Shown: one piece after another, positions 1 to 54,935 of the stretch
Numbering within the stretch: the first letter of the stretch is position 1
Layout of the letters: the number at the start of each line of letters is the position of its first letter
Source of the DNA: Gemmiger formicilis
GTDB lineage: Bacteria > Bacillota > Clostridia > Oscillospirales > Ruminococcaceae
Assembly: GCF_016900095.1 (NCBI RefSeq)
Contig: NZ_JACJJP010000022.1
Span: forward strand, 1-54,935
Length of the DNA: 54,935 nucleotides
Direction of reading: 5' to 3'
Program-made: the position numbers and the translations under genes
The notes under the pieces: model-generated
What the model saw: the letters and a program-made list of their open reading frames with translations, nothing else
Databases searched by the model: none
Told to the model about the DNA's origin: nothing

Positions 1-11
1 TGCTTTTATAA

Positions 12-87
12 GCGCCATTAGCTCAGTTGGTAGAGCAACTGACTCTTAATCAGTGGGTCCTGGGTTCGAGTCCCCGATGGCGCACCA
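12..87 (+). tRNA. tRNA-Lys (anticodon CTT), CCA encoded
   Basis: The sequence folds as a complete tRNA. Acceptor arms GCGCCAT and ATGGCGC pair, the anticodon stem ACTGA/TCAGT encloses loop CTCTTAA giving anticodon CTT (codon AAG, lysine), the T arm carries GGTTCGAGTCC, and the 3' CCA is encoded. Positions 23-88 are repeated identically at 24770-24835, so this gene is the likely integration target of the island to its right. Confidence 0.97.
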
Positions 88-88
88 A
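23..88 (+). repeat. Left direct repeat (candidate attL) within tRNA-Lys
   Basis: These 66 bases, from the D arm to just past the CCA, match 24770-24835 without a mismatch. An intact tRNA at one end and a 5'-damaged copy at the other is the arrangement left when an element integrates at a tRNA 3' end. The alternative is a decayed tandem tRNA gene. Confidence 0.7.
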
Positions 89-90
89 AG

Positions 91-120
91 AAACGCCTTG
101 CTGGAAAGCAGGGCGTTTTT
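91..120 (+). terminator. Intrinsic terminator of tRNA-Lys
   Basis: Stem AAACGCC...GGGCGTTT with inner TGCT/AGCA pairing and loop GGAA, ending in a T run, directly behind the tRNA. Confidence 0.8.
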
Positions 121-136
121 CATATTGATCGATATT

Positions 137-173
137 GGGAGGATTGGCACAGAGCGCCGGTCCTCCCTTTTTG
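137..173 (+). terminator. Second hairpin terminator before the XRE gene
   Basis: GGGAGGA pairs with TCCTCCC across an inner GGC/GCC stem and is followed by five T residues. It would insulate the regulator at 244 from tRNA transcription. Confidence 0.6.
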
Positions 174-196
174 CATGTAAACCAGACGAATATAGT
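168..196 (+). promoter_or_regulatory. Possible promoter of the XRE regulator
   Basis: TTTTTG (168-173) and TATAGT (191-196) are separated by 17 bases, about 48 bases ahead of the start codon. The -35 is poor and overlaps the terminator T run, so this is tentative. Confidence 0.35.
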
Positions 197-243
197 ATGT
201 TAACGCTTCGAACGTGTCTACAAGGTGGAGGCAGAATTATATC

Positions 244-714
244 ATGAAAATTGGAACTAAAATTCGTCTAATCCGTCAACATCGTCACATGACGCAACGG
301 GAGTTAGGTGAGCGGATTGGACTGGGAGCGAGTGGGGCAAATCGTATCGCTCAATATGAGATAGGGTATCGAACTCCAAAACGTAACCTGATTAAGAATA
401 TAGCTCACGCGTTGAACGTGCCGGAAACAATTCTCTCCATAGAAGAAAATGAATCGTTGCAGACGTTGCTTCGTCAGCTATTATGGTTGGATCAAGAGGA
501 TTGCGCTCTCATTGAATTCATTCCGGTAAACGAGGAAAAATGCCAACTCCCTTGCACTTGCAATCCATTAGCATTTGAGCACATTGCGATTGTAGTTCAC
601 AACCAGGCATTCCAGAATCTTCTCACAAGATGGAGCAATGAGAAAACATTCCTTTTAGGCGGCATTATTAATCAGAACGACTATTTCGGATGGAAGATTG
701 GTAAGCTATTGTAA
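244..714 (+). CDS. XRE-family helix-turn-helix regulator
   Basis: Predicted DNA-binding protein of 156 residues. Residues about 4-58 form an XRE/Cro-type HTH (IRQHRHMTQRELGERIGLG, then the QYEIGYRTPK segment typical of helix 4-5). The remaining ~95 residues have no family I recognise and may sense a ligand. The ATG at 244 is preferred to an upstream start because GGTGGAGG lies 12 bases ahead of it. The gene is co-oriented with the ABC transporter starting at 893 and about 180 bases upstream of it, so regulation of that transporter is plausible but unproven. It is AT-rich compared with most of the window, which suggests transfer. Confidence 0.8.
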   Translation: MKIGTKIRLIRQHRHMTQRELGERIGLGASGANRIAQYEIGYRTPKRNLIKNIAHALNVPETILSIEENESLQTLLRQLLWLDQEDCALIEFIPVNEEKCQLPCTCNPLAFEHIAIVVHNQAFQNLLTRWSNEKTFLLGGIINQNDYFGWKIGKLL

Positions 715-762
715 ATTTTTGAGTAATGGCTGAAAGATTTACTCGATTTGCTTCCTGCTTGC

Positions 763-791
763 TTGTTGCACCTATTACCGTATGCTATAAT
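763..791 (+). promoter_or_regulatory. Promoter of the AT-rich ABC transporter operon
   Basis: TTGTTG (763-768), a 17-base spacer and TATAAT (786-791) with an extended TG ahead of the -10. An imperfect dyad GTGCAT/ATGTAC lies just downstream (about 802-816) and is a candidate operator. Confidence 0.65.
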
Positions 792-892
792 GATAAAAAC
801 GTGCATGTTATGTACTTTTTTGTGCGTGAAGTATTCCTACTAAATTACAAGATATCTTAACTCACCTGGAATGTTAATCGAAAGGATATGGC

Positions 893-2347
893 ATGAAAAA
901 AGCTGCTGCTCTACTTGTGGCTTCTATCGTTCTTCTGATAAGCTGTACCTCGTGCGTTTCAACAGCATCAAGTAGCTCAGAAAATCCAAAGAGTTCGAAC
1001 ACTCCCACCATGAGCTCATCACAGAAAAACGAAACTGTCACCCTGTCCGTGTATCTGGAAGCCGTTTACACTGATGAAGAAGCGCATTTTCCCATCTACG
1101 AAAAATTAAAGGACTTCGAGGATTCTCATCCGGAAATTCATCTGGAATTTGTATCTCCTGTAAGTGGTGCCAGCGATCAAGCTGCACGAGAATCGGAGAT
1201 CAACCAGCTGAATACTGAGATCATAACAGGTGGCGGACCCGATATTTTTCTGATGCAGACTTTGCGATTCACGGATGAGAATTTGTTCCCGGACGTTCAA
1301 AAAGCAATGAAGAATCACTCCTTTTTGAATCTTTCCGACTATGCAGATGCCAATTCATTTGATCCTGCTAACTACTATTCCGCGGTTCTTGCTACCGGGC
1401 AACTGGATGGCCAGCAATATATTTTGCCACTTTCTTTTTCGGTCCCTTTATTTGTTGGAGCAGAGAACGTTATCACAGAAAGTGGATTTCAGCCGGATAT
1501 AGCCTCAGCGAATCAAACAGCTTTTTTTGAGGAATTGTCCCGTGTCCTGAAGGAAAACGGCAAACAGGTCGAATATTCTTTGAGCTTGACAAACCTACTT
1601 GATCAACCGTTGATTGACTACCAGGAAGGCGCTATTCAGTTAGATACTGATGCTGTCCGTCAGGCTTTAACCATTGAAAAGGATTACACCACCCATCAGC
1701 TTAATCTTTTCAACAACTATGACTCGCAGCAGATTGATGCGTTAGCTGAGGGAACACCTTTTGGCCTTCTGGAAATGTCAGACATCGCGCTGGGAACCTT
1801 GCACCCCCTGGATACCAAAGGCATCGCCCCGTTTGTTCAAGGAATTCCCAACGAAAATGGCAGCATTACTGCAGAAATTTCCAGCTACGCAATGGCTAGT
1901 GCAGGCACACAATATCCAGAGCAGTGCGCAGAACTGCTATATTATCTGATGAGCGCCGAATGCCAGGATGCCGCTGCTTATCCCTGTACCACGGAAGAAC
2001 TGCCTGTACGCCGCGACAGCACAAAGTCTTCGCTTGAAAATGAGCATCAGTTTCTTGTCTACGATGCTTCCAAGGAAAAGCTCTCCGAAGAGGACATTGC
2101 CTTTCGTGAGAAAACCTATGGCGGTAATCTGCAAGACACCACTGTGCAGAGCATTCAGTCTATTTGCGACCAAATAACATCCGCACATTTTCATACCATT
2201 TGGTACAGTGCATTGGAGCTGGGGCAGAGTGAAACGGGAGATGATATACTGACATCCTCCTTGAACGACTATCTCTACGGAGACACATCGCTGGATGAAT
2301 TGATTAACACGCTGACGCCCAGACTGCAGATGTATCTGGATGAATGA
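893..2347 (+). CDS. Sugar ABC transporter substrate-binding lipoprotein
   Basis: Extracytoplasmic solute-binding protein of 484 residues for a CUT1-type ABC importer. The N terminus is a lipoprotein signal (KK, hydrophobic stretch, lipobox LISC with Cys18, a second Cys at 21) followed by a serine-rich linker. The mature part shows the family-1 binding protein pattern, for example a GGGPDIFLMQ segment near residue 112. The substrate cannot be read from sequence. Two permease genes follow immediately, the first overlapping or starting a few bases after this stop. No ATPase is encoded nearby, so a shared MsmX-type ATPase encoded elsewhere is inferred. GC content is clearly below that of the maltodextrin operon further right. 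Confidence 0.88.
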   Translation: MKKAAALLVASIVLLISCTSCVSTASSSSENPKSSNTPTMSSSQKNETVTLSVYLEAVYTDEEAHFPIYEKLKDFEDSHPEIHLEFVSPVSGASDQAARESEINQLNTEIITGGGPDIFLMQTLRFTDENLFPDVQKAMKNHSFLNLSDYADANSFDPANYYSAVLATGQLDGQQYILPLSFSVPLFVGAENVITESGFQPDIASANQTAFFEELSRVLKENGKQVEYSLSLTNLLDQPLIDYQEGAIQLDTDAVRQALTIEKDYTTHQLNLFNNYDSQQIDALAEGTPFGLLEMSDIALGTLHPLDTKGIAPFVQGIPNENGSITAEISSYAMASAGTQYPEQCAELLYYLMSAECQDAAAYPCTTEELPVRRDSTKSSLENEHQFLVYDASKEKLSEEDIAFREKTYGGNLQDTTVQSIQSICDQITSAHFHTIWYSALELGQSETGDDILTSSLNDYLYGDTSLDELINTLTPRLQMYLDE

Positions 2348-2357
2348 AAGGAATTCC

Positions 2358-3236
2358 ATGAATTTCTTTGTAAAAAGTGGATCACTGTCCCGACAACGAC
2401 ATATCATAGGCGGGCTTTTACTAGTACCCATGCTTCTGGCCATTATGGTCAATTATCTGCTTCCTTTTGTTATAGCGTTCATCCGCAGTTTTTACCATGG
2501 TATGGGGAATACCTTCGTGGGGATGGAAAACTATATAGAACTGTTGCAGAATCATACCTTCTTGCTGGCAATTCGTAACCTTCTGATTCTTTGGGCATTT
2601 GTCCTGCCTTTGAATCTTTGTATCGCGTTTCTTCTGGCATTACTGTGCCATCGTATCCACGGTGGTAGATCATCGGCTCTCTTCTTTTTACCCGCCGTTT
2701 TGCCAGCCGTCTGTGTGGTAGAAATTGTTTCTCAGTTGTTCGGAACTTCGCAGATCGATGGTCTGTTTTCCCTTTTACCTGCAGATTGGTCTACGGGACA
2801 AGTGGCTGGTATGGTTTTTGGCTGTCTCGTTCTTTGGAAAGGGCTTGGATATTCGCTTCTGATTCTAATAGTCGCGTTGGGCTCAATTCCGGAAGAATAC
2901 TTGGAGGCAGCTGCACTGGAAGGGGCCTCTTATTGGCGAATTGTTTTTTCCATTCGCCTTCCTCTTACAGCCCCTTCTTTGGGAATTTGTGCCATCCTAG
3001 CTGTATACAATTCATTTCGCTGTTTCCGCGAAGCCTTGCTTTTGGGTGGGGCGCATCCTACAGAATCACTGTACAGTTTACAACATTTCCTGCAAAACAA
3101 TTTCAGTAACATGAATTTTGCCAGACTGGAGGCGGCGTCGGTCTTTCTCATTGTTATCCCGTTGCTTCTACTCGTATTCTTTTCGGCCTTTTGGAAATTA
3201 CCTGTCTGGAAAAGGAAAGAAGGTGGGCGGTCATGA
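2358..3236 (+). CDS. ABC transporter permease, MalF/UgpA type
   Basis: Inner-membrane permease of about 292 residues with six predicted membrane segments. The cytoplasmic EAA loop is visible near residues 178-205 (YLEAAALEGAS...LPL), the contact site for the ATPase in this superfamily. I chose ATG 2358 because AAAGGA lies 6 bases ahead; an in-frame ATG at 2340 overlaps the binding-protein stop but has no good ribosome site. It ends in a 4-base overlap with the next permease, so the two are translationally coupled. It pairs with the 3233 gene to form the channel of a CUT1 sugar importer. Confidence 0.87.
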   Translation: MNFFVKSGSLSRQRHIIGGLLLVPMLLAIMVNYLLPFVIAFIRSFYHGMGNTFVGMENYIELLQNHTFLLAIRNLLILWAFVLPLNLCIAFLLALLCHRIHGGRSSALFFLPAVLPAVCVVEIVSQLFGTSQIDGLFSLLPADWSTGQVAGMVFGCLVLWKGLGYSLLILIVALGSIPEEYLEAAALEGASYWRIVFSIRLPLTAPSLGICAILAVYNSFRCFREALLLGGAHPTESLYSLQHFLQNNFSNMNFARLEAASVFLIVIPLLLLVFFSAFWKLPVWKRKEGGRS

Positions 3237-4015
3237 TTAAACATCCCCGCTGGCAACGCCCGCTCTTCAAGTCGCTTGTGTTCCTGTACATACTTCCTTG
3301 CGCAGCTTTGCTCCTCCCATTTGTAAAAGCTGGTGTTCTTTCCCTTTTGGAAAGTTCTCTGGAACTTGAAACGATATTTTGGGCTGCCTATCTAAATACG
3401 ATTATACTTGCTGTAGGAGATCTACTGCTACAGTGGTTGGTCAACATACCCGCAGGCCTTGCACTTTCGAAAATGCTTCCGCAGCATATTGCCCGAAAAG
3501 TGCTCTATCTCTGCCTTTTGTTGATGTTTCTTCCTCAACAAGCACTCATACTTCCACAATATCTTTTATTGGATCGGATGCATCTTTTACACCACGCGGG
3601 CGGTGTCGTGCTCATGTCTGCCTTCCAGCCTTTTCTTGTTTTGATCTTCTGGTTTGGCAGTGAGCAAATTCATCCTAGCCTGTTCGAAGCAGCAATCTGT
3701 GAAGGAGCTTCTACTCGGCAATGCTTTTTCCGGATTTATATCCCAATGCTTTCCCCCTACATACTGGCAGGTAGCCTATTATCGGTGGCTGAGAGTTGGA
3801 ACATGCTTGAACAACCCATGACCTTTTTGCAGACAGATAGCCAGTTGGTATTGTCAACTTACTTTCTGCAACAAATAGGTGCCGACCCAAGCGTAACAGC
3901 TATACAAGCACTATTATCTGTGTTTCCGTTGCTACTGGTTTTTGCTTTTGCAGTTGCAAAGCTGCATAACCCAAATTCAATAGTATCTAGCGAAGAAAAT
4001 TCTTTTACATTATAG
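3233..4015 (+). CDS. ABC transporter permease, MalG/UgpE type
   Basis: Second channel subunit, about 260 residues, with an N-terminal membrane segment (LYILPCAALLLPF) and the EAA loop around residues 146-172 (LFEAAICEGAS...IPMLSP). ATG 3233 overlaps the previous stop (ATGA), with AAGGTGG just upstream. It is the last gene of the unit and a strong hairpin terminator follows. The usual MalG ending is somewhat shortened but the core is complete. Confidence 0.86.
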   Translation: MIKHPRWQRPLFKSLVFLYILPCAALLLPFVKAGVLSLLESSLELETIFWAAYLNTIILAVGDLLLQWLVNIPAGLALSKMLPQHIARKVLYLCLLLMFLPQQALILPQYLLLDRMHLLHHAGGVVLMSAFQPFLVLIFWFGSEQIHPSLFEAAICEGASTRQCFFRIYIPMLSPYILAGSLLSVAESWNMLEQPMTFLQTDSQLVLSTYFLQQIGADPSVTAIQALLSVFPLLLVFAFAVAKLHNPNSIVSSEENSFTL

Positions 4016-4046
4016 TGGTCGTAAAACAGTAATAGGTGAAATTCTT

Positions 4047-4085
4047 GGAACAGGCATGATTTCGGTCATGCCTGTTCCGCTTTTA
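4047..4085 (+). terminator. Terminator of the first ABC operon
   Basis: GGAACAGGCATGA pairs perfectly with TCATGCCTGTTCC around loop TTTCGG and is followed by a short T-rich tract. Confidence 0.8.
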
Positions 4086-4090
4086 TCAGT

Positions 4091-4453
4091 TCATCTACAT
4101 TTCAGATGGGAAAGAGAAAGCAGGATTTTTTTAATGCCTTCGTAAATTTCCTCCTGATTCCTTTTGATTTCTTCAATGTCAGCTTCGTAGATGTTACCCG
4201 TTGTGTTGAGCTGTTTGGCAATTTGGTTTTCGCTGTTGGATATCCGTTTCATTTTGCAAGTCAACTCACGGAGTTCAGGCATATCCAAATTCACAACATA
4301 CCCATCGATTGCCATTTTGCGGAGATAGGCACTCATGTTGTTCGTTCCCATCTGTGCCATTTTCTGTTTTATCAGGTCAAGCTCTTTTTCGTCTACAAAA
4401 AACTTGACCTGTATCGGGCGTTGACGGGTTGGTGGTTTTCGTTTTTCAGTCAT
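4091..4453 (-). CDS. MobC-like plasmid mobilisation (relaxosome) protein
   Basis: Small basic protein of 120 residues. The N-terminal part (RPIQVKFFVDEKELDLIKQKMAQMG) and the following MSAYLRKMAIDGYVV segment resemble the ribbon-helix-helix MobC/relaxosome accessory proteins of Tn1549-like and mobilisable elements; the C-terminal half is a coiled coil. ATG 4453 is preferred over an upstream start because it follows AAAGG. In intact elements a relaxase gene follows; here none does, and the gene runs straight into the convergent ABC terminator. It is therefore an orphan, probably a leftover of a degraded conjugative or mobilisable element. Confidence 0.7.
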   Translation of the reverse strand: MTEKRKPPTRQRPIQVKFFVDEKELDLIKQKMAQMGTNNMSAYLRKMAIDGYVVNLDMPELRELTCKMKRISNSENQIAKQLNTTGNIYEADIEEIKRNQEEIYEGIKKILLSLSHLKCR

Positions 4454-4689
4454 AACCTTTGCCAAAGAGATTCTGGACCTGATCGTCGGCACCGGAGTCT
4501 GATGTGCCGGAATATACCAGGAAAGATTAACTATTAAAAGTCAACCCTGAAAATGAGTGGAAGTGCTCACAGGCAGATGGTTCAAAAAAGGGTATAGCAA
4601 AGCTGAGGTCTTATCAGACCCCCGCTGTCTATTCAAATAGATGGCTCAAGCCGCTGAGCGATAGGGCTGCCTGGATTTCTCCATGGCGA
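4454..4689. other. Non-coding stretch between mobC-like gene and IS110 remnant
   Basis: About 235 bases with no supportable gene. A 19-residue minus-strand tail continues from the IS110 fragment to a stop at 4629 but matches nothing I know. It is likely junction sequence between unrelated mobile-element fragments. Confidence 0.4.
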
Positions 4690-4827
4690 AGATAGGTGGC
4701 CAGACCATTGTCCAAAAGAAACCCCAGCAGATTGTAGCTGTAATGTCCGGTTGCCTCAAGCCCTACTCTTATTTTGTCCTGAGGTGCGATACAGGCCTGA
4801 ATCTTCTCCAACAGCGTATCCTTGCTG
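4690..4827 (-). pseudogene. IS110-family transposase fragment (N-terminal part)
   Basis: About 45 codons on the minus strand read KDTLLEKIQACIAPQDKI, then VGLEATGHYSYNLLGFLL, then DNGLATYL. The GLEATGHY segment matches the N-terminal DEDD catalytic region of IS110/IS1111 transposases as I know that family. Frame and homology stop abruptly on both sides: on the right it abuts the M23 fragment, on the left it meets unrelated residues. A full transposase would be about 400 residues. Confidence 0.65.
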
Positions 4828-5069
4828 CCGCAGATGGCACCGTGGCCATTGCCAATGCCACTGATAGTTGGGGTGGAAGCTACGGGTACTATGTCAAGAT
4901 CGACCATGGCAGCGGACTCACGACCTTGTATGCCCATTGCTCCAGTATCTGTGTTACAGCGGGGCAGCAGGTGAAATCCGGACAGGTCATAGCATATGTG
5001 GGGCAAACTGGGAGGGCGACAGGGCCGCATTTGCATTTTGAGATCCAAGGGGGCGCAAATGTGAATTGA
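4828..5069 (+). pseudogene. M23 peptidase C-terminal fragment of a conjugative-element protein
   Basis: About 80 codons encode the end of an M23 (LytM) endopeptidase domain, from AADGTVAIANATDSWGG to GRATGPHLHFEIQ and a stop. It keeps the HLHFE (HxH) metal and catalytic motif but lacks the earlier HxxxD motif and the N-terminal region. It is close to, but not identical with, residues ~490-546 of the chimeric protein at 22157 (for example TVAIAN versus TVTIAN, AGQQVKSG versus VGQQVQAG), so the two derive from different copies. Its 5' side is truncated exactly where the IS110 fragment begins. Confidence 0.75.
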
Positions 5070-5214
5070 TTATTGGGATATAAATGGGAGAAAAGTATTG
5101 GAAAGTATATTTGATACAAAAAACTCGCACCGCTACAAAGTCGGGCGAGATTTTATATGCGCCGAAAACAGCTTCCAGCAAGGGTCTGACATAATGTATC
5201 TGTCTTTTTGTGTT

Positions 5215-6213
5215 TTACGGGTGCTCTTTTGGAGCTGCAGTAGATTGACGAAGGATTAATTGGGCATGGAGCAGCAGGGTGCTGATGGGCACCCCGGCCA
5301 ACAGGCTGGAAAGAGCGTAAAAGCCGCTTTTGCCCAGCTGGGTGCGGTCCTGGCGGATGGTGGTCAGCGGTGGCATGGTGTAGGAACACAGGGGCAGGTC
5401 GTCAAAGCCGATGATGCTCAGATCCTGGGGGATGCGGATGCCCAGTTCCAGGCAGTGGAGCATCACCGTATGGGCCAGTAGGTCATGGCTGCACAGAATG
5501 GCCGTTACATTCTGCTTGAGCAGGGCGGGCAGATGCTTTTGCAGACATTCCGAGAAGAAATAATCACTTCCCGCCAGATGAGGGTCGTCCGGCAATCCAT
5601 TTTTGCGCAGCGCGTGGAAAAAAGCGCTGTAACGGGTCTGGTTTACATAGGAACCCAGCCCGCCGCTGAGATAGCCGATGCGGGTGTGCCCCAGGCTGCG
5701 CAGGTGGGCCACCGCCAGGTCCATGCCCTCGGCGTTGTCAACACCCATATAACAAGTGTAGGGGTTGGCTTTGATGTAGTTGTCCAGCAACACGGCGGGG
5801 GTGTGGGCGGTCTGTAGGTCGTGCAGCCATACGTCCGAAAGGGACAATCCCAGGAACAACGCTCCGGCATAGTTGTGTTTGAGCATATACTCGTCGTAGC
5901 GGGTGTGCTTCTGGGTTTTGTCGTCCAGAGGGACCACCTCCACCAGATACCCAGAAGGCTCCGCCGCCTTGCGGAAACCCACCACAATATCGTAGCCGAA
6001 GTCGTTGGGCTCTTGGCAGGACATGTTCTCGATGAAGATGCAAAGGGTCTTGGCATCCCGCTTGTGGAGGGTGCGGGAATAGCCCATCTCCACAGCGGTC
6101 TCCAAAATAGATTTTCGCAATGTTTCGCTCACGTCAGGCGCGCCGTTCAATGCCTTGGAGACCGTCCCTTTGGAAACATTTAATTTTTCCGCGATATTTT
6201 GAATGGTGACCAT
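5215..6213 (-). CDS. LacI-family regulator of the maltodextrin operon
   Basis: Transcription factor of 332 residues. Residues 3-25 are the LacI HTH (IQNIAEKLNVSKGTVSKALNG), followed by the hinge and a periplasmic-binding-protein-like effector domain that ends with SIIGFDDLPLCSYTMPPLTTI, a hallmark of the family. It is divergent from the MalE-type gene at 6469, with 255 bases between them carrying both promoters and TTGTTTCGCT/AGCGAAACAA repeats. It most likely represses the 6.5-21.8 kb operon and itself, with a maltodextrin-derived inducer; the ligand is inferred from context only. Confidence 0.9.
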   Translation of the reverse strand: MVTIQNIAEKLNVSKGTVSKALNGAPDVSETLRKSILETAVEMGYSRTLHKRDAKTLCIFIENMSCQEPNDFGYDIVVGFRKAAEPSGYLVEVVPLDDKTQKHTRYDEYMLKHNYAGALFLGLSLSDVWLHDLQTAHTPAVLLDNYIKANPYTCYMGVDNAEGMDLAVAHLRSLGHTRIGYLSGGLGSYVNQTRYSAFFHALRKNGLPDDPHLAGSDYFFSECLQKHLPALLKQNVTAILCSHDLLAHTVMLHCLELGIRIPQDLSIIGFDDLPLCSYTMPPLTTIRQDRTQLGKSGFYALSSLLAGVPISTLLLHAQLILRQSTAAPKEHP

Positions 6214-6248
6214 ACATATTCTCCGCTGTTACTCTGTTTTTTATCTGT

Positions 6249-6277
6249 ATTATACCCTCAATTCGGGCAAAAGGCAA
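6249..6277 (-). promoter_or_regulatory. Promoter of the LacI regulator gene
   Basis: On the minus strand TTGCCT and TATAAT are separated by 17 bases, about 35 bases ahead of the start codon at 6213. Confidence 0.65.
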
Positions 6278-6293
6278 TCACCAGTAGCGGAAA

Positions 6294-6324
6294 TGTTTCG
6301 TAAGGTGTTTCGTATTGTTTCGCT
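6294..6324. promoter_or_regulatory. Candidate LacI operator cluster, regulator side
   Basis: Three TGTTTCG half sites (6294-6300, 6306-6312, 6317-6323) lie just upstream of the regulator promoter. The last one, extended to TTGTTTCGCT (6315-6324), is the exact inverted copy of the tandem AGCGAAACAA pair at 6437-6456. Confidence 0.55.
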
Positions 6325-6401
6325 GTACTGTGAAAAAGCACAATTTCCCCTTTGCTTGGTTGTGCAGAAAGCAGAAAAAACTGCGGTTTTTCTGGAAAGT
6401 C

Positions 6402-6430
6402 TTGATTCTGATGGGGGAGGAGTGTATAGT
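6402..6430 (+). promoter_or_regulatory. Promoter of the maltodextrin operon
   Basis: TTGATT (6402-6407), a 17-base spacer and TATAGT (6425-6430). The predicted transcription start falls in the AGCGAAACAA tandem repeat, the expected place for repression. Confidence 0.7.
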
Positions 6431-6436
6431 GGGTGT

Positions 6437-6456
6437 AGCGAAACAAAGCGAAACAA
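6437..6456. promoter_or_regulatory. Tandem AGCGAAACAA operator repeats
   Basis: Two perfect adjacent 10-base copies (6437-6446 and 6447-6456) cover the predicted transcription start, just before the GGAGGAG ribosome site of the first structural gene. They are the reverse complement of 6315-6324, about 120 bases away, which would allow looping by a LacI tetramer or two dimers. Confidence 0.6.
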
Positions 6457-6468
6457 GGAGGAGTAAGC

Positions 6469-7698
6469 ATGCACAAGAAATCGTTACGACTTGCCACGGG
6501 CCTGTGTGCGGCGGGACTTTTGCTGGCAGGCTGTGGTCCTGTGTCCGGCGATAGCGGCGCTGAAAAGATTCGTCTGATGGTATGGTCCCCGTCGGAGGAC
6601 CAGTCCAAAGACAGCGGCCAATGGCTGCAGACCTGCTGCGAAAACTTTGCCGCCCTGCACCCGGAATGGGATATCACCTTTGTGTACGGCGTGTCGGATG
6701 AAGCTTCAGCGGCTACTGCTGTGTCTCAGGACCCGGACGCCAGCGCCGATGTGTTCATGTACGCCAACGACACCCTGACCACCATGACCGATGCCAACGC
6801 ACTGGCCAAATTCGGCGGTATCTATGCCGAGGAACTGAAGGCTACAAACAGCGAAACGCTGCTGGACTCCCTGACATTGGATGGCGACATCTACGGTGTG
6901 CCGTTTACCACCAATACCTGGTACATGTATTATGACAAGAGCGTGTTCACCGAGGAGGATGTGAAAAGCCTGGACACCATGCTGGAAAATGGTGTGGTCA
7001 GCTTCCCCTTCGTGAACTCCTGGTACCTGCCGGCGTTCTACTTCGGCAACGGCTGCACCCTCTTCGGGGACGGCACCCAGGAGGAACTGGGCGCCGACTT
7101 CGGCGGGGAGAACGCCGTGGAAGTGACCGAATACCTGGTGGACCTGGTGGCCAATCCCAACTTCAAGATCGACCAGGACGGTTCCGGTCTGGCGGGATTG
7201 CGGGACGGCAGCATCAACGCCATCTTCTCCGGCTCCTGGGATGCCGCCGCCGTGGAGGAAATCCTGGGCGACAACATGGGTGTGGCGGCACTGCCCACCT
7301 ACACCCTGAACGGGGAAGAAAAGCAGATGTATGCCTATGCCGGATCCAAAGCCATTGGGGTGAACACATCCACCAAGCATATGAAGGCTTCGGTGGAACT
7401 GGCCATGTACCTGGGTTCGGCGGAAGCCCAGCGCCTGCACTACGAGCTGCGCAATGTGATCCCCTGCAACACCGAGCTGAACAGCGACCCCGAAATCGCG
7501 GCGGACCCGGTGGTCAAGGCCCAGAACGATACCTTTGACCGCACGTCCATCCTGCAGCCCTTTGTGGCAAGCATGAACAACTGCTGGACGCCGGTGGAAA
7601 ACATGGGCAAGGCCATCCGCAACGGCAGCGTGACCAAGGAGAACGCCGCCGAACAGACCAAGGCCATGAATGACGCCATGAACAGCAACGGAATCTGA
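6469..7698 (+). CDS. Maltodextrin-binding lipoprotein (MalE type)
   Basis: Solute-binding protein of 409 residues, first gene of the operon. A lipoprotein signal ends with lipobox LAGC (Cys22). The mature protein has the MalE-like order of blocks: an N-terminal IRLMVWSPSEDQ strand, a DVFMYANDTLTTM segment, the GDIYGVPFTTNTWYMYYDKS hinge region near residues 142-163, and IFSGSWDAAAVEEILG in the C lobe. A GGAGGAG site precedes the ATG. The permeases follow at 7717 and 9102 and glucan-processing enzymes beyond them, so malto-oligosaccharides are the probable ligand. The matching ATPase is not in the window. Confidence 0.9.
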   Translation: MHKKSLRLATGLCAAGLLLAGCGPVSGDSGAEKIRLMVWSPSEDQSKDSGQWLQTCCENFAALHPEWDITFVYGVSDEASAATAVSQDPDASADVFMYANDTLTTMTDANALAKFGGIYAEELKATNSETLLDSLTLDGDIYGVPFTTNTWYMYYDKSVFTEEDVKSLDTMLENGVVSFPFVNSWYLPAFYFGNGCTLFGDGTQEELGADFGGENAVEVTEYLVDLVANPNFKIDQDGSGLAGLRDGSINAIFSGSWDAAAVEEILGDNMGVAALPTYTLNGEEKQMYAYAGSKAIGVNTSTKHMKASVELAMYLGSAEAQRLHYELRNVIPCNTELNSDPEIAADPVVKAQNDTFDRTSILQPFVASMNNCWTPVENMGKAIRNGSVTKENAAEQTKAMNDAMNSNGI

Positions 7699-7716
7699 GC
7701 AGCGCATGAGGTGGAA

Positions 7717-9099
7717 ATGATGAATATGTTGAAAGCAAAACAAAGCGAAGGTTATTCCCCCTATACCTGCCTGGCGGCCTTGCGGGAAGGCGATATGACC
7801 ACCCGGCTTTCGGCGGTGGTCATGGGGCTGGGCAGTATCTGCCACGGTCAGGCGGTAAAAGGTGTGCTCTACCTGGCCGCTGAACTGGCCTGGCTGGCCT
7901 TTATGGTACAAAGCGGGCTGTATAACCTGAAGATGCTGGTCACCCTGGGTGAGGTGGAACAGCAGGAGGTGTGGGACGAAGCCCAGCAGGTCTACCTGTA
8001 TGTGCAGGGCGATCAGTCCATCCTGCTCCTGCTGTACGGCGTAGCCACCATCCTCATCACCTTGGTGATGTTCCTGGTCTGGCGGGGCAGCCTGAAAAGC
8101 GCCTACAAGGCTCAGTGCCTGCAAAGCAGCGGCGGCCATGTGAACACCTTCCGGGAAGACCTGGCCACCCTGCTGGACGAAAACCTCTACCGTCTGCTGA
8201 TGACCCCGCCCATGTTCTTCATCACGGCGCTGACCATCCTGCCGCTGGTCTTTATGATCTGCATGGCGTTCACCAATTACAGCAAGATCGGCAATCACCT
8301 GGTTCTTTTCGACTGGGTGGGGCTGGAAAACTTCGCCACTCTGTTTGATTCCAACAGCATCCTGGGCAGCACCTTCTGGTCGGTGCTGGCCTGGACCCTG
8401 GTGTGGGCGGTGTTCGCCACCTTCACCAACTACATCTTCGGTATGCTGCTGGCTTTGCTCATCAACCGGGAAGATACCCGCTTCAAGGGCTTCTGGCGGT
8501 TCTGCTTCGTACTTTCCAGCGCGGTGCCCATGTTTGTGTCCCTGCTGATCATGCGCACCATGCTGCAGCCCAATGGTGCCGTCAATGTGCTGCTGCGCAG
8601 CCTGGGCCTGATCGCCCCGGACGCCAGCCTGCCCTTCTTCACCGACCCTACCTGGGCCCGGGTCACCGTGATCGTGGTCAACATCTGGGTGGGTGTGCCC
8701 TACACCCTGATGCAGCTCACCGGCGTGCTGCAGAACATTCCCGCCGAACTGTACGACGCCGCCAAGGTGGATGGCGCCGGCCCGGTGCGCACCTTCTTCA
8801 GCATCACCCTGCCTTATATGCTCTATGTCACCACCCCCTACCTCATTGCCACCTTTACCGGCAACGTGAACAACTTCAACGTTATCTATCTGCTTTCCGG
8901 CGGCGACCCGGTCACCAACCTGGCTTCCACCGCGGGCAGCACCGACCTGCTGGTCACCTGGCTGTACAAGCTGACCATCGACAAGCAGTATTACAACGTA
9001 GGTGCCGTGGTGGGCATCATGACCTTTATCATCCTGTCGGTGGGCGCTTTGTTCACCTACCGGCGCAGCAAGTCTTATAAAGAGGAGGGCGGTTTCTGA
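7717..9099 (+). CDS. malF: Maltodextrin ABC permease MalF type
   Basis: Permease of about 460 residues, long for CUT1. An extra N-terminal module with two membrane segments (about 45-70 and 110-130) precedes the permease core, as in some Firmicute MalF proteins. The EAA loop lies near residues 341-368 (YDAAKVDGAGPVRTFF...LP). Possible starts are GTG 7711, ATG 7717 and ATG 7720; the GAGGTGG site favours one of the ATGs. The downstream malG start is 3 bases after the stop, indicating coupling. Confidence 0.88.
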   Translation: MMNMLKAKQSEGYSPYTCLAALREGDMTTRLSAVVMGLGSICHGQAVKGVLYLAAELAWLAFMVQSGLYNLKMLVTLGEVEQQEVWDEAQQVYLYVQGDQSILLLLYGVATILITLVMFLVWRGSLKSAYKAQCLQSSGGHVNTFREDLATLLDENLYRLLMTPPMFFITALTILPLVFMICMAFTNYSKIGNHLVLFDWVGLENFATLFDSNSILGSTFWSVLAWTLVWAVFATFTNYIFGMLLALLINREDTRFKGFWRFCFVLSSAVPMFVSLLIMRTMLQPNGAVNVLLRSLGLIAPDASLPFFTDPTWARVTVIVVNIWVGVPYTLMQLTGVLQNIPAELYDAAKVDGAGPVRTFFSITLPYMLYVTTPYLIATFTGNVNNFNVIYLLSGGDPVTNLASTAGSTDLLVTWLYKLTIDKQYYNVGAVVGIMTFIILSVGALFTYRRSKSYKEEGGF

Positions 9100-9101
9100 T
9101 C

Positions 9102-9968
9102 ATGAAACAGTACAAGAGTGCAAAAGCCATCCGTCGGCGCAACAATGTCCTGGTTCACACCCTACTGGCGGTGCTGGCCGCCATCTGGGTGTTCCCGGTG
9201 CTGTGGGTCGTGATGACCAGTTTCCGGGCGGAAAAAGGCTCCTATGTGTCCAGTTTCTTTCCCAAAAGCCTGACTCTGGACAACTACATCCGACTGTTCA
9301 CCGATACCACCATCCTCAACTTTCCCCAGATGTTCATGAATACCCTGATCATCGCCATTTTCTCCTGCATCCTGTCCAGCTTCTATGTGCTGTCGGCGGC
9401 CTTCTGTCTGTCCCGCATGCGGTTCAAGATGCGCAAGCCCTACATGAACATGGCGATGATCCTGGGCCTGTTCCCCGGCTTTATGTCCATGATCGCCGTC
9501 TACTTCATCCTCAAGGCCATCGGCCTCACCGAAGGCTCTCTCATCCGCCTGGCACTGATTTTGTGCTACTCCGGCGGCGCGGCTCTGAGCTTCCAGATCG
9601 CCAAGGGTTTCTTCGATACCATGCCCATGGCCCTGGACGAAGCCGCCCGCATTGACGGATGCACCCGGTGGCAGATTTTCACCAAGATCACCTTGCCCCT
9701 GAGCAAGCCGGTCATCGTTTACACCGTGCTCACCGCCTTTATCGGCCCCTGGGTGGATTTCATCTTTGCCAAGGTCATCTGCCGGGCCAACTCCGACCAG
9801 TACACCGTGGCCATCGGCCTGTGGAAGATGCTGGAAAAAGAGTACATCGACAGCTGGTACACCAGCTTTGCCGCCGGTGCGGTGCTCATCTCTATCCCCA
9901 TTGCGATTTTGTTCCTGAAACTGCAGAAATATTACGTGGATGGCATGTCGGGCGCCGTCAAGGGCTGA
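9102..9968 (+). CDS. malG: Maltodextrin ABC permease MalG type
   Basis: Second channel subunit of 288 residues with the N-terminal membrane segment VHTLLAVLAAIWVFPVLWVVMTSF (split here only by reading order) and the EAA loop near residues 175-200 (DEAARIDGCTRWQIF...LP). It overlaps nothing and starts 3 bases behind malF, with an AGGAGGG site inside the malF end. Together with the 6469 and 7717 products it completes an importer except for the ATPase. Confidence 0.9.
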   Translation: MKQYKSAKAIRRRNNVLVHTLLAVLAAIWVFPVLWVVMTSFRAEKGSYVSSFFPKSLTLDNYIRLFTDTTILNFPQMFMNTLIIAIFSCILSSFYVLSAAFCLSRMRFKMRKPYMNMAMILGLFPGFMSMIAVYFILKAIGLTEGSLIRLALILCYSGGAALSFQIAKGFFDTMPMALDEAARIDGCTRWQIFTKITLPLSKPVIVYTVLTAFIGPWVDFIFAKVICRANSDQYTVAIGLWKMLEKEYIDSWYTSFAAGAVLISIPIAILFLKLQKYYVDGMSGAVKG

Positions 9969-10007
9969 TCTCCCGGCGGCCGACCCTGCCAGAGGAGTGT
10001 TCCCTGT

Positions 10008-11936
10008 ATGGATTTCAACAGCCCCCAATTTGCCCGGCAATACCACTATGACGGCGGCGACCTGGGCGCCCGCCTAACCGACACCGGCACCCGGTTCCGC
10101 CTGTGGGCCCCCACGGCCCAGCGGGTGCAGCTGCGGCTTTACCCCGAAGGGGTGGTTTCGGACCCGCTGGAATGTGTGGAGATGGAACCCCAGGACCGGG
10201 GCGTCTGGTACTACGAAGCACCCCGGCGGCTGGCGGGTGTTTACTACGACTTTGCGGTGACGGTGGACGGCGTGACCCGCACCACCGCCGACCCCTACGC
10301 CCGGGCCTGCGGCTGCAACGGCGGCCGCAGCATGGTGGTGGACCTGCCCGCCACCGACCCCGAGGGCTGGCAGCAGGACAAGGCCCCCGCCCGCCAGGCG
10401 GAGGATATCATCTACGAAGTGCATGTGCGGGAATTTTCCTGGGACGAAAGCGGCGGGTTCCCGCAGGCGTACCGGGGCAAGTACAAGGCATTCACCTGTA
10501 CCGATACCACCCTGTACGGGGACGGGCAGCACCCCACCGGCCTCGGCTACCTGCGGCGGCTGGGGGTGAACTACATCCAGCTGATGCCGGTGTTTGATTA
10601 CGGCTCGGTGGACGAAGCGGCCCCCGATGCCTCCTTCAACTGGGGGTACGACCCCGTCAACTACAATGTGCCGGAAGGCTCCTATTCTCTGGACCCCCGG
10701 GACGGCGCTCTGCGCATCCGGGAACTGAAAGAGCTGGTCCAGTCGCTGCACCGGCAGGGGTTCCGGGTGATTATGGATGTGGTGTACAACCACACCTACC
10801 ACCGGGATTCCTGGCTGGAACGCACGGTGCCCGGCTACTACTACCGCCACCGGCCCGACGGCAGCTGGTCCGAAGGGTCCGGCTGCGGCAACGACCTGGC
10901 CAGTGAGCGCTCCATGTGCGGCCAGTATATTCTGGACTCGGTGCTCTATTGGGCCGGGGAATACCACATGGACGGTTTCCGCTTTGACCTGATGGGCCTG
11001 CTGGACACCGACCTGATGCAGCGCATCCGCGCCGCATTGGATGCCCGCTACGGCCGGGGAGAAAAACTGGTCTTTGGCGAACCCTGGGCCGCCGGCCCCA
11101 CCGCCTGCAAACGGGGGACCCGGCTGGCGGGCAAAAAGAGCCTGCCCACCCTGGACCCGGAGATCGGCGCCTTCTGCGACGCCGTGCGGGATGCGGTCAA
11201 AGGCAGTGTACAGCACACCCGAAGCGCCGGTTTTGTCAACGGCGGCCGCGGCAAAGAGGGGGCCGTGGCCCAAAGTCTGACGGCCTGGTGCCCCGGCGGG
11301 CGGGGCTTCCATACGGCGGCCCCCACCCAGACCATCACCTATGTGTCCTGCCATGACGATGTGACCCTGTGGGACAAACTGGTGGATACCCTGGACCCCC
11401 GGCGGCGCTACGACGAAGGCACCCCCCGGGTGCTGCGGGCCAATCGGCTGGCGGCAGCGGTCTACATGACCTGCCAGGGGCGGCTGTTCCTGCTTTCGGG
11501 CGAGGAATTCGGCCGTACCAAGCAGGGCCAGCGGGACACCCACAATGCGCCCATTACCCTGAACCGGCTGGACTGGCAGCGGGCCTGGGACCACCGGGAC
11601 CTGGTGGACTACTACCGGGGCCTGATGGCGCTGCGCAAGCAGCTGCCCGCCCTGTGCGACAAGAGCGCCGGGGCCGCCCGGCGGCTGCTGCGGGTAGAAA
11701 CTCCCGCCCCCCGCTGTGTGACGGCGCTGCTGGACAATACCGGCAGCCGATGGGGGCAGCTGTACCTTGTATACAATGCCTCGGGACAGGCATATACCTG
11801 TACACCGGACGGCGAGGACTGGCAGTGCCTGGCCGATGGAGAAACCACCTTTGGCTGGCAGCAGCCGCAAACCGCCCCCACCTTTACGGCGGCGCCCGGC
11901 ACGGCCCTGATTCTGGGCAAACCATCCCAACTGTGA
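10008..11936 (+). CDS. pulA: Type I pullulanase (GH13_14 debranching enzyme)
   Basis: Cytoplasmic alpha-1,6-glucan hydrolase of 642 residues; there is no signal peptide, so it acts on imported dextrins or stored glycogen. An N-terminal CBM48-like domain (RFRLWAPTAQRVQLRLY, about 28-45) precedes the GH13 barrel. The pullulanase signature appears as FNWGYDPVNYNVPEGSY near 209-225 (Phe in place of the usual Tyr at its start). Predicted catalytic residues are Asp327 (FRFDLMG), Glu358 (FGEPWAA) and Asp450 (SCHDD). Debranching feeds the phosphorylase and glucanotransferase encoded downstream. Confidence 0.93.
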   Translation: MDFNSPQFARQYHYDGGDLGARLTDTGTRFRLWAPTAQRVQLRLYPEGVVSDPLECVEMEPQDRGVWYYEAPRRLAGVYYDFAVTVDGVTRTTADPYARACGCNGGRSMVVDLPATDPEGWQQDKAPARQAEDIIYEVHVREFSWDESGGFPQAYRGKYKAFTCTDTTLYGDGQHPTGLGYLRRLGVNYIQLMPVFDYGSVDEAAPDASFNWGYDPVNYNVPEGSYSLDPRDGALRIRELKELVQSLHRQGFRVIMDVVYNHTYHRDSWLERTVPGYYYRHRPDGSWSEGSGCGNDLASERSMCGQYILDSVLYWAGEYHMDGFRFDLMGLLDTDLMQRIRAALDARYGRGEKLVFGEPWAAGPTACKRGTRLAGKKSLPTLDPEIGAFCDAVRDAVKGSVQHTRSAGFVNGGRGKEGAVAQSLTAWCPGGRGFHTAAPTQTITYVSCHDDVTLWDKLVDTLDPRRRYDEGTPRVLRANRLAAAVYMTCQGRLFLLSGEEFGRTKQGQRDTHNAPITLNRLDWQRAWDHRDLVDYYRGLMALRKQLPALCDKSAGAARRLLRVETPAPRCVTALLDNTGSRWGQLYLVYNASGQAYTCTPDGEDWQCLADGETTFGWQQPQTAPTFTAAPGTALILGKPSQL

Positions 11937-11952
11937 GAAAGAAAGAGATACC

Positions 11953-13914
11953 ATGCGTTTTGTGTTTGGCAAACAGGACCTGGCAGACAGCGCCCACAGA
12001 GCGGAGCACTGCTTTCTGCTGACCAACGGGCTGGGGGGCTTTTGCTCCCAGACCCTTACCGGCGGGGCTGCCCGCAATGACCACGCCCTGCTGATGGCCT
12101 GCACCCGGGCCCCCAATGTGCGGTGGAACATCGTCCACCGGGTGGAGGAGGAACTGACCCGGAACGGGGCCGCTACCTATCTTTCCACCCAGACCTTTGC
12201 CAAGGGCAGCCCCGAGGAAGGTTGGCAGAACCTTTGCTTTGCCCAGGTGGACGGCCTGCCCCGGTGGGTCTACCAGTGGCAGGGGGTACAGGTGGAAAAA
12301 GAACTGGCCATGGACTGGGAACAGAACACCGTGGCTCTGCGCTATCAGCTGGAAAATCCCGGCGATACCCCCTGCACCCTGACGGTGATCCCCTGGCTGC
12401 AGTTTGTACCCAAGGGCAAAAACCTGCGCAAGACCCAGACCTTTACCCTGCGGGGCAACCGGGTGACCGCTGCCGGGCTGGACCTGACGGTGCGCACCAA
12501 CGGGCAGCTGACCCCCTGCCCCCTGGGCTGGCAGACGCTGTACTACCCCTGCGATGCACCGGACGGCCGGCGCAAAACCGGCCTGACCGCCGCCTGCCTG
12601 CAGGTGGTATGCACCGTGGCCCCCGGCAGCCGTCAAACGCTGGATCTGGTGTTCACGCTGGAAAAAACAGCGCCCCCGGCAGCCCGGGTGCTGCGGCAGG
12701 CCGACAGGCGCTGCCGCCTGTGGGAACGGCAGGGCGGGTTCCGGGCCACGGCGGCCCGGCAGCTGGCCCAGGCCGGGGCAGCGTTCATCGCCCGGCGGGA
12801 CTCCACCGGCGGCAAGACCATTCTGGCAGGCTACCCCTTCTTTGAGGACTGGGGCAGGGATACCATGATCGCCCTGCCGGGCTGTACTCTTTCCACCGGC
12901 CGCTATGCCGAGGCCAAAAGCATCCTGGAAACCTTTTTGCAGTATGAGCAGGACGGCCTGATGCCCAATCTTTTCCCGGAAGGCAAAACCGCTCCCATGT
13001 ACAACACGGTGGACGCGGCGCTGCTTTTTATCCGGGATGTGTGGCTCTACGCCCGCTACACCGGAGATCTGGACTTTGTGCGCCGGGCCTGGCCGGTGAT
13101 GGAGCGCATCGTGGCAGCCTACCGGAGCGGTACCCGGTTCGGCATTCACATGGAACCGGACGGCCTGATCGCCGCAGGGCAGGGGCTGGATCAGGTGACC
13201 TGGATGGATGTGCGCATCGGGGAGATCCTGCCCACCCCCCGCCACGGCAAACCGGTGGAGATCAACGCCTACTGGTACAACGCCCTGCGGATGCTGGCGG
13301 AACTGGCCGCCACCCTGGAGCTGGACGGACGGGACTACGCCGCCCTGGCCGACCGTGTGCGGGAAAGCTTCCGGGCCGCCTTCTGGCGGGAGGAAGCAGG
13401 CTGCCTGCGGGATGTTATTTCCGGCACCGGGCAGGATGAACAGATCCGCTGCAACCAGATCTGGGCCGTAGCCCAGCCCTTCCCGCTGCTGGACCCCGGG
13501 CAGGAAGCCCGGGTGGTGGCCACGGTTCAGCGGGAACTGTACACCCCGGTGGGGCTGCGCACCCTGGCCCCCGGGGACCCGGCCTTCCACCCGGTGTACG
13601 GCGGCCCCCAGAAAGAGCGGGACCTGGCCTACCACCAGGGGACGGTGTGGCCCTTCCCCCTGGGTGCCTTTTACCTGGCCTACCTGAAAGTGAATGGCCA
13701 CAGCGCCGCCGCCCGGCAGCAGGTGGCCCACTGGCTTACCGCCCTGGAACCCGCCCTGCGGGAGGGCTGCGTGGGCCAGCTGCCCGAAATCTACGACGGC
13801 GAAAACCCCACCGCCTCCCGCGGGTGCTTTGCCCAGGCCTGGAGCGTGGGCGAACTTTTGCGGGTGTACGAGGCACTGGAACGCTCCGTGCCGGATTTTT
13901 TCGATCATAAGTGA
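11953..13914 (+). CDS. Glycogen debranching enzyme, amylo-alpha-1,6-glucosidase (GH133-like)
   Basis: Protein of 653 residues with the two-domain bacterial GDE layout: an N-terminal beta-rich domain beginning [20 protein letters not shown], and a C-terminal (alpha/alpha)6 domain carrying [15 protein letters not shown] near residues 296-310 and [13 protein letters not shown] near 435. It would remove alpha-1,6-linked stubs from limit dextrins, making it complementary to or partly redundant with the pullulanase just upstream. The gap to pulA is 16 bases and the downstream phosphorylase begins 8 bases after this stop, consistent with one transcript. Confidence 0.9.
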
Positions 13915-13922
13915 GGGAAAGT

Positions 13923-16184
13923 ATGATGGAACAGAGATTGCAGGAAATCCTGAACGAACAGTTTGGCAAAACCCTGGACACCGCCGACAGCCGCCAGGTC
14001 TACCAGGCGCTGATGCTGTTTACCAAAGAAAAGATGGCGGCCCTGCCCAAGACCACCGGCGACCGCAAATTGTACTATGTATCGGCGGAATTTCTCATCG
14101 GCAAACTGCTGAGCAACAACCTCATCAACCTGGGCCTGTTTGAGGAGGCCAAAGACCTGCTGGCCCGCCACGGCCACGAACTGACCGCCATTGAGGAGGC
14201 GGAAAACGAACCCTCCCTGGGCAACGGCGGCCTGGGACGGTTGGCGGCCTGCTTCCTGGATTCCATTGCCACGCTGGGCCTTTGCGGCGACGGCGCCGGG
14301 CTGAACTACCACGACGGCCTGTTCTACCAGAAGCTGGAAAACCACAAGCAGAAAGAAGAAAAGAACCCCTGGATCACCCCCCAGAGCTGGCTGACCGATA
14401 CCGGTGTGCGGTTCACGGTGCCTTTCGGCGGGTTCAGCCTGAACTCCATCATGTACGACATTGCGGTGCCCGGCTACAACGGCCAGTGCAACGCCCTGCA
14501 TCTGTTTGACGTGGATACGGTGGATGAATCCCGCATCGGGGAGGGCATCTCCTTCGACAAGAGCGATATTCCCCATACCCTGACGCTCTTCCTTTACCCT
14601 GACGACAGCGACGATGCCGGGCGGCTGCTGCGTGTCTATCAGCAGTATTTCCTGGTGAGCAGCACGGCCCAGCTGATCCTGAAAGAACTGGCTGAACGGG
14701 GCTACACCCCCGATACCCTCCATGAGCATGTGGCGGTGCAGATCAACGATACCCACCCCACCATGATCATTCCAGAACTGATCCGCCTGCTCACCGAGCA
14801 GGGCATGTCCATGGACAATGCCGTGCGGGAGGTCAGCCTGACCTGCGCCTACACCAACCACACCATTCTGGCCGAAGCCCTGGAAAAATGGCCCATGGAC
14901 TTTATGCGCCGGGCGGTGCCTCAGCTGGTGCCCATTATTGAGGAACTGGACCGCCGCGCCAAGGCCGTGAGCAGCGACCCCCGTGTGGCCATTCTGGACG
15001 ACCAGGACCGGGTACACATGGCCCACATCGATATTCACTACGGGTACAGTGTCAACGGTGTGGCAGCCCTTCACACCAAAATTCTGGAAGAATCGGAACT
15101 GCGGTCCTTCTATGAACTTTATCCCGAAAAGTTCAACAACAAGACCAATGGCATTACCTTCCGCCGTTGGCTGCTCCACTGCAACCAGCCGCTGGCTGCC
15201 TATATCGAGAGCCTCATCGGCCCCGGTTTCAAGGCGGATGCCGATCAGCTGGAAAAACTGCTGGCCTACCGGGACGATCCCCAGGTGCTGCGCACCTTGC
15301 GTGCCATCAAAAAGCAGAACAAGGAGGAACTGTCCCGCTATCTGGAATCCACCCAGGGCATCGTGCTGGACACCGACTCGGTGTTCGATGTGCAGGTCAA
15401 GCGCCTGCATGAGTACAAGCGCCAGCAGATGAACGCCCTCTATGCCATTTACAAGTACCTGGAGATCAAGGCAGGCCGCAAACCGGCCCGCCCCGTGACC
15501 ATGATCTTCGGCGCCAAGGCGGCCCCCGCCTACACCATCGCCAAGGATATCATCCACCTGATTCTTTGCCTGGCCGACCTTATCGACCATGACCCCGAGG
15601 TCAGCCCCTGGCTGAAAGTGGTCATGATCGAAAACTACAACGTGACCAAGGCGGCCAAGGTCATTCCCGCCTGCGATATCTCGGAGCAGATCAGCCTGGC
15701 CTCCAAGGAGGCTTCCGGCACCGGCAACATGAAGTTCATGCTCAACGGCGCTGTGACCCTGGGTACCCGTGACGGCGCCAATGTGGAGATCGCCGACCTG
15801 GTAGGGGAGGAGAACATCTACTGCTTCGGCAAAAGCTCCGAAGAAGTCATCCGCCTCTATGCCGAAAATGCCTACCACCCGGCGGAATTCTACGACGGCG
15901 ACCCCGATATTGCCCGGTTGGTGGACTTTATCGTGGACAAAAAGATGCTGCGCATCGGCGATGTGGAAAGCCTCTGCCGCCTGTACAAGGAATTGATCAG
16001 CAAGGACTGGTTCATGACCCTGCTGGATGTGAAGGAGTACATCGCTGTCAAGGAGCGGATGCTGGCCGACTACGAGGACGAAGCTGCCTGGAGCCGCAAG
16101 GCCCTGGTGAACATTGCCAAAGCAGGGTTCTTCTCCTCCGACCGCACCATTGCCGAGTACAACCGTGATATCTGGCATCTGTGA
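13923..16184 (+). CDS. glgP: Glycogen/maltodextrin phosphorylase (GT35)
   Basis: PLP-dependent phosphorylase, 753 residues, releasing glucose-1-phosphate from alpha-1,4 chains. The PLP-lysine motif [14 protein letters not shown] is present with Lys near 604, as is the early [19 protein letters not shown] block. Length is shorter than animal enzymes and fits the bacterial maltodextrin type; the N-terminal regulatory extension is absent. An upstream GTG at 13911 overlaps the previous gene, but AGGGAAAG precedes the ATG pair at 13923/13926, so 13923 is preferred. Confidence 0.93.
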
Positions 16185-16194
16185 GGTGACGCCC

Positions 16195-17666
<1,472 letters not shown>

Positions 17667-17670
<4 letters not shown>

Positions 17671-19382
17671 ATTTTGCCGCGGTTTTTCACAGGGCCCAGG
17701 CACCCTGGAGCTATGCCTTGAACGCCGACGAGCTGGTGCTGCGCCTGCAGACCGGCCCCGAGGTGGAACGGGTCTTTCTGCACTGGGGCGACCCCTTTGA
17801 GGCGGGCATTCTGGGCGGGGCCGAGCGCTGGCACGGCCAGAGCCGGGAACTGACCGACCCCCAGCCCCTGGACCATGCCCTGTGGTGGACTGCGGTGATC
17901 CGCCCGCCCTACAAGCGGTGCCGCTACCATTTTGAACTGCACAGCGGCGGGCAGGTCTGGCTGTACGGTGAGGACGGTTTCTGTACCCCTGACCGGCAGG
18001 ACGGAACACACCCGGCGGGCTTTTACCAGCCCTGGATGAACCCTGCCGATATCCCGGCGCCCCCTGCCTGGGTGCGGGACACCGTCTGGTACCAGATCTT
18101 CCCCGACCGGTTCTGCCGCAGCAAGGGCAGTGCCAACCAGACCCCCTGGCGGGAAGGCCCCGTGACCAACCGGGAACGTTTTGGGGGCGACCTGCCCGGC
18201 ATCTGCGAAAAGCTGGACTATCTGGCCTCGCTGGGTGTCAGCGGGCTGTATCTCAACCCTATCTTTGCGGCGGACTCGGTACACCGGTACGACACCCGGG
18301 ATTATACCCGGGTGGACCCCGAACTTGGCACCAACGCCGATTTGAAACAGCTGGTGGAACAGGCCCATGCCCGGGGCATCCGGGTCATGCTGGATGCGGT
18401 GTTCAACCACTGCGGCCCCCACTTTGCTCCCTGGCGGGATGTGATGGAAAATGGCCCCGACTCCCCTTACTGGGACTGGTTCATGGTCAACCGCTGGCCG
18501 CCGGAAGCCGCCCCGGGCGGTACCCGGGACGGACGGTATTTTTCCTTTGCCTTTGCGGCGGATATGCCCAAGCTGAATACCAACAACCCCGCCGTCATCG
18601 ACTATTTCGGCACCCTGTGCGAAAGCTGGGTGCGGGATTACGGCGTGGACGGCATCCGCTTTGATGTGGGCAACGAAATCTCCCACCGGATGCTCAAGGA
18701 ACTGCGCCGTCGGGTGCGGGCCATCCGTCCCGATGTCTACCTGCTGGGGGAGATCTGGCACGATGCTTCCCCCTGGCTGGAAGGGGACGAGTACGACGCT
18801 GTGATGAACTACCCCCTGCAGCAGGCGGTGAAGGACTTTTTTGCCGACTCTGCCCGGACGGCCGGGGAACTGGCAGAGCAGCTTTACCGCTGCCTGCACC
18901 TTTACCGCTGCCAGACCACCGAGGTGCTGTTTAACCTGATGGATTCCCATGATACCGACCGGCTGTTCACCCGTTCGGGCAGTGAGGATGCCTTTTTCCA
19001 GCAGCTGGCGCTGCTGTTCACGCTGCCCGGCAGCCCCTGCATCTATTACGGTACCGAGGTGGCTCTGCCCGGCGGCCATGACCCGGACTGCCGCCGCTGC
19101 ATGCCCTGGGACAAGATGAATACCACCGAAAACCAGCAGAGGATCGATCAGCTGCGCCGTCTCATCGCCCTGCGCCGCACCCTGCCCGAACTGCGGGACG
19201 GCATGCCGGTGTTCCGGCAAGCCCCCGGGGCCCGGCAGGTGTGGTACTGCCGGGGCAGGGTGGAGGTACTGCTCAACGCCGGAAATACACCCTGGGAACT
19301 TTGCCCGGAAAAAGAGGTCCTGTTTGCACGGGGCCTGACCGGGAACCGGCTGGCCCCCGGCGGCATCTGCATCCGGCGCTGA
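17667..19382 (+). CDS. Neopullulanase/cyclomaltodextrinase-type alpha-glycosidase (GH13_20)
   Basis: Cytoplasmic hydrolase of 571 residues. Residues ~1-115 look like the N-terminal CBM34 domain of this subfamily (dimer-forming), followed by the GH13 barrel opening DTVWYQIFPDRFCRS. Predicted catalytic residues are Asp333 (IRFDVGNE), Glu362 (LLGEIWHD) and Asp429 (LMDSHDTDR). Such enzymes cut cyclodextrins, pullulan and short maltodextrins to maltose or panose; which one applies here cannot be told. It overlaps malQ by 4 bases. Confidence 0.88.
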
Positions 19383-19409
19383 TGTTGCCGGCCCCACAAG
19401 GAGAAGCCA

Positions 19410-20135
19410 ATGAAAGACATGGAAGTGGTCTTTTTTGATCTGTACGGAACCCTCATCCGAATCCATACGGACGAGGAGGATTTGACCCGGGTGTGGCGGC
19501 CCCTGTGTTATCTGTACGGGTACTATGGGGCATCCTACACGCCCGGAACACTGCGTGCCGCTTATCGGAGGGAAATCTCCCGGCAGGAGGCAGCTGCCCA
19601 GGCCGCTACCGGCAAAAGGCTGGTGGAAATTTGTCTGGAGCAGGTGTTTGGGGCGCTGTTCGCCCAAAAAGAGGTGGCATCGGTTCCGCCCTCCGTTCTT
19701 GCCGAGGTGGGGCGGATGTTTCGTGCCTGTTCCACCGATGTATCGAAACTGTACCCCGGAGCGGGTAGCCTGTTGGATGCACTGCGCGGTGCAGGCAAGC
19801 GGGTCTTTCTGCTGTCCAACGCCCAGCGTCTGTTCACCGAGCCGGAAATGCGCCGTCTGAGGTTGTGGGATCGATTCGATAAAATTTTTATCTCTTCGGA
19901 TCACGGTGTCAAAAAGCCGGACCTGGACTATTTCCGTCTGGCGCTGCAAGCGGCGGGGGTGCCGCCCCGGAATTGCCTGATGGTTGGCAACAGTCCCGAG
20001 GACGATATGGCCCCTGCCCGGGCACTGGGAATCCGAACCTGTTTTCTCAATACCGACGGTGTAACACCGCCGCCCTGCGATTTATACTGCGACGGTGCCG
20101 ACTATGCCCGCCTTTTGCGGGAGGTTCTGGCGTAA
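19410..20135 (+). CDS. HAD-superfamily hydrolase, subfamily IA
   Basis: Rossmann-fold hydrolase of 241 residues inside the glucan operon. Motif I is FFDLYGTLI with nucleophile Asp10 and Thr14, motif II is LLSNAQ, motif III SSDHGVKKPD with Lys near 170, and motif IV is GNSPEDDMAPARALG. The residue two after the nucleophile is Tyr12, whereas phosphatases of this superfamily normally have a second Asp as general acid; Tyr there recalls the 2-haloacid dehalogenase pattern. The substrate is unknown. Placement among enzymes generating glucose-1-phosphate hints at sugar phosphate turnover, but motif I argues for caution. Confidence 0.8.
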   Translation: MKDMEVVFFDLYGTLIRIHTDEEDLTRVWRPLCYLYGYYGASYTPGTLRAAYRREISRQEAAAQAATGKRLVEICLEQVFGALFAQKEVASVPPSVLAEVGRMFRACSTDVSKLYPGAGSLLDALRGAGKRVFLLSNAQRLFTEPEMRRLRLWDRFDKIFISSDHGVKKPDLDYFRLALQAAGVPPRNCLMVGNSPEDDMAPARALGIRTCFLNTDGVTPPPCDLYCDGADYARLLREVLA

Positions 20136-20179
20136 AGACCGCCTTACAATGAGTGCCTTTTGGGCACAGGAGGAAGCGT

Positions 20180-21808
20180 ATGCTTGACAAGACAAAAAAA
20201 GACTGGTGGAAATCCGCCGTCGTGTACCAGATTTATCCCCGCAGCTTTCAGGATACCACCGGCAGTGGTGTGGGGGATATTCCCGGCATTGTCCGGCGGT
20301 TGGATTATCTGCAGACCCTGGGGGTGGATGTGATCTGGCTTTCCCCGGTATTCGCGTCACCTCAGGTGGACAACGGATATGATATCTCGGATTATCGGGA
20401 TATTGACCCGCTGTTCGGCACGCTGGAGGATATGCGCACTCTCATACGGGAGGGCAAGCGCCGGGGTATCGGCATCATGATGGACCTGGTGCTCAACCAT
20501 ACTTCCGATCAGCACCGTTGGTTCCAACAGGCCCGCCAAAGTCGGGAAAATCCCTACCATGATTATTATGTCTGGCGGGATGGTACCCCCGACCAGCTGC
20601 CCAACGATATGCAGGCGGTGTTTGGCGGCCCTGCCTGGGAGTGGGTGCCTGAGGTGCAGCAGTATTATTTCCACCAGTTTGCCCCCCAGCAGCCCGACCT
20701 GAACTGGGAAAATCCGGCTCTGCGGCGGGAAATTTATGATATGATCCTGTGGTGGATGGACCAGGGGGTGGAAGGCTTCCGTCTGGATGTGATCGACCAG
20801 ATCGCCAAGGAACCGGACCGCAAAATCACCAACAACGGCCCGCGCCTGCATGAATTCTTGCGGGAACTCAGCGCCGAAACCTTCCAGAAAGGCTGCCTGG
20901 TCACGGTGGGCGAAGCCTGGGGCGCAGACATCCCCCGGGCCAAACTGTACAGTGCCCCCGACGGCAGCGAGCTGTCCATGGTGTTCCAGTTTGAGCAGAT
21001 GTGTCTGGACCAGCAGCCCGGCAAGGAAAAATGGGACCTGGCACCCCTGCCTTTTGTCAAGATGAAGCAGAGCTTTGCCCGCTGGCAGCGGGAACTTCAT
21101 GGCTGCGGCTGGAACAGCCTTTTCCTGGACAACCACGATCTGCCCCGCATCGTCTCCCGCTGGGGCAACGACGGGCAGTACCGGGGCCGTTCCGCCAAAC
21201 TGCTGGCCACCATGCTCCACGGTATGCAGGGTACGCCCTATATCTACCAGGGCGAGGAACTGGGTATGACCAACATCCAGCTGCCCATAGAGCAGTACCG
21301 GGATGTGGAGATTCATAACCTCTATCATAAGCGGATGGCCGAAGGGTACCCGGAAGCGGAAGTTATGGCCTCCATCTACGCCAAAGGGCGGGATAATGCA
21401 CGCACGCCTATGCAGTGGGATGATACCCCCAACGCCGGATTTACCACCGGCACCCCCTGGCTGCCGGTGAATCCCAACTATACCACCGTCAACGCCGGGG
21501 AGGAACTGGCCGACCCAGATTCGGTGTTTGCCTATTACCAGAAGCTCATTTCCCTGCGCAAACAGTACGCGGTCTTTGTGGATGGTGACTTTACCTTGCT
21601 GGAAGAGGAGCATCCCCGCTTGTTTATCTATGAGCGGGCACTGGGGGCGGAGCAAATGCTGGTGGTGTGCAACTTCGGCGACGAAGCCACCCCCTGGACT
21701 GTGCCCGAAAATTGGTGCGGCGCCCGGGTTCTGATTGAAAACTGTACCGCCACCCCCGATACTTTGCAGCCCTGGGAGGCAAGAATTCTCTACAAAGTTA
21801 ACCGATAA
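20180..21808 (+). CDS. Oligo-1,6-glucosidase / alpha-glucosidase (GH13_31)
   Basis: Cytoplasmic exo-acting glucosidase of 542 residues that releases glucose from isomalto- or malto-oligosaccharides. It opens WWKSAVVYQIYPRSFQD, typical of GH13_31, and has predicted catalytic Asp203 (FRLDVID), Glu245 (VGEAWGA) and Asp320 (LDNHDLPR). The start is ATG 20180, 7 bases after GGAGG. It is the last gene of the maltodextrin operon; a strong terminator follows. Trehalose-6-phosphate hydrolase is an alternative in this subfamily, less likely because no trehalose PTS is near. Confidence 0.9.
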   Translation: MLDKTKKDWWKSAVVYQIYPRSFQDTTGSGVGDIPGIVRRLDYLQTLGVDVIWLSPVFASPQVDNGYDISDYRDIDPLFGTLEDMRTLIREGKRRGIGIMMDLVLNHTSDQHRWFQQARQSRENPYHDYYVWRDGTPDQLPNDMQAVFGGPAWEWVPEVQQYYFHQFAPQQPDLNWENPALRREIYDMILWWMDQGVEGFRLDVIDQIAKEPDRKITNNGPRLHEFLRELSAETFQKGCLVTVGEAWGADIPRAKLYSAPDGSELSMVFQFEQMCLDQQPGKEKWDLAPLPFVKMKQSFARWQRELHGCGWNSLFLDNHDLPRIVSRWGNDGQYRGRSAKLLATMLHGMQGTPYIYQGEELGMTNIQLPIEQYRDVEIHNLYHKRMAEGYPEAEVMASIYAKGRDNARTPMQWDDTPNAGFTTGTPWLPVNPNYTTVNAGEELADPDSVFAYYQKLISLRKQYAVFVDGDFTLLEEEHPRLFIYERALGAEQMLVVCNFGDEATPWTVPENWCGARVLIENCTATPDTLQPWEARILYKVNR

Positions 21809-21912
21809 TTGTAGGATAACAATTTCGTGCAAAGCAAAATCAATTGCAAAAGGTAAATTGTTGACTTGGCGGCTTCAAAGCTGTAAAAGTTGCCAGCGCT
21901 GTTTTCTCCCCA

Positions 21913-21964
21913 TAAGCCAAACCGACGGAAATGTGAAATGGCATCTCCATCGGTTTGGCTTTTA
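21913..21964 (+). terminator. Terminator of the maltodextrin operon
   Basis: Sixteen-base arms AAGCCAAACCGACGGA and TCCATCGGTTTGGCTT pair with one mismatch around a 17-base loop and end in TTTA. Confidence 0.85.
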
Positions 21965-21983
21965 GTAGTCAGGAATTTAGGTT

Positions 21984-22073
21984 TTGGACACCCTTGCAGA
22001 TGACTTTGCCGATGCCACACGGGAAGAACTGATCAGCCGCGGCTACACACCCTGCGGCCGATGCGATCCATGA
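21984..22073 (+). pseudogene. Relic of a Cys-tailed protein (ends YTPCGRCDP)
   Basis: About 29 in-frame codons end ADATREELISRGYTPCGRCDP and a stop, without a start codon or ribosome site. A GY.PCGRC tail occurs at the C terminus of several nuclease- and ComEC-like proteins and in mobile-element genes; which parent this was cannot be decided. It lies directly before a terminator and the chimeric mobile-element gene, so it fits the debris in this part of the island. Confidence 0.4.
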
Positions 22074-22087
22074 CCCTGTAGATAGAG

Positions 22088-22120
22088 ATGACCACCTGCT
22101 GATGGGGCAGGTGGTCATTT
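22088..22120 (+). terminator. Terminator upstream of the chimeric ORF
   Basis: Perfect 12-base arms ATGACCACCTGC/GCAGGTGGTCAT enclose a 7-base loop and are followed by TTTCTGT. It would end transcription of the relic just upstream. Confidence 0.75.
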
Positions 22121-22156
22121 CTGTCTATAAGACCATTTTGTAAAGCAGGTGATTCC

Positions 22157-24751
22157 ATGAAAGAGTACACGCATAAAGAAATCAAACAGAAACCCGGCGG
22201 GCGCTTGCCCAAAGAACAGCCATCCCGCACCCTGCCCAAAACGATGGCCCGGCAGGCGTGGCTGAAAAGCAAGGAGAGGGTCTTTTCGGCAACGAAAACA
22301 GACCCGGAGAGCAGCTATGCTTCCGCACAGGAAATGGAGGAACAGGGCATCCGACAGGGGGAAACGCTGCTGGAGGATGGCGCGGCCTTTGCTCTAGGGA
22401 AAGCCGGGAATAGCGCCCGCAGACATTTTGCCCATGGACACAAACCGAACCAGTGCCCGCCACGGGAGGAAATACGGGAAGGAAACTCGCTGCACCCAGA
22501 CACGGCCAATCCAGACCCGAAAACGGCTGCAAGGCAGGAACAGAAACGCCGCGCGGCAAAGAAGCAAATCCAGAATTTCCAGGAACGGCAGAGGCGGGCC
22601 AAGAGTGCTGCCAGAGGACTGCGCGGCGTCGACCGGGATCAAAAGCAACTCCGCACGGCAGCCAACACGGTGCGGCAAGAGAAGCAGGCCCGGCAAGCGG
22701 CACAGCGCACACAAGCGGTGCTGTGCCGTGCCAGACAAACCGCCCGTGAAGGCGTAGAAGCGGCCAAAAAGACAGCGACGGTTCTACGCTCGGCCGTCCG
22801 GCACCTGCTGGCTGTCCTGTGGAGCCTCGCAGTGGCGCTGGTCGCAGGGGGCTGGGTTACGGCCTTTATCGTGCTTTTGATTTGCCTGATCGCCTTGGTG
22901 GCAGGTTCCGCCTACGGCATCTTCTTTGCAGCGGAAACGCCCGATGAAAATGCCGTCACCGTGCAGGCTGCCGTGGAACAGCTAACTGAAGAATATCGGG
23001 ACCAACTAGAAGAAATTGAGGACAGCACAGAATATGACCGCCAGGAGATCGAGTCAAACGATGGCAACTATGCCATTGCATGGCAGGATGTCCTGGCGGT
23101 TTTTGCGTCTCAAACGGCGGGCGATGCCAATGGTGCCGCTGTTGCCTATCTGGATGAGGATAACGTGGAGCGGCTGCGCACTGTTCTTTGGGATATGAAC
23201 GAACTGGACTGGCGCACCGAAACACAAACCCGTGAGGTGGAGCAAACCAATGAAGCTGGCGAATCGGAAACCACAACCATCACCGAAACGGTTCTGGTCA
23301 TCCAACTGACCCACCACACCCCGGAAGAAATGCGGGATGCTTATCACTTCACAGAACGGCAGAACGAGTACCTCACACTGCTTTCAGGAGAAGATACCGC
23401 GACCCTTTGGGGTGAACTGCTGGGTGGTTTTGTGCAGGGGAGCGGGGAGCTCATGGCGCCCGGCATGGATACGGTGTTTGCGGATGGTGCCCTGCAATGG
23501 CCGCTGCCGGTGGCGGGAACAATCACCTCGCCGCAAGGGTACCGCACCGATCCTTTCACGGGAGAAGTCAGTTACCACAGCGGTACCGATATCTCGGCAC
23601 CGGAGGTAACGCCAATTCTGGCCGCCGCAGACGGCACCGTCACCATTGCCAACGCCACCGACAGCTGGGGCGGCAGCTACGGATACTATGTCAAGATCGA
23701 CCACGGCGGCGGGCTGACGACTCTGTATGCTCATTGCTCCGGCATCTGTGTTACGGTGGGTCAGCAGGTGCAGGCCGGACAGGTCATTGCCTATGCCATG
23801 GCGCAGATGCTGAACCAGCGGGGGTTGCGTACCCGCCAGGGAGCGGAGTTTCAGTCCTCCAACATTAAACGGATGATCCAGCACGAGGGGTACACGGGAT
23901 ATATCATTACCAAGGCGGCACGGTCGGAGTTTATGCCGCAGCTGCAGATCATTGACGAGGCTTTGTTCGCCAAGGCCAACGAGATGAACAGCAAAAGAAG
24001 CAAAAAGGCTCTGAAAGAAAAAAATGCCGCCCAAAAGAGCGGCAATCCAACATTATTGGCCGGCATCATAGTCTGCGCACATTGCGGGGCGAAGATGTCG
24101 GCCTTCTTGCATACAGATCGATATAAACTGGCCGATGGGAGTATCCGGGAAAAGGTGCAGGCAAAGTACAACTGCTACCAGCGCGGCCAGCACCTGCGGC
24201 AATGTGATGGTCAGTCACTTTATCTGGCAGAGCGGGTAGACAGAATTGTGCTTACTTACGCCGATGAACTGTTCCGCAAGATTAAGAGCGAGCCTTATGA
24301 TAAGAGCATCGAGCAGAAGATTCGTCAGCAAGAAGCAAACCATAATAGAAAAAAGCAGGCTGCCGAGAAGAAAATCAAGGCAGCCCAGTACAAGCAACAA
24401 CGCTATGAGGATGAAGTGTTGAAATGTCTGGAAGGGGAGAGCGCCTTCTCGCAGGAGATGCTGGCCCGACTGATTGCCCAGGCAGAGGCTGAAGTCAGGC
24501 AAGCAAAAGGTGAGTACGCAACTCTATTGCAGAACAATGATGACCGGACCACGGTACAGCAGATCCGCAGTTACTACGATGAATTCCTCGGCTGGGCAAA
24601 TGAATTTGATCTTGCCACAGTCCAGAGGAAAAGAGCTATCCTGGCACAGCTGTTCGAGAAGGTGGAGGTTGGAAAAGGATACAAGATTACAATCCATGTG
24701 CGAGGAACATATAAGCAGTTTTTGGGAGAAGAACTACATGGGGAATTTTAA
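22157..24751 (+). CDS. Chimera: conjugative-element M23 protein fused to serine recombinase C-terminal half
   Basis: Open frame of 864 codons built from two unrelated proteins. Residues 1-546 match the layout of CD1108-like proteins of Tn1549-type conjugative elements: a charged glutamine- and arginine-rich cytoplasmic part, a membrane segment near 215-256, an external linker, and an M23 domain with HSGTD (His474, Asp478). Just after GQVIAY (546) it switches to AQMLNQRGLRTRQGAEFQ, the recombinase domain of a large serine recombinase, then a zinc ribbon (Cys pairs about 641-685) and the long coiled coil, ending normally. Missing are the M23 HxH motif and the recombinase catalytic N domain (with its serine), so neither activity is expected. 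It probably arose by deletion; it stops 6 bases before the tRNA-like repeat. Confidence 0.8.
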   Translation: MKEYTHKEIKQKPGGRLPKEQPSRTLPKTMARQAWLKSKERVFSATKTDPESSYASAQEMEEQGIRQGETLLEDGAAFALGKAGNSARRHFAHGHKPNQCPPREEIREGNSLHPDTANPDPKTAARQEQKRRAAKKQIQNFQERQRRAKSAARGLRGVDRDQKQLRTAANTVRQEKQARQAAQRTQAVLCRARQTAREGVEAAKKTATVLRSAVRHLLAVLWSLAVALVAGGWVTAFIVLLICLIALVAGSAYGIFFAAETPDENAVTVQAAVEQLTEEYRDQLEEIEDSTEYDRQEIESNDGNYAIAWQDVLAVFASQTAGDANGAAVAYLDEDNVERLRTVLWDMNELDWRTETQTREVEQTNEAGESETTTITETVLVIQLTHHTPEEMRDAYHFTERQNEYLTLLSGEDTATLWGELLGGFVQGSGELMAPGMDTVFADGALQWPLPVAGTITSPQGYRTDPFTGEVSYHSGTDISAPEVTPILAAADGTVTIANATDSWGGSYGYYVKIDHGGGLTTLYAHCSGICVTVGQQVQAGQVIAYAMAQMLNQRGLRTRQGAEFQSSNIKRMIQHEGYTGYIITKAARSEFMPQLQIIDEALFAKANEMNSKRSKKALKEKNAAQKSGNPTLLAGIIVCAHCGAKMSAFLHTDRYKLADGSIREKVQAKYNCYQRGQHLRQCDGQSLYLAERVDRIVLTYADELFRKIKSEPYDKSIEQKIRQQEANHNRKKQAAEKKIKAAQYKQQRYEDEVLKCLEGESAFSQEMLARLIAQAEAEVRQAKGEYATLLQNNDDRTTVQQIRSYYDEFLGWANEFDLATVQRKRAILAQLFEKVEVGKGYKITIHVRGTYKQFLGEELHGEF

Positions 24752-24756
24752 CTACA

Positions 24757-24834
24757 CCATTAGTATTGGTCAGTTGGTAGAGCAACTGACTCTTAATCAG
24801 TGGGTCCTGGGTTCGAGTCCCCGATGGCGCACCA
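24757..24834 (+). pseudogene. Damaged tRNA-Lys copy (candidate attR)
   Basis: From 24770 to 24835 the sequence is identical to the intact tRNA-Lys (anticodon CTT, T arm, CCA). The 5' end differs: ACACCAT replaces GCGCCAT, destroying two acceptor pairs, and five extra bases sit after CCATTAG, breaking the D region. It should not fold as a working tRNA. The recombinase-derived gene ends just ahead of it, the usual place for an integrase next to an attachment site. Confidence 0.75.
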
Positions 24835-24835
24835 A
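24770..24835 (+). repeat. Right 66-bp direct repeat of tRNA-Lys 3' region
   Basis: Perfect match to 23-88, in the same orientation, delimiting 24.7 kb. Confidence 0.9.
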
Positions 24836-24836
24836 G

Positions 24837-24870
24837 AAGAGCCTTACGGAAAACGTAGGGCTCTTTTTTA
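24837..24870 (+). terminator. Terminator behind the damaged tRNA copy
   Basis: AAGAGCCTTACG pairs with CGTAGGGCTCTT around GAAAA and ends in T6. It differs from the terminator of the intact tRNA, so it is not part of the duplicated segment. Confidence 0.8.
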
Positions 24871-25169
24871 TTGCAATAATCCGGGATGTTGAGCTGGTGC
24901 ACCATTAAAAGCAAATTCGAACGTACTTCTTTTTGAAGGTGCGTTCGGATTTGTTTTTTATCTGCAGTTTATGAAATAGAAATAGCCTTGCGGCGGGGAG
25001 CATCCTTGCTGCAAGGCGTTTGTCCTATAACAATATTATTTTCAGGGCTATTTGCCAAATTCCAAAATCGGGTTCTTGTTCAGGTGATAAAGTTCTGGGG
25101 CTTTGGGAAAATTTCATTAAAGACGCACCACTACTAACTGTTCCAGATAGCAAGAGAAAATCCAACTCT
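24871..25169. other. Intergenic stretch with two further hairpins, no gene
   Basis: About 300 AT-rich bases. CAAATTCGAACG pairs with CGTTCGGATTTG at about 24910-24952 and is followed by T6, a convincing terminator. GCCTTGC/GCAAGGC at 24984-25017 is a weaker hairpin. A 67-codon plus-strand frame at 25020 has no recognisable homology and no ribosome site, so I do not call it. Confidence 0.5.
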
Positions 25170-25574
25170 TTATTTTTCATCAATATCAATCAAATTGCTG
25201 ATGTATCTGGTCTTTCCTGTTAGAACATCGTCATAATAGTGCTGCTTCCTATCGATGTAGGCGATATCCTCTTGCAAGTCCGCCATTTTCTTCAGGAGAA
25301 CTTCCCGCTGCTTTTGCAGGATTTCTTTTCGTTCGGGAATACTGGATTTGCCTTGTAGGCAAAGCGCTAGATAACGCTTCATGCCCTCCAGGCTCATTCC
25401 GCAACGTTTTAAGCAGATCAAGCCTTTAATCCATTCAATATCGCGTTCGTCAAAAATCCTGTAATTGTTTTTGTCACGTTTTACATGGGGAACCAATCCC
25501 TGATTGCAATAAAATTTCAATGCCTCATAGGTCATCCCTACTTTCTGACAAGTCTGTTTCATGCTGTACTGCAT
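25170..25574 (-). CDS. MerR-family transcriptional regulator
   Basis: Regulator of 134 residues. The N-terminal winged helix reads MKQTCQKVGMTYEALKFYCNQGLVP and RIFDERDIEWIKGLICLKRCGMSLEGMKRYL, the MerR pattern; a dimerisation coiled coil fills residues ~85-120. No cysteine cluster for metal binding is present, so it belongs with the organic- or redox-sensing members. The gene is divergent from the aldo/keto reductase at 25711, whose promoter has the 19-base spacer and dyad expected for MerR activation. An internal ATG (25562) is an alternative start. Confidence 0.9.
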   Translation of the reverse strand: MQYSMKQTCQKVGMTYEALKFYCNQGLVPHVKRDKNNYRIFDERDIEWIKGLICLKRCGMSLEGMKRYLALCLQGKSSIPERKEILQKQREVLLKKMADLQEDIAYIDRKQHYYDDVLTGKTRYISNLIDIDEK

Positions 25575-25614
25575 AGAAAGAACCTCAACCTTTCGAAATT
25601 TTTCAAAAAAGCTA

Positions 25615-25645
25615 TTGACCGGTAGCTACAACCGGGTGCTACACT
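25615..25645 (+). promoter_or_regulatory. MerR-type promoter of the aldo/keto reductase gene
   Basis: TTGACC (25615-25620) and TACACT (25640-25645) are 19 bases apart, the stretched spacing that MerR proteins correct. The dyad GTAGC...GCTAC (25622-25641) sits inside the spacer. Confidence 0.75.
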
Positions 25646-25710
25646 TGGTATGGTACCACAAAACATCCATAACAACAATTCTTTCCTCAGAGAGAACGGA
25701 GGCAGTAAAA

Positions 25711-26571
25711 ATGGAACAGGTTACTTTCTATAATGGCGTGAAAATGCCGATTGTAGGATATGGCGTCTATCAGGTATCCAAAGAAGAATGTGAACGTTGC
25801 GTACTGGATGCCCTGGCTGTGGGGTATCGATCCATCGACACAGCACAAAGCTATTTCAACGAGGAACAGGTCGGTAATGCCATTGTCAAATCCGGTGTGC
25901 CCAGAAAAGATATTTTCCTGACAACAAAGGTCTGGATTGAACATTATGGGTATGAGGAAGCAAAAAAAGCGGTTCTGGAATCCATGCGGAAATTGCAAAC
26001 CGAATATCTAGATCTAGTTCTGCTTCATCAACCGTTTTCGGATTATTACGGGGCATACCGGGCGTTGGAAGATCTCTATGGCGAAGGAAAATTGCGTGCT
26101 ATCGGTGTTTCCAATTTTTATCCGGACCGGCTGGTAGATATCGCCTCTTTCAGTCGTATCAAACCTATGGTCAATCAGGTGGAGACCCATCCATTTCATC
26201 AACAAACAGAAGCAAAAAAGTGGATGGACAAGTACGGGATTCAGATGGAGGCCTGGGCCCCTTTCGGAGAAGGGCGCGGAGGCTTATTTGAAAATCCTGT
26301 ACTGGCTCAACTTGCCGAGAAGTACAACAAAACGACCGCACAGATCATTTTACGCTGGCATATTCAGCGAGGTGTTGTGGTCATCCCCAAATCCACTCAT
26401 AAGGCTCGGATGGAGGAAAATCTGCAGGTTTTTGACTTCGTATTGGAACCGGAAGATATGAATCGGATCTCTGCTCTGGATAAAAAGCAAAGTTCTTTCT
26501 TCTCTCACAGTGACCCCGCTATGGTTGAATGGTTTGTTAAGATGGTGGAGGAAAGAAAGAAAAAACAATAA
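25711..26571 (+). CDS. Aldo/keto reductase
   Basis: NADPH-dependent carbonyl reductase of 286 residues, (beta/alpha)8 barrel. The catalytic tetrad is readable as Asp43 and Tyr48 (SIDTAQSYFNEE), Lys73 (TTKVW) and His106 (LLHQP). The C-terminal VVIPKSTHKARMEENL motif binds the cofactor phosphate. The start is ATG 25711 behind GGAGG. It resembles the 2,5-diketo-gluconate / YvgN class that detoxifies reactive aldehydes. Linkage to a divergent MerR gene suggests induction by such a compound; the substrate is not known. Confidence 0.92.
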   Translation: MEQVTFYNGVKMPIVGYGVYQVSKEECERCVLDALAVGYRSIDTAQSYFNEEQVGNAIVKSGVPRKDIFLTTKVWIEHYGYEEAKKAVLESMRKLQTEYLDLVLLHQPFSDYYGAYRALEDLYGEGKLRAIGVSNFYPDRLVDIASFSRIKPMVNQVETHPFHQQTEAKKWMDKYGIQMEAWAPFGEGRGGLFENPVLAQLAEKYNKTTAQIILRWHIQRGVVVIPKSTHKARMEENLQVFDFVLEPEDMNRISALDKKQSSFFSHSDPAMVEWFVKMVEERKKKQ

Positions 26572-26690
26572 CCGGCACAGTAATTTCAGCCGGGCCATCC
26601 AACGGTTGAGAGGAGTGAGGTACGCTAGTTGCGGACAAACAGCTCCAGTCCGCGTGAATCTCCCATTGATCAGCGGGCCTGTTGCTGTAT

Positions 26691-28907
26691 TTATAGCAGA
26701 CTGTCATCCTTGAGCAGCCCGGTCAGGTCGGCAGAAAGGACCCGGTGGGCACCCAGGGCATAGGCCAGCGCCACAAAGAAAAGGATGCCCAGCGCGAAAA
26801 GGGCAACGGGCAACACCGGCGCTTCGGCCAGAAACAGGGCCGGGTCCAGGTAGCTGGCCCGGAGCATCAGGGCCACCATGCCGGCTGTGAGGGGCAGGGT
26901 GATGACCAGCGGGCGCAGGGCCAGCACCGCCCCTTCCATCCAGAAGAGACCGCGCAGCTCCCGGGGTGTCATCCCCAGGGAGAGATACCGGGCAAAGGCC
27001 CGGCGGCGCTGTTCCACAAAGCCCAAGGTGTTGAGAAAGACATTGGCCAGCCCAATGGCCGCCACCAGCAGGCAGAAGGCCCCCAGAATGGCCAGGGCTC
27101 CCTGGATCATCCGGTCGTTGTCGGCGCGTTCGGTCAGCCGGTTTTCCACGGTACAGGCATACCCGGCCCCCTCCAGCAGGGCGGCGACTTCCTCCTGCAG
27201 CGTTTCGCATTCCCCCTGGGAGATGCCCTCCCGCCCCAGCAGGCGTACCAGCACCTCCGGATCATGCGCCGGTGTGGGCAGGGAATGTTCCTGCGTCCAG
27301 CGCTCCCACAGGCTCTGGGGCCAGAACAGGACGAGGGTATACTGGTCATATTCTTCCCGCAGGTTGGGCGGGGTATCGGTCAGGCCCAGCAGGGGCAATT
27401 CCCCCAGCGCGGGGCCGTCCCCCTCCGCCAGGGTGAGGGCGGTGGTGTCGGGCTGCACAAAGGGCAGGTACTGCCGGTTGCGGAAATTGCTGTGCTGGCT
27501 GTCCCACACCCGGTTGAGCAGCACCGCCCCGTCCAGCGAAGGGGCAATGCCCACTTCCGCACAGAAGCGGAGAAAACCGGCATCGTCCAGAATCACCAGG
27601 GGTGCCTTCACCAGCCAGCTGTCCTGGGTGGCGGTGGCTTCCTCCCCGGCCAGTGCGCCCAGCCCGCCCAGCTCCCGCAAGGCATCACTCTGGGCTTCGG
27701 CGGGCAGCAGGACGGCGGCCTGCTCTTTTTCGTAGACCAGGCAGTCCTCCACGCCGGGCAGAGCGGCCAGCTCCCCGGTGAGGGAAAAGTCGGAAAGCCG
27801 GGTATCCGGCAGGGTGGCCATCACGTCCCAGGCGTCCTGGTACCGCGCAAAGTAGGTCATGTCGGTGCTGATGCCCGACAAAGTGAAAAAGCAGAGGATG
27901 GCGGTGAAGCCCAGGAAGGAGAGCAGCAGGGACAGGTTGGCGATGCGCAGGGATTTTTTCTGGGCCTGCAGGGCACTGCCGGCCAGTTCTCCCCGGATGC
28001 CGAAGCACCGCGCCAGCAGGCGGGTGGTGAGGGAGCGTTTGCCCGTTCCTCTCGCCTGGGGTGGAAGGGTGCCCCGCATCGCTTCCAGCGGAGGGATACG
28101 GCAGAGCCGGCGGGCGGGCAGCCAGGCCGAAAGCAGGACGGTGACCAGCGCCGCCAGCAGCGCCGCAGCGGCCACCGCCGGATGCAGGGTAAAGACCGCC
28201 GGTTGTCGGTCGGGCAGACCGGCGGCCACCTGATTGACCGTCGCCAATACCCCCCAGCAGGCGGCAAAGCCCAGCAAAGTGCCCAGAGCCAGCGGCAGCA
28301 GGGAGACGGCAGCGGCCTCCTGCAGCAGACAAAGGCGCAGCTGGCGGGGCGTGGCCCCCACGCTGGCCAGAATGCCCAGCCGGTGGAGCCGGGCCTGCAT
28401 GGTGATCTCAAAGGCGTTGCGCAGCAAAAGCACCAGCGCCGCCACCAGCAGCGCCAGCACCCCGGTCAGGAAGGGCAGCAGCAGGGCCGGGTGGTCGGGG
28501 TCGGTGACCCCATAGAGGGACAAAAGGGTGTCGTGGGTCTGGATCTGGTCGTTGTCCAGCCCCAGCCGGTCCCGGATGAGGCCCAGCGTGTCATACACAG
28601 CGGTTTTGTCCCGGAAGGTCAGCTTCACCACCAGGGCGTCCGGCCCGGACAGCCCCTCGTCGGGGGTGATGGTATCCACCTGGGCAAACTGTTCCAGCGT
28701 TTCCGCCTGTCCATCGTCGGTCAGGGTCAGCCGGGCCTGCCAGCTGCCTTCCTCCCGCAGAACGCGGTCCACCTCGTAGGCCCAGGCGTTGTAAAACAGG
28801 CCGCAGAGCAGCGCCAGAAAAAAGGAAGCCGCCAGCGCCGACAAGGCCATCGTCCGGACGGCGGCGGGGGTATGGGCCAGATCGTCCCGGGAAAAACTCT
28901 TCCACAT
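26691..28907 (-). CDS. FtsX-like ABC transporter permease
   Basis: Large permease of about 738 residues with two FtsX/MacB_PCD units. One N-terminal membrane segment (near 20-45) precedes an external domain, three segments lie around 150-260, a central segment near 315, a second external domain (~335-600), and three C-terminal segments. No peptidase or binding motif is evident. GTG 28916 is an alternative start that overlaps the ATPase stop; ATG 28907 has GGTGAGG ahead. It forms a transporter with the 28913 ATPase and is encoded behind a two-component system, the usual layout of peptide- or antibiotic-responsive exporters, but the substrate is open. Confidence 0.88.
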   Translation of the reverse strand: MWKSFSRDDLAHTPAAVRTMALSALAASFFLALLCGLFYNAWAYEVDRVLREEGSWQARLTLTDDGQAETLEQFAQVDTITPDEGLSGPDALVVKLTFRDKTAVYDTLGLIRDRLGLDNDQIQTHDTLLSLYGVTDPDHPALLLPFLTGVLALLVAALVLLLRNAFEITMQARLHRLGILASVGATPRQLRLCLLQEAAAVSLLPLALGTLLGFAACWGVLATVNQVAAGLPDRQPAVFTLHPAVAAAALLAALVTVLLSAWLPARRLCRIPPLEAMRGTLPPQARGTGKRSLTTRLLARCFGIRGELAGSALQAQKKSLRIANLSLLLSFLGFTAILCFFTLSGISTDMTYFARYQDAWDVMATLPDTRLSDFSLTGELAALPGVEDCLVYEKEQAAVLLPAEAQSDALRELGGLGALAGEEATATQDSWLVKAPLVILDDAGFLRFCAEVGIAPSLDGAVLLNRVWDSQHSNFRNRQYLPFVQPDTTALTLAEGDGPALGELPLLGLTDTPPNLREEYDQYTLVLFWPQSLWERWTQEHSLPTPAHDPEVLVRLLGREGISQGECETLQEEVAALLEGAGYACTVENRLTERADNDRMIQGALAILGAFCLLVAAIGLANVFLNTLGFVEQRRRAFARYLSLGMTPRELRGLFWMEGAVLALRPLVITLPLTAGMVALMLRASYLDPALFLAEAPVLPVALFALGILFFVALAYALGAHRVLSADLTGLLKDDSLL

Positions 28908-28912
28908 GGTCC

Positions 28913-29593
28913 TCACCCCCGTGGGCGGTCGCTGACGATCCGCCCGTCGCTGAGGGTGATGACCCGGTCCGCCTGGGCTGCCAGGGCTTCGTCGTGGGTC
29001 ACCAGCAGGATGGTCTGGCCGAGATTCTTGTGAAAGAGCCGGAGCAGGTCGAGGATCTCAGCGCTGTTTTTCCGGTCCAGGTTGCCGGTGGGCTCGTCGG
29101 CCAGCAGCAGGGCCGGGCGGTAGCAGAGTGCCCGGGCGATGGCCACCCGCTGCTGCTGCCCGCCGGAAAGCTGGACCGGCAGGGCCTGGCGTTTTTCCTC
29201 CAGACCCAGCGTCCGGAGCAGCGAAGCCAGGAAATCTGGGTCAGGCTTCCGCTTGTCCAGCAGCAGGGGCAGGGCGATGTTTTTCTCCACCGACAGGGTG
29301 GGAATGAGGTTGAAAAACTGGTAGATCAGCCCCACCTTGCGGCGGCGGAAGAGGGCGGCCTTAGTAGGGTCCAGCGAACCCACCTCCACCCCGTCCATGA
29401 GGACCTGCCCGGCGGTGGGCCTGTCCACCCCGGCCAGCAGATGCAGCAGGGTGGATTTGCCCGAGCCGGAAGCCCCCACCACGGCCACGAAGGTCCCCCG
29501 TTCCACCGTCAGGTCGATGCCGTCCAGGGCACAGACGGCGGTGTCCCCCTTGCCGTACACTTTTTTCAGATCGGTACAACGCAGCAGTTCCAT
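28913..29593 (-). CDS. ABC transporter ATPase (LolD/MacB type)
   Basis: ATP-binding subunit of 226 residues with Walker A GASGSGKST (40-48), Q-loop, signature LSGGQQQRVAIARAL, Walker B LLLADEPTGNLD and switch His in VTHDEALA. This subtype partners FtsX-like permeases such as the one at 26691. The start at 29593 has a perfect AAAGGAGG; longer in-frame starts run into the intergenic region. It is the third gene of the minus-strand operon, 56 bases after the kinase. Confidence 0.94.
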   Translation of the reverse strand: MELLRCTDLKKVYGKGDTAVCALDGIDLTVERGTFVAVVGASGSGKSTLLHLLAGVDRPTAGQVLMDGVEVGSLDPTKAALFRRRKVGLIYQFFNLIPTLSVEKNIALPLLLDKRKPDPDFLASLLRTLGLEEKRQALPVQLSGGQQQRVAIARALCYRPALLLADEPTGNLDRKNSAEILDLLRLFHKNLGQTILLVTHDEALAAQADRVITLSDGRIVSDRPRG

Positions 29594-29649
29594 GAAATGT
29601 CCTCCTTTGGCGTCCATTCTACCACCGCAAGGTGACATTCCGGTGACAG

Positions 29650-30801
29650 TCACCCGTAAAACCGCACCACAAACCGGCCGCCGCCGTCGGGGGCATTCTC
29701 CGCATGGACCAGGGCGTTCTGCCGTTCCAGCAGTTCTTTGGCAATGGCCAGCCCCAGCCCGGTGCTGTGGGGGCCTGGGTGCTCTCCGCGGTAAAATCGC
29801 TCAAACAGATGGTCCAGATCGGCCGGGGAGAAACCGGCCCCCGCATCCTGCAGCACCACCTCGGTGTAGAGGGCGTTGCGGCGGCAGCGGCAGCGGACCG
29901 CGCTGCCCGCAGGGGCGTGCTCCACACAGTTTTTCATCAGGTTCAGAAGGGCTTCCATCGTCCAGTCGGGGTCGCAGGTGACCGGGATGGGGTCCAGCTC
30001 CGGGATGTCCAGCGTCACCCCGGCGGAGGAGGCCAAATTTTGCAGGTTGTCCGCCGCCATCATCAGCAGGGTGTAGAGATCGCAGGACTCGGGGTGCAAA
30101 GGCAGGGCTCCGGTGTCCAGCCGGGCCAGCAACAGCAGGGATTCCTCCAGCCCGGTGAGCCGGGCCAGTGGGGCGGCCATGGAATCCGCCCCGGCGCTCT
30201 GGGCCGCCAGGGACAGGGCGGTGAGGGGGGTTTTCAGCTGGTGGGCGATGTTGGCAAGGTTCTGGGCAAACCGGTCCCGGGCCCTCACCGCCTCCTGCCG
30301 GGTGAGGGCCAGCTCGGTGACGGTTTTCTGGATCTCATCGGCCAGACGGGCGTGGCTGCCCTCGGCCATGCCGTCCCCGGTGAGCAGCGGCAGGGGCTGG
30401 CCGGTGCGGGCGGCTTCCAGCAGGCGGATCAGCTGCTGCCGCTGCCGGTGGGCGGCCCGGCGGGAAAGGAAAAATCCCCCGCCCAACAGGGCGAGCCCCA
30501 AACCCAGCGCCGCCCCGGCCACGGCGAACAGCCACCCGGTCCCGGCGGCAAAATCCCGGGGGCGGTACCCCAGCGCCGCCAGCACACCCGGGGAAGCCTG
30601 TCCGCCAAAGGTTCCATCCTTCACCAGGGCGTAGACGGCATCGGCGGTTTCGGGGGCGCGGGCCACCAGGGCTGTGCAGAAACCGTCCAGCAAAGCCAGC
30701 TGCCGGGCAGCGGACCAGAAGGCCAGCAGTCCCGTCACCACCGCCACCGCCAGCAGACAGACCGCCGGAACCGCCACCCGGCGCACAAAAGAAGGTTTCA
30801 T
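29650..30801 (-). CDS. Sensor histidine kinase
   Basis: Membrane sensor of 383 residues. Two membrane segments (about 9-30 and 88-113) flank an external loop of some 55 residues. His187 lies in the H box NIAHQLKTPLTAL, the N box is LLNLMKNCVEHA, and a G box STGLGLAIAKELLE closes the ATPase domain. The external loop distinguishes it from BceS-type intramembrane sensors. It overlaps the response regulator by 4 bases and presumably phosphorylates it to control the adjacent ABC exporter. Confidence 0.92.
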   Translation of the reverse strand: MKPSFVRRVAVPAVCLLAVAVVTGLLAFWSAARQLALLDGFCTALVARAPETADAVYALVKDGTFGGQASPGVLAALGYRPRDFAAGTGWLFAVAGAALGLGLALLGGGFFLSRRAAHRQRQQLIRLLEAARTGQPLPLLTGDGMAEGSHARLADEIQKTVTELALTRQEAVRARDRFAQNLANIAHQLKTPLTALSLAAQSAGADSMAAPLARLTGLEESLLLLARLDTGALPLHPESCDLYTLLMMAADNLQNLASSAGVTLDIPELDPIPVTCDPDWTMEALLNLMKNCVEHAPAGSAVRCRCRRNALYTEVVLQDAGAGFSPADLDHLFERFYRGEHPGPHSTGLGLAIAKELLERQNALVHAENAPDGGGRFVVRFYG

Positions 30802-31469
30802 GGTTGGGATTCCTCCAATCGGTAGCCGAAGCTGCGCACCGTTTTCAGGCAGGCGGGACGGCCCAGTTTTTCCCGCAGCCGCTTCATGGTCACGGTGAGG
30901 GTGTTGTCATTGACAAAGTGACCGTTTTTGTCCCACAGGGCGTCCAGCAGCTGCTGCCGGGTGACGGTGCGGCCCTTGTTTTCCATCAGCAGGTGAAGAA
31001 GCTGGTATTCCAGCGGCGCAAGGGCCACCGGCTCTCCCCGGCAGGTGACCGTCTGCCGGGCCGGATCCAGCCGGATGCCGCCGCAGGAAAGCCCCGCATC
31101 CTCGTCGGGACGGCTGCGCCGCCCCAGGGCCAGCAGCCGGGCGTAAAGCACCTCCCGGTCAAAGGGTTTGGTCACATAATCGTCGGCGCCGCAGGCGAAC
31201 CCCGCCAGGATATCCCGGGTGTCGTCCCGCACCGTCAGCATCAGAAGGGGCAGCCGGGGCCAGCGCTGCCGCAGCTCCCGGCAAAGGTCCGCGCCGGCCC
31301 CATCGGGCAGGTTCCAGTCCAGCACGGCCACATCGGGCAAGTCGGTCACCAGCCGGTCCCGAGCCCCCGAGAGGGTGGGGCAGACGGTGACCCGGCAGCC
31401 TTTTTGGATCAGAAAGGCTGTAAGCGCCCCGGCGATGGCGGTGTCATCTTCCACAAGCAGAATCTTCAC
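30798..31469 (-). CDS. OmpR/PhoB-family response regulator
   Basis: Two-domain regulator of 223 residues. The receiver has acidic pair EDD (7-9), phospho-acceptor Asp51 (VLDWNLPDG) and Lys in VTKPF near 101; the C-terminal winged helix contains VTRQQLLDALWDKNGHFVNDNTLTVTMKRLREKL. GTG 31469 is chosen as start because GAGGAGGGG lies 6 bases ahead. First gene of the regulator-kinase-ATPase-permease operon. Confidence 0.93.
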   Translation of the reverse strand: MKILLVEDDTAIAGALTAFLIQKGCRVTVCPTLSGARDRLVTDLPDVAVLDWNLPDGAGADLCRELRQRWPRLPLLMLTVRDDTRDILAGFACGADDYVTKPFDREVLYARLLALGRRSRPDEDAGLSCGGIRLDPARQTVTCRGEPVALAPLEYQLLHLLMENKGRTVTRQQLLDALWDKNGHFVNDNTLTVTMKRLREKLGRPACLKTVRSFGYRLEESQP

Positions 31470-31500
31470 GGGTGCCCCTCCTCGGATGGATTTTGGTTCC

Positions 31501-31529
31501 AGTATAGCGGGTTTTGCCATGGGGAGCAA
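31501..31529 (-). promoter_or_regulatory. Promoter of the two-component/ABC operon
   Basis: On the minus strand TTGCTC, a 17-base spacer and TATACT lie about 30 bases ahead of the GTG start. Confidence 0.6.
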
Positions 31530-31668
31530 ACAAAATTTCTGCGTACCACATGAAAATATTCCAAAACTATCTGCACGAATTAAAAATGTGCGCAAAAGGA
31601 AAAACCAGAGGGGGATGCCATCCCCACCATCCGGGACAAAGAAATCCTTGGTTGGTTTTTGGATGGGA

Positions 31669-31680
31669 ATGGCGCACCAA
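31669..31680 (+). repeat. Third copy of the tRNA-Lys 3' tail (12 bp)
   Basis: ATGGCGCACCAA equals the last acceptor bases and CCA of tRNA-Lys and is followed immediately by a hairpin terminator, as in both larger copies. It may be an old attachment-site scar. Confidence 0.45.
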
Positions 31681-31713
31681 AAAAAGCCCTGCGGGAAAGC
31701 AGGGCTTTTTTTG
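31681..31713. terminator. Bidirectional terminator
   Basis: AAAAAGCCCTGC and GCAGGGCTTTTTTT pair around GGGAAA. Reading on the minus strand it terminates dinB. Confidence 0.85.
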
Positions 31714-31734
31714 TATCTCTGCGCGGGGAAAACA

Positions 31735-32988
31735 TCACTTTACCTTGCGCTTGTCCCGGGCTTTGGCGGCGCCCAGGGCGCCGGGGCGGGCGGTTTTGTC
31801 GTCTGGGTGCAGCAGTTTGGCCCGCATGACCGCTCCGTCCCCGAACCGTGCCCGCAGGGCGTCGGCGGTGCGGTCCAGCTTCTCCTGCTTTTCGCTCTTG
31901 GCGGGGTTGGAGAACATGTCCAGCTGCTCATACCCCTGTGTGCCGGTGCGTTCCGCCTTCACCCCCACCAGCCGCACGGGGCGGGCGGGCCACATCTGGC
32001 GCAGCAGTTCCTTGGCGGTGCGGTACAGGGTGTCGGTGGAGTCGGTGGGGCCGTCCAGAGTGACCTGGTGGCTCTTGCGCCGGAAGGCGTTGTCCACCAC
32101 CTGCACCGTCACCACCCGGGCGCACCGGCCGTCCAGCCGCAGCCGCTGCCCCACCGCCTCGCAGAGGGCCAGCAGGGTGGTGTCCGCCTCGGCGGGGCTG
32201 TTCAGGTCGGCGGGCAGGGTGACGCTGCTGCCGTAGGAGTTGTCTTTGCTGTGCTGCTTGGTCACCGGGTCGCTTTCCCGCCCGTTGGCATAGTTCCAGA
32301 AGGTATCCCCCCGGGCGCCGAACACCCCCACCAGAAGTTCCCGGTCGGTGTTGGCCAGCTGCCCGATGGTGGTGATGCCCAGCTCCCCCATCCGCCGCGC
32401 GGCGCTGGGCCCCACCCCGAAAAGCTCGCCCACCGGCAGGGGCCACAGCTTGCGGGGCACATCCTCCGCTTCCAGGCGGTGGACCTTGTCCGGCTTCTCA
32501 AAGTCGGAGGCCATCTTGGCCAGCAGCCGGTTGGGGGCCACCCCGATGTTCACCGTGAACCCCAGCTCCTGTTTGATCCGCCGCCGCAGCTGGTGGGCGG
32601 TCTCGATGGGCAGGCCGAAGAGCCGCTCGGTGCCGGTCATCTCCACAAAAGCTTCGTCGATGCTGTATTGCTCCACCACCGGGGAATACTGGTTGAGAAT
32701 GGCAATCATGGCTTTGGAGTTCTGCACATAGAAATCAAAGTCCGGGGGCACCACGATGAGCTCCGGGCATTTGCGCCGGGCGGAAAAGAGGGATTCCCCG
32801 GTATGGATGCCGAATTTTTTCGCCGGACCGCTCTTGGCCAGCACCACCCCGTGGCGCTTTTCCTCGTCCCCGCCCACGGCGGACGGCACGGTGCGCAGGT
32901 CCAGCTCGGCGCCCTGGCGCAGGGCTTTCAGGGCCGACCAGGACAGAAACGCCGAGTTTACGTCCACATGAAACCAGGTTTTTTCCAT
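31735..32988 (-). CDS. dinB: DNA polymerase IV, Y family
   Basis: Error-prone translesion polymerase of 417 residues. It begins WFHVDVNSAFLSW with metal-binding Asp9 and Phe14 as likely steric gate, carries YSIDEAFVEMT (second acidic pair) near residue 110, and the thumb hairpin-helix-hairpin GVGPSAARRMGELGITTIGQLA. The little-finger domain runs to about 345 and the tail is basic. The start at 32988 is the only one giving this canonical N terminus. Its promoter shares a -35 hexamer with the divergent ECF transporter gene. No LexA-like box was noticed. Confidence 0.92.
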   Translation of the reverse strand: MEKTWFHVDVNSAFLSWSALKALRQGAELDLRTVPSAVGGDEEKRHGVVLAKSGPAKKFGIHTGESLFSARRKCPELIVVPPDFDFYVQNSKAMIAILNQYSPVVEQYSIDEAFVEMTGTERLFGLPIETAHQLRRRIKQELGFTVNIGVAPNRLLAKMASDFEKPDKVHRLEAEDVPRKLWPLPVGELFGVGPSAARRMGELGITTIGQLANTDRELLVGVFGARGDTFWNYANGRESDPVTKQHSKDNSYGSSVTLPADLNSPAEADTTLLALCEAVGQRLRLDGRCARVVTVQVVDNAFRRKSHQVTLDGPTDSTDTLYRTAKELLRQMWPARPVRLVGVKAERTGTQGYEQLDMFSNPAKSEKQEKLDRTADALRARFGDGAVMRAKLLHPDDKTARPGALGAAKARDKRKVK

Positions 32989-33015
32989 TCTGCGGCCCCC
33001 TTTGGTGTTTTTTTC

Positions 33016-33044
33016 AGTATAACACGGCGCAAAGGGCCTTGCAA
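33016..33044 (-). promoter_or_regulatory. dinB promoter (shared -35)
   Basis: On the minus strand TTGCAA (33044-33039), a 17-base spacer, then TATACT (33021-33016), 28 bases ahead of the dinB start. Confidence 0.75.
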
Positions 33045-33067
33045 TCGGGGGCAGAGCGGCGTATACT
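33039..33067 (+). promoter_or_regulatory. Promoter of the ECF S component gene (shared -35)
   Basis: The same palindromic TTGCAA (33039-33044), a 17-base spacer, then TATACT (33062-33067) on the plus strand. Confidence 0.75.
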
Positions 33068-33138
33068 GTGTGTGCGGCGGATGCCGCAAATATGCGCTGT
33101 ACCTTGCAGAAAGGACGGCAGCAGGAGGAAAATTGAAT

Positions 33139-33786
33139 ATGAACAATCCCGTGAATCGCATGAGTTCCACCACACGGACCCTGACCCAGCTGGCACTGCT
33201 GACGGCGGTGATTCTGGTCATGGCCTACACCCCCCTGGGCTACCTGCGGGTGGGCCCCCTGACCATGAGCCTGCTCACCGTGCCGGTGGCCATCGGCGCC
33301 ATGCTGGTGGGCCCGGTGGGCGGCGCCTGGCTGGGCCTGATCTTCGGCCTGACCAGCTTCATGAACGCCGTGAACGGCACCGGCGGCCTGACGGCCTTCG
33401 CCTTCCAGTACAACCCGGTATTCTGCTTCATCACCTGCGTGGTGGCCCGGGTGGCCTGCGGCCTGTGCTGCGGCCTGCTGTACAAAGGGGCCGCCCGGCT
33501 GTTCAAGACCCACGACAAGGCCGCCTGCGTGGTGGGCGCCCTGAGCGCGCCGCTGCTCAACACCCTGTTTTTCATGAGCTGCCTGCTGGGCTTCTTCTAC
33601 CAGCTGGACCAGATCCAGAACATGCTGAGCAACCAGCAGGTGCAGCAGATGCTGGCCGCTTCCGGCATTCCTGCCCCGCTGGCCGTGGCCGTGGTCATGG
33701 TGGGGGTGCAGGGCCTGATTGAGGCCGTCACCAGCGGTGTGATCTCCACCGCCGTCACCGTGGCGCTGCGCCGGGTATTCAAGTGA
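33139..33786 (+). CDS. ECF transporter S component, substrate unknown
   Basis: Integral membrane protein of 215 residues with about six segments. The first helices read LALLTAVILVMAYTPLGYL and LLTVPVAIGAMLVGPVGGAW, the typical entry of vitamin-binding S components (PanT/FolT-like group). No energising EcfA/EcfT genes are in the window, so it would use a shared module. ATG 33139 follows AGGAGGA. A strong terminator ends this single-gene unit. I see no riboswitch in the 70-base leader, which might have identified the vitamin. Confidence 0.82.
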   Translation: MNNPVNRMSSTTRTLTQLALLTAVILVMAYTPLGYLRVGPLTMSLLTVPVAIGAMLVGPVGGAWLGLIFGLTSFMNAVNGTGGLTAFAFQYNPVFCFITCVVARVACGLCCGLLYKGAARLFKTHDKAACVVGALSAPLLNTLFFMSCLLGFFYQLDQIQNMLSNQQVQQMLAASGIPAPLAVAVVMVGVQGLIEAVTSGVISTAVTVALRRVFK

Positions 33787-33803
33787 TACAAGGATGAGAT
33801 GTC

Positions 33804-33840
33804 CCACCCCGGAAAGGGTTTTCCGGGGTGGTTTTGTTTT
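33804..33840 (+). terminator. Terminator of the ECF S component gene
   Basis: CCACCCCGGAA pairs with TTCCGGGGTGG and is followed by TTTTGTTTT. Confidence 0.85.
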
Positions 33841-33883
33841 ACCAGTATTTTCTTTTTGGCAGACAGTAGTCTACCGGGAAGTC

Positions 33884-34146
33884 CTTCCTTTTGTGACCAA
33901 AAGGAAGCGAAAAGTCCCACCGTTTCGATGCGGTGGACGCCGACCAGGGCGTTTTTTGCCCGGGCGGCTATGCCGCCCGATGGCGCTTTGCGCCATGCAA
34001 AAAAGCAACGCGCAGCGTTGTTTCCGAAATAGGTCGGCCGCACAAAGCGGCCAATGGTACGAGGCAGAAACCTTGCCCAACCCAAGATGCGGCCACCTTA
34101 CGACGGCCTACTCACCGGCTGGGGCCGGTGAGCAAGGAATGGATTT
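33884..34146 (+). repeat. Multi-hairpin intergenic element, copy A (expanded)
   Basis: Begins with perfect hairpin CTTCCTTTTG-TGAC-CAAAAGGAAG (33884-33907), then CCACCG/CGGTGG, and ends with CTCACCGGC-TGGG-GCCGGTGAG and CAAGGAATGG. Relative to copies B and D it has about 110 extra bases in the middle, themselves made of hairpins (GGGCGGC-TAT-GCCGCCC, ATGGCGC-TTT-GCGCCAT, CAACGC-GCA-GCGTTG). No coding potential is credible. Confidence 0.8.
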
Positions 34147-34181
34147 GAAATACACTGCCGGAAAAGTTTCTTATCAATCCC

Positions 34182-34214
34182 AAAAAGAGCCTCCCGCAAG
34201 GGAGGCTCTTTGCT
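34182..34214. terminator. Terminator of the sulfotransferase operon
   Basis: AAAGAGCCTCCC-GCAA-GGGAGGCTCTTT, with a T run in the minus-strand direction. Confidence 0.8.
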
Positions 34215-34238
34215 TTGCGTGTTTGTGGGGATTCGGGA

Positions 34239-36002
34239 TCAGCCGAACCAGAATCCGGTCATGTCGTACTTGAAGGTGCGGTAGTTCTGCATGGTGCACT
34301 CGTACTTGTATTCCCGGATGAGCACCCCGTCGGGGTCGTACTCTCCGAACACCATGGAGACGCCGCTGTTCACCACCCAGTTCTGGGAATTGTCGCAGTG
34401 CACGCCGTCGGACACGATGCTGGAATAGGGCACATCAAAGCTGTCCGCCAGTTCGAAGGTGCGGGCGTTCTCGTCAATGCGGTAAACGTACACCTGGCTG
34501 GTCTCGCTGCCGTCGCCGTACAGGTCGGTGCCCACGCTGTCGGCCACGTCCAGCTCAAAGTCGTCCCGGGTGTTCAGCGACCAGTAGTTGTTGTTGTAGA
34601 TCACCAGGGTGTACACCCCGTCGCTCTCCTGGTCCAGCAGTTCCACGCAGTGCTGGCCGTACTGGGGCACAAAGTCGCCCACCTGGGTCAGGCAGAGGTC
34701 CGCATAGGGGGTGTCGGTCCAGAACCGGCTGTCCCCGGCCAGCCAGTCCACCGTGGGGTCACTGTGGATGTTGGCCACCTTGATGATGGTGGAGGTTTCC
34801 CGGGAGGAGACAATCAGGCTGTCGTCCTCCGCCATGTACTGCAGGCTGTTCAGATGGATCCAGTCCCATTCCCCCGCCTGCCAGAAGAAGTCGTCGGTGG
34901 GGGTGACGGGGCGGGTCATGGCAAAGTAGCCCGCCATCACCTGGGTGAAGTCCAGCAGCTCGGTGACCTCGCCGCTTTCCAGGTCGATGGACAGCACCCG
35001 GTCTTCCACCGTCTCACCCTCCGCCACTTCCGCCAGGGCCAGCACCTCCCCGTCGGCGCCGAAGCCGATGTCGTGGTGCAGCTCGTACCCGTCCAGGTCG
35101 TACACCTGGGTCACCTGCCCCAGCCCGTTGATGCGGGCCAGCTTGGAGGAGGACACACAGGTGATGATCTCGTTGCCGTCAAACAGCATCCGGTCCAGGC
35201 CAAAGCCTTCCAGCACCATCTCGTACCGCAGGATGCCGTCGTTGTCGTAGAAAAAGCCGTAGCCCAGATACCCGTTCACCCGCATCATGGCAAACAGGCC
35301 GCCGGCCTGGGCCGTCTCGGAGCTGCCGTCGGTCACCTCCAGCTTGGTGGCGTAGCCGGAGCGGGTTTCGGGCATATCCACCGTGAAGTTCACGATCTGC
35401 CGGGCGTTGCCCCAGCTGCCCGAGATGGTCATGGTGACGTGGTTGGTCTCCCCGGGCACCAGACCGATGATCTGGAATTCATGGGTGCGGGTGTACTCCT
35501 GCCCCGAAGCGTCCGCCGCATAGGCGGAAAAATCCGGGATGTCCTCATCCTCCACATGGATGGTGTAGCTCACCTTGGTGGCCACGTCGGTCTGGAAATA
35601 CAGATACAGCTCGTTGCCCGCCGTGCCGAAGGGGTTCAGCACCGCCAGGGGGGTGGTGGCGGTCCAGTTCATGCCGCCGTTTTTCAGGCTGTCCAGGGCC
35701 CCGGCCAGCCGCTGCTGCACCGCCGTGTCGTAGAAGGTGAACCCTTCCTCCTCAATATCGTCGGGAATCAGCTGCACCGCCCGCAGCCCGTCCCCCAGCT
35801 CCGCCTCGGCGTAGGTGACCTCCAGCTGGGAATTCTCCCCGATGGTGTCTCCGGTCTCGAACTCCCAGTCGGTGCGGACCACGCTTTCCTGGGCGGTGAA
35901 CGCCTTGGACACCCCCAGCACAATGAGCGGTACGGCCACAACCAGCACGACCACCCCGAGGATGACGCCAACGATCAGTTTCTTGCGCTTTTTCAGATCC
36001 AT
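34239..36002 (-). CDS. Arylsulfate sulfotransferase (ASST family), membrane anchored
   Basis: Protein of 587 residues. A short basic N terminus and one membrane helix (about 9-31) anchor it outside the cell. The rest resembles the six-bladed propeller of bacterial arylsulfate sulfotransferases: an N-terminal beta domain, then LHHDIG (His309/310), EWDWIHLNSLQY, SSRETSTIIKV and YGQHCVELLDQ. These match in order the His/Arg residues of the AssT active site as I know the family, in which a sulfate group moves from one phenol to another without PAPS. ATG 36002 is preferred to GTG 36017 because GAGGGA precedes it. The TauE/SafE gene lies just upstream on the same strand. Confidence 0.8.
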   Translation of the reverse strand: MDLKKRKKLIVGVILGVVVLVVAVPLIVLGVSKAFTAQESVVRTDWEFETGDTIGENSQLEVTYAEAELGDGLRAVQLIPDDIEEEGFTFYDTAVQQRLAGALDSLKNGGMNWTATTPLAVLNPFGTAGNELYLYFQTDVATKVSYTIHVEDEDIPDFSAYAADASGQEYTRTHEFQIIGLVPGETNHVTMTISGSWGNARQIVNFTVDMPETRSGYATKLEVTDGSSETAQAGGLFAMMRVNGYLGYGFFYDNDGILRYEMVLEGFGLDRMLFDGNEIITCVSSSKLARINGLGQVTQVYDLDGYELHHDIGFGADGEVLALAEVAEGETVEDRVLSIDLESGEVTELLDFTQVMAGYFAMTRPVTPTDDFFWQAGEWDWIHLNSLQYMAEDDSLIVSSRETSTIIKVANIHSDPTVDWLAGDSRFWTDTPYADLCLTQVGDFVPQYGQHCVELLDQESDGVYTLVIYNNNYWSLNTRDDFELDVADSVGTDLYGDGSETSQVYVYRIDENARTFELADSFDVPYSSIVSDGVHCDNSQNWVVNSGVSMVFGEYDPDGVLIREYKYECTMQNYRTFKYDMTGFWFG

Positions 36003-36038
36003 GATCTTGTCCCTCACTTTTGATAAATGGCTTTTGCC

Positions 36039-36815
36039 TTATAAATAGGTGATGCAGACCAACACAATGCCCAGCACGGTCAGGATCATGCCGGTCAGGC
36101 GGTTGAGGGTCAGGGTGCTGGCCCGGGTGGCAATGCGCGCCGCGATCTGCGCCCAGAGCAGGGTGAAGAGCACGCACAGAACCAGCAGGTCCGGCCGGGG
36201 TGGGGCACCCAGGGTAAAGTGGCTCACCGCCCCCGTCAGGGCCGAAAAGGTCATGATGAACACGCTGGTGCCCACGGCGGTCTTCAGCTCATAGCCCAGC
36301 ACCACGGTCAGCACCAGCAGCATCATCATGCCGCCCCCGGCGCCGAAGAACCCGCAGATCAGCCCGATGACGGCGCCGCCCGCGGCCCCCTTGAGGATCC
36401 GGACGACCTGGCTGCCCCCCTGCATGGTGCGCTGGGTGGAGGTCACCGGCAAAAACAGGAACTTGAGCCCCAGCAACAGGGTCATCACCACCGAAAAGTT
36501 GCCCAGGGTGCCGTCCGGCACAAAGGTGGAAAGCCAGCTGCCCACCAGGGTCATGCACAGCACCCCGCACATCATCACAAAACCGTTTTTCAGGTCGATG
36601 GCCCCGGTCTTGGCGTAGGTGCGCGCGCTCACCGCGCTGGCCAGCACGTCGCTGGCCAGGGCAATGCCGATGGCGTCGTAGGCCGGCACCCCCAGAAAGG
36701 TGATGAGCATGGGGCTGATGACGGTGGCGGCGCTCATACCCGCAAACCCGGTGCCGATGCCTGCCCCGGCCCCCGCCAGAAAACAGATCAGAATTTCAAA
36801 CCACAGTGCGTTCAA
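36039..36815 (-). CDS. TauE/SafE-family anion exporter
   Basis: Membrane protein of 258 residues with about eight segments and the duplicated glycine-rich pattern of the family (AGAGAGIGTGFAGMSAA near 12-28, CGFFGAGGGMMM in the second half). Members export sulfite, sulfoacetate or related anions. The frame has no ATG in a sensible place; TTG 36815 lies 8 bases after AAAGGAG and gives a compact N terminus, so I use it. It is co-directional with and 36 bases before the sulfotransferase gene, so a joint role in sulfur anion handling is plausible. Confidence 0.82.
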   Translation of the reverse strand: MNALWFEILICFLAGAGAGIGTGFAGMSAATVISPMLITFLGVPAYDAIGIALASDVLASAVSARTYAKTGAIDLKNGFVMMCGVLCMTLVGSWLSTFVPDGTLGNFSVVMTLLLGLKFLFLPVTSTQRTMQGGSQVVRILKGAAGGAVIGLICGFFGAGGGMMMLLVLTVVLGYELKTAVGTSVFIMTFSALTGAVSHFTLGAPPRPDLLVLCVLFTLLWAQIAARIATRASTLTLNRLTGMILTVLGIVLVCITYL

Positions 36816-37000
36816 ATGTAAAACTCCTTTGTTTCCACCGCGGCCGCCTTCTCCTTCACAGTCCGCCGGCCGCGGACTTCGCCCTTTCATATTACCATAC
36901 CTACGGGGGAAATCCTAGGCCCCGAATTGCGAAAAAAACCTGAATATTGGGTGAAATAGACAGGATTTGGGTGAAAAAACCGGGAAAAAAGAAAATACCT

Positions 37001-37086
37001 CAATAAATTAAGATAAAATTCTTGACAAATCCGCCCCGGGGTGTATAATTACAATCGTCCTTTTTAGCTAAATAAATTTAGGTAAA
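37001..37086. promoter_or_regulatory. fab operon promoter flanked by two operator-like repeats
   Basis: Consensus promoter TTGACA (37022-37027), a 16-base spacer and TATAAT (37044-37049). Upstream CTCAATAAATTAAGATAAAA (about 36999-37018) and downstream CTAAATAAATTTAGGTAAAA (about 37068-37087) agree in 17 of 20 positions; the second contains the dyad CTAAAT-AA-ATTTAG. A regulator bound at both would bracket RNA polymerase. The rest of the 36816-37152 gap is AT-rich with no gene. Confidence 0.65.
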
Positions 37087-37152
37087 AAACCAGGCGAATC
37101 CGCCCGGGCAGGACCCAACCAAAAACTGAAACAAGATAAGGAGAGCATCCCC

Positions 37153-37380
37153 ATGACTTTTGACGAACTGAAGAACGTGATTGTGGACACCCTGAACGCT
37201 GACGAAGAGAAGGTCACCATGGAGGCCAGCCTGGCCGACGACCTGCAGGCCGACAGCCTGGACGCTGTGGAGCTGAACATGGCCATTGAGGAAGCCTTCG
37301 GCACCGCCATCCCCGACGAGGAGCTGCCCAACATGAAGACGGTGGGCGACATCTACAACTACCTGACCCAGAACGCCTGA
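37153..37380 (+). CDS. acpP: Acyl carrier protein
   Basis: Small acidic protein of 75 residues carrying the growing acyl chain. The phosphopantetheine site is Ser in LQADSLDAVELNMAIEE (about residue 36). First gene of the fatty acid synthesis operon, behind AAGGAGAG. Confidence 0.97.
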   Translation: MTFDELKNVIVDTLNADEEKVTMEASLADDLQADSLDAVELNMAIEEAFGTAIPDEELPNMKTVGDIYNYLTQNA

Positions 37381-37425
37381 TCGCGCCCCAACCACAACAC
37401 CCGAACGATAACAGGAGGAACATCC

Positions 37426-38310
37426 ATGGACGTTGGCAAGATTTTTGCCGTCGGCAGCCGGGAGCGCATGTTCCAGCTCAAGGCACGGCGTGATGCCGGG
37501 CTGGACACCCCCCGCTGGCAGCCGCCTCATTACTTCACCTGCAAAAAGTGCGAGCGACGCGCCACCCGCCAGACCTGGGCCAGCACCCTGTATGTCTGCC
37601 CCAACTGCGGCCATCACCAGCCCATCGGCGGCTATTACCGCCTGAGCATGGTGCTGGACCACGGCTCCTTCCGGGAGCTGGACGGCGAACTGGAAAGCAA
37701 GAACGTCCTGGATTTCCCCGGTTATGACGAAAAGCTGGAAGCCCAGCGGGCCAAGACCGGCCTGGCCGACGCCGCCGTCACCGCTACCGGCAAGGTGGGC
37801 GGTGTGCCGGTGGTGGCCGCCGTGCTGGACAGCCGCTTCTTCATGGGCAGCATGGGCACCGCCGTGGGCGAAAAGATCACCCGCGCGGTGGAGTACGCCG
37901 CCAAGAAGGAACTGCCCCTGATCATCTTTTCCGCCAGCGGCGGCGCCCGTATGCAGGAAGGCATCTTCAGCCTGATGCAGATGGCCAAGACCAGCGCCGC
38001 CATCCAGCGGTTCCAGGCCAAGGGCGGGCTGTACATCAGCTACCTGACCCATCCCACCACCGGCGGCGTCACCGCCAGCTTTGCCAGCCTGGGGGACATC
38101 ACCCTGGCCGAGCCCGGCGCCCTCATCGGGTTTGCGGGGCCCCGTGTCATCGAGCAGACCATCGGCCAGAAGCTGCCCCAGGGTTTCCAGCGGGCGGAAT
38201 ACCTGCTGGACCACGGCTTTGTGGACCAGGTGGTGCCCCGCAGCGAGATGAAAGCCACCCTGACCCGCATCCTCAAACTTCACACCCAAGGAAGGAAGCA
38301 CGGCGCATGA
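37426..38310 (+). CDS. accD: Acetyl-CoA carboxylase carboxyltransferase subunit beta
   Basis: Carboxyltransferase beta chain of 294 residues. The N-terminal zinc ribbon has Cys39, Cys42, Cys58 and Cys61, followed by the crotonase-fold domain ([23 protein letters not shown], oxyanion glycine region). It makes malonyl-CoA with AccA, with which it overlaps by 4 bases. Biotin carboxylase (accC) and BCCP (accB) genes, often in the same operon in Firmicutes, are absent from this window. Confidence 0.96.
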
Positions 38311-39269
38311 TCAAGGATATTCTGAAAGAGGTCGAAGACCTGGACGCGGCCATCAACGCCGCCCGGGAGGCGGGCGCCACCGACGACCCCGCCGACGCCC
38401 TGCTGGGCAACGACGGCGCCGACACCCCCGACCTGGAGGTCATGGAGGCCCGCCGCACCGAACTGCTGAACCAATGCACCGACCTGACCGCCGCCGACCG
38501 GGTGTTCCTGGCCCGGCATCAGGGCCGCCCCCGCATCGACGAGTACATCAACGTGCTGTTCACCGATTTCTTTGAGCAGCGGGGCGACCGCCAGTGCCGG
38601 GAAGACCCCAGCATCCTGGGGGGCATTGCCCGGTACAAGGGGCTGCCGGTCACCGTCATCGGCCACCGCAAGGGCTCCAACACCGAGGAAAATCTCCGTT
38701 TCAACTTCGGTATGCCCGGCCCCGAAGGCTACCGCAAGGCCCTGCGCCTGATGAAACAGGCGGAAAAGTTCGGCCGTCCCATCATCACCTTCATCGACAC
38801 CCCGGGCGCCTACCCGGGCAAGGAGGCCGAGGAGCGGGGCCAGGGCGAGGCCATCGCCCGCAACCTGGCCGAGATGAGCGGGCTGACCGTGCCGGTGATC
38901 TCGGTGGTCACCGGCGAGGGCAGCAGCGGCGGCGCGTTGGGCCTGGGCGTGGCCAACCACATCCTCATGCTGGAAAACGCCGTCTACTCGGTCTTGAGCC
39001 CCGAAGGCTTTGCCAGCATCCTGTGGAAGGATTCCTCCCGCAGCGGGGAAGCCTGCGAGATCATGAAGCTCACCGCCCATGACCTGCAGCAGGACGGCAT
39101 TGTGGAGGAGGTCATCCCCGAACCGTTGGGCGGCGCCCAGCGGGACCACAAGGCCCTGTTCACCGCCCTGGACGCGGCGCTGGAACGCCACCTGACCCAG
39201 CTGTGCAAGCTCAGTGGCAAGGCCCTGGCCGAACAGCGCTACAAAAAGTACCGTCAGATCGGTTTGTGA
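38307..39269 (+). CDS. accA: Acetyl-CoA carboxylase carboxyltransferase subunit alpha
   Basis: Alpha chain of 320 residues with an N-terminal helical part and the crotonase-like core ([41 protein letters not shown]). It pairs with AccD in the carboxyltransferase. The start overlaps the accD stop (ATGA). The N-terminal ~50 residues are alanine/aspartate rich and less conserved. Confidence 0.96.
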
Positions 39270-39288
39270 CATAGATACGAGGGAAAGT

Positions 39289-40239
39289 ATGGAAGGTTTG
39301 CAGCTGATTGCCACCGGCGGGGCGCTGCCCGGCCGGCTGGTGACCAACGAGGATTTGAGCAAGCTGGTGGACACCAGCGACGAATGGATCACCACCCGCA
39401 CCGGCATCCGCCAGCGGCATTTCTGCGCCGAGGGCGAAACCGGCACCACCCTGGCCGTGGCCGCCGCCCGCCAGGCCCTGGAACGCAGCGGCCTGGCCCC
39501 GGAACAGATCGGCTGCTGCGTCTGCGGTACCCTTTCGGCCACCTACGCCACCCCCAGCACCGCCTGCCTGGTCCAGAAGGAACTGGGCCTGCCCCAGGAC
39601 ATTCCGGTGCTGGACGTGAACGCCGCCTGCTCCGGCTTCATCTACGCCGCGGCGGTGGCCCGGGGCCTGCTGGTCACCCGGCCGGGGGACCCCCGGCGGT
39701 ACGCTCTGGTTATCGGGTGCGAACAGCTGTCCCGCCTGATGGACATGACCGACCGCAGCACCTGCGTCCTGTTCGGGGACGGGGCGGGGGCGGCGGTCTT
39801 CGCCTTGGCCGATGACCCCGATTTTGCCATCGACCTGGGCGCAAGGGGAGATATGGCCATCACCACCCCCATCGCCGGGCCTATCGGCATGGACGGCCGG
39901 GCGGTCTTCCGCTTTGCGGTGGAGGCTTTGCCCCGCACCCTGCACGCGGTGCTGGACGCCACCCACAAGACCCTGGACGACCTGGACTGGGTGGTCTGCC
40001 ACCAGGCCAACAGCCGCATCATCGACCACTGCGTCAAGAAACTGGGGGCCGACCCCGCCAAATTCTACAAAAACATGGACCGCCACGGCAACACCAGCGC
40101 CGCCAGCATTCCGGTGGCGCTGAACGAACTGGCCGAACAAGGCCGCCTGACCCCTGGCATGCACATTGCCTGCATCGGGTTCGGCGGCGGGCTGACCTGG
40201 GGCGGTATGCTCATCACGGTGAAAGGAAGGGCTGTATGA
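39289..40239 (+). CDS. fabH: 3-oxoacyl-ACP synthase III
   Basis: Initiating condensing enzyme of 316 residues joining acetyl- (or branched acyl-) CoA to malonyl-ACP. The triad is visible as Cys114 (NAACSGF), His in VCHQANSRII near 243 and Asn in RHGNTSAAS near 273. ATG 39289 follows GAGGGAAAG; upstream in-frame codons belong to the accA end. It overlaps fabK by 4 bases. Confidence 0.96.
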   Translation: MEGLQLIATGGALPGRLVTNEDLSKLVDTSDEWITTRTGIRQRHFCAEGETGTTLAVAAARQALERSGLAPEQIGCCVCGTLSATYATPSTACLVQKELGLPQDIPVLDVNAACSGFIYAAAVARGLLVTRPGDPRRYALVIGCEQLSRLMDMTDRSTCVLFGDGAGAAVFALADDPDFAIDLGARGDMAITTPIAGPIGMDGRAVFRFAVEALPRTLHAVLDATHKTLDDLDWVVCHQANSRIIDHCVKKLGADPAKFYKNMDRHGNTSAASIPVALNELAEQGRLTPGMHIACIGFGGGLTWGGMLITVKGRAV

Positions 40240-41174
40240 AACTGCTGAACGAGATTCTGGGCACCAAATACCCCCTGATTCAGGGCGGCATGGCCAACAT
40301 TGCCACCGGCGAATTCGCCGCCGCCTGCTCCAACGCGGGCGCGCTGGGCCTCATCGGCTCCGGCGGCATGAACGCCGACAGCCTGCGGGACAACATCCGC
40401 AAGGCCAAACAGCTCACCGACAAGCCCTTCGGCGTGAACATCATGCTCATGCATCCCCAGGCGGACGAGTTCGCCAAGATCGTGGTGGAGGAGGGCGTCC
40501 GGTTCGTCACCACCGGTGCCGGCAACCCCGGCAAGTACATGGAAAGCTGGAAAGCCGCCGGCATCACCGTGATTCCGGTGGTGGCCGCCGCGGTGCTGGC
40601 CAAACACCTGGTCAAGTGCGGCGCCGACGCCCTTATCGCCGAAGGCACCGAGAGCGGCGGCCATGTGGGCGAGATGACCACCATGGCCCTGGTGCCCCAG
40701 GTGGTGGACGCGGTGGATGTGCCGGTCATCGCCGCCGGCGGCATTGCGGATGGCCGTCAGCTGGCCGCCGCCTTCGCCCTGGGGGCCTGCGGCGCCCAGA
40801 TCGGCACCTGCCTGCTGGTCAGCGAGGAATGCCCCATCCACCCCAACTACAAGGCCGCCCTGCTCAAGGCCAAGGACAGCGACACCATCGTCACCGGCCG
40901 CATCGGCGGCACCCCCGTCCGGGTGCTGAAAAACCGGATGAGCCGGGAGTATGTCCGCCAGGAAAAGGCGGGTGCCGACAAGATGGAACTGGAAAAGTAC
41001 ACCCTGGGCAGCCTGCGCCGGGCCGTCTTTGAGGGCGACACCGACACCGGCAGCCTGATGGCCGGCCAGGTGGCAGGTATGCTCAAGGAAGTGCGCCCGG
41101 TGGCCGCCATTCTGGACGACCTGATGACCGACTGCCGCACCCGTCTGGGTGAGGTGTCCGCCATCCAGCTGTGA
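40236..41174 (+). CDS. fabK: Enoyl-ACP reductase II (FMN type)
   Basis: FMN-dependent enoyl-ACP reductase of 312 residues, the FabI replacement found in many Firmicutes. It starts LGTKYPLIQGGMANIATGEFAAACSNAGALG and contains the FMN-phosphate loop AAGGIADGRQLAAAFALGA. Similar nitronate monooxygenases exist, but the position between fabH and fabD makes FabK the clear choice. Confidence 0.95.
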   Translation: MKLLNEILGTKYPLIQGGMANIATGEFAAACSNAGALGLIGSGGMNADSLRDNIRKAKQLTDKPFGVNIMLMHPQADEFAKIVVEEGVRFVTTGAGNPGKYMESWKAAGITVIPVVAAAVLAKHLVKCGADALIAEGTESGGHVGEMTTMALVPQVVDAVDVPVIAAGGIADGRQLAAAFALGACGAQIGTCLLVSEECPIHPNYKAALLKAKDSDTIVTGRIGGTPVRVLKNRMSREYVRQEKAGADKMELEKYTLGSLRRAVFEGDTDTGSLMAGQVAGMLKEVRPVAAILDDLMTDCRTRLGEVSAIQL

Positions 41175-41191
41175 AAAAAGGAGATTGCACC

Positions 41192-42136
41192 ATGAAACTT
41201 GCATTCCTGTACGCCGGTCAGGGCAGCCAGCACGCCGGGATGGGCGCCGACCTGTACGAGGCCTCCCCGGTGTTCAAGAAGGTCTTTGACCAGGCCGCCG
41301 AAGGCCTGGACTTTGACCTGAAAACCACCTGCTTCACCGACCCCGAGGGGGTCATCAACCAGACCCGGTACACCCAGCCCTGCATGGTGGCCTTCGCCGT
41401 GGGCGTCACCGCCATGCTGGCCGCTGAGGGCATCCGCCCCGAGTACGCCGCGGGCCTTTCCCTGGGCGAATACTCCGCCCTGGAATGTGCGGGCGTCTTT
41501 GACGCCAAAACCGCGGTGGAGCTGGTGGCCTTCCGCGGCAAGGCCATGGCCAAGGCCTCCGAGGGCCTGGACTGCGGCATGACCGCCGTCCTCAAGCTGG
41601 ATCGGGAAGCCCTGCAGCGCTGCTGCGACGAGGCTGCGTCTTTGGGCGTGGTGCAGATCTGCAACTACAACTGCCCCGGCCAGCTGGTCATCGGCGGCGA
41701 GAAGGCCGCCGTGGACAAGGCCGCCGAGCTGGCTCTGGCGGCGGGGGCCAAGCGCTGCATCCCCCTCAAGGTCAGCGGGCCCTTCCACACCAGCCTGATG
41801 CACCCGGCGGGGGATGCCCTGGCCGAAAAGTTCCAGACCATCGACTTCAAGCCCATGGAACTGCCGGTGCTCTTCAACTGCCTGGGCCGTGAGATGGGCG
41901 AAGGGGACACCATTCCCGCCCTGCTGGAAAAGCAGGTGCAGAGCAGCGTCTACCTGGAGGACACCATCCGCCGTCTGGCCGAGCTGGGCGTGGACACCGT
42001 GGTGGAGGTGGGCCCGGGCAAGACCATCTCCGGGTTTGTGAAAAAGACCGTGGGCAGCGCCATCAACTGCCTGAACATCGAGACGATGGACGACTTCACC
42101 GCCGCCGTCGCCGCCCTCAAGGAGGCCCAGGCATGA
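41192..42136 (+). CDS. fabD: Malonyl-CoA-ACP transacylase
   Basis: Transacylase of 314 residues charging ACP with malonyl groups. It has FLYAGQGSQ at the N terminus, nucleophile Ser90 in GLSLGEYSAL and His in SGPFHTSLM near 199. ATG 41192 has AAAGGAG ahead; GTG 41171 is an in-frame but unlikely alternative. The stop overlaps fabG by 4 bases. Confidence 0.96.
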   Translation: MKLAFLYAGQGSQHAGMGADLYEASPVFKKVFDQAAEGLDFDLKTTCFTDPEGVINQTRYTQPCMVAFAVGVTAMLAAEGIRPEYAAGLSLGEYSALECAGVFDAKTAVELVAFRGKAMAKASEGLDCGMTAVLKLDREALQRCCDEAASLGVVQICNYNCPGQLVIGGEKAAVDKAAELALAAGAKRCIPLKVSGPFHTSLMHPAGDALAEKFQTIDFKPMELPVLFNCLGREMGEGDTIPALLEKQVQSSVYLEDTIRRLAELGVDTVVEVGPGKTISGFVKKTVGSAINCLNIETMDDFTAAVAALKEAQA

Positions 42137-42885
42137 GCGAAGCAGAAACCATCCGCCGCGCCGCCCTGGTCACCGGGGGCGGGCGGGGAATCGGCCGGGC
42201 CGTCTGCCTGGCCCTGGCCGCCCAGGGCTATGACGTGGCGGTGAACTACGCCGCCAGTGCGGCCGCCGCCGAACAGACCGCCGAAGACTGCCGCGCCCTG
42301 GGCGTGCAGGCCGTGGCCCTGCAGGCGGACGTCACCGACCCCGCCGCCTGCCAGACCCTGGTGGACACCGCCGCCAGGACCTTCGGCCGTCTGGACGTGC
42401 TGGTGAACAACGCCGGCGTCACCGCCGACAAGCTCATCCTGCGCATGCAGGAGGAGGACTTCGACAAGGTCATCAGCGCCAACCTGAAAGGGGCTTTCTT
42501 CTGCTGCAAGGCCGCCTGCAAGCTGATGATGCGCCAGCGGTACGGCCGCATCGTCAACATCAGCAGCGTGGTGGGCCTGCACGGCAACGCCGGCCAGACC
42601 AACTACGCCGCCAGCAAGGCGGGGCTCATCGGCCTGACCAAGAGCCTGGCCAAGGAGTTCGCCGCCCGCGGCGTCACCGTAAACGCGGTGGCCCCCGGCT
42701 TCATCGGCACCGACATGACCAACGCCATGACCGACGCCGCCAAGCAGGCCGCGGTGGCCTCCATCCCGGCGGGACGCATCGGCGCGCCGGAGGACGTGGC
42801 CAACGCGGTGGCCTTCCTGGCAAGCGAAAACGCCGCCTACATCACCGGCCAGGTGCTGTGTGTGGACGGCGGGATGGGGATGTAA
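42133..42885 (+). CDS. fabG: 3-oxoacyl-ACP reductase
   Basis: SDR-family NADPH reductase of 250 residues. The TGGGRGIGRA cofactor motif lies near 14-23, the NNAG motif near 95, and catalytic Ser/Tyr/Lys are in NISSVVG and YAASKAG (about 157-161). Followed by a 285-base structured gap before fabF, unusual in an otherwise tightly packed operon. Confidence 0.96.
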   Translation: MSEAETIRRAALVTGGGRGIGRAVCLALAAQGYDVAVNYAASAAAAEQTAEDCRALGVQAVALQADVTDPAACQTLVDTAARTFGRLDVLVNNAGVTADKLILRMQEEDFDKVISANLKGAFFCCKAACKLMMRQRYGRIVNISSVVGLHGNAGQTNYAASKAGLIGLTKSLAKEFAARGVTVNAVAPGFIGTDMTNAMTDAAKQAAVASIPAGRIGAPEDVANAVAFLASENAAYITGQVLCVDGGMGM

Positions 42886-42891
42886 GATGTC

Positions 42892-43103
42892 AAAAGGGGG
42901 CACAGGCCCGCACGGCAATTGCCTGCCGTGCCTGTTCCCCCTCTTTGGAATCCCCCTCGACAAAATTTTACGCCGAACCGCGCACTCGCCGCGCAGCGGC
43001 TCGCACACAATTCGGCGTAAAATTTCCCTGGCGGTGTCAGGGCCGTCGGCGCATGTCCGCCGACCCTGACGAATTAAAAAACGCGGGCAATTGCGGGCCC
43101 GCG
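42892..43103. other. Cluster of four hairpins between fabG and fabF
   Basis: Four consecutive structures fill the gap: a long stem AGGGGG...CCCCCT (42892-42952); a perfect 15-base inverted repeat AAATTTTACGCCGAA/TTCGGCGTAAAATTT (42963-42977, 43011-43025) around a GC-rich core; GTCAGGG..GTCGGCG/CGCCGAC.CTGAC (43036-43070); and CGCGGGC/GCCCGCG (about 43083-43103). None ends in a clear T run, so they look more like inserted repeats, RNA-processing sites or an attenuator than a simple terminator. Confidence 0.6.
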
Positions 43104-43170
43104 GGTTCCCATCGTTTTGGCACTGAGGTAATTTGTATAGATTGGTATATAAAGGATAGCGAGGTTTCCC

Positions 43171-44412
43171 ATGGAAAAACGCAGAGTCGTCATCACCGGC
43201 CTGGGCACGGTCAACCCCACCGGCAACACGGTGGCCGAAAGTTGGGCCGCCATCAAGCAGGGCGTGTGCGGCATCGGGCCCATCACCCACTACGACACCA
43301 CCAACAGCAAGGTCAAGGTGGCCGCCGAAGTCAAGGACTTCGACCCCGCCGTCCGCGTGGACAAGCGGGAAGCCCGCAAGATGGCCCGCTTCACCCAGTT
43401 TGCGGTGGCGGCCGCCGCCGAGGCCATGGCCGATTCCGGCATCGATATGGAACACACCGACGCCAGCCGGTTTGCCACCATCATTTCCAGCGGCATCGGC
43501 GGCCTGCCCACCATCGAGGAGGAGCACGCCAAGGGCGAAGCCAAGGGTTTTGACAAGGTCAGCCCCTTCTTTGTGCCCATGTCCATCGCCAACATGGCGG
43601 CGGGCCAGGTGGCCATCCGCTTCGGTCTCAAGGGCATGTGCACCAGCCCCGTCACCGCCTGCGCCGGCGGCACCAACGCCATCGGCGACGCCTTCCACCG
43701 CATCCGGGACGGATACGAGGACCTGGCCGTCTGCGGCGGTGCCGAAAGCTGCATCAGCCCGCTGGGGGTGGGCGGCTTCACCAGCATGAAGGCGCTGAAC
43801 ACCACCGACGACCCCACCCGGGCTTCCATCCCCTTTGATGCGGAGCGCGGCGGCTTTGTCATCGGCGAAGGCGCCGGTATGCTGATCCTGGAAGAGCTGG
43901 AACACGCCCGGGCCCGGGGTGCCAAGATCTACGCCGAGGTGGTGGGCTACGGCGCCAACTGCGACGCCTACCACTTCACCGCCCCCGCCCCCGGCGGGGC
44001 AGGCGGCGCCGACTGTATGCGCCTGGCCCTGAAGGACGCCGACCTGGCCCCCGAGGCCATCGGCTACATCAACGCCCACGGCACCAGCACCCACCTGAAC
44101 GATTCCTGCGAGACCGCCGCCATCAAGGCGGTGTTCGGGGAACACGCCTACAAGCTGCATGTGTCCAGCACCAAGTCCATGACCGGCCACCTGCTGGGCG
44201 CTGCCGGCGGGGTGGAGGGCGTCTTCACCGCCCTGGCCCTGCACGAAGGGTATCTGCCCGCCACCATCGGCCTGAAGGTCCCCGACCCGGAATGTGATCT
44301 GGACTATCTGCCGGGCCACGGCCTGCAGGAACAGGTGGAGTACGCCCTCAGCGACAGCCTGGGCTTCGGCGGGCACAACGCCGCCGTCATCTTCAAACGT
44401 TGGGAGGGCTGA
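43171..44412 (+). CDS. fabF: 3-oxoacyl-ACP synthase II
   Basis: Elongating condensing enzyme of 413 residues. Nucleophile Cys lies in VTACAGGTNAIGDA near 165, and the two active-site histidines in INAHGTSTHLND and SMTGHLLGAAGG. The ribosome site GCGAGG is modest. The gene may be transcribed from its own start within the structured gap as well as from the operon promoter; an AT-rich stretch near 43128-43154 could hold a promoter but no clean pair of hexamers is seen. Confidence 0.96.
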   Translation: MEKRRVVITGLGTVNPTGNTVAESWAAIKQGVCGIGPITHYDTTNSKVKVAAEVKDFDPAVRVDKREARKMARFTQFAVAAAAEAMADSGIDMEHTDASRFATIISSGIGGLPTIEEEHAKGEAKGFDKVSPFFVPMSIANMAAGQVAIRFGLKGMCTSPVTACAGGTNAIGDAFHRIRDGYEDLAVCGGAESCISPLGVGGFTSMKALNTTDDPTRASIPFDAERGGFVIGEGAGMLILEELEHARARGAKIYAEVVGYGANCDAYHFTAPAPGGAGGADCMRLALKDADLAPEAIGYINAHGTSTHLNDSCETAAIKAVFGEHAYKLHVSSTKSMTGHLLGAAGGVEGVFTALALHEGYLPATIGLKVPDPECDLDYLPGHGLQEQVEYALSDSLGFGGHNAAVIFKRWEG

Positions 44413-44415
44413 GCC

Positions 44416-44886
44416 ATGGCCATTGTTGCCAATGATCCGCCGCGGGTGCTGACGGCGGCCCAGATCGCGGAAATCCTGCCCCACCGGTATCCCTTCGCCC
44501 TGGTGGACCGCATCACCGACTACCAGCCCGGCCAGTGGGCCCGGGGCATCAAGTGCGTGAGCATGAACGAACCCTTTTTCCAGGGGCATTTTCCCGGCCA
44601 GCCGGTGATGCCCGGGGTGCTGATTCTGGAAGCCCTGGCCCAGTGCGGGGCGGTGGCCGCCCTGAGCGAGGAAGGCGCCCAGGGCAAGCTGGCGCTGTTC
44701 GGCGGGGTGAAGAACGCCCGGTTCCGCCGCCAGGTGGTGCCGGGGGACGTGCTGACCCTGGAATGTGAGCTGATTGAACGCCACGGGCCTGTGGGCGTTG
44801 GCAAGGCGACAGCCTGGGTGGACGGCGTGCGGGCCGTCAACGCCGAGCTGACTTTTGCCATCGTCGACCGGGAGAACGCCCGTTGA
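44416..44886 (+). CDS. fabZ: 3-hydroxyacyl-ACP dehydratase
   Basis: Hot-dog-fold dehydratase of 156 residues. The active site is His58 in [23 protein letters not shown] (here read as two adjoining parts) with Glu72. The N terminus [13 protein letters not shown] is typical. It starts 3 bases after the fabF stop. Confidence 0.95.
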
Positions 44887-44923
44887 ATTCTGCGCAGGGC
44901 TGTTCAATCGCGCCGAAACATGG

Positions 44924-44929
44924 TATACT
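44924..44929 (+). promoter_or_regulatory. Possible extended -10 promoter of the MarR regulator
   Basis: TGG followed by TATACT gives an extended -10; no good -35 is seen. Between it and the gene, GCTGCGCCGCG/CGGCGCGGCGGC forms a very stable hairpin (about 44968-44996) in the leader, of unknown role. Confidence 0.4.
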
Positions 44930-45026
44930 GACCTGTAAGGACACAAAACAGATTCGGGCGGCCATACGGCTGCGCCGCGCCCGCGGCGCGGCGGCCCGCA
45001 AACCCGATCCGCAGGAGGTTTTTGCG

Positions 45027-45494
45027 ATGCTGGATCAAGCTTTTCAGCAGGTGTATACCAAGTTCAAACTGCACTTTTACAAACAGGTATTCAACAAGTT
45101 CGAAACCCGCGAAGCCACGCTGACCACGGTGGAGTCGTTCTGCATGGAGGTCATCATGGCGCTGGGCAGCCCGACCATCGCGGAGTTTTCCAACATGATG
45201 AACCTGTCCACCCCCAACGCCGCCTACAAGATCAACAATCTGGTGAAAAAGGGGTATGTGAAGAAGGTACAGTCCGAAACCGACAAGCGCGAATACCACC
45301 TGTACCCCACCCGCAAGTACATTGATTATTACAGCATCAGCTATGCCTATCTGCAAAAGGTGGTGGACCGGGCCAAGCAGCGCTTCACGGTGGAAGAGCT
45401 GCAAAACCTGGAACGGATGCTCAGCATCGTCTCGGAGGAGCTCATGCCCGAGATCCCGCTGCCCAAGTCCGGCCCGGCGATGCCGCAGGAATAA
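45027..45494 (+). CDS. MarR-family regulator, FabT-like by position
   Basis: Winged-helix regulator of 155 residues. The recognition region reads TIAEFSNMMNLSTPNAAYKINNLVKKGYVKK, followed by the wing ETDKREYHLYPT, as in MarR proteins. It starts at ATG 45027 behind AGGAGG; the in-frame upstream part, overlapping fabZ, is rich in arginine and not credible. Placed last behind the fatty acid genes, it is a good candidate repressor of the operon, comparable in role to streptococcal FabT, acting at the repeats around the acpP promoter. This is inference from position and operator shape. Confidence 0.82.
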   Translation: MLDQAFQQVYTKFKLHFYKQVFNKFETREATLTTVESFCMEVIMALGSPTIAEFSNMMNLSTPNAAYKINNLVKKGYVKKVQSETDKREYHLYPTRKYIDYYSISYAYLQKVVDRAKQRFTVEELQNLERMLSIVSEELMPEIPLPKSGPAMPQE

Positions 45495-45502
45495 ACCAAT
45501 CA

Positions 45503-45547
45503 CAGGCTTCCTTTGTTCGGTACGAACAGGGGAAGCCTGTTTTTGTT
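45503..45547 (+). terminator. Terminator of the fab operon and regulator
   Basis: ACAGGCTTCC and GGGAAGCCTGT pair with an inner GTTCG/CGAAC stem and are followed by TTTTTG. Confidence 0.8.
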
Positions 45548-45584
45548 TCTGGCTTCTGGGGGAACGGCTGCTGGCCGTTTAGTT

Positions 45585-45732
45585 CTTCCTTTTGTGACCA
45601 AAAGGAAGCGAAAAGTCCCGCCGTTTCGATGCGGCGGCCGCCGACCAGGGCTGCGGCCCTGGACCCGGGGATGCGCGGCCACCTTACGACGGCCTACTCA
45701 GGTCCTGGGGGGGACCTGAGCAAGGAAAATGA
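45585..45732 (+). repeat. Multi-hairpin intergenic element, copy B
   Basis: Same order of hairpins as copies A and D: CTTCCTTTTG-TGAC-CAAAAGGAAG, CCGCCG/CGGCGG, CCAGGGC-TGCG-GCCCTGG, GGCC/GGCC, CTCAGGTCC/GGACCTGAG. The second and last stems differ in sequence from copy D on both arms. Confidence 0.8.
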
Positions 45733-45797
45733 TTAAAATGGCGCAAGGGAAAGTTTCTGCTCAGCAGCCGTTACCGGGCAATGGTATTAAAACCATA

Positions 45798-45943
45798 CCT
45801 TGTTCACCGGGCCCCAGCCCGGTGAATAGGCCGTCCCGGAGGGGTGGCCGCATATGGGTCCAGGGTTGAAAACCCTGGTCGGCGTCCACCGCATCGAAAC
45901 GGTGGCGCTTTTTCCGTCGCTTTTTGGCGTCAAAAAGCGACAA
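45798..45943 (-). repeat. Multi-hairpin intergenic element, copy C (inverted)
   Basis: Lies tail to tail with copy B. Read on the minus strand: GTCGCTTTTTG-ACGC-CAAAAAGCGAC, CCACCG/CGGTGG, CCAGGGTT-TTC-AACCCTGG, GGCC/GGCC, TTCACCGGGC-TGGG-GCCCGGTGAA, CAAGG. Confidence 0.8.
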
Positions 45944-45978
45944 CCCAACGGCAGGCAGCCGTTTGCCAAGAAGCTTAC

Positions 45979-46024
45979 AACCCCTCAGTCGCCTTCGGCG
46001 CCAGCTCCCCTTACACAGGGGAGC
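45979..46024 (-). repeat. Short CTCCCCT repeat, inverted copy
   Basis: CAACCCCTCAGTC...CCAGCTCCCCTTACACAGGGGAGCC is the reverse orientation of the repeat found at 49484 and 49735. It carries its own GGCTCCCCT-type hairpin. Confidence 0.6.
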
Positions 46025-46046
46025 CGGTCTCGGTGCCCGCAAACCA

Positions 46047-46084
46047 AAAGAGGAGAACCTCCTTCCGGAGATTCTCCTCTTTGT
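46047..46084 (-). terminator. Terminator of uxaC
   Basis: AAGAGGAGAA/TTCTCCTCTT with inner CTCC/GGAG pairing; the minus strand ends in TTTT. Confidence 0.75.
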
Positions 46085-46102
46085 ATATTCGGCAAACAAA
46101 TA

Positions 46103-47545
46103 TTACAGATTGAAATACCGCTTGGCGTTGTAGTAGCTGATGCCTTCCACAATCTTCTTCAGCGACTTTTCGTCGTTGGGATACTGGCCGTTCTCCACCC
46201 AGTTGCCGATGAGGTTGCACATCAGGCGGCGGAACAGCTCGTGGCGGGTGTAGCTCAGGAAGCTGCGGCTGTCGGTGAGCATACCGATGAAGTTGCCCAG
46301 CAGGCCCAGACGGGCCAGGGTCTTCATCTGCTGGTACATGCCGTCGTCGGTGTCACAGAACCACCAGGCGCTGCCCAGCTGGATCTTGCCCGGCACTTCC
46401 TCATCCTGGAAGGCGCCCAGAATGGTGCCCAGCATGTCGAAGTCGGCGGGGTTCAGGCTGTACAGAATCACCTTGGGGCATTCGCCGGTCTCGGTCAGGG
46501 CGGACAGCAGGCTGCTGATGGAAGCGCTGCCGTCGGTCACGGCGATCATATCGTAACCGGTATCGGGGCCCAGCTTCTTGTACATGTGCTTGTTCACGTT
46601 GCGCAGGCAGCTGTAGTGGATCTGCATGACCACGTTGTACTTCTTGTACAGGCGGCCCAGCTTGATCAGCAGGTAAGTGGTGTAGGCGTCGCCCTCCTCC
46701 TTGGTCAGGGGCTCGCCGGCCATGGCCTTGCGGAACGCCTCGGAAGCCTTGTCCACGTCGGTCTCCACATAGGGCACGTAGTCCAGGCCGTGGTCGGAAG
46801 CGCGGCAGCCCATCTTCACAAAGAACTGCAGCCGCTCGTCCAGGGCGGACACCACGCAGTCGGCGCAGGCAAACTTGCGGCCCACCACCTCTTCCAGCTT
46901 GTGGATGTACTCCGCAAAGCCGGGCTTCATGATGTTCAGGGCCTTGTCCGGACGGAAGGAAGGCGCCACAACCACCTTGATGGACGGGTCGTTCTTGATC
47001 TTCTCATGCCATTCCAGGCTGTCGATGGGGTCGTCGGTGGTGCCCACCATGGCCACGTTGCTCTGTTCGATCAGGCCGCGCACGGTCATGTTGGGGTCGT
47101 GCTGCAGCTTGTCGTTGCACAGATTCCACACCTCTTCGGCGGTGTCGCCGTTGAGCACGCCCTCATAGCCGAAGTACTTCTTCAGCTCCAGGTGGCACCA
47201 GGTGTACATGGGGTTGCCGATGGCCATTTCCAGCGCTTCGGCAAACTTCTGGAACCGCTCACGGTCGGGCTTGTCGCCGGTGATATACTCTTCCGGCACG
47301 CCGTTGGAACGCATCACGCGCCACTTGTAGTGGTCGCCGAAATAATAATCGGACCCGTCGGCCAGGACCTGATGGCCGCCCAACCACACCTGGGCGATGT
47401 TCTCAAAGCGGCGGTCCTCATAGATCTCCTGCGGGGGAATGTGGCAGTGATAGTCCACGATGGGCTGCTGGGCGGCGTAATCGTGGTACAGGTGCTGCGC
47501 GGTCTTGGTTTCCAGCAGGAAATCCTTGTCCATAAAAGCTTTCAT
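46103..47545 (-). CDS. uxaC: Uronate isomerase
   Basis: Metal-dependent isomerase of 480 residues converting D-galacturonate to D-tagaturonate (or glucuronate to fructuronate). The amidohydrolase-type metal site is visible as His33 and His35 in DYHCHIPPQ; family blocks include WRVMRSNGVPEEYITG, NPMYTWCHLELKKYFG, TTDDPIDSLEWHEKI and the C-terminal GMLTDSRSFLSYTRHELFRR. The start at 47545 has AAGGAG 9 bases ahead. It is divergent from uxaB. Confidence 0.95.
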   Translation of the reverse strand: MKAFMDKDFLLETKTAQHLYHDYAAQQPIVDYHCHIPPQEIYEDRRFENIAQVWLGGHQVLADGSDYYFGDHYKWRVMRSNGVPEEYITGDKPDRERFQKFAEALEMAIGNPMYTWCHLELKKYFGYEGVLNGDTAEEVWNLCNDKLQHDPNMTVRGLIEQSNVAMVGTTDDPIDSLEWHEKIKNDPSIKVVVAPSFRPDKALNIMKPGFAEYIHKLEEVVGRKFACADCVVSALDERLQFFVKMGCRASDHGLDYVPYVETDVDKASEAFRKAMAGEPLTKEEGDAYTTYLLIKLGRLYKKYNVVMQIHYSCLRNVNKHMYKKLGPDTGYDMIAVTDGSASISSLLSALTETGECPKVILYSLNPADFDMLGTILGAFQDEEVPGKIQLGSAWWFCDTDDGMYQQMKTLARLGLLGNFIGMLTDSRSFLSYTRHELFRRLMCNLIGNWVENGQYPNDEKSLKKIVEGISYYNAKRYFNL

Positions 47546-47642
47546 AAACCGGTACTCCTTTGCTAACCTTTGGCGTTTTGCGGCCCCAAAAGGAACGGAT
47601 TGTGCGCCTTTCGGGCGGGCAAATACAACATAACCTGCTACC

Positions 47643-47671
47643 ATTATACATAGGAAACCCCCGGGGAACAA
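47643..47671 (-). promoter_or_regulatory. Promoter of uxaC
   Basis: Minus strand TTGTTC, a 17-base spacer and TATAAT, about 100 bases before the start codon. Confidence 0.6.
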
Positions 47672-47797
47672 GTTGCAAAAATTGCCCAGAACCCGAAATA
47701 ACTGCCAAAAATTAAGGGTTGGGCTTGTGCAAAACGCAGAAACGACCAAAACCAAAAACAGATGCGCAAAATATGTGCGTTGGCAAAAGAATGAATC

Positions 47798-47826
47798 TTG
47801 ACGCGCCCGCCCAAAAAAATTAGAAT
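47798..47826 (+). promoter_or_regulatory. Promoter of uxaB
   Basis: TTGACG (47798-47803), a 17-base spacer and TAGAAT (47821-47826). An imperfect dyad GCGCA-AAATA-TGTGC near 47764-47779 is a weak operator candidate for a shared regulator of the divergent uxa genes. The remaining sequence of the 47546-47917 gap shows no gene. Confidence 0.6.
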
Positions 47827-47917
47827 AAGGGTGATATTGAGCGTCTATTGGCTGCGCACAAAGTGTGCCGTGGCATGGGCAGGGCGCGAATTTTGCGAAC
47901 GTAAGGAGAGCATTCAC

Positions 47918-49411
47918 ATGGAAACCTTGAACTACCAAGTCTTGGAAAAGTCCGGCTACAAGGGCTATGTCCTCAAGGACGCCCCGGAAAAGGTCCTGCA
48001 GTTTGGCGAGGGCAATTTCCTGCGTGCATTCGTCGATTACTGGTTTGATGTCTCCAACGAGAAGGTCGGCTGGAACGGCAAGTGCTGCCTGGTGCAGCCC
48101 ATCGCCCCCGGCCTGGCCAAGCTGATCAACGCCCAGGAAGGGCTTTACACCCTGTACCTGCGCGGGCGGCAGAACGGCGAAAAGGTGGACGCCAAACGGG
48201 TGATTTCCAGCGTGTCCCGCTGCCTGAACCCCTATGAAAAGGAAGATTACGACGCCATGATGCAGGTGGCCGTCTCGGATGATCTGGAGTACATCGTCTC
48301 CAACACCACCGAGGCCGGCATCGTCTACGACCCTGCCTGCCAGGCCAACGACTGCCCGCCGTCCTCCTTCCCGGCCAAGCTCACCCAGGTGCTGCTGGCA
48401 CGCTACAACGCCAAAAAGCCCGGCGTGGTGGTGCTTTCCTGCGAGCTCATCGACAACAACGGCAAGGAACTGCTCAAGTGCGTGAACCAGTACATTGACC
48501 AGTGGGGCCTGGACGACGGCTTCAAGAAGTGGGTCAACGAGGACTGCACTTTCTGCTCCACCCTGGTGGACCGCATCGTGCCCGGCCGCATCCGCGACGC
48601 CGCCGAGGTGGCCCGTCTGGAGGAGGAAAACGGCTACCACGACGAGCTCATCGACGTGGGCGAGATCTTCGGCGTGTGGAACATCGAAGGCCCGGCCTGG
48701 CTGGAGGACAAGCTCCCGTTCAAGGCCGCGGGGCTCAACTGCCCGGTGGTGCCCGACGTTACCCCCTACAAGAAACGCAAGGTTCGCATCCTGAACGGAG
48801 CCCACACCGGTTTTGTGCTGGGTGCGTATCTGGCGGGCTTCGACATTGTGCGGGACTGCATGCATGACGACGTCATCCGCGGCTTCATGAACAAGATGCT
48901 GCTGGAAGAGGTGGTGCCCATCCTGCCCCTGGACCAGGAAGACTGCAAGCAGTTTGCCGCCGCCGTGGAAGACCGCTTCAACAACCCCTTTGTCAACCAT
49001 GAGCTGATGAGCATCAGCCTGAACTCCACCTCCAAGTGGCGGGCCCGCAACATGCCCTCCCTGCTGGAGTATGTGGAAAAGAACGGCACCCTGCCCACCT
49101 GCCTGAGCATGGGCCTGGCCGCCTACATCGCCTTCTATTCCAACGACATCCAGGGCCTGACCGACAAGGGCCTGGTCTGCAAGCGCCCCGCCGGCAACGA
49201 GTACACCGTTTCCGACGACCGCTGGGTGCTGGAATTCTACAACGCCCACAAGGACGACGACATCCCCACCCTGGTGCATGCCGTCATGACCAACGAGCAG
49301 ATGTGGGGCCAGGACCTGACCGCCGTGCCCGGCTTTGAACAGCGCACCGTGGAAAATCTGACCAAGATCCGCACCGAAGGCGCCAAGGCGGCGTATGCTT
49401 CCTGCCTGTAA
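47918..49411 (+). CDS. uxaB: Tagaturonate reductase (altronate oxidoreductase)
   Basis: NAD-dependent reductase of 497 residues in the long-chain mannitol dehydrogenase family, turning tagaturonate into altronate. Visible blocks are VLQFGEGNFLRAFVDYW near residues 26-42, DRIVPGRIRD and KVRILNGAHTGFVLGAYLAG, with the Lys-Asn-His catalytic motif around that last block. ATG 47918 follows AAGGAGAG; earlier in-frame starts overlap the promoter. It belongs with uxaC and uxaA in galacturonate breakdown, separated from uxaA by repeat elements. Confidence 0.94.
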   Translation: METLNYQVLEKSGYKGYVLKDAPEKVLQFGEGNFLRAFVDYWFDVSNEKVGWNGKCCLVQPIAPGLAKLINAQEGLYTLYLRGRQNGEKVDAKRVISSVSRCLNPYEKEDYDAMMQVAVSDDLEYIVSNTTEAGIVYDPACQANDCPPSSFPAKLTQVLLARYNAKKPGVVVLSCELIDNNGKELLKCVNQYIDQWGLDDGFKKWVNEDCTFCSTLVDRIVPGRIRDAAEVARLEEENGYHDELIDVGEIFGVWNIEGPAWLEDKLPFKAAGLNCPVVPDVTPYKKRKVRILNGAHTGFVLGAYLAGFDIVRDCMHDDVIRGFMNKMLLEEVVPILPLDQEDCKQFAAAVEDRFNNPFVNHELMSISLNSTSKWRARNMPSLLEYVEKNGTLPTCLSMGLAAYIAFYSNDIQGLTDKGLVCKRPAGNEYTVSDDRWVLEFYNAHKDDDIPTLVHAVMTNEQMWGQDLTAVPGFEQRTVENLTKIRTEGAKAAYASCL

Positions 49412-49437
49412 GAAATGAAATCCGGGCCGCTCCCGGA

Positions 49438-49528
49438 AAGCCTCCCCTGTGCAAGGGGAGGTGCCGCACCTTTTTCCTCCAAGCCTCCCCTGTGTAAGGG
49501 GAGGTGCCGCGCAGCGGCGGAGGGGTTG
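49438..49528 (+). repeat. Two tandem CTCCCCT short repeats
   Basis: AAGCCTCCCCTGTGCAAGGG and a near-identical unit starting at 49484 (GTGTAAGGGGAGG), the second extended by GTGCCGCGCAGCGGCGGAGG. Each unit folds as CCTCCCCT/AGGGGAGG. Confidence 0.7.
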
Positions 49529-49572
49529 GCCGGGCTCTTGTCGCCTGGCGGACGGAAGCCTGCCGAAGAGTC

Positions 49573-49721
49573 CTTCCTTTTGTGACCAAAAGGAAGCGAA
49601 AAGTCCCACCGTTTCGACGCGGTGGACGCCGACCAGGGCTGCGGCCCTGGACCCGGGGATGCGGCCACCTTACGACGGCCTACTCACCGGCCTGGGGCCG
49701 GTGAGCAAGGAATGGATTTGA
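49573..49721 (+). repeat. Multi-hairpin intergenic element, copy D
   Basis: Hairpins in order: CTTCCTTTTG-TGAC-CAAAAGGAAG (49573-49596), CCACCG/CGGTGG, CCAGGGC-TGCG-GCCCTGG, GGCC/GGCC, CTCACCGGC/GCCGGTGAG, then CAAGGAATGG. Nearly identical to the outer parts of copy A. Confidence 0.8.
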
Positions 49722-49734
49722 ATGGCTCTTCCGG

Positions 49735-49882
49735 AAAGCCTCCCCTGTGCAAGGGGAGGTGCCGCGCAGCGGCGGAGGGGTTGTAAACCCTGCCTGATTT
49801 CCCGTTACCGGGAAAACCCGTCAAGTCTCCAACCCCTCAGTCGGCCTTGCGGCCGCCAGCTCCCCTTGCACAGGGGAGCCTT
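49735..49882. repeat. Inverted pair of CTCCCCT repeats upstream of uxaA
   Basis: A plus copy (49735-49783, CCTCCCCTGTGCAAGGGGAG then GCGCAGCGGCGGAGGGG) faces a minus copy (about 49829-49882, CAACCCCTCAGTCGG...CTCCCCTTGCACAGGGGAG). Together with copy D they fill the 49412-49996 gap; no gene is seen there. Confidence 0.7.
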
Positions 49883-49996
49883 CAGCAGCCGTTCCCCCCG
49901 CAAGCACCCGCTTGCCCGCAACCCAGCAAACCAAAACCAGGCGGTCCATCTCGGGCCGCCTTTCTCAAAACAACTTAGGAATAAGGAGAATCAACC

Positions 49997-51484
49997 ATGC
50001 CGCTGACCATCCATATCCACCCCGACGACAACGTGGTGGTGGCCCTGCATCCCATCGCCAAGGGCACCGAAGTGCCTGTGGAGGGCGTGGGCACCGTCAC
50101 CGCCGCCGAGGACATTCCCCAGGGCCACAAAATGGCCATCCGCCCCATCAAAGCAGGGGAGAACGTCATCAAGTACGGCTTTGCCATCGGCCACGCCACC
50201 GCCGACGCCCAGCCAGGCACCTGGATGCACACCCACAACGTCAAGACCAACCTGTCCGGGGAGCTGGAATACACCTACAACCCCAAACTGAACTATCCCG
50301 CCCCGGTGCAGCCCGAAACTTTCATGGGCTTCCGTCGCAAGGACGGCCGGGCGGCCATCCGCAACGAAATCTGGATCATCCCCACCGTGGGCTGCGTCAA
50401 CGACTGTGCCAAGGCCCTGGTGAACCAGAACCAGGACCTGGTCACCGGCACCATCGACGGGCTGTACACCTTCACCCACCCCTTCGGCTGCTCCCAGACC
50501 GGCCATGACCATGCCCAGACCCGCAAGCTGCTGGCGGCCCTGGTGCGCCACCCCAACGCGGCGGCGGTGCTGGTGCTCAGCCTGGGCTGCGAAAACCTGA
50601 CCCACGAGCAGTTTGTGGCCGAAATCGGCGACTATGACCCCGACCGGGTCAAGTTCCTGACCTGCCAGGACGTGGAGGACGAGCTGGCCGCCGGCCGGGA
50701 CATCCTCAAAGAGCTGGCCGCCTACGCCGGGCAGTTCCACCGGGAACCCATCCCCGCCAGCGAACTGGTGGTGGGCATGAAGTGCGGCGGCTCGGACGGT
50801 TTGTCCGGCATCACCGCCAACCCCACCATCGGCCGGTTCAGCGATATGCTGGTGGCCCGGGGCGGCTCCACTGTCCTCACCGAGGTGCCCGAGATGTTCG
50901 GCGCCGAGGGCTTCCTCATGGACCGCTGCCGGAATGAAGAGGTCTTCCACAAGGCGGTGGCCATGATCAACGGCTTCAAGGAATACTTCATCGCCCACAA
51001 CGAGGTGGTGTACGAGAACCCCAGCCCGGGCAACAAGCAGGGCGGCATCACCACCCTGGAAGACAAGTCCTGCGGCTGCGTCCAGAAGGGCGGCTCCGCC
51101 CCCATCATGGACGTCATCGGCTACGGCGACGCCGTCACCACCAAGGGGCTGAACATGCTCTACGGCCCGGGCAACGACCTGGTTTCCGCCACCGCCCTCA
51201 CCGCCGCCGGCGCCCACCTGATCCTGTTCAGCACCGGCCGGGGCACCCCCTTCGGCGCCACCGCCCCCACCCTCAAGGTGTCCACCAACAGCCAGCTGGC
51301 CGCCAAAAAGCCGGGCTGGATCGACTACAACACCGGCGTCATCGCCGACGGCGAGAAAACCATCGACGAGACCGCCCAGGGCCTGTATGACCTGGTGCTG
51401 GAAGTGGCTTCCGGCAAGAAGACCAAGGCCGAGGAAAAAGGTTTCCGGGAAATTTCTATTTTCAAAGACGGCGTGATGCTGTAA
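49997..51484 (+). CDS. uxaA: Altronate dehydratase
   Basis: Dehydratase of 495 residues making 2-keto-3-deoxygluconate from altronate. The N-terminal SAF-like domain (about 1-95, with IGHATADAQPGTWMHTHNV) and the C-terminal catalytic domain (FGCSQTGHDHAQT, VLSLGCEN, MKCGGSDGLSGITANP, SCGCVQKGG, with conserved cysteines likely for the iron site) are fused as in E. coli UxaA. ATG 49997 follows AAGGAG. KdgK and KDPG aldolase, the next pathway steps, are not in the window. Confidence 0.95.
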   Translation: MPLTIHIHPDDNVVVALHPIAKGTEVPVEGVGTVTAAEDIPQGHKMAIRPIKAGENVIKYGFAIGHATADAQPGTWMHTHNVKTNLSGELEYTYNPKLNYPAPVQPETFMGFRRKDGRAAIRNEIWIIPTVGCVNDCAKALVNQNQDLVTGTIDGLYTFTHPFGCSQTGHDHAQTRKLLAALVRHPNAAAVLVLSLGCENLTHEQFVAEIGDYDPDRVKFLTCQDVEDELAAGRDILKELAAYAGQFHREPIPASELVVGMKCGGSDGLSGITANPTIGRFSDMLVARGGSTVLTEVPEMFGAEGFLMDRCRNEEVFHKAVAMINGFKEYFIAHNEVVYENPSPGNKQGGITTLEDKSCGCVQKGGSAPIMDVIGYGDAVTTKGLNMLYGPGNDLVSATALTAAGAHLILFSTGRGTPFGATAPTLKVSTNSQLAAKKPGWIDYNTGVIADGEKTIDETAQGLYDLVLEVASGKKTKAEEKGFREISIFKDGVML

Positions 51485-51520
51485 AATAGAGGCAGGAAAT
51501 CAAAAAGGAGGCTTTCTGCC

Positions 51521-52393
51521 ATGTCCACTCTGACCAACGGCACCTACGAAAAATACGGCGTTCGTTACGCCACCCTCACCCTCACCGACGGCGATTACGC
51601 CCTGACCGTCACCCCCGAAAAGGGCGGCATGGCCACCAGCTTTACCAAGGCGGGGGAGGAGTACCTCTGGCTGAGGGACAAGAACTTCGAATCCACCGAC
51701 CGTCCCCGCTGCGGCATTCCCATCCTCTTCCCCAGCTGCAGCAAGCCGGATAACGGCGTGCACATCTTTGACGGCGCCGCTTATCCCATGGAAGTCCACG
51801 GCTTTGCCGACCTGCTGCCCTGGCAGGTGAAGAAGGCGGACGATACCGCCATCGAGCTGACCCTGGCCCCCAACGGCCTGACCAAGTTCGTCTACCCCTT
51901 CGACTTCCTGCTCACCATGCGATACACCCTGGAAGGCCCCACCGCCACCCTGGCCCTGACCGTGGAAAACACCGGCGCCAAGGTGCTGCCCTTCAGCGTG
52001 GGCTTCCACCCCTATTTCGGCGTGAGCAAGCTGGAAAACGTCAGCTTTGCCATTGACGCCGCCACCTGCTCCGAGGACGCCAAGGGCGAACAGCCCGCCG
52101 CGGTGCAGCCCATCACCCTGACCCGCAAGGAAGGCTCCGCCGATTCCATCCGTCTGCTCACCGGCGTCAAGACCCCCATGGTCATGACCGATGCCGGCAA
52201 CGGCCACAAGGTCACCGTGGCCTTTGACCAGGATGTCTTCGGCAAGGGCGTGCTGTGGCAGCAGGACGCCGAGAGCTTTGTCTGCATGGAGCCCTGGAAC
52301 GGCTGGGCCAACAGCGTGAACGAGGCCGGCAAGCACGAGGAACTGAACCCCGGCGAAAGCAAGACCTTCACCTGGAGCGTCACCATCGGGTGA
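51521..52393 (+). CDS. Aldose 1-epimerase family protein
   Basis: Beta-sandwich mutarotase-like protein of 290 residues. Landmarks are [23 protein letters not shown] (His) and [11 protein letters not shown] (His), which match the substrate-binding residues of galactose mutarotase and LacX-type proteins; [13 protein letters not shown] near the end contains the expected glutamate. It lies 36 bases after uxaA with AAAGGAGG ahead, so it is probably cotranscribed and may interconvert uronate anomers. Confidence 0.88.
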
Positions 52394-52415
52394 GCATCCC
52401 ATCAAGCAAAAAAAA

Positions 52416-52449
52416 GCAGGCTTCCCAAGGCGGGAAGCCTGTTTTTTTG
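52416..52449. terminator. Bidirectional terminator between epimerase and araC-type genes
   Basis: CAGGCTTCCC-AAGGC-GGGAAGCCTG flanked by an A run on the left and T7 on the right, serving both convergent genes. Confidence 0.85.
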
Positions 52450-52451
52450 TC

Positions 52452-53327
52452 TCATCGGCGGCCCCGCCAGGCCCGGCGGTAGTCGGTGGCGGTCTGGCCC
52501 TCGGCGGCCCGGAAACACCGGGTGAAGTAGGCCTGTTCCTTGAACCCGCACTCGGCGGCGATCTGCCCCAGGGTCAGGTCGGTGTAGCGCAGCATCTGCT
52601 TGGCCCGGTCGATGCGGGCGGACTGGCGGCAGTCCACGATGGTCTCCCCGTATCGCTGCTTGAAACTGCGGGCAAGATAATACTTGCTCAGGTAAAACCG
52701 GGCGGCCAGCTCGTCCAGGGAGAAGTTCTCGGTGCAGTGGGCAATGACGTAGGCCCGCACCTCCTCCAGCCGGGCGGCGGCGGGGGCGGTTTCGGCCCCC
52801 GCCCGGGCCCGGGCCGCCAGAATCCCCGCCAGCAGCGCCCCGATCTCGGCGGAAGCTTCCAGCTCGGCGGTGGCGTCCCAGTGTCGGGCCAGTTCCAGCA
52901 CCCGGTCCAGCCGCCGCGCCGGGGCGCCGGCGTCGGCGGGAGTGAACACCGGGGTGCCCCCGGCGGCAAACAGCTTGTAAAAGGCCGGGGCGCTGTGCCC
53001 GTTGAAGTGCACCCAACGCAGCTCCCAGGGGTCGTCGTCGGCGCTGCGGTAGCCGTGGGGGCGGCGGCAGTCCACCCAGAAACACTGCCCCGGATGCAGC
53101 GGCCACACCTTGCCGTCGTACTGCAGCCGCCCGCTGCCCGCCGCCACCTGCACCAGCAGAAAGCTGTCCAGGTTGCTGCGCTGGGTGCCGGCGTGACTTT
53201 CCAGCAGCCGGATGTGCCCGGCCTCCTGCAGAAAGAAAAGGTTCTGCCGGGCAAAGGCCGAGGGCGTCAGGATGACCCGCACGCTGGACGGGTCGTAAAA
53301 CGGGGGAAAGGAACCGGTTCCGGACAA
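52452..53327 (-). CDS. AraC-family transcriptional regulator
   Basis: Regulator of 291 residues. A cupin-like N-terminal sensing domain ([22 protein letters not shown]) precedes two HTH motifs: [23 protein letters not shown] and [23 protein letters not shown]. No ATG fits; TTG 53327 sits 4 bases after GGGAGGTGA and gives a sensible N terminus. It is divergent from gmd, with overlapping TTGACA/TTGTCA hexamers between, and convergent with the uxa-side genes. Its target could be either neighbour. Confidence 0.88.
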
Positions 53328-53385
53328 AAAATCACCTCCCACAGGACAGGGCAAGATTGTGCAAAAACTGCGGCAATATCCTCCC

Positions 53386-53414
53386 TTGTCAAGGCTTGTC
53401 AAAACCATTATACT
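53386..53414 (+). promoter_or_regulatory. Promoter of gmd, overlapping a divergent TTGACA pair
   Basis: TTGTCA (53386-53391), a 17-base spacer and TATACT (53409-53414). The motif TTGTCAAGGCTTGTCAA is repeated, and on the minus strand reads as two TTGACA hexamers able to drive the AraC gene. Confidence 0.65.
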
Positions 53415-53531
53415 GGATACCAGGCAAAATACAAGGGCGAAGTCTGCCGCTTTGGCGCACAACCCCGCCCCGCAAGAAAATACAACCCCGCCGCCCGGCG
53501 GACGGGGCCCAACGCAAAAAGGAGTCAAAAC

Positions 53532-54620
53532 ATGAAAAAAGCCCTCATCACCGGCGTGACCGGGCAGGACGGCAGCTATCTGGCCGAGTTCCTCATCGAA
53601 AAAGGCTACGACGTCCACGGCATGATCCGTCGTTCCAGCGTGGACTACCGGGAGCGCATCGCCCATCTGGAAGGGCATCCCCAGTTCCACCTGCACTACG
53701 GCGACCTGGGGGATTCCCTGAGCCTGGTGAAGATCGTGGGCGAGGTGCGCCCGGATGAGATCTACAACCTGGCGGCCCAGAGCCACGTGCAGGTCAGCTT
53801 CGACGTGCCGGAGTACACCGCCGATGTGGTGGCCACCGGCGTGCTGCGCCTGCTGGAAGCGGTGCGCATCTGCGGGCTGGAAAAGACCTGCCGCATCTAC
53901 CAGGCATCCACCAGCGAGCTGTACGGCAAGGTGGAGGAGGTTCCCCAGAACGAAAAGACCCCCTTCCATCCCTACAGCCCCTACGCGGTGGCCAAGCAGT
54001 ACGGCTTCTGGATCGTGAAGGAGTACCGGGAAGCCTACCACATGTACTGCTGCTCCGGCATCCTGTTCAACCACGAATCCGAGCGCCGGGGCGAGACCTT
54101 CGTCACCCGCAAGATCACCCTGGCGGCGGCCCGCATCGCCCAGGGCAAGCAGGACAAGCTGTATCTGGGCAACCTGTCCAGCCTGCGGGACTGGGGCTAC
54201 GCCAAGGATTATGTGGAGTGCATGTGGCTGATCCTGCAGCAGGACAAGCCGGATGACTTCGTCATTGCCACCGGCGAGCAGCACAGCGTGCGGGAGTTCT
54301 GCCAGCTGGCCTTCCACGAGGTGGGCATCGAGCTGGAGTTCGTGGGCGAAGGCATGGAGGAGAAGGGCATCGACAAGGCCACCGGCAAGGTGCTCATTGA
54401 GGTCAGCCCCGACTTCTACCGTCCCACCGACGTGGTCAACCTGTGGGGCGACCCCACCAAGGCCAAGACTGAGCTGGGCTGGAACCCCACCAAGACCCCC
54501 TTTGAGGAGCTGGTGCGCCTGATGGTGCGCAGCGACATGCGCAAGGTGGCCGTGGAACGGGCCGAGGAGAACGTGGATCTTTATAAGATCGAGGCCCTGG
54601 AGAAGGGCGTGCGGAAGTAA
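53532..54620 (+). CDS. gmd: GDP-mannose 4,6-dehydratase
   Basis: SDR-family dehydratase of 362 residues producing GDP-4-keto-6-deoxymannose, precursor of GDP-fucose or GDP-rhamnose. The NAD(P) motif [14 protein letters not shown] is at residues 8-21, IRRSS follows near 36, and the catalytic Tyr/Lys are in [10 protein letters not shown] near 152-161. [17 protein letters not shown] is highly characteristic of Gmd. ATG 53532 has AAAGGAG ahead. A GDP-fucose synthase gene would be expected nearby but, if present, lies beyond the window. Confidence 0.95.
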
Positions 54621-54676
54621 GTTTTTTTGCTTTTGGGCGCCCGGCTGCGGGGGTAACGGCTGGCAGCCGTGTGGTT

Positions 54677-54822
54677 GTCGCTTTTTGACGCCAAAAAGCG
54701 ACGGAAAAAGCGCCACCGTTTCGAGGCGGTGGACGCCGACCAGGGGTTTCACCCCTGGACCCATATGCGGCCACCCCTCCGGGACGGCCTACTCAGGTCC
54801 TGGGGGACCTGAGCAAGGAAAA
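54677..54822 (+). repeat. Multi-hairpin intergenic element, copy E
   Basis: Hairpins GTCGCTTTTTG-ACGC-CAAAAAGCGAC (54677-54702), CCACCG/CGGTGG, CCAGGGGT-TTC-ACCCCTGG, GGCC/GGCC, CTCAGGTCC-TGGG-GGACCTGAG, then CAAGG. Belongs to the same subtype as copy C. Confidence 0.8.
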
Positions 54823-54904
54823 AATTAAAAACCATAAGGGAAAGCCGCTGCCAACCCGGAGTCTGCCATTAGCAGTTGCTGTTGGGCAATGGTATTAAAA
54901 CCAT

Positions 54905-54935
54905 TCCTTGTTCACCGGGCCCCAGCCCGGTGAAT
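54905..54935 (-). repeat. Multi-hairpin intergenic element, copy F (partial, inverted)
   Basis: CCTTGTTCACCGGG and CCCAGCCCGGTGAAT begin a minus-strand copy cut by the window end. It is identical over this stretch to the start of copy C, and the preceding GGGCAATGGTATTAAAACCA also matches the sequence before copy C. Confidence 0.65.

Follow-up and report, generated by a model that had tools for sequence, protein, structure and literature searches.

Do the covarying hairpins that recur between genes of Gemmiger formicilis belong to an RNA, or to DNA that folds as a single strand? The question was raised by a short interval of the window (the whole 54,935-nt stretch of contig NZ_JACJJP010000022.1 that was analysed), for which the original prediction described six copies, A to F, of one hairpin series and left two readings open: a structured ncRNA, or a non-autonomous element mobilised through single-stranded hairpins. 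All six copies were found at the positions given for them, and the stem letters quoted match the sequence. A model (R1) made from 18 copies of the same genome scores B, C, D and E at 135–156 bits, divides A into two half matches (70 and 64 bits) and recovers F as a cut-off match (16 bits); because the model was built from own-genome copies, these scores are partly circular. The repeated hairpin series is real, but the facing arrangement of the copies, a loop latch (pseudoknot) and a mirror third strand had been missed. Each copy is a single arm of a larger unit with a left (L) and a right (R) arm (B/C and E/F), with A and D being solo L arms, and copy A, though present, is not contiguous (Table 1).

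Table 1. Arms in the window and their parts, with positions in the window.
Feature	Position	Strand
Copy A, solo L arm; nested hairpin-rich insert in hairpin 3 (about 33951-34085)	33884..34138	+
Outer hairpin 5' of arm B, AACGGC..GCCGTT type, differs among copies	45562..45580	+
Copy B, L arm of the B/C unit	45585..45726	+
B hairpin 1: pyrimidine arm, loop TGAC, purine arm	45585..45608	+
B mirror third strand, CGAAAA	45609..45614	+
B latch GTC, complement of loop bases GAC at 45596-45598	45615..45617	+
B hairpin 2	45618..45637	+
B hairpin 3	45645..45662	+
B hairpin 5, L type, CTCAGGTCC..GGACCTGAG	45697..45720	+
Spacer of the B/C unit	45727..45796	no strand
Copy C, R arm of the B/C unit	45797..45944	-
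C hairpin 1, GTCGC type, differs from B	45917..45940	-
C third strand and latch, CGGAAAAAGCG; GCG pairs with loop CGC	45906..45916	-
C hairpin 2	45886..45905	-
C hairpin 3	45860..45878	-
C hairpin 5, R type, TTCACCGGGC..GCCCGGTGAA	45803..45826	-
Copy D, solo L arm	49573..49711	+
Copy E, L arm of the E/F unit	54678..54819	+
Copy F, R arm of the E/F unit, inner end only, cut by the contig end	54905..54935	-

Other repeats share the window. The insert that interrupts hairpin 3 of copy A is a second hairpin-rich repeat (with CAACGCTGCGCGTTG), which also occurs within hairpin 1 of several R arms (L031, L050, L051, L066, L077, L081, L083). Another intergenic repeat, GCCTCCCCTGTGCAAGGGGAGG..GAGGGGTTG, lies at 49440-49530, 49737-49785 and 45960-46020; it is often found 3' of solo L arms and also inside units with long spacers. 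A tRNA-Lys gene occupies positions 12-88, and an exact repeat of 66 nt from its 3' part lies at 24770-24835, after a recombinase gene (22157-24751), with a shorter piece again at 31669-31680; these 3' repeats possibly mark integrated islands.

The two arms of a unit, ~145 nt each, face each other and are unlike. Gemmiger genomes carry dozens of such intergenic units: 52 distinct facing pairs were collected from own-genome and named-MAG loci, and 52/52 combine an L with an R arm (49 by script, 3 by eye), although they are not 52 independent insertions because some are orthologous. The spacer measures 71–126 bp in 46 pairs and 167–258 bp in the other six. L and R arms differ at hairpin 5 (CTCAGG.. 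or CTCACCGGCTGG.. in L; TTCACC.. or CTTCTCACCGGTC.. in R) and in the tail after it, which in R arms is CCATT..CC. They also differ at hairpin 1: none of the 34 pairs with both arms fully parsed has the same stem class in both arms (8.2 expected; zero never reached in 5000 shuffles), and L–R identity is 78.1% within a unit and 83.5% between units. Two relatives whose arms have other 3' parts (G054, G151) likewise hold facing pairs of two unlike types, with like hairpin-1 stems in both arms of one G151 unit. Several contigs end within arms; like-armed units are possibly under-counted because short-read assemblies break at them, and heterotypic pairing may thus be partly a matter of ascertainment. 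Solo arms by script number 23 L and 4 R. Of the 23, four combine a hairpin 5 resembling that of R arms with a different tail, and a fifth is arm E, with its partner F truncated at the contig end; 18 clear solo L arms remain.

That the stems vary with pairing kept proved true of hairpins 1, 2, 3 and 5; the GGCC/GGCC stem is invariant among aligned copies, and covariation therefore says nothing on it. In 31 distinct own-genome copies (four hairpins plus latch), 99.4% of 899 pair cells hold standard pairs, as against 88.8% with the 3' letters shuffled (0/500 shuffles reach the observed value), and shifting the partner by 1–3 columns lowers pairing to 36–51%. Alignment of these copies bears out the predicted covariation, with 120 cells changed on both sides versus 36.9 in shuffles; the number of pairs with a both-side change (11/29) is not above shuffles (mean 10.0; 157/500 reach it). 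Among 19 diverse arms, 98.2% of cells are paired, both-side changes number 48 versus 15.1 in shuffles, and one-side changes amount to 1 in 285 cells. The stems remain closed while linkers and spacers vary, and DNA folding of four arms gives z scores of -4.3 to -7.5.

The A-rich linker after hairpin 1 adds a third partner. It reads as the hairpin-1 purine arm reversed rather than complemented: 178/179 purine/purine positions are concordant (A-A or G-G), where shuffled combinations of linker and purine arm give a mean of 0.80 and a maximum of 0.89. Here 32/211 positions with a pyrimidine were set aside and two linkers were re-read in a longer form; both strands were anchored at their A-runs, which raises the mirror score, and the shuffles have the same anchor. 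A-run lengths are equal in 29/32 combinations (9.4 by shuffling, maximum 19 in 5000 shuffles). The arms thus have the class II order with a mirror purine third strand by which PIT/BoxC elements are recognised. The mirror linker follows the rule for class II purine-motif intrastrand triplexes, and therefore the bases next to it, described below, would close the triplex onto its own loop.

The bases 3' of the A-rich linker are complementary to the hairpin-1 loop, and loop and latch covary (TGAC/GTC, TCAC/GTG, TGCC/GGC, TCAG/CTG and other combinations), with no loop–latch pairing contained in the model that collected the copies. After low-scoring rows were dropped (112/150 rows used, 7 unparsed), 25/29 combinations have a latch of ≥3 bp versus 7.4 in shuffles (maximum 16); before cleaning the count was 28/43 versus 9.2 (maximum 17). 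Across the diverse set of 19, pairing holds in 96.5% of latch cells and both-side changes occur at all three latch pairs, while the CCGC/CCGCC types of the own genome have two latch pairs only. A viral collection was scanned with seven patterns that fix only stem and third strand; the one with the exact own-type stem had no hits and the others gave 32 loci, representing 21 distinct sites. At these sites a loop–tail match of ≥4 bp occurs in 14/21 (5.0 in shuffles, maximum 11) and the mean match is 4.10 bp (2.84, shuffle maximum 3.57); at ≥3 bp the signal is weak (18/21 versus 11.8, with shuffles reaching 18). Since the viral-collection sites repeat the loop–tail complementarity, the latch extends beyond Gemmiger.

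Could the folded molecule be RNA? A structured ncRNA or an mRNA-end element would account for strongly kept pairing, and with facing arms a transcript from either side would meet the sense arm first. The arms resemble known RNA pseudoknots in which an A-rich linker crosses a stem rich in U-A pairs. RNA families usually tolerate G-U pairs; here, 2860 pair cells from 97 distinct copies (the top 101 of 131 rows, in an alignment fitted to the model) comprise 2854 Watson-Crick pairs, one G-U, two A-C and three others, and one-side changes are similarly scarce. Gene direction is followed only loosely: copies 3' of a same-strand gene are somewhat commoner than the opposite (59 versus 41, with 8 no calls among 108 copies), and a role as sense 3'-end elements was rejected on this gene context. 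None of the 108 copies lies within a called gene (home-made caller trained on Pfam-confirmed genes), as had been said of the window copies. Promoter-like sites number zero in 45400-46100. Rfam, including HEARO/omega RNA, gave nothing near gathering score and nothing useful at gathering or E-value thresholds for the window, 13 loci and 45480-46000, in keeping with the earlier failure to recognise the family. Purine-motif triplexes, moreover, reportedly do not form in RNA, according to passages of PMC4666352. We consider an RNA element quite improbable. Folded single-stranded DNA is favoured because G-U pairs are near-absent, the purine-motif triplex is said not to form in RNA and gene direction is only loosely followed. 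What had been put down to selection on a folded RNA or single-stranded DNA is indeed folded and covarying, with the DNA half of that claim strengthened and the ncRNA half weakened; folded DNA is probably under selection.

Paired changes without wobble could also arise with no selection at all, if template switching in replication keeps hairpins paired and the copies are decaying palindromic junk. Template switching has been proposed as a source of compensatory change (in passages of PMC8794818), and collapsed units in G255, G267 and G261 resemble palindrome deletions. Copying of a complementary strand, however, gives no mirror third strand; the pairing of the loop latch interleaves with that of hairpin 1, and the closure of stems amid varying linkers and spacers also speaks against such a by-product, which we regard as unlikely.

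Comparison of insertion sites agrees with the expectation of a structured, multi-copy family whose occupancy differs between relatives. At an epimerase gene (10 of 30 listed loci compared), the unit is present in the own genome (G000), in opposite orientation in G267, represented in G264 by an R-type left arm followed by the contig end, and collapsed between two hairpins 2 in G261; it is absent from six genomes (G277, G257, G266, G254, G269, G220). At a MarR-type gene (15 loci compared; the G264 sequence stops short, and in others the neighbour differs), G000 carries the unit, only outer hairpins are left in G267, hairpin 1 is fused to hairpin 1 in G255, and G261 has a unit 3' of the gene. G274 has no unit before uxaC. 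These differences fit putative insertion, arm–arm inversion and palindrome deletion.

The position between genes also raises the possibility of a bidirectional transcription terminator or insulator. At B/C there are 8 terminator-like sites versus 1.6 (sd 1.5) in shuffles, some of them being the antisense strand of hairpin 2 followed by CGCTTTTT; yet some of the eight are weak or coincide with the terminator of the host gene (45502-45540), no T-run follows hairpin 5, and genes of the same direction also flank units, as at the epimerase site. The related PIT elements are without terminator activity, by earlier work cited in passages of PMC4666352. A terminator or insulator is accordingly given little probability.

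The own genome (98 contigs, 3.26 Mb) holds at least 44 DNA matches (40/82 first-look candidates scored) and at least 43 matches to the 18-copy model (150/3856 scored). All of these 43 lie on 8 contigs (C14, C16, C17, C22, C24, C25, C34, C39) that make up 476 kb, or 14.6% of the genome. As a check on whether the copy-rich contigs derive from another organism, a C5 gene was compared; its nearest counterparts lie in the same relatives (88% to G264, G267 and G261), and this one gene gives no sign of chimeric assembly. A search with an exact pattern returned 56 stretches, all from genomes that bear the titles Gemmiger, Faecalibacterium sp. UBA1360 or Oscillospiraceae. Matches occur in 27/35 genomes of the genus (0–70 each) and in at least 9/247 of the family (12 candidates scored per genome); with a hairpin 1–hairpin 2 model (R2), 17/295 genomes of the order and 5/398 of the phylum matched, own genome included. 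Several weak R2 hits (e.g., L173, L176-L178, L180-L182, L196-L198) were judged by eye to be chance. Plasmid and phage collections contained no DNA similar to the B/C unit.

Inverted pairs, intergenic position and a high, variable copy number would suit a REPIN/BIME-type element mobilised by a REP-associated tyrosine transposase, and REPINs and BIMEs, as described in the portions of the literature compared, are likewise small inverted intergenic pairs in many copies. The Gemmiger arms are larger (145 nt), have several folded parts and lack the GTAG/GGAG tag of REPINs and BIMEs, and no RAYT-type gene was found beside them. Two complete Y1 transposase genes are present in the own genome, plus a fragment where a contig starts; the two full genes have identical flanking hairpins and adjoin no arm, which leaves the REP/RAYT link without support and makes this origin scarcely credible. 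These two genes (L163 and L164, on C88 and C66 of G000) are near-identical, and we take them to belong probably to an IS200-like element. The bcr1, ERIC and BOX elements, compared by description only and as far as those descriptions go, likewise recur in many copies between genes and conserve a secondary structure; we know of no third strand, latch or L/R pairing in them. The unit has inverted arms; MITEs are defined by terminal inverted repeats together with a target duplication and a parent transposase.

The closest known kin of the Gemmiger units are the PIT/BoxC/TMECO repeats of E. coli and its relatives. As characterised in passages of PMC4666352, PIT/BoxC elements are class II motifs with the same order of pyrimidine arm, purine arm and third strand; they are intergenic without strand bias, differ sharply in copy number between relatives, and face each other as type A plus type B in all five facing pairs there, comparable to L/R in 52/52. 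Parts of both members are lost from PIT pairs such that a stem-loop can form, and in Gemmiger too both members are partly lost with a stem-loop left. The PIT/BoxC motif is 37 nt long and G/C-rich (CCCTCNCCC type), whereas the Gemmiger triplex is A-rich and has a loop latch that covaries; the arm that contains it comprises four or more folded parts. Two BoxC copies in a K-12 stretch have no latch and no clear latch, respectively. Neither a scan for the TMECO type nor a strict scan for 8-nt triplexes found anything in the window; all their hits fell in the E. coli stretch, on which alone the TMECO consensus regular expression was run. The Gemmiger unit thus seems to behave like a PIT pair, and its new features would be that it is A-rich, latched and set within 145-nt multi-hairpin arms.

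The reading we prefer, with somewhat better than even confidence, is a non-autonomous intergenic repeat with two inverted, unlike arms, each folding as a latched single-stranded DNA triplex. As single-stranded DNA, an arm would form a class II purine-motif intrastrand triplex from pyrimidine arm, loop, purine arm and mirror purine third strand; the bases that follow would pair with the loop as a latch, and hairpins 2, 3 and 5 would come next. We infer that the fold forms in cells once the strand is exposed, during replication or a single-stranded transfer step, and that the folded arm may stall synthesis. Units might spread with the help of an enzyme acting in trans or by copying linked to replication; a search for one transposase family turned up no partner enzyme. 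Spread via a single-stranded intermediate is conceivable, at somewhat less than even confidence. Unlike arms may be retained because two like arms would pair together as a long palindrome instead of folding singly.

Whether intrastrand triplexes matter in living bacteria has been open since PIT motifs were described; in passages of PMC4666352, a study of 2015, the E. coli motif folds in vitro but forms no stable triplex in living cells. We found no report of such covariation-plus-latch evidence in open-licence papers. A broader proposal, which we hold only tentatively, is that intrastrand triplexes with a latch form an ancient class of single-stranded DNA structure, widespread in bacteria, in which stem, mirror third strand and latch co-evolve; in Gemmiger, such triplexes would have been incorporated into both of the dissimilar ends of a mobile unit whose recognition and copying take place in the folded single-stranded DNA state. 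Mirror plus latch is a signature for finding such elements elsewhere, and the covariation pattern supplies concrete testable mutants. If the single-stranded DNA reading is true, triplex letters that change in step across pyrimidine arm, purine arm and third strand, together with the loop latch, would be evolutionary evidence that DNA triplexes are maintained in bacterial genomes.
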